34,819 bases of DNA from Candidatus Omnitrophota bacterium. Lineage in GTDB: Bacteria; Omnitrophota; Gorgyraeia; Gygaellales; Profunditerraquicolaceae. The stretch is from the NCBI GenBank assembly GCA_028713155.1, contig JAQTPA010000015.1, positions 1-34,819 of the forward strand, written 5' to 3'. A program made the position numbers and the translations under genes. Position 1 is the first letter of the stretch. The number at the start of each line of letters is the position of its first letter. The notes under the pieces are model-generated. The model did not search any database. It had not been told where the DNA came from and worked only from the letters and a program-made list of their open reading frames with translations. Below, piece by piece: positions 1 to 34,819 of the stretch.

Positions 1-32
1 GCAGGAATTTTTCTGTATTTTCTGTTGGATTC

Positions 33-41
33 TGCTATAAT
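33..41 (+). promoter_or_regulatory. Extended -10 promoter element (TGC-TATAAT)
   Basis: tgCTATAAT at 33-41, about 50 nt upstream of the lipoprotein ATG; no good -35 seen. Confidence 0.4.
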
Positions 42-92
42 AAAAAATTGATAGCTCGGCCAGAAGGCTTTTTAAAAAAGGAGGATGGAGTT

Positions 93-488
93 ATGAAAAA
101 GCTGGTTTTGTTTTTTTGTGCGGTAGTTTTTTTATCCGGATGCGCTTCCCTGACAATCTCGCAGGTAACTTCCAGGAATAGAGAAAGCCTGGCGAAATTA
201 TATGTCGGCCTGCCTCGCTCTAATGCGCTGGAGATTATGGGGAAAAATCCGATAACGCTTAATTGTCCGGATGTTTCCAGTAAACACGCAAAACAGGTTA
301 CTATAGCCAATCCTTATCGTACGGAAACCCTGCAGAATGCCGACAGGAAATTCGAAGTAGCCTATTATGCGATTGATATCAGCAATGATTGCCTGGTCAG
401 CGAAGACGGCCTTATAGCGCTGGTGTTTGAAAACGATAAGCTTATCGGATGGGGAAAGGAATTTTTGCAGGGTATTAATAAAAAATAA
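93..488 (+). CDS. Small secreted lipoprotein of unknown function
   Basis: ORF track 48..488. The ATG at 93 is preferred because AAGGAGG at about 78-84 precedes it. N-terminus MKKLVLFFCAVVFLSGCAS is a lipoprotein signal with lipobox LSGC. Confidence 0.8.
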   Translation: MKKLVLFFCAVVFLSGCASLTISQVTSRNRESLAKLYVGLPRSNALEIMGKNPITLNCPDVSSKHAKQVTIANPYRTETLQNADRKFEVAYYAIDISNDCLVSEDGLIALVFENDKLIGWGKEFLQGINKK

Positions 489-523
489 TGCCGGATACCT
501 GTTCGCGTATTGAATCAGCATAG

Positions 524-566
524 AAGGGATAGTGCCTGTTAGGTTCAGGGGCTGTCCCTTTTTATT
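524..566 (+). terminator. Intrinsic terminator
   Basis: AAGGGATAGTGCCTG (524-538), loop TTAGGTT, CAGGGGCTGTCCCTT (546-560), then T-rich tract. 14 of 15 stem positions pair, with two GU pairs and one G-G mismatch. Confidence 0.8.
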
Positions 567-580
567 TAGGGAGATATAAC

Positions 581-907
581 ATGCTAAAATGGTTAGCAGT
601 GGTTTTTATTCTGGTTTGTGCTGCGGGATGCCGGCCTTATACTCCGCCTATCTCCGTTCAAACTAAAGATGACCTGGCCAGGCCTATTGATTGCAGTAGG
701 GCCAGAGAGGATATCCAGGCCCTGGAGCAGGAAAAGGCAGAGGTTGTAGAGCAGGCTAAGGCAGGAGTAAAGATGTTTGTGCCTGCTGCCGCAGCCCGGG
801 CAATATTACACGGAGATTACCTGGACCGTGAGAAAGTAGCCAGCGGAGAATATAACCAGGATATAGATAATAAAATCCAGCAGATAAAAGAAAAGTGTAG
901 TATATAA
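581..907 (+). CDS. Small lipoprotein of unknown function
   Basis: MLKWLAVVFILVCAAGCRP: signal with lipobox AAGC. GGGAGATATAAC precedes the ATG. Confidence 0.7.
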   Translation: MLKWLAVVFILVCAAGCRPYTPPISVQTKDDLARPIDCSRAREDIQALEQEKAEVVEQAKAGVKMFVPAAAARAILHGDYLDREKVASGEYNQDIDNKIQQIKEKCSI

Positions 908-918
908 GCAAGGATAAA

Positions 919-1866
919 ATGCAGAGGAAAATGAAAGTTGTTACTCTGGTAGTTATTCTCCTGTTGGGATTCTGCCTGGTAAGGGATTTTGCCCTTAAAT
1001 CGTTAATCGGCACCGTAGCCACCAGCATTACCGGCGCGCCTATTCATATAGGCAGTCTTTCATTGAGCTTAATAGGGCAATCCGTTAGAATATCTGACTT
1101 TAAGATATATAATCCCAAGGGTTTTGCGAAGGGGGTTCTTGCCGATATACCCAAGATAGAGCTTAACTGTGATTTAAAAGCCTTTATGGCCAGCAGGATT
1201 CATCTGCGCTGGTTAGAGTTAGAAGTTAAAGAGATCAGTATAGTTAAGAATAAGGAGGGTAAATTAAACGTTGATTCCCTGAAAATAGCCGCGGCCAAAC
1301 CCAGAGGGAAAAAGAATGCTGCTAAAGAACTGGCTATGCAGATAGACGTTATGAGCTTGGGGATGGGGAGGGTAGTAAATAAGGATTGCAGCGTCGAGGG
1401 CCGGACTCTGGTTAAGGTGTATGATATTAATTTGAAAAAAACCTATAAGAATATCACTAGCGCCCAGCAGCTGGCCGCTTTGATTATAGCCGAACCCTTG
1501 AAAGCAGCGGGTATCCAGGGGCTTAAGGTCTACGGGGTTTCTATGCTTAGCGGCGTAGCGGCTTTACCGGTTATGGCTGCATTTACCTTTGCTGCCAGGG
1601 ATTACGCCCAGGAGACTTTCAAGATGGAGATAGAGAGGGTCTATAACGCGGCCTTGCGGGCCGTAAAGATAGCCGGCAGAGTTAAAGAGGAGAATAGGGA
1701 GAGCGGTGTTATAAGCGGAGAGGTTGATGGAGCGTGGGTAACTTTGAAATTAAAAAAGCTTGCGGAAAAGTCAACGCAGGTTACTATTTCCGCTCGTAAG
1801 TTCGGCCTGCCCCATGCTGAGATAGCTTCGGGGGTCATGTACCGCCTTAACGAACAGCTTAAATAA
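919..1866 (+). CDS. AsmA-like / intermembrane-transport-type protein (N-terminal TM plus beta-rich N-terminal domain)
   Basis: N-terminal TM, then GAPIHIGSLSLSLIGQSVRISDFKIYNPKGF, which resembles AsmA/DUF748 repeats ('...l.I.NP.GF'). Confidence 0.6.
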   Translation: MQRKMKVVTLVVILLLGFCLVRDFALKSLIGTVATSITGAPIHIGSLSLSLIGQSVRISDFKIYNPKGFAKGVLADIPKIELNCDLKAFMASRIHLRWLELEVKEISIVKNKEGKLNVDSLKIAAAKPRGKKNAAKELAMQIDVMSLGMGRVVNKDCSVEGRTLVKVYDINLKKTYKNITSAQQLAALIIAEPLKAAGIQGLKVYGVSMLSGVAALPVMAAFTFAARDYAQETFKMEIERVYNAALRAVKIAGRVKEENRESGVISGEVDGAWVTLKLKKLAEKSTQVTISARKFGLPHAEIASGVMYRLNEQLK

Positions 1867-1889
1867 GATTTTTTTAATGTAAGTTTGTT

Positions 1890-1917
1890 TTGACTATTTC
1901 TAATAAAGGAGTATAAT
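1890..1917 (+). promoter_or_regulatory. Sigma70-type promoter for the csp gene
   Basis: TTGACT (1890-1895), 16 nt spacer, TATAAT (1912-1917). Confidence 0.7.
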
Positions 1918-1957
1918 ACTCTTTAATACAGAACACCAAAGATTAGAAAATCTTAAG

Positions 1958-1990
1958 CCGTAAGGGAGGCTCTAACCTTTACGGTTTTTT
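1958..1990 (+). terminator. Terminator-like hairpin inside the csp 5' leader (possible attenuator, or end of a small RNA)
   Basis: CCGTAAGGG (1958-1966), loop AGGCTCTAA, CCTTTACGG (1976-1984), TTTTTT. Preceded by a second perfect hairpin AAGATT-AGAA-AATCTT (1939-1954). Lies between the promoter at 1890-1917 and the ATG at 2026. Confidence 0.65.
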
Positions 1991-2025
1991 ATTCATAGAG
2001 AGTAGTAAAACTAAAGGAGGAAGTA

Positions 2026-2232
2026 ATGCATACCGGAAAAATCAAGAAAGTCGTACGCGAAAGAGGATTCGGTTTTATCAGTGATAACGACGGAAGGGAA
2101 GTATTTTTTCATCAGAGCGGCCTGGTAAACGCGCAGTTTGATTCTTTGAAGGAAGAAGATAAAGTAGAATTTGAAATTGAAGATTCCCCCAAAGGACCCC
2201 GCGCGGTGAGTATCTCTATCGCGAAAGAGTAA
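2026..2232 (+). CDS. Cold-shock domain protein (CspA family)
   Basis: 68 aa; MHTGKIKKVVRERGFGFISDNDGREVFFHQSGL carries the RNP1 (GFGFI) and RNP2 (VFFHQS) motifs. AAAGGAGG ribosome-binding site. Confidence 0.95.
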   Translation: MHTGKIKKVVRERGFGFISDNDGREVFFHQSGLVNAQFDSLKEEDKVEFEIEDSPKGPRAVSISIAKE

Positions 2233-2243
2233 ATAAGCGTATT

Positions 2244-2390
2244 ATGAAAAAAATCAGGACTTCGCTTAAGGGTAGAAAATGCAAATTCCCTCATTGCAAG
2301 CATATACTGAGTATCTATAACCATGAGGACTATTGCCATGTCCATCTTGGCCAGGTTGATGCTGAGCATAGGAAGGCAGTTCACAAATAA
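2244..2390 (+). CDS. 48-aa Cys/His-rich mini-protein, putative zinc-binding knuckle
   Basis: Manual translation: MKKIRTSLKGRKCKFPHCKHILSIYNHEDYCHVHLGQVDAEHRKAVHK*. CX4C...CXH arrangement. The stop TAA overlaps the helicase ATG (TAATG). Absent from the supplied ORF track (too short). Confidence 0.7.
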   Translation: MKKIRTSLKGRKCKFPHCKHILSIYNHEDYCHVHLGQVDAEHRKAVHK

Positions 2391-3670
2391 TGATGAGTCA
2401 TAAAGCGTTTAATAAAATTGATCCGGGTGAGAATAAAAATGGCGCCAGCAGTTTTTACGGTTTAGGTATTGCCCCGAAGATATTGGATATCCTGGAGCGT
2501 ATAAAATTTAAGACGCCCACGCCGATACAAACAAAAGCTATTCCTCTGGCAATACAAGGAAAGGATATTATCGGAGTCGCGCAGACCGGGACCGGCAAGA
2601 CGCATTCATTCGCTATCCCCATGGTCCAGATTCTTGAGCAAAAAAAAGGCATCGGCCTGGTTCTTGCCCCTACCCGCGAGCTGGCTATTCAAATCGACGA
2701 GGCCTTTCAGGATATAGCCCGCTCTTTCGGGATGAAGACAGCTTGTCTTATCGGCGGGGCGCCGATGCCGCCGCAGGTTACGGCTTTACGCAGGAACCCC
2801 CGGATAGTGGTGGCTACTCCCGGCAGGCTTATTGACCATATGGGGCAATGGAATTTTCTTCCGGAGCAGGTTGTGATGCTTGTACTGGATGAGGCAGACC
2901 GTATGCTGGATATGGGATTTGCTCCGCAGATCAATAAGATTTTGCGTTTTTTACCCGCGGCGCGGCAAACCATGTTATTTTCGGCGACTATCCCCAAAGA
3001 AATTATGGAAATAGCCGCCAAGTATATGAAGCTTCCTGTCTCCGTAGAAATCGCTCCTTCCGGGACAACCGCAGAGCATGTTACCCAGGAATTATTTATC
3101 GTCAAGAAAGAAGCAAAGTCGCGCCTTTTGAGTAAGCTGCTTAACCAGTATAAAGGCGCGGTGCTTTTATTTTCGCGCACTAAATTTAATGCCAGAAAGA
3201 TTACGCGGGCAATTAAAGATATGGGCTATAGCGCAGCCGAAATTCACTCTAACCGGTCTTTGAGCCAGAGGAGAGAGGCCCTAGACGGTTTTAAATCCGG
3301 AAGGTATAAGGTGCTTGTCGCTACGGACATTGCCGCCAGAGGAATCGATGTGACCGGGATTGAATTGGTTATTAATTACGACCTTCCGGAAGACGCGGAG
3401 AACTACGTGCATCGTATCGGCCGCACAGCCCGGGCAGGAAAGCTGGGGCATGCGGTTTCTTTTGCCACACCCGATCAGAAAAGCGATGTCCGCGATATAG
3501 AAAAGATTATCCGGTCCACTCTCCCCGTATCCAAGCATCCCGAAATCCCGCATGAGCAATTTATTGAATCCCGGGGATCCTCTTTTCAGGCTAAGCCGCA
3601 GCAGCGCCACAATACGGACCGGCATAAATTCAACCGGCCAAGGAACGGGAATAAGAAATTCTACCGCTAA
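2390..3670 (+). CDS. DEAD-box ATP-dependent RNA helicase (RhlE/DeaD type)
   Basis: Q motif (TPIQTKAIP), AQTGTGKT, PTRELA, DEAD, SAT, and HRIGRTARAG are all present. Basic C-terminal tail. Confidence 0.95.
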   Translation: MMSHKAFNKIDPGENKNGASSFYGLGIAPKILDILERIKFKTPTPIQTKAIPLAIQGKDIIGVAQTGTGKTHSFAIPMVQILEQKKGIGLVLAPTRELAIQIDEAFQDIARSFGMKTACLIGGAPMPPQVTALRRNPRIVVATPGRLIDHMGQWNFLPEQVVMLVLDEADRMLDMGFAPQINKILRFLPAARQTMLFSATIPKEIMEIAAKYMKLPVSVEIAPSGTTAEHVTQELFIVKKEAKSRLLSKLLNQYKGAVLLFSRTKFNARKITRAIKDMGYSAAEIHSNRSLSQRREALDGFKSGRYKVLVATDIAARGIDVTGIELVINYDLPEDAENYVHRIGRTARAGKLGHAVSFATPDQKSDVRDIEKIIRSTLPVSKHPEIPHEQFIESRGSSFQAKPQQRHNTDRHKFNRPRNGNKKFYR

Positions 3671-3677
3671 ATTAATC

Positions 3678-3706
3678 TTGACTTGTGCGACTAATCCTAA
3701 TAAAAT
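3678..3706 (+). promoter_or_regulatory. Sigma70-type promoter for carB
   Basis: TTGACT (3678-3683), 17 nt spacer, TAAAAT (3701-3706). Confidence 0.65.
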
Positions 3707-3745
3707 ATTACGAATAATTTAAAACTGTTGCCAGGGTATAGTGTA

Positions 3746-3784
3746 ATGGGTTCGGGAGTAAAACAAAGTCGTTTTTTCTCTTAA
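3746..3784 (+). CDS. Possible 12-codon leader peptide MGSGVKQSRFFS* of a carB attenuator
   Basis: ATG 3746, stop TAA 3782-3784 overlapping the terminator 5' arm. Weak SD CAGGG about 9 nt upstream. U-rich codons (CGU UUU UUC UCU). Confidence 0.4.
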   Translation: MGSGVKQSRFFS

Positions 3785-3822
3785 GCAACTCTCTAAAAAG
3801 AAGAGGGGTGCTTATTTTTTTT
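3783..3822 (+). terminator. Intrinsic terminator/attenuator in the carB leader
   Basis: AAGCAACTCTCT (3783-3794), loop AAAAAGA, AGAGGGGTGCTT (3802-3813), then ATTTTTTTT. One mismatch and one GU pair. Confidence 0.7.
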
Positions 3823-3837
3823 AAGAAAGGTTAAAAT

Positions 3838-6800
3838 ATGCCAAGACGGAAAGACATTAAAAAAATTCTGATCATCGGGAGCGGGCCCATAATCATCGGC
3901 CAGGCTTGCGAGTTTGATTATTCCGGGACACAGGCTTGTAAAGCGCTGCGCGAGGAAGGTTATGAAATCGTTTTAGTCAACTCAAATCCCGCGACCATTA
4001 TGACTGATCCAGGGACAGCTGAGCGCACCTATATCGAGCCGCTTACGGTTGAAAGCCTGGCCAGGGTTATTGCTCGGGAAAGGCCCGATGCGCTTTTACC
4101 GAATTTAGGCGGACAAACCGGTTTAAATCTGGCTTCCGCTTTGCATAAAGCAGGAGTGTTGGATCAGTATAAAGTAAAGATTATCGGCGTTAAGGCTGAG
4201 GCGATTGAGCGCGGAGAAGACCGCGAGGCATTTAAGGATACGATGAAGAAGCTGGGGATTCCTGTACCGCGTTCGGAAGTTTGCCTTTCGGTTGAAGAAG
4301 CTCAAAAAGTCGCGGAGAAATTAAATTTCCCCGTAGTCGTGCGGCCTGCCTATACGCTGGGAGGCACCGGCGGAGGAATCGCTTATAATAATGAAGACCT
4401 AAGGGTATTAACCAGCCGCGGGTTGAACGCCAGCCTGATTCATCAAGTGTTGATTGAAGAAGCGGTTATCGGATGGGAAGAGCTGGAATTGGAAGTAGTG
4501 CGCGATGAAAAGAACCAGAAGATTACCGTCTGTTTTATTGAAAATATTGATGCCATGGGCGTGCATACCGGAGATAGTTTCTGCGTTGCGCCGATGCTGA
4601 CCGTGCCTGAAAACCTGCAGAAGAAGATGCAGGAGCTCTCCTATAACATAGTAGATGCGATCGGAGTCGTAGGCGGGACCAATATCCAGTTCGCGCATAA
4701 TTTGAAAGACGACCGGTTGGTTGTCATTGAAATTAATCCCCGCACTTCGCGCTCTTCAGCCCTGGCTTCCAAGGCAACCGGTTTTCCTATCGCGCGTGTC
4801 TCTACTAAATTAGCGGCCGGGCTTAGCCTGGATGAGATCCCTTATTGGAGAAAAGGGACACTGGAAAAATATGAGCCGTGGGGTGAATATGTGGTGATTA
4901 AATTTGCCCGCTGGGCCTTTGAAAAATTCCGCCAGGCCAAAGACGCGCTGGGCACGCAGATGAAAGCAGTGGGTGAAGTAATGAGCATCGCTAAGACATT
5001 CAAAGAAGCTTTTCAGAAGTCTATCCGTTCGCTGGAAATCGGGAGGTATGGATTGGGGTTTGCCCGGGACTTTAACACCTTGCCCCTGGAAGAACTAAAA
5101 CTTAAGCTCGCTTATCCATCCAGCCAGCGTGTCTTTCTGATCTATGAGGCTTTGCGTAAAGGTATGGGCGTGGATGAGCTCTATGGCCTGACTTCCATAG
5201 GTAAGTGGTTTATTCAAGAGATGAAAGAATTGGTTGAATTTGAGGAGAAAATACTTAGAACCGGATGGCTGAAATTATCCGACGCTGATTTAAAAAAAGC
5301 CAAAGAATGGGGATTTAGCGATAAATACCTGGCCAAGATATTTAACCTGAAAGAAATCGAAGTGCGCACCCGCAGGAAAAAAGTTGTAGGGAATGCGCGT
5401 TTTGAGCCGGTGCCGGTAAGCGGAGTAAAAGATGCCGCTTATTATTATTCTACTTATATTCCGGGTAAAGACCTCGTTCCTGTTTCCGATAAAAAGAAAG
5501 TACTCATTCTGGGCGGCGGGCCTAACCGCATCGGCCAGGGTATCGAGTTTGATTATACCTGCGTGCACGCGGCCTTTGCCTTGCGCGACGAAGGTTTTGA
5601 ATCCATCATGATTAATTGTAATCCGGAAACAGTCTCTACGGATTACGATACTTCCAATAAACTTTATTTTGAGCCGTTGACCGTAGAAGATGTTTTAACC
5701 ATCTGGGAAAAGGAAAAACCGGTTGGCGCGATTGTGCAATTCGGGGGCCAGACTCCTTTAAATATCGCGGCTGAGCTTGAGCAGAACGGAGTCAAAATAC
5801 TGGGTACCAGCACTAAGAGTATCGCCTTTGCCGAAGACCGTGAGCTCTTCAGGCAGAAAATGATTGAGCTGGGTATCCGTCAGACTGAGGGCGCTACCGC
5901 GTTTTCTCTTGAAGAAGCAGTTAAGATCACTAAACGCATCGGCTATCCGGTGATGGTCAGGCCTTCTTTTGTTTTAGGCGGCCGGGGGATGGAAGTAATT
6001 TATGATGAAGCAATGTTAATTAAATATACTAAAGAAGCAATCCGGGTCAGCCCGGAATACCCCATGCTTATTGACCGGTTCCTGGAAAAAGCCACTGAAT
6101 GCGAAGTGGATGCGCTTTGTGACGGCCAAGAAACTTTTGTGGCTGCGGTAATGGAGCATATTGAACATGCCGGCATCCATTCCGGAGATTCTGCCTGTAC
6201 GATTCCCTCGCGTACCTTAAGTCCGGAACATTTAAAGATAATCGATGAGTGGACGAAAAAAATCGCCCGGGAGCTGAAAGTGACCGGGTTAATTAATATC
6301 CAGTTTGCCATTTGTGACGGAGAGATTTATATCCTGGAAGCAAATCCGCGCGCCTCCCGCACCGTGCCTTTAGTATCTAAGACAGTCGGGATACCGCTGG
6401 CGCGTATCGCTACTCTTTTAATGCTAGGCAAAAAAATAAGTGATTTTCCGGAGCTTATACACCGTAAGCTTCCTTATGTTTCGGTAAAAGAAGCGGTTTT
6501 TCCTTTTAATATGTTTCCTGAGGTTGATCCGGTATTGGGCCCGGAAATGCGCGCGACCGGAGAAGTAATGGGGATTGATGCGGATTTTGGCCTGGCTTTT
6601 TTCAAGGCCCAGGAATCCGCCGGGACAAAGCTGCCGACAGAAGGCAATGTGCTGGTAACGGTAACGGATAAAGATAAACCCGAACTATTGCCTATCGCGA
6701 AAAAATTAGCGCAATCGGGGTTCAAGCTTATGGCTACTGAAAACACGCAACGTTTTTTAAAAGAAAAAGGAGTTGAGGCAATCCTGGTTAAAAAACTGCA

Positions 6801-7071
6801 CGAGGGAAGGCCGAATATCGCTGATGCCATCAAGAACAGGGAGATCAATCTTATTATCAATACGCCTGTCGGCAGGATGAGCGTTTATGATGACAGCTAT
6901 ATACGCATGCTTGCTATTCAGTATAAAATTCCTTATGTGACGACGCTCTCGGCTGCCCGGGCAACTGTGGACGGGATTGATGCGGTAAAGGGAAAACAGA
7001 CTGAACCTAAGTCATTACAGGAATACCACGCGTTATTGCAAGAATGCGTGGTAGAAAAAGTTAGGGCCTGA
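3838..7071 (+). CDS. carB: Carbamoyl-phosphate synthase large subunit
   Basis: 1077 aa with two ATP-grasp halves (IGSGPIIIGQACEFDYSGTQACKALREEGYE and LGGGPNRIGQGIEFDYTCVHAAFALRDEGFE) and a C-terminal MGS-like domain. Confidence 0.97.
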   Translation: MPRRKDIKKILIIGSGPIIIGQACEFDYSGTQACKALREEGYEIVLVNSNPATIMTDPGTAERTYIEPLTVESLARVIARERPDALLPNLGGQTGLNLASALHKAGVLDQYKVKIIGVKAEAIERGEDREAFKDTMKKLGIPVPRSEVCLSVEEAQKVAEKLNFPVVVRPAYTLGGTGGGIAYNNEDLRVLTSRGLNASLIHQVLIEEAVIGWEELELEVVRDEKNQKITVCFIENIDAMGVHTGDSFCVAPMLTVPENLQKKMQELSYNIVDAIGVVGGTNIQFAHNLKDDRLVVIEINPRTSRSSALASKATGFPIARVSTKLAAGLSLDEIPYWRKGTLEKYEPWGEYVVIKFARWAFEKFRQAKDALGTQMKAVGEVMSIAKTFKEAFQKSIRSLEIGRYGLGFARDFNTLPLEELKLKLAYPSSQRVFLIYEALRKGMGVDELYGLTSIGKWFIQEMKELVEFEEKILRTGWLKLSDADLKKAKEWGFSDKYLAKIFNLKEIEVRTRRKKVVGNARFEPVPVSGVKDAAYYYSTYIPGKDLVPVSDKKKVLILGGGPNRIGQGIEFDYTCVHAAFALRDEGFESIMINCNPETVSTDYDTSNKLYFEPLTVEDVLTIWEKEKPVGAIVQFGGQTPLNIAAELEQNGVKILGTSTKSIAFAEDRELFRQKMIELGIRQTEGATAFSLEEAVKITKRIGYPVMVRPSFVLGGRGMEVIYDEAMLIKYTKEAIRVSPEYPMLIDRFLEKATECEVDALCDGQETFVAAVMEHIEHAGIHSGDSACTIPSRTLSPEHLKIIDEWTKKIARELKVTGLINIQFAICDGEIYILEANPRASRTVPLVSKTVGIPLARIATLLMLGKKISDFPELIHRKLPYVSVKEAVFPFNMFPEVDPVLGPEMRATGEVMGIDADFGLAFFKAQESAGTKLPTEGNVLVTVTDKDKPELLPIAKKLAQSGFKLMATENTQRFLKEKGVEAILVKKLHEGRPNIADAIKNREINLIINTPVGRMSVYDDSYIRMLAIQYKIPYVTTLSAARATVDGIDAVKGKQTEPKSLQEYHALLQECVVEKVRA

Positions 7072-7088
7072 GAACCAGGGAGGTGTTT

Positions 7089-8057
7089 ATGCCGCAGGTA
7101 AAAGAAATAACCGCAGGTTCTTTAGATACGAAAGAATTCATCCGGGAAAAAACTTCAGAGATCTCCGCGATGGTCGGCCAGGGAGTGGCGATTAACGCCC
7201 TTTCCGGAGGCGTAGACTCTGCGCTAGTGACGATGCTCGGGTACAAGGCCTTGGGGGAGAGGCTGAAGACCTATTTTGTTGATAATGGGATTATGCGCGA
7301 AGGTGAGGCGCAGCAGATAGTTTCCGTCTTTAAAAAGCTGGGAGTCAATGTTGAGATAATTGACGCGCAGGATGAATTCTTCAACGCCCTTAAGGGCATT
7401 GAAGAGCCCGAGGCCAAGCGGGAGGCGATTACCCAGACTTTTTATAAGAAAGTCTTCGGTAATTTAGTAAAAAAGAGCGGGGCAAAATATCTTTTGCAGG
7501 GGACTATTCTTACGGATATTGACGAAACAGTTGCCGGGATTAAGCGTCAGCATAATGTCTTTGAACAGTTAGGTATTGACCCGCAAGAAGCCTTCGGATA
7601 TAAAATTCTTGAGCCGTTAGTGCAGTTAAGGAAAGACGGCGTACGTAAGGTCGCCGAAGATTTAGGGTTACCCGCCTTGATTTTTAAGCGTATGCCTTTT
7701 CCCGGTCCGGCGCTAGCAGCGCGCGTGATCGGAGAGGCAACCCGGGAGCGTATTTGTCTGGTGCGTAAGGCAACAGCAATTCTCGAGCAAGAATTGACGG
7801 CGGTCAAGGCATTTCAATATATGGCTATACTGCATAATGATCGGGTTACCGGAATGCGCGATAATAAGAGAGAGTTCGGCCAGCAGATTGAGGTCCGCTG
7901 CTGGGATAGCGTTGACGCGCGCAGGGCCAGTCCAACCCGCCTGGATTTTGCTATCCTGGAAAAGTTAGCGGACAGGATCCTGGCTGAAGTTGACGGCGTA
8001 GTCAGCGTTACCTATAATATCGCCAGTAAGCCGCCTTCAACCATGGAGGCAATATAG
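7089..8057 (+). CDS. Stand-alone GMP-synthase-type ATP-pyrophosphatase (GuaA C-terminal-like, no glutaminase domain)
   Basis: PP-loop ALSGGVDSALV, FPGPALAARVIGEATRERICLVRKA, and a C-terminal dimerisation-like region ending SKPPSTMEAI. No N-terminal GATase. ATG at 7089 follows GGGAGG; the track's GTG at 7083 is less likely. Confidence 0.85.
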   Translation: MPQVKEITAGSLDTKEFIREKTSEISAMVGQGVAINALSGGVDSALVTMLGYKALGERLKTYFVDNGIMREGEAQQIVSVFKKLGVNVEIIDAQDEFFNALKGIEEPEAKREAITQTFYKKVFGNLVKKSGAKYLLQGTILTDIDETVAGIKRQHNVFEQLGIDPQEAFGYKILEPLVQLRKDGVRKVAEDLGLPALIFKRMPFPGPALAARVIGEATRERICLVRKATAILEQELTAVKAFQYMAILHNDRVTGMRDNKREFGQQIEVRCWDSVDARRASPTRLDFAILEKLADRILAEVDGVVSVTYNIASKPPSTMEAI

Positions 8058-8062
8058 TATAA

Positions 8063-8215
8063 ATGAAAATTCAACTTTATCAGATCGTAGCGGTATTAGG
8101 GTCATTAATGCTTATGGCAGCCGGGTTATTGAGGCTGGCGCATTCAGGCAGCCCGAAAGAATTAATTATTGCCATCCTGTATTTTTTTGCCAACATCTTT
8201 ATTTTTTGCTTCTGA
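8063..8215 (+). CDS. 50-aa membrane mini-protein
   Basis: Manual translation: MKIQLYQIVAVLGSLMLMAAGLLRLAHSGSPKELIIAILYFFANIFIFCF*. Two hydrophobic segments. Starts 5 nt after the previous stop codon; not in the ORF track. Confidence 0.5.
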   Translation: MKIQLYQIVAVLGSLMLMAAGLLRLAHSGSPKELIIAILYFFANIFIFCF

Positions 8216-8242
8216 ATGATAAGTTAACCAAACGAGGAAAAA

Positions 8243-9268
8243 ATGATTCTTATATGGTTGAAATTCATGGTTTGTGCCGGGATAATTGTTTACAGCGGCA
8301 AGCGGGTTGCCAGATACGGGGATGCTATCGCAGAGAAGACCGGCCTGGGAGGCTTATGGATCGGCGTAATACTGGTAGCCCTGGCCACCAGCCTTCCCGA
8401 ATTATTTACCGGCGTGGGAAGCACGGTCTTTATTAATGCCCCTGATCTTACCGTAGGCAATTTATTCGGAGCAAATTCCTATAATCTTTTGAATATCGCC
8501 GTATTAGATGGTGTAAGCCGGGGTACTCCTCTATTAAGCTCAATTTCCCTAGGACAGACTTTAACCGCCGGTTTGAGCCTTATTCCTCTGTCCATTGCCG
8601 CTGTCGGTTTATTCTTAAGTTCAAAATTACCGCAGGTTGCTTTCGTGAATATCAGCTTATACAGTTTTTTGATTATTACCGCCTACTTTATTTCGGTAAG
8701 GATAGTCTTCGGGTTCGAGAAAAAAGAGCAGCAGATATTAAAGGAGATACATAAAGAAGAAAAGGCCCTGTTTAAATATGACGGTATAACATTAAAAACA
8801 GCCTGTATCCGTTACGGGCTAGCGGCGTTAATTATTGCGGCTGCCGGGATTTGGCTTGCCTATATCGGCGATGAATTAGCCGGGGGTTTAAATCTGGGGC
8901 GGAGCTTTGTCGGCAGCCTCCTGCTTGGCCTTGCTACCACCCTGCCGGAGATAACGGTTTCGCTTGCCGCTATCCGCCTAGGCGCAAAAGAACTGGCAGT
9001 AGCCAATATGCTCGGCTCAAACCTGTTTAATATGGTAATTATTTTTATTAACGACCTTCTTTACAGGAAAGCCCCGATCTTTAGCGCAATATCCGGCCAG
9101 CACGTCTTTACTGCTTTTATCGTGATTATTATGACCGCGATAGTTATTGCCGGTTTAATTTTAAAACCAAAAAAGAAAACCCGGATAGGTTTAAGCGTTT
9201 ATGCTCTAGCTTTAATCATAGTTTTTATCTTAGGTGCCTATATTAACTTCGCATTGGGTGGAAAATGA
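8243..9268 (+). CDS. Sodium/calcium exchanger family protein (CaCA, YrbG-like)
   Basis: Two inverted alpha-repeats: ALATSLPELFTGVGS...NLFGANSYNLLNI and GLATTLPEITVSLAAIRLGAKELAVANMLGSNLFNM. Confidence 0.92.
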   Translation: MILIWLKFMVCAGIIVYSGKRVARYGDAIAEKTGLGGLWIGVILVALATSLPELFTGVGSTVFINAPDLTVGNLFGANSYNLLNIAVLDGVSRGTPLLSSISLGQTLTAGLSLIPLSIAAVGLFLSSKLPQVAFVNISLYSFLIITAYFISVRIVFGFEKKEQQILKEIHKEEKALFKYDGITLKTACIRYGLAALIIAAAGIWLAYIGDELAGGLNLGRSFVGSLLLGLATTLPEITVSLAAIRLGAKELAVANMLGSNLFNMVIIFINDLLYRKAPIFSAISGQHVFTAFIVIIMTAIVIAGLILKPKKKTRIGLSVYALALIIVFILGAYINFALGGK

Positions 9269-11961
9269 GTGAAAATAAATTTTATAATTTAACCGCAGAG
9301 CAAGCCGGGTTATCCTTGAATACGAGCCTGGAAGCCGGGCTGAGCGCAGCAGAGGCTAAGCAGCGCCTGGAGCAATCCGGTTTAAACCAGCTTTTGGCCA
9401 AGAAAGGCATTACGCCTTTAGATATTCTTCTGGGTCAGTTTAAGGATTTTATAATCTGGATCCTAATCGCTGCGGCGTTAGTCTCCGGATTCCTGCAGGA
9501 GTGGGTGGATGCGCTGGCGATTATCGCGATTGTTATATTGAATGCGCTGATGGGATTTATCCAGGAATACCGGGCGGAAAAATCTCTGGCCGCTTTGAAG
9601 AAATTATCCAACCCGGCCTCAAAAGTTATCCGTGAAGGCAGGCGTAGTATTATTTCTTCTTTAGAGCTGGTTTACGGCGATTTGCTAGAGCTGGAGGCCG
9701 GGGACAGTATTCCTGCCGATAGCCGGCTTGTCTGGGCTACTTCCAATTTAACCGTTCAGGAGGCCAGCCTTACCGGAGAATCTACCCCGGTTGCTAAAAC
9801 TATCCGGGCTTTAGACGAAAAGGAAGTAGCGTTGGCTGACCGGGCGAATATGGTTTATCTGGGTACTTCCGTGGCTTCCGGAAAAGCCAGGGCATTAGTT
9901 GTGGATACCGGTATGCAGACAGAGCTGGGCAAGATCGCCGGGATGGTGCAGGATATCCGGCACGAGCCTACTCCTTTACAGAAGAAGCTAGAAGAATTCG
10001 GCAAATGGATTGTAGTCTTATGTTTTATACTGGTGGGATTGGTCTTTTTGCTGGAGTGGTTGCGCGGAGGGGAAATCGTAGAAATATTTTTGACTGCGGT
10101 AAGTTTGGCGGTTGCCGCTATTCCCGAAGGGCTGCCGGCGGTAGTCACTATAGCTTTAGCCTTAGGGGTACATCGCATGGTCAAGCGCCATGCGCTTATC
10201 CGCAAGCTTCCCTCGGTAGAAACCCTGGGCTGCGCGACGGTTATCTGCTCGGATAAAACCGGGACCCTGACTAAAAACGAGATGACTGTGCAAAAAGTTT
10301 TTACAGGGGCAGGGCTCTTTACGGTCAGCGGTATCGGCTATGCCCCCCAAGGAGAATTTACCCTGGATAAAAACCGGATTGACCCTTACGCTTATCCGGA
10401 TTTAGATAAGGTATTGCGTTGTTCCGTCTTATGTAACGCTGCGCAGCTGGTTGAAGAGAACGCCGTTTATAAGATAATCGGCGACCCTACGGAAGGGGCT
10501 CTTTTGACTGCTGCCGCCAAAGCGGATATCTGGAAAGAACGCCTGGAGCAGGAATTTTCTTTTATTGACGAGATACCCTTTGATTCGGAACGTAAGATAA
10601 TGACGATAATCCGTAAGTCTAGTAGCGGCCCTATTGCTTTCGTTAAGGGCGCTCCCGATATACTGATAGACCGCTGCGTAAGTATCGAAGAGAAGAGCGC
10701 CGTCAGGGGATTGACTAGTGAAGATAAGGAAACTATCCAAAAGGCGAATGATAGCTTAGCTGCTCAAGCGATGCGTGTTTTAGCGGTCGCCTACAGGGTT
10801 TTAGATAATGCGCAGGATAAATATGCACCCGAGGCAATCGAAAAAGGCCTTACCTTTGCCGGCCTGGTGGCGATGATCGACCCCCCCAGGGAGGAAGTCA
10901 AGCAGGCTATTCAGGAATGTAAGGCTTCCGGGATAAAAACAGTAATGATTACCGGTGACCATAAAAATACGGCAGTCGCCATTGCCCGGAAACTCGGGTT
11001 TTTTGACGAAAATTCCCTGGCCCTTAGCGGCGAGGAACTGGATACGCTCAGCGACGACGAGTTATACAGCAGAGTAGAAAAGATTTCCGTTTACGCCCGT
11101 GTTTCTCCGGAGCATAAATTACGGGTGGTGCGGGCCTGGCGCAGGCGCGGCGATGTCGTGGCGATGACCGGCGACGGGGTGAATGATGCCCCGGCAGTAA
11201 AAGAGGCCGATATTGGCGTAGCCATGGGCATCACCGGGACAGATGTCACCAAGGAAGTATCCGACATGGTAGTGACGGATGATAATTTTGCTTCAATTGT
11301 TTCGGCCGTGGAAGAGGGCAGGGGGATCTACGATAATATAAGGAAATTTATTCATTACCTTCTTTCCTGTAATGTCGGGGAAATATTAGTCATGTTTGTT
11401 TCTTCGTTAGTCGGCCTGCCCATTCCCTTATTGCCGATCCATATTCTCTGGGTTAATTTGGTGACCGACGGCTTGCCGGCGCTGGCCTTAGGAATTGACC
11501 CGGTTGACCCGCATATTATGCAGCGGCCTCCGCGTAAACCAAACGAAGCAGTGGTAACCAAGCAGAGGGCGTTATTGATGCTGGCCCAGGGAGCGTTTAT
11601 CGCTTTCTGCAGTTTATTTGCTTTTATCTTCGTTTTGTTTATAGAAAAGGAAGGAATAGGCCGCGCCAGGACAGCGGCGTTTGTGGTGCTTGCCTGCAGC
11701 CAGTTATTCCACGCTTTTAACTGCAGGAATATGTCCGTATCTTTATTCAAGATAGGTATCTTTACTAACAAGAAGCTGCTTTATGCTACCGGTATTTCTT
11801 TTATCCTGCAGATGGGGGTAGTCTATTTGCCCTTCCTGCAGAAGGTGTTCAAGACCGAAGCCTTGGGTTTGTTTGATTGGATCCTGGTTGTGGGGATCTC
11901 TTCGCTTCCGCTATGGGCGATGGAGGCGTGGAAAGCAGTTAAAAGCGCAAAAGAGAGGTGA
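9265..11961 (+). CDS. P-type cation-transporting ATPase (P2A, Ca2+-ATPase-like)
   Basis: TGES, PEGLP, CSDKTGTLTKNEMTV, KGAPD, TGDGVNDAPAVKEADIGVAMG. ATGA overlap with the upstream exchanger. Confidence 0.95.
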   Translation: MSENKFYNLTAEQAGLSLNTSLEAGLSAAEAKQRLEQSGLNQLLAKKGITPLDILLGQFKDFIIWILIAAALVSGFLQEWVDALAIIAIVILNALMGFIQEYRAEKSLAALKKLSNPASKVIREGRRSIISSLELVYGDLLELEAGDSIPADSRLVWATSNLTVQEASLTGESTPVAKTIRALDEKEVALADRANMVYLGTSVASGKARALVVDTGMQTELGKIAGMVQDIRHEPTPLQKKLEEFGKWIVVLCFILVGLVFLLEWLRGGEIVEIFLTAVSLAVAAIPEGLPAVVTIALALGVHRMVKRHALIRKLPSVETLGCATVICSDKTGTLTKNEMTVQKVFTGAGLFTVSGIGYAPQGEFTLDKNRIDPYAYPDLDKVLRCSVLCNAAQLVEENAVYKIIGDPTEGALLTAAAKADIWKERLEQEFSFIDEIPFDSERKIMTIIRKSSSGPIAFVKGAPDILIDRCVSIEEKSAVRGLTSEDKETIQKANDSLAAQAMRVLAVAYRVLDNAQDKYAPEAIEKGLTFAGLVAMIDPPREEVKQAIQECKASGIKTVMITGDHKNTAVAIARKLGFFDENSLALSGEELDTLSDDELYSRVEKISVYARVSPEHKLRVVRAWRRRGDVVAMTGDGVNDAPAVKEADIGVAMGITGTDVTKEVSDMVVTDDNFASIVSAVEEGRGIYDNIRKFIHYLLSCNVGEILVMFVSSLVGLPIPLLPIHILWVNLVTDGLPALALGIDPVDPHIMQRPPRKPNEAVVTKQRALLMLAQGAFIAFCSLFAFIFVLFIEKEGIGRARTAAFVVLACSQLFHAFNCRNMSVSLFKIGIFTNKKLLYATGISFILQMGVVYLPFLQKVFKTEALGLFDWILVVGISSLPLWAMEAWKAVKSAKER

Positions 11962-11966
11962 TCGTT

Positions 11967-12560
11967 ATGAAAAGATTAAAGCGCTATTTTGCCGCCGGAA
12001 TACTCGTGGGCCTGCCGGTATTTCTCACTTTTTACCTGCTTTTTATTATTTTTAAATTTCTGGATAGCCTCTTTGGGGTAATTATCAATAAATATTTAGA
12101 GGAGGTATTAGGTTTTACTCTTCCCGGCATAGGCCTTATCTTAGGAATATTGCTTATTCTGATAATCGGGTTTGTCGTTTCGCATTTATTGAGTAAAAAG
12201 GCATTGCCTGTAATCGAAGGGTGGTTTTTAAAATTACCCGCTATCCGCCAGGTCTATCCCCCCATAAAAGAAATAGTAGGTTTTATTTTTTCCAGGGACA
12301 AGCCCGCATTCAAGAAGGTAGTTTTAGTGGAATACCCTTGCGCCGGGATCTGGTCAGTGGGTTTTATGACTAATGATGGCTTCCGGGAGGCCCAGGAGAA
12401 GCTCGGCCAGGAGCTGGTGCATATTTTAATCGGCTCAACCCCCAGCCCGTGGAGCGGTTTTTTTATCTTAGTTCCCAAGGTTAAGGTGAAATTCCTGGAG
12501 ATGTCGGTTGAGGAAGGGATGAAACTGATAATCTCAGGAGGGATACTTAAGCCAGCCTAG
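11967..12560 (+). CDS. DUF502 family membrane protein
   Basis: LKRYFAAGILVGLPVFLTFYLLFIIFKFLDSLFG...PAIRQVYPPIKEIVGFI...GSTPSPWSGFFILVPKVKV; GAGAGGTG SD precedes the ATG at 11967. Confidence 0.88.
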   Translation: MKRLKRYFAAGILVGLPVFLTFYLLFIIFKFLDSLFGVIINKYLEEVLGFTLPGIGLILGILLILIIGFVVSHLLSKKALPVIEGWFLKLPAIRQVYPPIKEIVGFIFSRDKPAFKKVVLVEYPCAGIWSVGFMTNDGFREAQEKLGQELVHILIGSTPSPWSGFFILVPKVKVKFLEMSVEEGMKLIISGGILKPA

Positions 12561-12587
12561 AGGGAAGTTTTTTAAAAGAGGCCAAGG

Positions 12588-13052
12588 CTAGTCTTGTTTA
12601 AAGAGGGTTTTATCCTCTTGGGTTAATTCCCCGCAAAAAATCCACACCGAAATCTGCAGGCGTTCATCGAGTATTCTGATAATTTTTCCGCTTTGCTGGA
12701 TATGCTGGCCCTTATCAATATCTTTTACCTTATCTTTGTCTTTAAAAAGGAAGGCCAACTGGTAGGTAACATTATTTTTTGTTTTTTGCGGAATGGTGCT
12801 GACCTGGTAGTAAGTACTGCCCAGGTCGTTCGTCGTATCAAAGAAATCATATTCTCCCGCATTGCTGACTGTCCCGGCGCAAGAGATCTCCTTGCCCAGG
12901 CTGTCTTTTAAGACCTGCGTCTTTTGCAAATCCGTCGCCTTATAGAAATTATCAACCAACCCTTCAATATCCATTGCCGCAGCATAGGAAAGTCTGTTTA
13001 ATCCTAAAAGAACGGCTAAAGAAAACGCACTGACCAGCAATATTTTTTTCAT
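12588..13052 (-). CDS. Secreted OB-fold (tRNA_anti-like) protein of unknown function
   Basis: Signal peptide MKKILLVSAFSLAVLLGLNRLSYAAA. 'GKEISCAGTVSNAGEYDF...GQHIQQSGKIIRI' resembles secreted OB-fold domains. AGGGGAGGAA ribosome-binding site on the minus strand. Confidence 0.65.
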   Translation of the reverse strand: MKKILLVSAFSLAVLLGLNRLSYAAAMDIEGLVDNFYKATDLQKTQVLKDSLGKEISCAGTVSNAGEYDFFDTTNDLGSTYYQVSTIPQKTKNNVTYQLAFLFKDKDKVKDIDKGQHIQQSGKIIRILDERLQISVWIFCGELTQEDKTLFKQD

Positions 13053-13072
13053 CTATTCCTCCCCTTGGCTAT

Positions 13073-13100
13073 ATTATACTTTTTTAAAAAAGTATTGCAA
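13073..13100 (-). promoter_or_regulatory. Divergent promoter for 12588..13052(-) with an 18-bp perfect palindrome in the spacer
   Basis: Minus strand TTGCAA (13095-13100), 16 nt spacer, TATAAT (13073-13078). TACTTTTTTAAAAAAGTA (13077-13094) is a perfect palindrome. Confidence 0.55.
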
Positions 13101-13132
13101 GTATTTTTGGGAGACTGATCCCAAGAAATAAC

Positions 13133-13161
13133 TTGACAAATATATGTAAAATACATATAAT
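13133..13161 (+). promoter_or_regulatory. Consensus sigma70 promoter
   Basis: TTGACA (13133-13138), exactly 17 nt, TATAAT (13156-13161). Confidence 0.9.
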
Positions 13162-13199
13162 TATATTCAAATGAATATCTTTATATGCAAAATACATAT
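13141..13199 (+). promoter_or_regulatory. Triple-palindrome operator array
   Basis: ATATGTA-AAA-TACATAT (13142-13158), ATATTCA-AA-TGAATAT (13163-13178), ATATGCA-AAA-TACATAT (13183-13199). Centres 13150, 13170.5 and 13191. Boxes 1 and 3 match at 16 of 17 positions. Confidence 0.8.
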
Positions 13200-13211
13200 T
13201 AGGAGCCGGGG

Positions 13212-14801
13212 ATGAAGAGTTTTTCGAAAAACACCCTTAGGCTCCTTAAAGTTTTTTACAGCCATCCGGAGCAGCAGTATTATATCCAGGAATTGGGGCG
13301 CCTCTTGAAAACCAAGCCCGGGGTTTTTCAGAGGACTCTTTATAACCTGCAGAAAGAAGGGGTTTTACAGAGCTATTACCGGGCGAATGCCAGGTTCTTC
13401 AGCCTCAATAAAAATTATCCTTTTTATAAAGAATTTAAAAGCATTGTCCAGAAGACAGCCAGGCTTGCGCTCAGCGCAGTTATTGCCGGCTTGTTCTTAC
13501 TGAACAGCTCGAGCGGATTTTGTGCGGAGAATAATCCAGAGACCCTGGTGCTTACTTCGCTGGAAGATGCGATTAAAATAGCGTTTAAAAATAATAAGGA
13601 TATCCGGATACAGGAATACGCGCTGAAAGTCGCTGACGCGGGGATACTGGATGCTAGAAGCGCGTTTTTGCCTAAGGTTGATTTCAATGCCGGTTATACG
13701 CGTAATGCCGCGGTGCTCAGCAGTGCCAGCAGCGGCGGTAAGAAAGACACCGGGGTATTTACCGGGTATAAAAATAATAATCTGATGGGCGTAAGCCTGA
13801 GCGATACTATTTACAACGGCGGAGCCAACATCGCCAGCCTAAGACAGGCTGAGCTGGCCCTAAGCGAACAAAGCCAGACCCTGCGGGCAATCAAGCTTAA
13901 TGTGGAGCTGGAAGCTAAGAGGCTTTATCACGGGCTCCTGCTGGCTTATGAGACAAAACGTATTGCCGAGGACCTCGTAGGGCAGGCAGAAAGCCATTAT
14001 GCAGAAGTAAAAAACAAATTTCAACAAGGGACTGCTTCCAGGTTTGATGTTTTACAGTCTAAGGTGCAGGTTTCACTCCTGGAGCCGCAGCTGATCAATG
14101 CGCAGAATGCCATAGACTTGATCATCGCGGAGATGAATAAACTCCTTGGTTTAAAGATAAGCGACAGGATAATCATCGAGGATAAATTGCTCTATGAACC
14201 CTTTGAGATAAAAGAAGGGGATTTCCTGAAAACCGCCTATCTGAATGAACCGGAGATGATCTTAAGGTCCCTGGGGATAGATATAAGCAAGTGGCAGATC
14301 AAATACGCCCGGGCAGGGTGGCTTCCGCAGCTGGAAACCAACGCCCAGTATTATTATCAGTCCAATAACCCGGGGAACATGTTTAACAGCAGGCATAATA
14401 ATTGGAATATAGGTTTTACCGTGCGCCTGGCGATATTTGACGGATTTTCAACCAAGGCGAAAGTGGACAGCGCCCGGGCCAAGCATATGCAGGCGGTTAT
14501 CAGTAAAGAGAATACGGCTGACCAGGTGGCTGTTGATGTAAGGCAGGCCTGCCTGGATTTGCAGCAGGCAGCCGCCGTAATAAAATCGCAGGAAGATAAT
14601 TTGGAGGATGCCAGGGAAGCTTTGCAGATATCTTATGTCCGTTATAATAACGGCGTAGGCATAAACCTGGATGTGTTGGATGCGCAGGTTTCTTTGGCTA
14701 ACGTAGAAAAGAACCTGGCTGAAAGTACCTACGATTATATTATGGCTAAGGCAAGATTGGACAGGATTATGGGTAATGGTTTTATAGAGGAGGAAAAATG
14801 A
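13212..14801 (+). CDS. Winged-helix DNA-binding domain fused to a signal sequence and a TolC-family outer-membrane efflux protein
   Basis: Residues 1-80 (KNTLRLLKVFYSHPEQQYYIQELGRLLKTKPGVFQRTLYNLQKEGVLQSYYRANARFFSLNKNYPFYKEFKSIV) look like a wHTH of the type found with nucleotidyltransferases. Residues 81-105 (KTARLALSAVIAGLFLLNSSSGFCA) look like a signal sequence. Residues 106-529 look like a TolC/OEP domain. AGGAG SD at 13201-13205. Confidence 0.85.
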   Translation: MKSFSKNTLRLLKVFYSHPEQQYYIQELGRLLKTKPGVFQRTLYNLQKEGVLQSYYRANARFFSLNKNYPFYKEFKSIVQKTARLALSAVIAGLFLLNSSSGFCAENNPETLVLTSLEDAIKIAFKNNKDIRIQEYALKVADAGILDARSAFLPKVDFNAGYTRNAAVLSSASSGGKKDTGVFTGYKNNNLMGVSLSDTIYNGGANIASLRQAELALSEQSQTLRAIKLNVELEAKRLYHGLLLAYETKRIAEDLVGQAESHYAEVKNKFQQGTASRFDVLQSKVQVSLLEPQLINAQNAIDLIIAEMNKLLGLKISDRIIIEDKLLYEPFEIKEGDFLKTAYLNEPEMILRSLGIDISKWQIKYARAGWLPQLETNAQYYYQSNNPGNMFNSRHNNWNIGFTVRLAIFDGFSTKAKVDSARAKHMQAVISKENTADQVAVDVRQACLDLQQAAAVIKSQEDNLEDAREALQISYVRYNNGVGINLDVLDAQVSLANVEKNLAESTYDYIMAKARLDRIMGNGFIEEEK

Positions 14802-15634
14802 AAAAGAAGAAAAAGTTTATAATCATAGCGTTGATTTTAGCCATTGCCGCCTACACGGCGGTTGTTTTTCTCTTAAAAGAGAAGCAGGCCAATAGTAAGA
14901 TTATCAAGGTTTCCGGGAACATTGAGGGGGATGACGTGCGCATATCTTTCAGGATAACCGGACAGATTATTGAGCTTTTGACGGATGAAGGCAAGGTCAT
15001 CAGAAAGGGGGATATTGTCGCCCGGCTCAATAAAGATGAACTGAGTAAAGTTCAGGCTGAGGCAGAAGCAGCGCTAAAATTGGCAGAATATCAGTATAAG
15101 CTGGATTATGATGATTACGTGAGGGCTGAAAACCTGCTTAAGGCAGGCGCGATTTCCGCTCAACAGCGCGATACGGCGAAAACCAGAATGAACACTGATT
15201 CGGCAAACATAAAACAATTACGCGCTTCCCTGGAGCTGGCTAATACAAAACTAGGCTGGGCAGATTTAGCCAGTCCGCTTGATGGTTACGTACTGGTAAA
15301 AAGCGCCCTTCCCGGTGAAGTCGTACAGCCGGGTTCCCCGGTTTTTACTGCCGTCAACCTGGATGACCTCTGGGTTACTGCTTATATAAATGAGACGGAT
15401 TTGGGCAAAGTGAAATTAGGGCAAAAGGCGTACGCGGAGACAGATACCTACCGCGGAAAGAAGTATAGCGGCCGGGTTTCCTTTATATCCAGCCAGACCG
15501 AGTTCACTCCTAAATACATCCAAACCAATGAAGAGAGAGTAAAGTACGTTTACCGGATCAAGGTGAGAGTTGACAATTCCAGTCTGGATTTAAAACCCGG
15601 GATGCCCGCGGACGCGTATATAATGATTGAATAA
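14798..15634 (+). CDS. HlyD-family periplasmic adaptor (YbhG/YhiI-like)
   Basis: N-terminal TM, biotinyl-lipoyl halves, full coiled-coil hairpin (LSKVQAEAEAAL...AKTRMNTDSANIKQLRASLELANTKLGWADLASPLDGYV). ATGA overlap with the TolC fusion. Confidence 0.92.
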   Translation: MKKKKKFIIIALILAIAAYTAVVFLLKEKQANSKIIKVSGNIEGDDVRISFRITGQIIELLTDEGKVIRKGDIVARLNKDELSKVQAEAEAALKLAEYQYKLDYDDYVRAENLLKAGAISAQQRDTAKTRMNTDSANIKQLRASLELANTKLGWADLASPLDGYVLVKSALPGEVVQPGSPVFTAVNLDDLWVTAYINETDLGKVKLGQKAYAETDTYRGKKYSGRVSFISSQTEFTPKYIQTNEERVKYVYRIKVRVDNSSLDLKPGMPADAYIMIE

Positions 15635-15643
15635 ATTCAGGCC

Positions 15644-16384
15644 ATGGTTACGATAAAAACGGAGAACCTGACCCGTAAATTCGGGGTGCTCACAGCCTTA
15701 GACCAGCTCAACCTTGAGGTCCAGGAGGGTGAGATCTTTGGCTTGGTCGGGCCGGATGGAGCAGGTAAAACTACAACTATGCGCCTTTTGACCGGGATCC
15801 TGGATCCTACGGAAGGCCAGGCTTGGACTTATAATAAACATACCGTAAAAGAAGCGGAAAGCCTCAAAGAGCATATTGCTTATATGTCTCAGCGTTTCGG
15901 GCTTTATGAAGAATTAAGCGTCCTGGAAAATATTAACTTTTACGCTGATGTTTACGGAGTGGCCAGAGATAAGCGCATAGAGGCTATTGAGCGCCTGCTG
16001 GGTTTTTCCGGACTTTTGCCCTTTAAGCAGCGTTTTGCCGGTAAGCTCTCCGGAGGGATGAAACAAAAACTAGGCTTAGCCTGCGCACTCATCCATACCC
16101 CGAAAGTCTTATTCCTGGATGAACCTACTAACGGCGTTGACCCGGTCTCCCGCAGGGACTTCTGGAATATACTCTATGATTTGCTCAAGGAAAAAGTCAC
16201 CATATTTTGTTCTACCTGCTATCTGGATGAGGCTGAACGTTGCCACCGCGTCGGCCTGATGCACAAGGGGAAGCTCCTGCGTTGCGATTCTCCCGGCAGG
16301 ATTAAGAAAGAATATAATACTAAAACTCTAGAGGAGGCATTTATCACGATAATCGGAGAATATGAAAGAAGCCAGCCCAAATAA
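15644..16384 (+). CDS. ABC transporter ATP-binding protein
   Basis: Walker A GPDGAGKTTT, signature LSGGMKQ, Walker B VLFLDEPTNGVDP. Confidence 0.93.
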   Translation: MVTIKTENLTRKFGVLTALDQLNLEVQEGEIFGLVGPDGAGKTTTMRLLTGILDPTEGQAWTYNKHTVKEAESLKEHIAYMSQRFGLYEELSVLENINFYADVYGVARDKRIEAIERLLGFSGLLPFKQRFAGKLSGGMKQKLGLACALIHTPKVLFLDEPTNGVDPVSRRDFWNILYDLLKEKVTIFCSTCYLDEAERCHRVGLMHKGKLLRCDSPGRIKKEYNTKTLEEAFITIIGEYERSQPK

Positions 16385-17327
16385 CATTGCCGTAAGTGTC
16401 CAAGGCCTAGAAAAGAAATTCGGGAATTTCACCGCGGTCAACCGGATCAATTTTGAAGTGAAGGCGGGTGAGATCTTTGGATTCTTAGGGCCGAATGGCG
16501 CGGGTAAATCCACGACCATCAGGATGCTCTGCGGGATTATCAGCCCTACCTCAGGCTCGGGAAAGGTGGGCGGTTTTGATATTATTAAAGAGCAGCATAA
16601 AATCAAGGAGCATATCGGTTATATGTCCCAGAAGTTTTCTCTTTATAATGACCTGACCGTAAAGGAGAATATTGATTTTTACAGCGGCATATATAAGATC
16701 CCGCAAAAGGATAAAAAAGAACGGCTGGAAACAACTGTGCGGACCGCGGGGTTAGAAGGGATGGAAGGGAATCTTACTGCGACGCTTGCCGGAGGCTGGA
16801 AGCAGCGCCTGGCCCTGGGGTGCGCGCTGATCCATAAGCCCAGGATTATCTTTCTTGATGAGCCGACCTCGGGCGTTGATCCGATAACCCGCGCCAATTT
16901 CTGGGGTATTATCAAAGAGTTAGCCGGCCAAGGTGTAACCGTTTTTGTTACTACGCATTATATGGATGAGGCGGAGAATTGCAACCGTATGGTTTTAATT
17001 TATCACGGCACGATCATCGCTGCGGGTACCCCGCAAGAGATGAAAACTGAAGTCATGAAGAATGAGGTCCTCGAGATTGCAATAGCTGATGCTCAGGGCT
17101 GGCTGGAGAGGGTCGTTAAAATAGAAGGCGTCAAGGAAGCCGCGCTTTTCGGAGCGGATATTCACGCTGTTGTTTATGACAACTCTAAGGCAATTCCGGC
17201 GATAAAGGAATTCCTGCAAAGCGCAGGCGCGGGGGAATTCAGCGTGAATAAAATTCTTCCCTCTCTGGAAGATGTATTCGTTTCCTCAATAGAAGAATAT
17301 GACCGCACAGAGTCTAAGAAGAATTAA
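16362..17327 (+). CDS. ABC transporter ATP-binding protein
   Basis: Walker A GPNGAGKSTT, signature LAGGWKQ, Walker B IIFLDEPTSGVDP. Overlaps the upstream ABC gene by 23 nt. Confidence 0.93.
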   Translation: MKEASPNNIAVSVQGLEKKFGNFTAVNRINFEVKAGEIFGFLGPNGAGKSTTIRMLCGIISPTSGSGKVGGFDIIKEQHKIKEHIGYMSQKFSLYNDLTVKENIDFYSGIYKIPQKDKKERLETTVRTAGLEGMEGNLTATLAGGWKQRLALGCALIHKPRIIFLDEPTSGVDPITRANFWGIIKELAGQGVTVFVTTHYMDEAENCNRMVLIYHGTIIAAGTPQEMKTEVMKNEVLEIAIADAQGWLERVVKIEGVKEAALFGADIHAVVYDNSKAIPAIKEFLQSAGAGEFSVNKILPSLEDVFVSSIEEYDRTESKKN

Positions 17328-18441
17328 ATCTATAGCCTGGAAGGAATTTATCCAGATTAAACGCGACCCGCGTTCTCTAGGGTTAGCTTTGGCAATTCCC
17401 ATATTCCTTCTGTTGATTTTTGGTTACGGGCTTAGCCTGGATATTGATAAAGTTCCGACCATTGTTTGGAATCAGGATGCTTCCAGCGAACTAAGCCGGG
17501 ATTTTATGCTCAATTTCAAAAATTCCAAATACTTTAAAATAATCGGCTATACGGATAACTACCGTCAGATCGAGCAGATGATCAATGCGGGAGAGGTTAT
17601 GATGGCCTTGATCATCCCCAAGGATTTCTCCCATTATCTTGAATCCGGTAAGACTGCGCCTCTGCAGCTCATCGTGGATGGAAGCGATGCGAATACCGCT
17701 ACCATTGCCATGGGCTATGTGCGGACAGTAGTTTCCAATTATAATGTGAATTTGTTGAGCAGTACGTTTGCCTCCCGGGGACTGCCAAGGCCTCAGACAG
17801 TGGATGCCCGCTCAAGGATTTGGTTTAATATGGGCCTGACCAGCACCTGGTTTATTGTTCCCGGGGTTATCGCGATGATTATTATGATTATTGCCAGTTT
17901 GCTTACTTCCATTTGTATCGCCCGCGAATGGGAGAGGGGGACGATGGAACAGTTGATCTCTACACCCGTAAAAGCCCCGGAGCTGGTCATCGGTAAATTC
18001 ATCCCCTATTTTACCATTGGGTTTTTTGACCTTATAGTGGGCGTGATCATGGCCAAGTTTTTGTTTGGCGTGCCTTTCCGGGGTAGTTATCTGTTGCTTT
18101 TTTTTCTAAGCTCGTTGTTTCTAACCGGCGCTCTAGCGCAGGGGATATTGATCTCTGTAGTCGCCAGGACGCAATTAATGGCCAGCCAGCTGGCTACCCT
18201 TACCACCATGCTGCCGACGGTGCTGCTCTCCGGGTTTATCTATCCGATCTTTAATATGCCTCAATTTATCCAGGTAGTCACTTATCTTATCCCGGCGCGC
18301 TATTACATTGTTGTCTTGAGGGAAATATTCTTGAAGGGCGGCACAATAACTGTCTTGTGGGATGAGACGCTTTTTCTCTTTTTATTTGCCCTGATAATGT
18401 TTGGCATTGCGGTAAAGAGATTCAAAAAAAAGGTGGCTTAG
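17299..18441 (+). CDS. ABC-2 type permease (YbhS/YhhJ-like)
   Basis: KEFIQIKRDPRSLGLALAIPIFLLLIFGYGLSLDI...; multiple TMs; typical drug-export ABC-2 permease. Confidence 0.92.
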   Translation: MTAQSLRRIKSIAWKEFIQIKRDPRSLGLALAIPIFLLLIFGYGLSLDIDKVPTIVWNQDASSELSRDFMLNFKNSKYFKIIGYTDNYRQIEQMINAGEVMMALIIPKDFSHYLESGKTAPLQLIVDGSDANTATIAMGYVRTVVSNYNVNLLSSTFASRGLPRPQTVDARSRIWFNMGLTSTWFIVPGVIAMIIMIIASLLTSICIAREWERGTMEQLISTPVKAPELVIGKFIPYFTIGFFDLIVGVIMAKFLFGVPFRGSYLLLFFLSSLFLTGALAQGILISVVARTQLMASQLATLTTMLPTVLLSGFIYPIFNMPQFIQVVTYLIPARYYIVVLREIFLKGGTITVLWDETLFLFLFALIMFGIAVKRFKKKVA

Positions 18442-18442
18442 G

Positions 18443-19570
18443 ATGTTTGAGCGCTCAAGGGCGATCCTGATAAAAGAATTTAAGCAAATCTTCCGCGACC
18501 CGCGGATGAGAACGGTTATCTTTATTACTCCGCTGATCCAGATACTTCTTTTTGGATACGCCGCGAATAAAGATATTAACTATGTTCCAACGGCTATTTT
18601 AGACCGGGATAATACCAAAGAGAGCCGTGAGCTTCTACGTAGGTTTACCTATTCCAAATATTTTATCCCTGAACATTATATCTTCAGCGAAAAGGAGCAA
18701 AATTTCATTCTGGATAAGGGTTTAGCCAGCGTGGTTATTCATATTGACCGCGGCTTTGGCCGTGACCTCAACGCCGGAAAGGACGCCTCCATCCAACTGG
18801 CCTTTGACGGCACAGATTCAAATACAGCGATGATCATTATGGGTTATGCTAATACCATTGTAAGTGACTACCAGTATGATTTATTAAAAGAGGCGCTGGA
18901 AGCAGGCGGTTTGACCGGCAGCGCTCCCAGGGTGGACCTAAGGGACCGCGCCTGGTTTAACGGCAATCTAATTTCCCGGAATTATTATCTTCCGGGTGTA
19001 GTTGCTATAATTGTGACGATGATGTCGCTTTTATTGACCTCCATGGCAATAGTAAAAGAAAAAGAGATCGGCACAATGGAGCAGTTAATTGTCAGCCCTT
19101 TGAAGCCGCTGGATCTTATTGTCGGCAAGCTCCTTCCGTTTGCGATAATCGCGCTGGTTCAGATTATCCTTATTACCATATTGGGCGTAGCCTGGTTTCA
19201 TATACCCTTAAGAGGGAATCTGTTTTTATTGCTCTTGTCTACCTGCGTATATTTATTTACCACTCTGGGAATAGGCTTGTTTATTTCTACGATATCCTCA
19301 ACCCAGCAGGAGGCGATGATGTCGGTTTTTCTTTTTTATATGCCGGCTATGCTTTTATCCGGGTTTGCTTATCCGATAGCCAATATGCCGCAATGGATCC
19401 AGTGGTTTACCCTGGTTAATCCTTTACGTTATTTTATGGTTATTGTGCGGAGTTTGTTTTTAAAAGGAGTTGGGGTAGAGGTTCTTTGGCCCCAGCTTAT
19501 ACCGCTGATGATCATGGGTATTTTAGTAATTACCTTTAGCGCTTTTCGTTTCCGCAAGAGCTTAGGGTGA
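18443..19570 (+). CDS. ABC-2 type permease (YbhR-like)
   Basis: IKEFKQIFRDPRMRTVIFITPLIQILLFGYAANKDI...; paralog of the upstream permease. Confidence 0.92.
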   Translation: MFERSRAILIKEFKQIFRDPRMRTVIFITPLIQILLFGYAANKDINYVPTAILDRDNTKESRELLRRFTYSKYFIPEHYIFSEKEQNFILDKGLASVVIHIDRGFGRDLNAGKDASIQLAFDGTDSNTAMIIMGYANTIVSDYQYDLLKEALEAGGLTGSAPRVDLRDRAWFNGNLISRNYYLPGVVAIIVTMMSLLLTSMAIVKEKEIGTMEQLIVSPLKPLDLIVGKLLPFAIIALVQIILITILGVAWFHIPLRGNLFLLLLSTCVYLFTTLGIGLFISTISSTQQEAMMSVFLFYMPAMLLSGFAYPIANMPQWIQWFTLVNPLRYFMVIVRSLFLKGVGVEVLWPQLIPLMIMGILVITFSAFRFRKSLG

Positions 19571-19602
19571 GTTTTGAATCATTTATTTTAATTAAAATAT
19601 TC

Positions 19603-19631
19603 TTGCTAGATCAAAACATTATGTTTATAAT
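19603..19631 (+). promoter_or_regulatory. Sigma70-type promoter
   Basis: TTGCTA (19603-19608), 17 nt, TATAAT (19626-19631), directly abutting the ATG at 19638. Confidence 0.7.
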
Positions 19632-19637
19632 GAACCA

Positions 19638-20336
19638 ATGAAAACGAGAAATGCCGCATTCAAAATAATCATTTTTTCTGCAGGGTTACTTTCCTGCGTT
19701 TTATATTTTTCCGGCCGTTGCTTTGCGCTGGAAGCCTTGGAAACAATTTCTTACAATATCAAGCCCGTAGGGAGCTGTGAGTATCAGGATTTCGGCCCTC
19801 TGGAATTCCGCGGTAAAAAAGCAAAATTAATAATTTTTAAAACAGATGCGGCAGGGTTTAAGGATAAAGAAGTAATTTTTAGCGAAAGCACCCTGGGCCT
19901 GCCGTTGTTGGTTAAACGGGATATTTCTTTCTTGTTCCATAAGGAAAATATCACGGAAGAATATTTTCCCGCTGAAAATTCTTTCAAGCTGACTAAATTC
20001 AAGGGAGGCAAGAAGACCGAGGAATATACCGTAAAAGGGAAAAGGCCCATACAAAACGCGATCCTCGTACCTTTTTCCCTGCGCGGGGAGGCTGATTTGA
20101 AAATAGGAAGTTCTTTTGAAATAACTTTACCCGGAGAATACACGGTAAGGTTATCCTCTATTGAAGACGTTACTGTCCCCGCCGGTAAATTCAAGGCCTA
20201 TCATTTTACCAGCGAGCCTAAGAAATTTGAAATCTGGATAAGCGCCGATAAATTAAGGATTCCGGTTAAAATCAAGGGGTTGGGGGCTTTTTCTTATACT
20301 CTAGAAATGAAGAAACGCGTCGCCAGGCAAGAATAA
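19638..20336 (+). CDS. Secreted DUF3108-like protein
   Basis: Signal sequence, then a beta-rich protein with 'LETISYNIKPVGSCEYQD...VPAGKFKAYHFTSEPKKFEIWISADKLRIPVKIKGLGAFSYTLEM', as in DUF3108. Confidence 0.7.
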   Translation: MKTRNAAFKIIIFSAGLLSCVLYFSGRCFALEALETISYNIKPVGSCEYQDFGPLEFRGKKAKLIIFKTDAAGFKDKEVIFSESTLGLPLLVKRDISFLFHKENITEEYFPAENSFKLTKFKGGKKTEEYTVKGKRPIQNAILVPFSLRGEADLKIGSSFEITLPGEYTVRLSSIEDVTVPAGKFKAYHFTSEPKKFEIWISADKLRIPVKIKGLGAFSYTLEMKKRVARQE

Positions 20337-20399
20337 CCCAGGAATCAAAGCCCGGGATTAAATCTTTATTATAACTTATTATAGTGGGAGGAGGGAGCT

Positions 20400-20795
20400 A
20401 TGGCGGATCTGAAAGAATTGCTGCAAAGCGCAGATTGGAAAACGGAAAAACATGCTCCGGTAATTGAGTTGCAGGATAACGTTAAAAAGGGGGAATTGTT
20501 TAAGGTGACGGTGAGCGTGGGTAAAGAGATAGCGCATCCCAACAAGACCGAGCACCACATTTGCTGGATTGAAATTTACTTCCAGCCGCAAACCGAGAAA
20601 TTTCCTTATGCAGTGGCCCGGGCGGAATTTTCTGCGCACGGGGCTTCGGTGAACGGAGCGGACACAAGTACTATCTATACGCACCCCGAGGTAACGGCGA
20701 GCTTTAAAACGGATAAATCCGGGATAATTTATGCCGCAAGTTACTGCAATATCCACGGTCTCTGGCAAAGCAGCAAGGAATTGAAGATAACTTGA
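20400..20795 (+). CDS. Superoxide reductase (desulfoferrodoxin/neelaredoxin type, no N-terminal rubredoxin-like domain)
   Basis: 131 aa with EKHAP, HPNKTEHHICWIEIYF and YCNIHGLW Fe-ligand motifs. GGGAGGAGGG SD. Confidence 0.92.
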   Translation: MADLKELLQSADWKTEKHAPVIELQDNVKKGELFKVTVSVGKEIAHPNKTEHHICWIEIYFQPQTEKFPYAVARAEFSAHGASVNGADTSTIYTHPEVTASFKTDKSGIIYAASYCNIHGLWQSSKELKIT

Positions 20796-20813
20796 CTAGG
20801 AGCTTAACCCGGC

Positions 20814-20842
20814 TTGACAAAATTTAATTTTTATGTTTTAAT
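20814..20842 (+). promoter_or_regulatory. Sigma70-type promoter upstream of the TPP riboswitch
   Basis: TTGACA (20814-20819), 17 nt, TTTAAT (20837-20842). Confidence 0.7.
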
Positions 20843-20857
20843 CAAAAAGTAGTGAAA

Positions 20858-20955
20858 AAAGGGGGAGGTCGTTAAACGGCCTGAGAGTTCTGCTAGAAAG
20901 AGCAGATTACCCGAGAAACCTGATCTGGATAATGCCAGCGGAGGGAAAGGACGGA
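20858..20955 (+). ncRNA. TPP riboswitch (THI element)
   Basis: GGGGGAGGTCGTTAAACGGCCTGAGA...TTACCCGAGAAACCTGATCTGGATAATGCCAGCGGAGGGAA carries the conserved THI-box blocks CTGAGA, ACCC, and CCTGATCTGGATAATGCCAGCG.AGGGAA. Confidence 0.96.
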
Positions 20956-20962
20956 ACATTTT

Positions 20963-20994
20963 AGCCCTTATGCATCTGGCATAGGGGCTTTTTG
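20963..20994 (+). terminator. Riboswitch expression-platform terminator
   Basis: AGCCCTTATGC (20963-20973), loop ATCTG, GCATAGGGGCT (20979-20989), TTTT. 11-bp stem with one GU. Confidence 0.88.
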
Positions 20995-21055
20995 TTGCAG
21001 AGAGCAATATACCAACCTGTCGGATAGGGTTAGGTGTGTGAAAAAGGGAGGAGAT

Positions 21056-21829
21056 ATGCGGTTGGATGAAATCAAGATATCGCGGGCGATAATTGAATCT
21101 TACCAGCAAAAATTAATCAAAGCCCTGGATGTAGAGGTGGCGATTGTCGGCGCCGGGCCTAGCGGTATGGTCTGTGGGTATTACCTGGCTAAAGCTGGTA
21201 AAGAAGTGGTTTTGTTTGAGAGGAAATTATCGGTGGGAGGCGGCATGTGGGGAGGAGGCATTATGTTTAATGAAATAGTGGTTCAGGAAGGGGCTAAAAA
21301 GATTCTTGAGGAATTCGGGGTTAGAACAAGGAGGTACGCGGAGGGTTATTACCTGGCTGATTCCATAGATAGCGTTTCAACAATATGCTCTAAAGCCGTG
21401 CATGCGGGTTTGAGGATTTTTAACCTGATTAGCGCCGAAGATGTAATGGTCCGTTCCAAGCGTGTGTGCGGCTTGGTCTTAAATTGGACTGCCGTAGAGA
21501 TGGCTAACCTGCATGTTGACCCTCTAACTATGCGGGCCAAATTCGTAGTGGACGCGACTGGCCATCCGGCGGAAGTTGCCCGCATTGTTGAGCGTAAGTC
21601 CGGCATAAAACTTAATACCAAAACCGGCAGGACTATGGGGGAACAGTCTATGCATGCGCAGGAAGGGGAGAAAATTATCGTCAAGAACTCTAAGGAGATA
21701 TGCCCCGGGCTTTATGCCTGCGGCATGTGCGCTAACGCCGTATTCGGAGGTCCACGCATGGGGCCGATTTTCGGTGGAATGCTGCTGGCCGGAAGAAAGG
21801 TAGCCCAAGATTTGCTTAAAAAGCTGTAA
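21056..21829 (+). CDS. thi4: Thi4-type thiazole synthase (sulfide-dependent ADP-thiazole synthase type)
   Basis: [45 protein letters not shown]-terminal [25 protein letters not shown]. His in NLHVDPLT at the position of the sacrificial Cys of yeast Thi4. Downstream of a TPP riboswitch. GGGAGGAG SD for the ATG at 21056. Confidence 0.93.
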
Positions 21830-21866
21830 GCTATTGGTTAATTAACTATCAGAATGAAAGTAAAAT

Positions 21867-21910
21867 AAAAGGGACCGTTTCCCTCTATCCAAGGGAAACG
21901 GTCCCTTTTT
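21867..21910 (+). terminator. Strong intrinsic terminator
   Basis: AAAAGGGACCGTTTCCCT / AGGGAAACGGTCCCTTTTT; perfect 14-bp GC-rich core (21871-21884 with 21892-21905), loop CTATCCA, T tract. Confidence 0.95.
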
Positions 21911-21937
21911 ACCTTTTTAAAAATGTTAAGATTTAGC

Positions 21938-21966
21938 TTGACAAAAAGTAAAAATGAATCTAATAT
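21938..21966 (+). promoter_or_regulatory. Sigma70-type promoter of the TetR-efflux operon
   Basis: TTGACA (21938-21943), 17 nt, TAATAT (21961-21966). Confidence 0.75.
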
Positions 21967-21973
21967 ACATAAT

Positions 21974-21989
21974 ATGAATACAAATTCAT
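21974..21989 (+). promoter_or_regulatory. Palindrome over the TetR start codon (putative autoregulatory operator)
   Basis: ATGAAT-ACAA-ATTCAT, with a third ATGAAT copy at 21954-21959 (20 bp upstream). Confidence 0.5.
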
Positions 21990-22639
21990 TAATTGAGGAA
22001 ATAATCGGAAATAACCAAATTTCTGCCAGCTTAAGCCGGAAAGAAAGAGACAAGCAGCTGCGTAAGGCCGATATTATGGCTGCGGCAGAGCGCGTCTTTG
22101 CCTTAAAAGGGTATCATGGAGCGGCAATGCAGGATATTGCTCGCGAGGCCCAGTATGCCACCGGCACGGTCTATTTGTATTTCAGGGACAAAGAAATGCT
22201 TTATTTTTCCCTGTTGGAAGAGAAAATGAGGAATTTAACAACTGTATTGAGGCAGAAGGCAGCTCAGGTTAGCGACGCTGAAGATGGGTTGCGGATCTTT
22301 ATGCAAGAGAGTTTGAATTTTTTTGAAAGGAATCAGGATTTTTTCAGGATATTCTTTTCAGAGGTATCCAAAGGCCCGATATTGAAAAAAGGGAAGCCCC
22401 CTAAGCCTTCCGGGATGCTGCAGCACAAAGAATTTGTCGAAGAGCTTATCAGTACCGGACAAAAGCAGAAAATAATAAGAAATGATTTTAGCGCAAAACA
22501 GATAGCAGATATTCTTATATCGATTTTTATGGCTTTCATTTTTGATTGGTTAAAAGAAGGCCCAAAAGATAAGAAATTAAATACTGCGGCTGATTTTATC
22601 CTGGATATATTTTTAAGCGGAGCAGGCAGGAAAAGATGA
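21974..22639 (+). CDS. TetR/AcrR-family transcriptional regulator
   Basis: RKADIMAAAERVFALKGYHGAAMQDIAREAQYATGTVYLYFRDKEMLYFSLLEEK is a canonical TetR HTH. Start placed at the ATG at 21974 rather than the track's 21923, which lies upstream of the promoter. Confidence 0.92.
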   Translation: MNTNSLIEEIIGNNQISASLSRKERDKQLRKADIMAAAERVFALKGYHGAAMQDIAREAQYATGTVYLYFRDKEMLYFSLLEEKMRNLTTVLRQKAAQVSDAEDGLRIFMQESLNFFERNQDFFRIFFSEVSKGPILKKGKPPKPSGMLQHKEFVEELISTGQKQKIIRNDFSAKQIADILISIFMAFIFDWLKEGPKDKKLNTAADFILDIFLSGAGRKR

Positions 22640-23922
22640 AGGCAAAGAATTCCTTAATATTAATAATATTAAGCTTATTCCCGTTGTTTTTTTTCAGTAA
22701 GGCGGCAGCCGAAGAAACGCTGACCTGGCAGAATTGTATTAAAGAGGCAGCGAAAAACCATCCGGATTTAATCGCGGCAGTAGAGGAAACAAAGCAATCC
22801 CAGGCCGCTAAGAGAATTACCGCCAGCGCCTTTTACCCCCAGGTAGACGCTAATCTGGATGCCTCAACCTCCAGGATTGCCTCCGATAATAATCCCGCTT
22901 CTGTTGGCGATAGTTATAGTTACGGAATAAGCGCGACCCAGTTGATCTTTGACGGCACCAAGACCATCCAGGATGTAAAAGCTGCTGCGGAGAATATAAA
23001 AGCCTCGCAGCAGAATTATAAATATACTTCTACGCAAGTCAGGTTAAATCTACGTACCGCATTCGTTAATTTATTAAGGGCCCAGGATTTAATCAAAGTA
23101 ACCGAGGATATTGTGAGGATAAGAAAAGAGAATTACGAGCTGATAACCTTGCGTTATGTATCCGGCTTAGAGCATAAAGGCGCGCTGCTTACCGCGGAAG
23201 CAAATTTAGCCCAGGCGCGATTCCAGGTTGCCCAGGCAAAAAGGGACGTTGTGCTGGCGCAAAGGCAGTTGACTAAGGAAATGGGACGCAAAGGATTTAT
23301 CCCGATGAGCGTAAAAGCAGATTTTAAAGTTACTGATTCAGCCAAAGATAAACCGGACCTTGAATCCCTGGTAAAAAATAATCCCTATTTGCAACAGCTT
23401 ATCTCCCAGAAAAATGCGGCAGAATTCAGTTTAAAATCTGCCTACGCCAATTTTTCTCCCACGCTAACCGGCGCGGCCGGCGCAAATAAAGCCGGTAAAC
23501 ATTGGCTGCCTAAAGGCGATAACTGGAGTCTGGGGCTTAGCTTATCCATGCCTATATTTGAAGGAGGACTAAGGACCGCGCAGGTATCCCAGGCCCAGGC
23601 TTATTTAAGCCAATTAAAGGAGAATGAAAGAAGCACGCGGGACAGCCTGGTTGTTGCTCTGGAGAACACCTGGGTAGCCTTACAGGATGCCATTGAAACA
23701 GTAGGAGTTCAATACAAAACCCTGATTGCTACTGAGGAGCGTTCTAAAATAGCCGAGGCAGAATACGCGACAGGTTTTATTAGTTATGATAACTGGACGA
23801 TTATTGAGGATAATCTGGTGCAGGCCAAGACCGCTTATTTAAATTCCCAAGCCAACGCTTTATTAGCTGAGGCAAATTGGATCCAGGCGAAAGGAGAGAC
23901 ACTAGAATATGCGAAAAATTAA
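22636..23922 (+). CDS. TolC-family outer-membrane efflux protein
   Basis: Signal peptide ending KAAAEE; OEP repeats 'TWQNCIKEAAKNHPDLIAAVEE', 'RLNLRTAFVNLLRAQDLIKV'. ATGA overlap with tetR. Confidence 0.93.
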   Translation: MKAKNSLILIILSLFPLFFFSKAAAEETLTWQNCIKEAAKNHPDLIAAVEETKQSQAAKRITASAFYPQVDANLDASTSRIASDNNPASVGDSYSYGISATQLIFDGTKTIQDVKAAAENIKASQQNYKYTSTQVRLNLRTAFVNLLRAQDLIKVTEDIVRIRKENYELITLRYVSGLEHKGALLTAEANLAQARFQVAQAKRDVVLAQRQLTKEMGRKGFIPMSVKADFKVTDSAKDKPDLESLVKNNPYLQQLISQKNAAEFSLKSAYANFSPTLTGAAGANKAGKHWLPKGDNWSLGLSLSMPIFEGGLRTAQVSQAQAYLSQLKENERSTRDSLVVALENTWVALQDAIETVGVQYKTLIATEERSKIAEAEYATGFISYDNWTIIEDNLVQAKTAYLNSQANALLAEANWIQAKGETLEYAKN

Positions 23923-24886
23923 ATCAAAGATTATTGTTGTGATTTTAGTGCTATTAGCTGTTTCTGTGTTTATAGCGATCAAGATTAAAAGCAAAGAACA
24001 AAGCAGCGAGATCATTAGAGAAGTTAAACCTGTCCTAGGGATTATCCAGACGTATATTTCCACGACAGGGACAGTATACCCTAAAAACCGGTTGGAAGTA
24101 AAGCCTCCGGTTAACGGACGCATAGAGAGTATTGCTGTTAAGGAGGGTGAAAAGGTAAAAGATGGCCAGGTTTTGGCCTGGATGAGTTCTACGGAAAGGG
24201 CTGCCCTGCTGGACGCTGCCCAGGGGCAGGGAGAGGCAGTATTGAAATACTGGGAGCAGGTATATAAGCCTATATCGCTTTTATCTCCGATTGACGGAGA
24301 AGTTATTGTCGCTACGACCCAGCCGGGGCAGACCGTTACTACCAGCGATGCCGTAGTTGTCTTATCGGACCATCTGATTGTCCGCGCCCAGGTTGACGAG
24401 ACCGATATCGGAAAGATCAAGCTCGGCCAGGGAGCTTTGGTAACTCTGGATGCTTACCTGGATACCAAGATAAAGGCGACTGTCGAGCATATATATTATG
24501 AATCCGAGACAGTAAATAACGTGACTATCTATAAAGTTGACCTTATCCCTGAAAAGACCCCGGAATTTTTCCGTTCCGGGATGAATGCGACAATAGATTT
24601 TAAAGCTGAAGGCAGAGAGGATGTTTTGCTCTTGCCGGTAGAAGCAGTGCGCAAAGAAAAAAGTGAAGATTATGTCCTGCTGAAAAATAATGGTAGTGAT
24701 AATCCGGTTAAGCGCGTGGTGAAAACAGGCATTACCGATGATAAAAATTATGAAATTCTTTCCGGCGTAACTTCCTCAGATACGGTACTTGTTACGACAA
24801 AGAAATATGTATTCCCTAGCGCTGATAGCTCAGGCAGTAATCCATTTTTGCCTAATATGAAAAGAAGGGGATCAAACAAAAAATAA
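23909..24886 (+). CDS. HlyD/MacA-type periplasmic adaptor with unusually short hairpin
   Basis: NGRIESIAVKEGEKVKDGQVLAWMSSTERAALLDAAQGQGEAVLKYWEQVYKPISLLSPIDGEVIVATTQPGQTV; barrel-sandwich hybrid, beta-barrel. Confidence 0.9.
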   Translation: MRKIKSKIIVVILVLLAVSVFIAIKIKSKEQSSEIIREVKPVLGIIQTYISTTGTVYPKNRLEVKPPVNGRIESIAVKEGEKVKDGQVLAWMSSTERAALLDAAQGQGEAVLKYWEQVYKPISLLSPIDGEVIVATTQPGQTVTTSDAVVVLSDHLIVRAQVDETDIGKIKLGQGALVTLDAYLDTKIKATVEHIYYESETVNNVTIYKVDLIPEKTPEFFRSGMNATIDFKAEGREDVLLLPVEAVRKEKSEDYVLLKNNGSDNPVKRVVKTGITDDKNYEILSGVTSSDTVLVTTKKYVFPSADSSGSNPFLPNMKRRGSNKK

Positions 24887-24891
24887 TATAA

Positions 24892-26865
24892 ATGATAGAA
24901 GTCAAAAATTTATCTAAAACTTACCAAATGGGCGATGTCAAGGTAGAGGCCTTGCGCGGAGTGTCCCTGAAAATATCTTCGGGAGAATTTGTCGCGATTA
25001 TGGGCGCTTCCGGGTCGGGTAAGTCTACCCTGATGCATGTCTTGGGTTTGCTGGATAGGCCGGATTCAGGCCAGTATTATCTGGGGGGGGAAGAAGTAAC
25101 CAAGCTTTCAGATAAAGAATTAGCTCTGGTAAGGAATCAACTGGTTGGTTTTGTCTTTCAACAATTTCATTTATTGCCTAGAATGACGGCTCTCGAGAAC
25201 GCTGAGCTTCCTTTGATTTATGCCGGTAAGAGGCATTTGAAAGAAAGGGCGGCTAAGGAAATCGAAGGCGTTGGTTTAAAAGACAGGATGTTGCATCGGC
25301 CCAATGAAATGTCCGGAGGCCAGCAGCAGAGAGTGGCGATCGCCAGGAGTTTGGTAAACGATCCTCCGCTAATCTTCGCGGATGAGCCGACAGGGAACCT
25401 GGATTCCAAGAGCAAAGAAGAGATCATGGCCATATTGAAGAAGCTTAACCAGGCAGGCAAGACCGTGATTGTTGTTACTCACGAAAGCGATATTGCCAGC
25501 CAGGCCAGGAGGATTATCCAGATGCGTGACGGAGAGGTTATTTCCGATAAGGTTGTTTGCGCAGAGGCTAAACCTTCGGCATCCGGTATCCCGGAGGATT
25601 TAATAAAAAATATCTTAACAGAGTCAAATAAGGGGATAAAGGGCGGCATTGAGTTTTTAGATTATCTGCGTCAGGCTATTTCGGCTATGTTAGCGCATAA
25701 GATGCGCGCGTTCTTATCAATATTGGGTATACTTATCGGCGTAGCCGCGGTCATCGCCATGTTAGCCATAGGCCAGGGCGCGAAAGAATCCATTGAAAAA
25801 CAGTTAGCCTCACTTGGCTCTAATCTTCTTATTGTCAGGCCCGGCGCCCACAGATCGGGCGGCGTAGCTTTACAGACCGGAGTAACCACGCGTTTTACTT
25901 TTCAAGATGTGGCGGCGATCAAGAAGCTGAGTGAATATGTAGACAGGGTGAGCCCTTCGGTATCGGACAGGGCCCAGATAGTCTATGGAAACAAGAACTG
26001 GAATACCCAGGTTGAGGGTGTTGGTGTGGATTATGCACAACTGCGTTCAGCTGTCCCGACAGTGGGAAGATTTTTTACCGAAGAAGAAGTAAGATTGAGG
26101 AATAAAGTGGTTTTGCTGGGTACGACTGTGGCCAGAGAAATCTTTGGAGAAGTTAACCCGATTGGCGAGACCATCAAGATAAATTTGATTAATTTTAAAG
26201 TAATCGGGATTTTGCCTGCTAAGGGCGCCGGCGGGTTCCGCGACCAGGATGATACCGTAGTCATTCCAGTAACCACCGCGATGTACAGGGTTTTAGGTAA
26301 AGAGTACATTGATTATATTTATGTGGAAGCAAAAAGCGCTGATTTAACCGAAGTGGCGCAGGAAGCAGTAAGCAAGCTTATTATTAAGCAGCATCGTTTG
26401 ATCAGCAACGACCAAAAAGATTCATTTCAAATCTTCAATATGGCCGACATAAAGAATACGCTTACATCTACCACTGAGACAATGTCTTTATTGCTGGGAG
26501 CGATTGCGGCTATCTCGCTTTTGGTCGGCGGTATAGGTATTATGAATATTATGCTGGTTTCGGTTACCGAGCGCACGCGCGAAATCGGCCTGCGTAAAGC
26601 TATCGGCGCCAACAATAAAGATATTATGGTACAGTTCCTGATTGAGGCAGTGTTGATGTCGCTTATCGGCGGTTTAGCCGGTGTTCTGCTGGGCAGCGGC
26701 GCAGCGACATTAATAACTGTTTTTGCAAAATGGTCGGTAAGAGTCTCTCTGTTTTCAATAATCCTGGCCACGGTTTTTTCTTTGATTGTGGGCATAGTCT
26801 TCGGGATCTGGCCTGCCCGGAAAGCCGCTAAGTTGGATCCAATCGAAGCCTTAAGATATGAATAA
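24892..26865 (+). CDS. macB: MacB-type ABC transporter (fused ATPase and FtsX-like permease)
   Basis: GASGSGKSTLMHVLGLLDRPDSG, MSGGQQQRVAIARSL, FADEPTGNLDS; C-terminal 'TERTREIGLRKAIGA...FGIWPARKAAKLDPIEALRYE'. Confidence 0.93.
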   Translation: MIEVKNLSKTYQMGDVKVEALRGVSLKISSGEFVAIMGASGSGKSTLMHVLGLLDRPDSGQYYLGGEEVTKLSDKELALVRNQLVGFVFQQFHLLPRMTALENAELPLIYAGKRHLKERAAKEIEGVGLKDRMLHRPNEMSGGQQQRVAIARSLVNDPPLIFADEPTGNLDSKSKEEIMAILKKLNQAGKTVIVVTHESDIASQARRIIQMRDGEVISDKVVCAEAKPSASGIPEDLIKNILTESNKGIKGGIEFLDYLRQAISAMLAHKMRAFLSILGILIGVAAVIAMLAIGQGAKESIEKQLASLGSNLLIVRPGAHRSGGVALQTGVTTRFTFQDVAAIKKLSEYVDRVSPSVSDRAQIVYGNKNWNTQVEGVGVDYAQLRSAVPTVGRFFTEEEVRLRNKVVLLGTTVAREIFGEVNPIGETIKINLINFKVIGILPAKGAGGFRDQDDTVVIPVTTAMYRVLGKEYIDYIYVEAKSADLTEVAQEAVSKLIIKQHRLISNDQKDSFQIFNMADIKNTLTSTTETMSLLLGAIAAISLLVGGIGIMNIMLVSVTERTREIGLRKAIGANNKDIMVQFLIEAVLMSLIGGLAGVLLGSGAATLITVFAKWSVRVSLFSIILATVFSLIVGIVFGIWPARKAAKLDPIEALRYE

Positions 26866-26872
26866 ACTTTAA

Positions 26873-28210
26873 ATGAAATCCGCTAAAAATAATCCTAACG
26901 GTTTTACTAATCTTAAGCTTATATTGCGGGCGCTCCGGCACAGGAATTACCGTCTATTTTTTGCCGGCCAGAGCATATCCCTGATCGGCACCTGGATGCA
27001 GCAGGTGGCGCTGGCCTGGCTAGTCTATCGTTTGACAAATTCTCCTTTTTTATTGGGGATAGTGGGGTTCGCCGGGCAGATCCCTACTTTTTTATTTTCA
27101 CCGTTCGCCGGAGTTTTTGCGGACAGGCATAACCGCAGGAATATGTTAGTCATAACCCAGGTTCTTTCGCTGGTACAGGCGTTAATTTTATCCCTGCTTA
27201 TCTTAACCGGGAATATCCAGGTCTGGCAGATTATAGCTTTAAGCTGCCTGCTGGGAATCATCAATTCCTTTGATATTCCGATACGCCAGGCATTTACCGT
27301 GGAGATGATTGAAGACAGAGAGGATTTAGGTAATGCCATAGCCCTGAATTCTTCAATGGTTAATGCAGCCCGCTTAATCGGCCCTTCCCTGGCCGGCATA
27401 CTGATAGCTTCAGTCGGCGAAGGGGTGTGTTTTCTTTTGAACTCCGTCAGCTATATTCCGGTTATCGCGTCTTTGTTAGCGATGAAGGTCAATAAAAAGA
27501 AGGCGAGCCCGCAGCATAGGCATATTCTTTCGGAGTTAAAAGAGGGTTTTAACTATGCTTTTAATTTTCTTCCGATTAAGATAATCCTTTTGCTCCTGGC
27601 GTTGGTCAGCCTGATGGGCGTGCCTTATCAGTTATTGATGCCGGTTTTTGCCCGGGATATTTTTCACGGAGGCCCGCTTACCCTCGGTTTTCTCGTAGCA
27701 ATGAGCGGAATCGGCGCACTAGCCGGAGCGATTTATCTTGCTGCCAGGAGAAGCGTTCTGGGATTAAATAAAATTATTGCCTGGACGGCGGGGCTTTTTG
27801 GTTTGGGTATTATTGCCTTTTCTTTCTCCCGCGTCCTTTGGGTATCTATGTTGATATTATTAATCAGCGGTTTTGGGATGATGGTCCAGATGGCCTCAAG
27901 TAATACGGTTTTGCAGACAATTGTTGAAGAGGATAAGCGCGGAAGAGTAATGAGTTTTTATACAATGTCTTTTATGGGCATGGTCCCTTTCGGCAGTTTA
28001 TTAGCGGGGAGCCTGGCCAGTTCAATAGGCGCGCCCAATACCCTGTTATTGGGCGGCATTTGTTGTATTGCCGGAGCAGGCATATTTGCCGTGAAACTCC
28101 CCTCAATCAGGGAAAAAGTCCGTCCGATTTACGCCAAGAAAGGCATTATTCCGGAAGTCGCCCAAGGAATTCAATCCGCAGCAGGATTCGCAAACTTCGC
28201 CAAGGATTAA
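26873..28210 (+). CDS. MFS transporter (EntS / MFS_3-like)
   Basis: ALRHRNYRLFFAGQSISLIGTWMQQVALAWLVYRLTNSPFLLGIVGF...PFAGVFADRHNRRN; 12-TM MFS. Confidence 0.92.
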   Translation: MKSAKNNPNGFTNLKLILRALRHRNYRLFFAGQSISLIGTWMQQVALAWLVYRLTNSPFLLGIVGFAGQIPTFLFSPFAGVFADRHNRRNMLVITQVLSLVQALILSLLILTGNIQVWQIIALSCLLGIINSFDIPIRQAFTVEMIEDREDLGNAIALNSSMVNAARLIGPSLAGILIASVGEGVCFLLNSVSYIPVIASLLAMKVNKKKASPQHRHILSELKEGFNYAFNFLPIKIILLLLALVSLMGVPYQLLMPVFARDIFHGGPLTLGFLVAMSGIGALAGAIYLAARRSVLGLNKIIAWTAGLFGLGIIAFSFSRVLWVSMLILLISGFGMMVQMASSNTVLQTIVEEDKRGRVMSFYTMSFMGMVPFGSLLAGSLASSIGAPNTLLLGGICCIAGAGIFAVKLPSIREKVRPIYAKKGIIPEVAQGIQSAAGFANFAKD

Positions 28211-28221
28211 AAAATAATCCC

Positions 28222-28250
28222 TTGTAACTTTTAGCTATTGCGCATAGAAT
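28222..28250 (+). promoter_or_regulatory. Candidate promoter of feoAB
   Basis: TTGTAA (28222-28227), 17 nt, TAGAAT (28245-28250). Confidence 0.45.
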
Positions 28251-28268
28251 ATATAAAATAAGGAAGGC

Positions 28269-28502
28269 ATGAAAAAAATATCCCTGGCACAAATCAAAAT
28301 GAATCGTAAGGCCAAGGTCATCGAGATCCTGGGCGGCCATAATTTACAAAACAGGCTGATGAATATGGGAGTGCACAAGGGGAGGGAACTGCTTAAACTC
28401 AGCCATATCGGTTTAAGGGGCCCGGTAGTAATTAAGGTCGGCAGGAGTATCCTGGCTTTGGGGCACGGTGTAGCTACGAAAATCATCATTGAGGCGGAAT
28501 GA
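28269..28502 (+). CDS. feoA: FeoA ferrous iron transport accessory protein
   Basis: 77-aa SH3-like protein: 'LAQIKMNRKAKVIEILGGHNLQNRLMNMGVHKGRELLKL...VVIKVGRSILALGHGVATKI'. Overlaps feoB. Confidence 0.9.
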   Translation: MKKISLAQIKMNRKAKVIEILGGHNLQNRLMNMGVHKGRELLKLSHIGLRGPVVIKVGRSILALGHGVATKIIIEAE

Positions 28503-30229
28503 TAAAAAAAATTTATCTTATCGGTAACCCGAACGTAGGCAAGAGCGTGGTATTTTCGCGGCTTACCGGGGTGCAGGTAATCTCCTCGAATTATCCCGGT
28601 ACGACTGTGGAGATAAGTAAGGGGTATTTGCAGTTAGGCGGGGAGAGGATTGAAGTTGTGGACTTGCCGGGGACTTATTCGTTAGAGTCGACTTCCTCCG
28701 CGGAAGAGGTAGCTGTCTCTTTGTTGAAAGAATATAATAAAGACGAGATCGCGGTAATCAATATACTGGATTCGACTAATCTGGAAAGGAATTTATTGCT
28801 TACCTTGCAATTGATTGAGGGAGGATTTCCGGTAATCGCCTGCTTAAATATGTGCGATGAGGCTGGGCATAGGGGGGTCCGTATAGACATTGGGAAGTTA
28901 GAAGATATTTTACATATTCCGGTCATTTCGACCTGCGCAATAACCGGAGCGGGCATAAAATTGCTGATTGAAAGAATAAAAGAAGCAGCAGCTGTTTTCA
29001 GGGATAGGCTTACCCATGAAGAGCGCTGGAAGGAGATCGGCCGGATTATTGAGCAGGCGCAGCATCTGGAACACCGGCATCACAGTTTAAGGGAAATATT
29101 AGAGGATGTGTCGGTGCGGCCGGTAAGCGGGTTGATTATGGCAGCAGGAGTTATCTATGCCGCATTTAAGTTTGTGCGCTTTATCGGAGAAGGGATAATT
29201 AATAAATTCACCGATCCGCTATTCATTAATTTTTTCCAGCCGCTATTGGAAAAATTAACCTTCCATTGGCAGGAGAAGGGGTTCTGGTTCCATCTGCTTA
29301 TCGGCGATTTAATCAACGGCAAGATTGATTTTAAGCAGTCCCTCGGGCTCTTAACCACGGCCCCTTACATCGAATTCGGGATGGTTTTGCCTTATGTCAT
29401 ATCCTTTTATTTTGTTTTAAGCCTCTTAGAAGATATAGGGTATTTGCCCCGTCTGGCGATATTATTGGATAATCTTTTACACCGGCTGGGCCTGCATGGC
29501 TATGCGATAATCCCGGTCCTCCTGGGCCTGGGCTGTAATGTCCCGGGAATTTTAGCTACGCGCGTGCTGGAATCAAAGCGCGAAAGGTTCATCGCTTCTA
29601 CATTGATCTCTATCGGCGTGCCCTGCGTGCCTTTGCAGGCCATGATTTTCGGCCTATTGGGTAAATTCGGAGGATTTTATGTGGTAGGAGTTTATTTGGT
29701 ACTGTTTTCCTTGATTTTAATATTAGGGACAATCCTGAACCGCATATTATCCGGGTATAGCCCGGAATTTTTATTAGAAATTCCTCCTTACAGGTTTCCG
29801 CCGTTAACCATACTGGCCAGAAAACTTTTTTTTCGCATCAAAGGATTCGTTATTGAGGCAGTTCCGGTTGTCCTGCTAGGCGTTCTGGCGATAAATGTTC
29901 TTTTATACTTCAGGTTATTTGATTTTGTAACCGGCATATTTGCGCCTTTAGTCAATGGCTTGTTTGGTCTGCCCAAACAAGCGGTAGCTGCCCTGGCCAT
30001 CGGGTTTTTAAGGAAGGATGTCGCCGTAGGGATGTTAGCGCCGCTGGGGCTTTCAGTTAAGCAGCTATTTATCGCGGTAACGTTATTAGCGGTTTCTTTT
30101 CCCTGTATCGCTACTTTTATTGTATTATGGAAAGAATTGGGCGTCGGGGACGTGATTAAAGCGACCCTGTTGATGATTACTGTCAGTATTATTCTGGGCG
30201 GGACGCTTAATTTATTAATATTAAGATAG
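28499..30229 (+). CDS. feoB: FeoB Fe(II) transporter
   Basis: G-domain GNPNVGKS, GTTVE, DLPGTYSL, NMCDEA; Gate region LGLGCNVPGILATRVLESKRERFIAST. Confidence 0.96.
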   Translation: MIKKIYLIGNPNVGKSVVFSRLTGVQVISSNYPGTTVEISKGYLQLGGERIEVVDLPGTYSLESTSSAEEVAVSLLKEYNKDEIAVINILDSTNLERNLLLTLQLIEGGFPVIACLNMCDEAGHRGVRIDIGKLEDILHIPVISTCAITGAGIKLLIERIKEAAAVFRDRLTHEERWKEIGRIIEQAQHLEHRHHSLREILEDVSVRPVSGLIMAAGVIYAAFKFVRFIGEGIINKFTDPLFINFFQPLLEKLTFHWQEKGFWFHLLIGDLINGKIDFKQSLGLLTTAPYIEFGMVLPYVISFYFVLSLLEDIGYLPRLAILLDNLLHRLGLHGYAIIPVLLGLGCNVPGILATRVLESKRERFIASTLISIGVPCVPLQAMIFGLLGKFGGFYVVGVYLVLFSLILILGTILNRILSGYSPEFLLEIPPYRFPPLTILARKLFFRIKGFVIEAVPVVLLGVLAINVLLYFRLFDFVTGIFAPLVNGLFGLPKQAVAALAIGFLRKDVAVGMLAPLGLSVKQLFIAVTLLAVSFPCIATFIVLWKELGVGDVIKATLLMITVSIILGGTLNLLILR

Positions 30230-30239
30230 GGTTTTTATT

Positions 30240-30971
30240 ATGAAAAATATTTTTAAGAAAATAGGTCTAATTTTTATATTTTTTATTATTTTAGCCGTTA
30301 TTTTCTTTGTAATCTCATTATTTTTTGATGAAGCGGTCCTGGTGCGCAAGGGGACATTTTACCGCGCTCAGCGAGCGGATAAAGTGGTGGCCCTGACTTT
30401 CGATGACGGGCCTAGCCCTATCTGGACTCCGCAGGTATTAGATGAGCTCAAAAAAGCAGAGGTAAAGGCTACCTTTTTTATGCTCGGGAGCCATGTAGAA
30501 AGATACCCGGCAATTGCCAGGCGCGTTTTAGCGGAAGGCCATGAAATTGGCAACCATACCTATGACCACCATGTCTTGATCTATTATAAGATGGAGGAAT
30601 TGGAAAAAGAAATCCAGGAAGCGGAAGATGCGATTAAGGCCGTGACTGGCCAATCTCCCAGATATTTCAGACCTCCCAAGGCCTGGCTTTCCTCCAGGGA
30701 AAAGAAAAAGATAGAAGAAATGGGGTATAAAATTGTATTATGGTCATTGAATTCCAAGGACTGGGTGACTTTCCACGATAAACAGATTACCTCCTACATT
30801 TTAAAACGTATTCAGCCCGGGGACATTATTCTCTTTCATGACAGCGGAGGGGTTTTCACCGCCGAAGGAGGAAATCGCGCTCAGACAGTTAAAACTATCC
30901 CCCGGTTAGTCAGGAAATTAAAGGAAAGGGGCTATAGGTTCGTGACAATTAGCGAGCTTATGGATAAATAG
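30240..30971 (+). CDS. Polysaccharide deacetylase (NodB domain), membrane anchored
   Basis: VALTFDDGPSPIWTPQVLDELKKAEVKATFFMLGSHVERYP..., HEIGNHTYDHH, RFRPP-like YFRPPKAW, DIILFHDSGG. Confidence 0.95.
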   Translation: MKNIFKKIGLIFIFFIILAVIFFVISLFFDEAVLVRKGTFYRAQRADKVVALTFDDGPSPIWTPQVLDELKKAEVKATFFMLGSHVERYPAIARRVLAEGHEIGNHTYDHHVLIYYKMEELEKEIQEAEDAIKAVTGQSPRYFRPPKAWLSSREKKKIEEMGYKIVLWSLNSKDWVTFHDKQITSYILKRIQPGDIILFHDSGGVFTAEGGNRAQTVKTIPRLVRKLKERGYRFVTISELMDK

Positions 30972-31005
30972 CGCTGCTCAGCCATGGGTAATCTTTATAA
31001 AAGCT

Positions 31006-31935
31006 ATGCAAAGAAAAATAATACTGTTAATAATTGCTTTTTCTTTTTTTGGTAGTGGCCTATTTTTTTCATATAAGGCATATAAGAATTATCAGGCGCT
31101 TAAAATATTAGAGAAAAGAAAAGAAGCCTGGTTGGCCTTAGAGAAAAAGCTGCAGGCTAAAACCCTGCGTTTTCCAGGCACGGTCAGCGTAGTAATTAAA
31201 GACCTGGATACCGGCTGGGAGATAATGCAAAATGACGAAATTGCGATCCCCTCGGCAAGTTTAGTCAAAATTCCTATTATGTTTTCTTACTTTTATGCCA
31301 ACCAGGAAGGCCGGGTAAGTTTCAAAGATACCTTAATCCTTAAGGGTAGCGATAAGGTAGCCGGATCAAAAGTATTGGGAGATTTTCCTGCTGGGAGCCG
31401 CTTTACGGTGGGAGAGTTGCTGGTCCCCATGATTACCCAAAGCGATAATTCTGCTACTAACCTCCTCATAGGCTTCTTAGGTTTGGATAGTTTAAACGCG
31501 TATTTTAAGAAGATGGGGCTCAAAAACACGAACTTGGCGCGCAAGATGCTGGACTTTAAAGAAAGAAGAAGAGGCAGGGAGAATTATACTACTGCCCAGG
31601 ATATGGCTTTTTTACTGGAAAAGCTTTATCATAAAGAATTCTTAAATAAAGAAGTTTCCGAACAATGCCTGATGCTGCTTGGCGAACAGAAGATTAACGA
31701 TCGTATCCCCAAAAAACTCCCCAAAGACGGGACATTTATCTGCCATAAGACCGGCTTAGAGAGGCATATCTGCCATGACGTGGGGATAGTTTATACCCGT
31801 AAAGGCAATTTTTTGATCTGTGTTTTAGTCCATCATAAAGACAAGACGGCTGTACGCGCAAAAAAACTTATTTCGGATATTGCCTTGTTTACCTATAATT
31901 ATTATCAGAATCAGTCAGCTCGCGCCTATAATTGA
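31006..31935 (+). CDS. Class A beta-lactamase-like serine hydrolase (PBP-like)
   Basis: SxxK (SASLVK), SDN (TQSDNSATN), KTG (CHKTGLERHICHDVGIVY); N-terminal TM. Confidence 0.85.
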   Translation: MQRKIILLIIAFSFFGSGLFFSYKAYKNYQALKILEKRKEAWLALEKKLQAKTLRFPGTVSVVIKDLDTGWEIMQNDEIAIPSASLVKIPIMFSYFYANQEGRVSFKDTLILKGSDKVAGSKVLGDFPAGSRFTVGELLVPMITQSDNSATNLLIGFLGLDSLNAYFKKMGLKNTNLARKMLDFKERRRGRENYTTAQDMAFLLEKLYHKEFLNKEVSEQCLMLLGEQKINDRIPKKLPKDGTFICHKTGLERHICHDVGIVYTRKGNFLICVLVHHKDKTAVRAKKLISDIALFTYNYYQNQSARAYN

Positions 31936-31951
31936 ACGGCAGGGGGAATAG

Positions 31952-32647
31952 ATGATGGAGAAAATTTTAATCGTAGAAGACGAAAAAGACATAGTGAAAA
32001 TGCTGGAGTATAATTTCAAAAAAGAGGGATTTACCCCTCTTTCTGTTACTAACGGTGATGATGCTTTGGATGCGGCGGTCAGGCATCAACCGGGACTTAT
32101 TATCCTTGACCTTATGCTTCCCGGGATGAACGGTTTAGAAGTTTGTAAAGCCCTAAAAAATGAAAGAAAGACCTCAGGTATCCCGGTAATTATGCTCACT
32201 GCGAAGGCTCAGGAATCAGATAAGATTGTTGGCCTGGAATTGGGAGCTGATGATTATGTGACCAAGCCTTTCAGCCCCCGTGAACTTATTGCCAGGACCA
32301 AAGCGGTCTTACGCCGCGTAAAAGAAAAGGATAAACTCCCGGAAGTATTTAAGGCGGGCGATTTAACCCTGGATTTTTCCAGGATAAGCGTAATGGTTAA
32401 AGATAAACTCGTTGAGCTAACCGCAAAAGAATTTGAATTACTGAAAACTTTGATTGGTGTAAAAGGCAGGGTTCTTTCCAGGGATTACCTTTTGGATAAT
32501 ATCTGGGGTTTTGACCATGCCATTGAAATACAGACCCGAACTGTTGATGTGCATATACGGACTTTGCGCAAGAAATTAAAAAGCGAGGCAAAGCGTATTA
32601 TTACCGTTAAAAATTACGGGTACCGTTTTGATAGGGAGGAGGATTAG
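31952..32647 (+). CDS. phoB: OmpR/PhoB-family response regulator
   Basis: Receiver (ILIVEDEKD, LILDLMLPGMNGLEV, VIMLTAKAQ, VTKPFSPREL) and a winged-helix effector (ELTAKEFELLKTL...RTVDVHIRTLRKKL). Confidence 0.88.
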   Translation: MMEKILIVEDEKDIVKMLEYNFKKEGFTPLSVTNGDDALDAAVRHQPGLIILDLMLPGMNGLEVCKALKNERKTSGIPVIMLTAKAQESDKIVGLELGADDYVTKPFSPRELIARTKAVLRRVKEKDKLPEVFKAGDLTLDFSRISVMVKDKLVELTAKEFELLKTLIGVKGRVLSRDYLLDNIWGFDHAIEIQTRTVDVHIRTLRKKLKSEAKRIITVKNYGYRFDREED

Positions 32648-34422
32648 TGCGGTTTCGCAAGAGCTTCAAATACAGGCTGTTTTTTTCTTATATAGCGGTA
32701 ATCCTTATTTCATTCGGGCTTACCGCATTTTTTCTGGATAAGCAATTAGAAAACCATTCGCTTCAAGGCCTTAAGAGTTCCATTGTTACCCAAGCCCGGC
32801 TTATTGAAAGCCAGATCCCGCCTGAAAGCCTAAAGAAAGAAAATACCGCCAATCTAGGAGTCTTGGTTAAAAACCTCAGCCTAAAGAATAAATCCCGCAT
32901 CACCATTATTGATGATCAGGGGAAGGTTTTGACTGATTCAGAACTGTCTCCAGGCGAAGTTTTAGATATAGATAACCACGCTACTCGTCCGGAAGTAAGA
33001 GCAGCCTTAAAGGGATTAACCGGTGATAGTATACGATATTCAGCAACCCTTAAAACCGATATGTTATATGTGGCTTTGCCGATTATGGGTAAAGACGGCG
33101 TAGTTGGGATAATCAGGATAGCTTTACCGGTAGCCAATGTTCAGAAGATCATGTTCGCTATCCGCAAAACGATTATACTCAATATCTTTTTTGCGTTGGG
33201 ATTAGCGTTTATTTTAGCCTATGTTTTAATGACGAGTATCTCCCGGCCCCTGAATAAGATTATCAATGTTTCGCGCAGGTTTGCGGGGGGCGATTTTAGC
33301 CAAAGGATATACTATGATTCACATGATGAAATCGGCGAGCTTTCTTCCACATTAAACAAAATGGCTCAGGATATAGAAGGCAAGGTCAAGGAGATAGAAA
33401 TACAAAACCAGCAGCTTAAAACCATTTTTCAGAACATGGTTGAAGGTATAATTGTTGCGGATAAATCCGGATGCATAGTTTCGGTTAATCAGGCTATCGA
33501 AGGGATATTCAATATTGAAAGCCGTAAAACTAAGGGTAGGCCATTTTTAGAGGTTATCCGTAATACTGATATGGCTGAGATTATCAGGATAGTTCTGGAC
33601 GAAAGAAAATTTGTCTCAAGCGAGCTTTCGCTTGCTTATCCGGTACAGAGGGTATTCCAGGTTAATGCTTCACCCGTATTCGAAAAAGATCAGATAAGTG
33701 GATGCCTCCTAGTCATCCATGACGTAAGCGAGATTAGAAGGTTAGAGAATATCCGCCGCGATTTTGTAGCTAATGTATCGCATGAGCTAAAAACCCCTCT
33801 TACTTCCATAAGGGGTTTTGTGGAGACGCTTCTCGGTGGCGCGCTTGACGATAAAGAAAACAATCTTAATTTCTTAAAGATAATCCAAAATCACGCTGAG
33901 CGCCTGGATACTTTAGTTGATGACCTGCTTTCTTTATCCCACCTTGAGTCAAAGGAGATAGCGTTGGCTCTTGAGGATTTTAACTTGCACCATGAGCTTG
34001 ATGAGATCATTTCGGGATTTAGGTCTCAGTTAAAAAAGAAAGGCGTCACGATAAAGAATGAGTTCCCGCCGGATATCTCGCTGAGAGCGGATAAAGGCAG
34101 GATAAAACAGGTATTTACCAATCTTATTGATAACGCCGTAAAATTTAATAAAGAAAAAGGTTTGATTAGGATTTATGCCCAGGAATTTAACGGAAGAATA
34201 AAAATTATCGTGGAAGATTCCGGTAGCGGTATCCCCACAAAAGATATTCCGCGTATTTTTGAGCGTTTCTACCGGGTGGATAAAGCGCGCTCGCGCGAAC
34301 TCGGCGGGACAGGCCTGGGTTTGTCTATTGTTAAACACATCGTGGAATTGCACGCGGGCTCCGTCGGAGTGGAAAGCACCGAAGGCCTGGGCTCAAAATT
34401 TTTCTTCATTCTCCCCAAGTAA
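32647..34422 (+). CDS. phoR: Sensor histidine kinase (PhoR-like: TM, HAMP, PAS, HisKA, HATPase)
   Basis: GTG start overlapping the previous TAG. HAMP (SISRPLNKIINVSRRFAGGDF), PAS, H-box VANVSHELKTPLTSIRG, N-box FTNLIDNAVKF, GSGIP, GTGLGLSIVKHIVELHAG. Confidence 0.93.
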   Translation: MRFRKSFKYRLFFSYIAVILISFGLTAFFLDKQLENHSLQGLKSSIVTQARLIESQIPPESLKKENTANLGVLVKNLSLKNKSRITIIDDQGKVLTDSELSPGEVLDIDNHATRPEVRAALKGLTGDSIRYSATLKTDMLYVALPIMGKDGVVGIIRIALPVANVQKIMFAIRKTIILNIFFALGLAFILAYVLMTSISRPLNKIINVSRRFAGGDFSQRIYYDSHDEIGELSSTLNKMAQDIEGKVKEIEIQNQQLKTIFQNMVEGIIVADKSGCIVSVNQAIEGIFNIESRKTKGRPFLEVIRNTDMAEIIRIVLDERKFVSSELSLAYPVQRVFQVNASPVFEKDQISGCLLVIHDVSEIRRLENIRRDFVANVSHELKTPLTSIRGFVETLLGGALDDKENNLNFLKIIQNHAERLDTLVDDLLSLSHLESKEIALALEDFNLHHELDEIISGFRSQLKKKGVTIKNEFPPDISLRADKGRIKQVFTNLIDNAVKFNKEKGLIRIYAQEFNGRIKIIVEDSGSGIPTKDIPRIFERFYRVDKARSRELGGTGLGLSIVKHIVELHAGSVGVESTEGLGSKFFFILPK

Positions 34423-34444
34423 GTCTTTTTGACCCTCTAAAAAA

Positions 34445-34488
34445 CTTTACCTATATTTTACCTGTCCTTGAAGCGCATTTAACGCCCT
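34445..34488 (+). promoter_or_regulatory. 11-bp periodic direct repeats, putative PhoB/OmpR-family binding region
   Basis: TTTACCT at 34446-34452 and 34457-34463 (exactly 11 bp apart), followed in phase by degenerate CTTGAAG and TTTAACG; -10-like TATACT at 34494-34499. Confidence 0.5.
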
Positions 34489-34505
34489 TCCTTTATACTT
34501 TAGCC

Positions 34506-34613
34506 ATGAAAAGAAAAATCAGGAAATTATGGCTAAGGTTAATCCGCAGTATAAAAAAGCTTATCGACGATGAAATGCTAGAGATGGATTATTTTTACCG
34601 GCAATACGCTTAA
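34506..34613 (+). CDS. 35-aa basic mini-protein between phoR-like and second response regulator
   Basis: Manual translation: MKRKIRKLWLRLIRSIKKLIDDEMLEMDYFYRQYA*. Stop is 3 nt before the next ATG. Not in the ORF track. Confidence 0.4.
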   Translation: MKRKIRKLWLRLIRSIKKLIDDEMLEMDYFYRQYA

Positions 34614-34616
34614 CAC

Positions 34617-34819
34617 ATGAAAGACACCGCTAAGATTATTATTGTAGAAGACGATAAAGATATCAGCGGGCTTATCGCGTACAATTTGCGTAAGGAAGAG
34701 TTTTTAGTAGAGCAGGTTTTTGACGGTTACGCTGCGGCCGATAAAATAAGGAGCACGCATTTTGATATAGCGATAGTTGATATTATGCTCCCGGGCATTG
34801 ATGGATTCGATATCTGTAG
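34617..34819 (+). CDS. Second response regulator, receiver domain (truncated by window end)
   Basis: Manual translation: MKDTAKIIIVEDDKDISGLIAYNLRKEEFLVEQVFDGYAAADKIRSTHFDIAIVDIMLPGIDGFDIC... runs off the edge. Confidence 0.88.
   Translation, partial: MKDTAKIIIVEDDKDISGLIAYNLRKEEFLVEQVFDGYAAADKIRSTHFDIAIVDIMLPGIDGFDIC

Follow-up and report, generated by a model that had tools for sequence, protein, structure and literature searches.

Several described systems resemble parts of the locus presented here. Autoregulated repressors of the ArsR and MarR types, such as HlyU and MepR, belong to the same fold class as its winged-helix (wHTH) domain and likewise have an operator on their own promoter beside an efflux operon, but the domain in the window (by which we mean the whole 34.8-kb stretch of DNA that was analysed) has no curated family match, is fused to an exported channel, and has no known ligand. 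ArgR, also a winged-helix protein, binds paired ARG boxes, i.e. palindromes on the promoter whose centres are about 21 bp apart; however, both the protein family and the site are unrelated to those found here, and ArgR usually has two boxes, as opposed to two to five. ToxR and CadC carry an N-terminal cytoplasmic winged helix ahead of a single membrane-crossing segment, an arrangement that the window protein may share, although their wHTH is of another family and the exported part is here an outer-membrane channel, which should be released by cleavage. Tripartite ABC efflux systems with TolC combine, as does this operon, TolC, HlyD, ABC ATPases and ABC-2 permeases, but their regulators are normally separate proteins.

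The wHTH domain itself has its nearest kin in PDC-M05, a candidate defence system in PADLOC: a module of a nucleotidyltransferase (M05A; NTase, MNT) and a HEPN protein that is typical of toxin-antitoxin systems and whose antiviral role is unconfirmed (PMC12988326); the MNT component has been read as the antitoxin and HEPN as the toxin (PMC3710099). The two have homologous wHTH domains with a shared recognition helix, and each carries this box array at its own promoter. In PDC-M05, however, the wHTH is fused to the nucleotidyltransferase and followed by a HEPN gene, while in the window its partner is TolC, with HlyD and ABC genes coming next: Pfam reveals no nucleotidyltransferase domain in the window protein, and the gene directly downstream encodes HlyD rather than HEPN. 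A literature search of open-licence papers found neither a wHTH-TolC fusion nor an operator of this wHTH family.

The fusion protein and its operon

The efflux operon comprises the following features:

13212..13454, plus strand: winged-helix domain, residues 1-81 of the fusion (AlphaFold model, fold comparison, invariant residues)
13464..13526, plus strand: signal-peptide-like segment, hydrophobic core at residues 85-97 (core present in all 25 orthologs)
13527..14801, plus strand: TolC-type outer membrane channel part of the fusion (PF02321 OEP, E=6.4e-69)
14798..15634, plus strand: HlyD-type membrane fusion protein (PF16576, PF13437)
15644..16384, plus strand: ABC transporter ATPase (PF00005)
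16362..17327, plus strand: second ABC transporter ATPase (PF00005)
17299..18441, plus strand: ABC-2 type permease (PF12698)
18443..19570, plus strand: second ABC-2 type permease (PF12698)

The open reading frame 13212-14801 encodes a single continuous protein, in which the winged helix, the hydrophobic segment and the TolC channel follow one another and OEP is the sole Pfam domain (231.9 bits against a cut-off of 22). Because the wHTH has no sequence match in Pfam, NCBIfam or PDB above the cut-off, it was placed by modelling and fold comparison. The AlphaFold model (mean pLDDT 87) has the element order H-E-H-H-E-E-H, and its nearest folds according to Foldseek are HlyU (ArsR) and MepR (MarR), with TM values of about 0.6-0.7; the recognition helix is KPGVFQR (residues 35-41). 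Fusions at 50-93% identity are present in about 25 other genomes of the same family. Among 24 sequences compared, 26 columns of the wHTH region do not vary, with K35-P36-G37 and F39-Q40 in the recognition helix among them; this recurrence and invariance argue that the fusion is not an accident of assembly. The segment behind the wHTH resembles a cleavable signal peptide and is a candidate membrane segment, whose conserved core is predicted to serve as an export signal ahead of the channel, with cleavage probable near residues 104-105. No separate conserved start of TolC was found in the 25 orthologs, in which alternative in-frame starts are scattered and almost none has a Shine-Dalgarno sequence; TolC therefore seems to be made solely with the wHTH in front. 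On the opposite side of the promoter region, a divergent gene (12588-13052, minus strand) encodes a small protein that is probably secreted and has no Pfam match. A promoter-like sequence of its own, TTGCAA-16-TATAAT (13100-13073, minus strand), lies outside the array, and several relatives have similar genes flanking theirs.

Upstream of the fusion gene lie the following promoter elements and palindromic boxes:

13133..13138, plus strand: -35 hexamer TTGACA (from the sequence; kept in nearly all relatives)
13142..13158, no strand: candidate operator box 1, ATATGTA-AAA-TACATAT, overlapping the spacer and the TAT of the -10 hexamer
13156..13161, plus strand: -10 hexamer TATAAT (from the sequence; 17-bp spacer from the -35 hexamer)
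13163..13178, no strand: candidate operator box 2, the 16-bp variant ATATTCA-AA-TGAATAT, spanning the inferred start
near 13168, plus strand: inferred transcription start
13183..13199, no strand: candidate operator box 3, ATATGCA-AAA-TACATAT, in the leader, 5' of the ribosome-binding site
13201..13205, plus strand: ribosome-binding site AGGAG, 6 bp before the ATG at 13212

These palindromes had been described in an earlier note on this DNA, and re-reading of the sequence reproduces their centres (13150, 13170.5 and 13191) and the 16/17 identity of boxes 1 and 3 exactly; boxes 2 and 3 indeed cover the inferred start and the leader, respectively. Box 1 had been placed exactly between the two hexamers: it does lie over the spacer, 3 bp past TTGACA, but it also overlaps the TAT of TATAAT. 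The middle box, for which a different core had been noted, is shorter than the other two, but it is not a different operator, as relatives show a TATATGC...ATATA box at this position, often one base shorter than their outer boxes of the same form.

Distribution of the array among wHTH proteins

The earlier note had also proposed a search for the boxes upstream of orthologous wHTH-TolC genes. A sequence model of the array detects them before 27/27 tested fused TolC genes (the window's own included), all from Omnitrophota or unclassified MAGs, and before 0/32 TolC relatives without the wHTH. Every fusion examined has an upstream promoter-like -35 element and a box array with the consensus TTATATGCAAAATGCATATAA, and orthologs with as little as about 50% protein identity still keep the array. 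To count boxes we used a half-site scan in place of a gapless box matrix, which missed the 16-bp middle boxes; the scan itself fails to pick up certain degenerate middle boxes, as well as both TTATGC boxes of one NTase gene (L094, see below). In 29 fusions it reports two to five boxes, spaced by 20, 20.5 or 21 bp between centres or by a multiple of this pitch (where a middle box falls below the half-site threshold), with a single exception of 37 bp, while shuffled upstream regions contain no pair of boxes at 20-21 bp. Candidatus Velamenicoccus archaeovorus (L196), for instance, has three boxes at a spacing of 20.0 bp. On the TolC tree the wHTH changed, by gain or loss, between three times (counting well-supported branches) and seven times, and the array accompanies the wHTH in each of three independent pairs, although three are too few for significance. 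In two genomes (L107 in G089 and L108 in G037) the wHTH and the array persist, but TolC itself is decayed or truncated and no other operon genes are visible behind it. Weak matches to the array model in two genomes without a fusion (G007 and G061, E about 0.001-0.002) are box-like sites without a recognisable promoter array and were discounted as chance occurrences.

The closest relatives that share only the wHTH are wHTH-NTase proteins, 53-59% identical over the domain, from Omnitrophota and from MAGs labelled Deltaproteobacteria, Aminicenantes, Clostridia, and others. Proteins of this type match PDC-M05A of PADLOC (down to 3.8e-54), carry Polbeta/NTP_transf_2 domains, and in 4/4 cases tested are followed directly by a HEPN gene. 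The KPGxFQ helix is encoded by all nine of the closest genes that we examined, and all nine promoters match the array model; the half-site scan shows two boxes 21 bp apart in seven of them and one box in two. In the window's own family we surveyed 26 wHTH-NTase genes. One (L094; helix HPGIFQR, 42% identical to the window domain) has two TTATGC...GCATAA boxes 21 bp apart, and the rest mostly have other promoter dyads, which group by recognition helix:

helix DPGNLSREL: promoter dyad TTTACATCA/TGATGTAAA
helix SAGSIRREL: promoter dyad TTGAGTAC/GTACTCAA
helix DPKNTETKL: promoter dyad TTATGGTAA/TTACCATAA
helix SVGTLHREL: promoter dyad GTTCTC/GAGAAC
helix DKRNL: promoter dyad GTGTAA/TTACAC

The array model matches none of the 22 tested wHTH-NTase paralogs with other recognition helices, and the wHTH domains that go with the TATGC box all fall into a single clade (support 100/96). 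The wHTH-NTase genes L095, L096 and L111-L133 represent several recognition-helix classes, most with a promoter palindrome of their own, and at one locus (L205) two neighbouring genes differ both in recognition helix and in operator.

The best argument for the wHTH itself as the reader of the boxes is that the array tracks the wHTH subfamily and not TolC. The same box accompanies the NTase-fused wHTH and is absent from TolC relatives without one, which favours, at the level of comparative sequence analysis, the binder proposed in the earlier note. Some other, trans-encoded regulator might bind the array instead, the fused wHTH being a relic or serving another purpose, and the persistence of arrays in G037 and G089 despite the decayed TolC operon could be read in this way, though the wHTH is still there. 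We regard such a regulator as improbable, given that the array follows the wHTH subfamily across both partner domains and through several lineages, that it is missing where the wHTH is missing, and that the recognition helix of the fused wHTH is invariant. The simplest history, as far as the sequences suggest, would be that the wHTH and operator of a wHTH-NTase gene became joined to a TolC gene, a direction that is not read from the tree.

Some fusion genomes contain additional arrays. In 10 of about 30 fusion genomes there is another array, 300 bp or more from the gene, compared with 0/67 others at E<1e-3; in the window's genome a search with the array model found none. Seven of the auxiliary arrays (L100-L106, in G026, G010, G029, G086, G066, G049 and G036, respectively), usually of two boxes, lie about 0.3-1.2 kb from the main array between mostly convergent gene ends and are possibly looping operators. 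Two unlinked arrays (L097, 1453-1515 in G006, and L098, 215-256 in G017) are located upstream of hydrogenase beta/gamma-like genes, which hints at regulation of further genes in trans by the wHTH. A two-box array (L099, 1285-1326 in G040) lies just past the ABC operon, before a phosphofructokinase-like gene. Auxiliary arrays may thus represent looping operators or members of a regulon.

Predicted autorepression and its possible link to export

We propose, with a probability of roughly 85%, that 13133-13199 is a sigma70 promoter under a phased operator for the fusion's own wHTH, which would repress the efflux operon including its own gene. Dimers of the wHTH would bind boxes of about TATATGC-N5-GCATATA at a pitch of 20-21 bp, cover the -10 hexamer and the start site, and thereby repress the wHTH-TolC/HlyD/ABC operon. 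Autorepression is the best reading because the boxes overlie the -10 hexamer, the start and the leader, and because a near-consensus promoter needs no activator. The spacing of 16-17 bp boxes at 20-21 bp suggests that neighbouring dimers lie on one face of the helix and bind cooperatively. The comparative evidence supports autoregulation by the fusion's wHTH, as the earlier note had suggested, which would repress and would act as part of the intact fusion. Several points count against the autorepression reading: a repressor linked to the membrane or to a preprotein is unusual, the sequences are related by descent with only three well-supported independent changes of the wHTH, and some wHTH-NTase relatives have only one clear box.

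The wHTH could also bind the array but mainly activate, or change sign with a ligand, as many ArsR- and MarR-like regulators do answer to ligands and some auxiliary arrays, e.g. in G006, lie upstream of a separate promoter. We give this slightly less credence still than a trans-encoded regulator, since a protein bound over the -10 hexamer, start and leader of a near-consensus promoter should block the polymerase. We rejected the reading of the palindromes as hairpins of the leader RNA (an attenuator or a control of the ribosome site), although boxes 2 and 3 are probably transcribed, as the letters of the arms show no covariation (81.3% paired versus 81.6% in shuffles) and box 1 lies upstream of the transcription start. 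Chance in A+T-rich intergenic DNA, raised as a concern in the earlier note, is equally negligible: although the array segment is 72% A+T, triplets (7-bp arms with at most one mismatch, loop of 2-3, pitch of 20-21) arise in only 2/20000 dinucleotide shuffles of 13080-13211 and in 15/20000 random 70-mers at 85% A+T, no second one occurs anywhere in the window, and the array is kept in orthologs and in other lineages. Across the window's genome, covered by pattern and model searches, the box pattern is found in two places in the array and at one site with two mismatches, and the array model matches the window locus only.

Under autorepression, the fusion to an exported protein would have a further consequence. 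Signal peptidase would free the channel, with the wHTH staying in the inner membrane, so that each channel made would yield one repressor domain, probably left there on its signal peptide. Tentatively, the amount of repressor at the array might then serve as a count of delivered channels, and repression would respond directly to any block in export or processing; we consider this export-counted feedback possible but rather less likely than not to hold.

Winged-helix repressors that regulate themselves through tandem operators are commonplace. A repressor of this kind within the leader of an outer-membrane channel is unusual, and it would couple repressor quantity to how many channels are made. 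Among the wHTH-NTase paralogs, recognition helices and promoter palindromes differ together and form a natural recognition code, by which DNA specificity becomes directly testable in a little-studied family resembling toxin-antitoxin systems. The locus also offers a regulatory system for study in Omnitrophota, including Candidatus Velamenicoccus archaeovorus, for which a complete genome is available. If the export-counted feedback is true, its regulatory head and operator would be common to the TolC fusion and the wHTH-MNT/HEPN modules.

Follow-up and report, generated by a model that had tools for sequence, protein, structure and literature searches.

A winged-helix domain fused to a TolC-type channel as a probable autoregulator of an exporter operon in Candidatus Omnitrophota

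Results

Organization of the locus

The DNA analyzed here (the window) is a stretch of 34,819 nucleotides from a Candidatus Omnitrophota genome. A single 529-aa frame on the plus strand (13212-14801) encodes a winged-helix (wHTH) domain in residues 1-82, a hydrophobic signal segment and a TolC domain in residues 105-529. Its ATG at 13212 lies six bases 3′ of a Shine-Dalgarno sequence, AGGAG (13201-13205, plus strand). The fusion is followed on the same strand by genes for a HlyD-type periplasmic adaptor (14798-15634; PF16576/PF13437), two ABC ATPases (15644-16384, recognized by domain search, and 16362-17327, recognized from its translation) and two ABC-2 permeases (17299-18441, by domain search, and 18443-19570, PF12698). 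The ends of these genes overlap or nearly touch, and their order is conserved.

A divergent gene on the minus strand (12588-13052) encodes a small secreted protein that weakly matches an OB-fold (tRNA_anti-like); it adjoins the fusion in most relatives, where the protein is 49-88% identical. The window contains a second efflux operon of ordinary layout (21923-26865, plus strand) encoding TetR, TolC, HlyD and a MacB-like ABC protein. The TetR gene of that operon is separate (21923-22639) and overlaps the TolC start at 22636.

The two domains of the fusion

The mature channel part (13524-14801, plus strand) matched Pfam OEP (PF02321) in two stretches with E=6.4e-69, and thus has the two OEP repeats of a TolC protein. 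Residues 1-82 (13212-13457, plus strand) gave no Pfam or NCBIfam match over threshold and do not fall into the curated MarR/ArsR sequence families; a PDB sequence search with this domain returned nothing convincing. Its structure was modelled with AlphaFold using nine homologs. The model consists of a helix (6-17), a short strand (22-24), two helices (25-32 and 36-49) and two wing strands (52-57 and 60-65), with a core pLDDT of about 90. A long helix of lower confidence (72-97) continues into the hydrophobic segment. Foldseek matched the model to the repressors MepR, HlyU, SqrR, ZitR and MarR with E values of about 4e-4 to 4e-3, and the modelled fold is that of a MarR/ArsR-like winged helix. 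The full-length AlphaFold model of the fusion, built from 10 sequences, was poor (mean pLDDT 59) and was set aside. The initial annotation had read this frame as a wHTH domain fused to TolC and had called for a structure prediction of the N-terminal part; the open frame, the OEP match and the predicted fold all agree with that reading.

Conservation and selection

The same fusion was found intact in about 30 Omnitrophota genomes from at least three families, with wHTH domains 53-91% identical, so that the recurrence sought in related lineages was indeed present. A search of the 59 nearest genomes, this one included, recovered 16 with the wHTH in open frames of 526-550 aa, plus one in which the copy is truncated. 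Over the whole family, 32 of 108 genomes encode a domain of this wHTH class (E below 1e-36), mostly in frames of 515-565 aa; the short frames represent contig ends or decayed copies. Beyond this family, the fusion occurs in f38 (L068) and f23 (L069-L071), two families that belong to the same class. Public records of the relatives are Candidatus Omnitrophota metagenome-assembled genomes from several data sets. A mis-assembly or frameshift was considered and rejected, since an assembly error cannot explain the same open frame in about 30 genomes from several data sets.

For close, unsaturated pairs, dN/dS of the wHTH was 0.05-0.08, like that of TolC. By this measure purifying selection on the wHTH is as strong as on the channel. 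No relatives were found in the viral contigs searched, and a plasmid search gave weak wHTH matches only, the best of them in nucleotidyltransferase genes.

Decayed copies were seen at L055/L065/L117 (G119), L066 (G089) and L013 (G052). They retain the wHTH, the promoter and the operators, while TolC is truncated and the downstream operon is largely or wholly deleted. At L040 and L048 (G077) the fused TolC continues in frame into HlyD, giving 753 aa from the ATG. The HlyD membrane segment is absent from this join, which may be a genuine triple fusion or an artefact, as a stop occupies this position in the close relative L017.

Promoter and operators

The sequence upstream of the fusion contains a sigma-70-type promoter (13133-13161, plus strand), with TTGACA at 13133-13138, a 17-bp spacer and TATAAT at 13156-13161. 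Identical -35 and -10 elements with the same spacing precede the orthologs. Three palindromes of the type ATATGC-N5-GCATAT, arranged in tandem at intervals of about 21 bp, overlap the promoter. Putative operator 1, ATATGTAAAATACATAT (13142-13158), lies within the spacer and over the -10 element; putative operator 2, ATATTCAAATGAATAT (13163-13178), is in the same register in relatives; the third palindrome is putative operator 3, ATATGCAAAATACATAT (13183-13199). Arrays in the relatives have palindromes at spacings of 21 and 41-42 bp 5′ of the fusion.

The upstream regions of 30 relatives contained 56 such sites scoring at least 10 of 12, against 2.1 expected from dinucleotide shuffles. Genes in which a related wHTH is joined to a nucleotidyltransferase (see below) had 10 sites (score 9 or more) in six upstream regions, against 0.56 expected. 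Upstream of 20 TolC orthologs lacking the wHTH the motif was missing, with one site (score 10 or more) against 0.44 expected. The motif therefore follows the wHTH and not the channel. A scan of the whole genome allowing two or fewer mismatches returned operators 1 and 3 only and no other targets.

These data indicate that the wHTH is very probably an autoregulator of the TolC-HlyD-ABC-ABC-permease-permease operon. It is likely to act as a repressor, for which the position of operator 1 in the spacer and over the -10 element argues, although it may instead be an activator.

Signal segment and translation starts

The signal segment (residues about 83-104; 13458-13523, plus strand) has its h-region at about residues 85-97. 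It diverges fast, with a median identity of 23%, yet remains hydrophobic in all 32 orthologs examined, where the h-region is short. Most of these align as [G/A]-x-[C/A/S]|, with small residues at -3 and -1 (GFC|AE, AFC|EE, AFA|QA, GFS|EE, AQA|A); Leu takes the -3 position in a few. The putative signal peptidase site is therefore better read as GFC|AEN, after residue 104, with Gly at -3 and Cys at -1. The unfavourable Phe at -3 noted initially arises only when the cut is placed one residue late, as FCA|EN. A lipoprotein signal was rejected, the Phe before Cys104 being incompatible with a lipobox. A gene for signal peptidase I is present in the genome. Unlike an ordinary TolC signal, this conserved h-region with its small -3/-1 residues stands behind an 82-residue domain. 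An N-in, C-out orientation is favoured by the basic stretch that precedes the h-region and by the acidic residue that follows it.

In known TolC structures the mature N-terminus belongs to the periplasmic portion and is far from the inner membrane. Here the membrane helix ends some ten residues before the domain and could not reach it once the barrel is in the outer membrane, so cleavage would be needed for a working channel. A permanently uncleaved fusion serving as a tethered regulator, one of two outcomes envisaged in the initial annotation, is accordingly unlikely: TolC must leave the inner membrane to work.

The claim that no start codon separates the wHTH from the hydrophobic core was borne out, the first candidate being a TTG at residue 94, inside the core. 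No ATG, GTG or TTG occurs at residues 58-98 in 8 of the 32 fused relatives, and no candidate start position is conserved among the 32. A conserved internal TolC start was thus rejected, and TolC is presumably produced, as a rule, as part of the fusion.

Origin of the module and a parallel XRE fusion

In other Omnitrophota genes a minimal nucleotidyltransferase is fused behind a close relative of the wHTH (51-57% identity). Members of this family (L072-L081, L020) have paired palindromes at their own promoters and are apparently autoregulated; weaker relatives were found on Legionella plasmids.

Signal peptides are of the ordinary kind in TolC orthologs that lack the wHTH. At L091 and L093 a gap of three bases lies between the end of a separate gene for an XRE/Cro-type regulator and the TolC start; at L090 and L104 a TetR gene lies directly 5′ of tolC. 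Touching regulator and channel genes of this kind would offer an easy route to fusion, through loss of the stop codon and the TolC start. The existence of orthologs with the same operon and no fused regulator indicates that the fusion is not essential for the exporter.

One genome carries a second type of fusion. At L095 (family f23; G309:C27, minus strand, 1597-71) an XRE/Cro-type HTH domain (HTH_3, 1.2e-9) takes the position of the wHTH and is joined to the signal of TolC (VKVDDLLVLILCFLFFFGGARSFVYCQEP); the HlyD-ABC-ABC-permease-permease operon that follows is the same. Upstream AATAGTAG/TATTATAATA elements are common to L095 and the separate XRE genes of L091 and L093. In the TolC tree the XRE-fused TolC nests within the wHTH-fused clade (97/85), which suggests that XRE replaced the wHTH in the L095 lineage; an independent XRE fusion may also have occurred, being compatible with the AU test (p=0.22). 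The presence of two unrelated DNA-binding domains at the same place suggests that the arrangement is useful.

The TolC-fused wHTHs form one group (80/88) against those of the nucleotidyltransferases. A single grouping of the corresponding TolC parts was rejected (AU p=2e-33), and with it one fusion followed by vertical descent of the whole gene. As the wHTH part is compatible with one origin and the TolC part does not form one group, the module must have been lost, transferred or recombined since its origin.

Discussion

A model for regulation by the fusion

The fusion, its conservation, the selection acting on it, the operators, the kinship of the module and the operon were read from the sequences. 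They are best accommodated, in our opinion, by an autoregulated fusion in which a membrane-held wHTH stub, left behind after TolC export, represses its own operon; we regard this model as reasonably likely.

The 82-residue winged helix would descend from the wHTH-nucleotidyltransferase family, which would also be the source of its promoter and operators. During synthesis it would fold in the cytoplasm, serving as a very long n-region, while the h-region would direct the chain to Sec and signal peptidase I would cut after about residue 104. TolC would then proceed to the outer membrane, leaving in the inner membrane a stub of about 104 residues that comprises the wHTH and one membrane helix in N-in orientation. 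There a wHTH dimer could bind the three tandem palindromes and repress the operon until the stub is degraded or cut free. Each channel produced would thus probably add one repressor for the operon that encodes it, giving dosage feedback. The conserved fusion, the lack of a conserved separate TolC start, the wHTH fold and the tandem operators together imply that regulator and channel are produced 1:1, as was initially proposed.

The same anatomy could be explained by a precursor that senses export, in line with the initial suggestion that the wHTH could report on TolC export or stalling. Here the uncleaved full-length chain would be the active repressor and would accumulate and shut the operon when Sec, signal peptidase or outer-membrane assembly is saturated; after cleavage the stub would be rapidly degraded and repression would lift. 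Sequence does not separate this explanation from the stub model, but the latter is simpler and takes fewer steps, and an arrest motif or sensor was not identified in the fusion. We consider an export-sensing precursor unlikely. It is less probable still that the stub is cut after signal cleavage by an intramembrane protease or a signal-peptide protease, so that the wHTH is freed and diffuses in the cytoplasm like any soluble repressor: the genome does encode an M50 (RseP-type) protease, but such proteases are near-universal and occurred in 14 of 14 control genomes, so that its presence lends this soluble form weak support.

In another alternative TolC is made mainly from an internal start, with the wHTH-bearing form as a minor or regulatory product. 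In two f23 relatives (L069, L071) translation from an ATG at residue 80 would indeed produce a standard signal peptide, but with a quarter of the orthologs devoid of any candidate codon in the region, and the only one of the window inside the h-region, we find this explanation hard to credit. An artefactual join or frameshift, or a neutral vestigial wHTH, can practically be dismissed: all the data are metagenome-assembled and the HlyD join at L040/L048 may be artefactual, but the fusion comes from several studies, its wHTH is under selection and the operators are tied to it.

If the stub model is true, one translation event yields a channel for the outer membrane together with the repressor that controls its operon, the two linked by a signal peptide. 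This would be a new way of keeping the amount of an envelope protein constant, possibly also of sensing secretion load, without a separate sensor, and would be a case of a bacterial signal peptide that takes on a second role once targeting is done. It would also explain why selection maintains the fusion of two proteins that work in different compartments. The broader idea is that the signal-peptide part of an exported protein is the repressor of its operon, by which the cell would keep count of the channels it exports or sense a block in export, with unrelated DNA-binding domains found at the same place. We advance this idea tentatively, as one that could well prove too far-reaching.

Comparison with known systems

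Our searches of the open-access literature found no report in which TolC, or a bacterial signal peptide that is cleaved, carries a fused DNA-binding domain. As far as we have checked, the parts are of known kinds and their combination is undescribed.

That regulators held in the membrane can act on DNA is established for transmembrane transcription regulators of the ToxR/CadC/TcpP type (PMC10269533). Like these, the fusion has an N-terminal cytoplasmic DNA-binding domain, one membrane segment (according to the model and hydropathy) and a C-terminal part beyond the inner membrane. Unlike them, its helix resembles a cleavable signal peptide and its C-terminal part is an outer-membrane channel; in place of a ToxR-like periplasmic sensor there is TolC with an ordinary mature N-terminus. 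The text of the survey of transmembrane regulators (PMC10269533) makes no mention of TolC, efflux or signal peptides. We file the fusion under the theme of membrane-tethered one-component regulators and do not claim membership of the ToxR-like family, because stable anchoring is putative and no sensor domain was seen.

A leader with a function after cleavage has been described for an animal retroviral protein, HERV-K Env (PMC2649029), and the cleaved leader proposed here would likewise have a job of its own. The wHTH-minimal nucleotidyltransferases (PF18765/PF01909) share with the fusion a homologous wHTH and the same paired palindromes at the promoter, but the fusion has no GS-x-AK...SDIDL domain and carries the signal and TolC in its place. 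Finally, as in TolC or ABC/RND efflux operons controlled by TetR, XRE or MarR-type proteins such as MepR, the operon begins with a local regulator; in those operons it is a soluble protein of its own, whereas here regulator and channel are one polypeptide.
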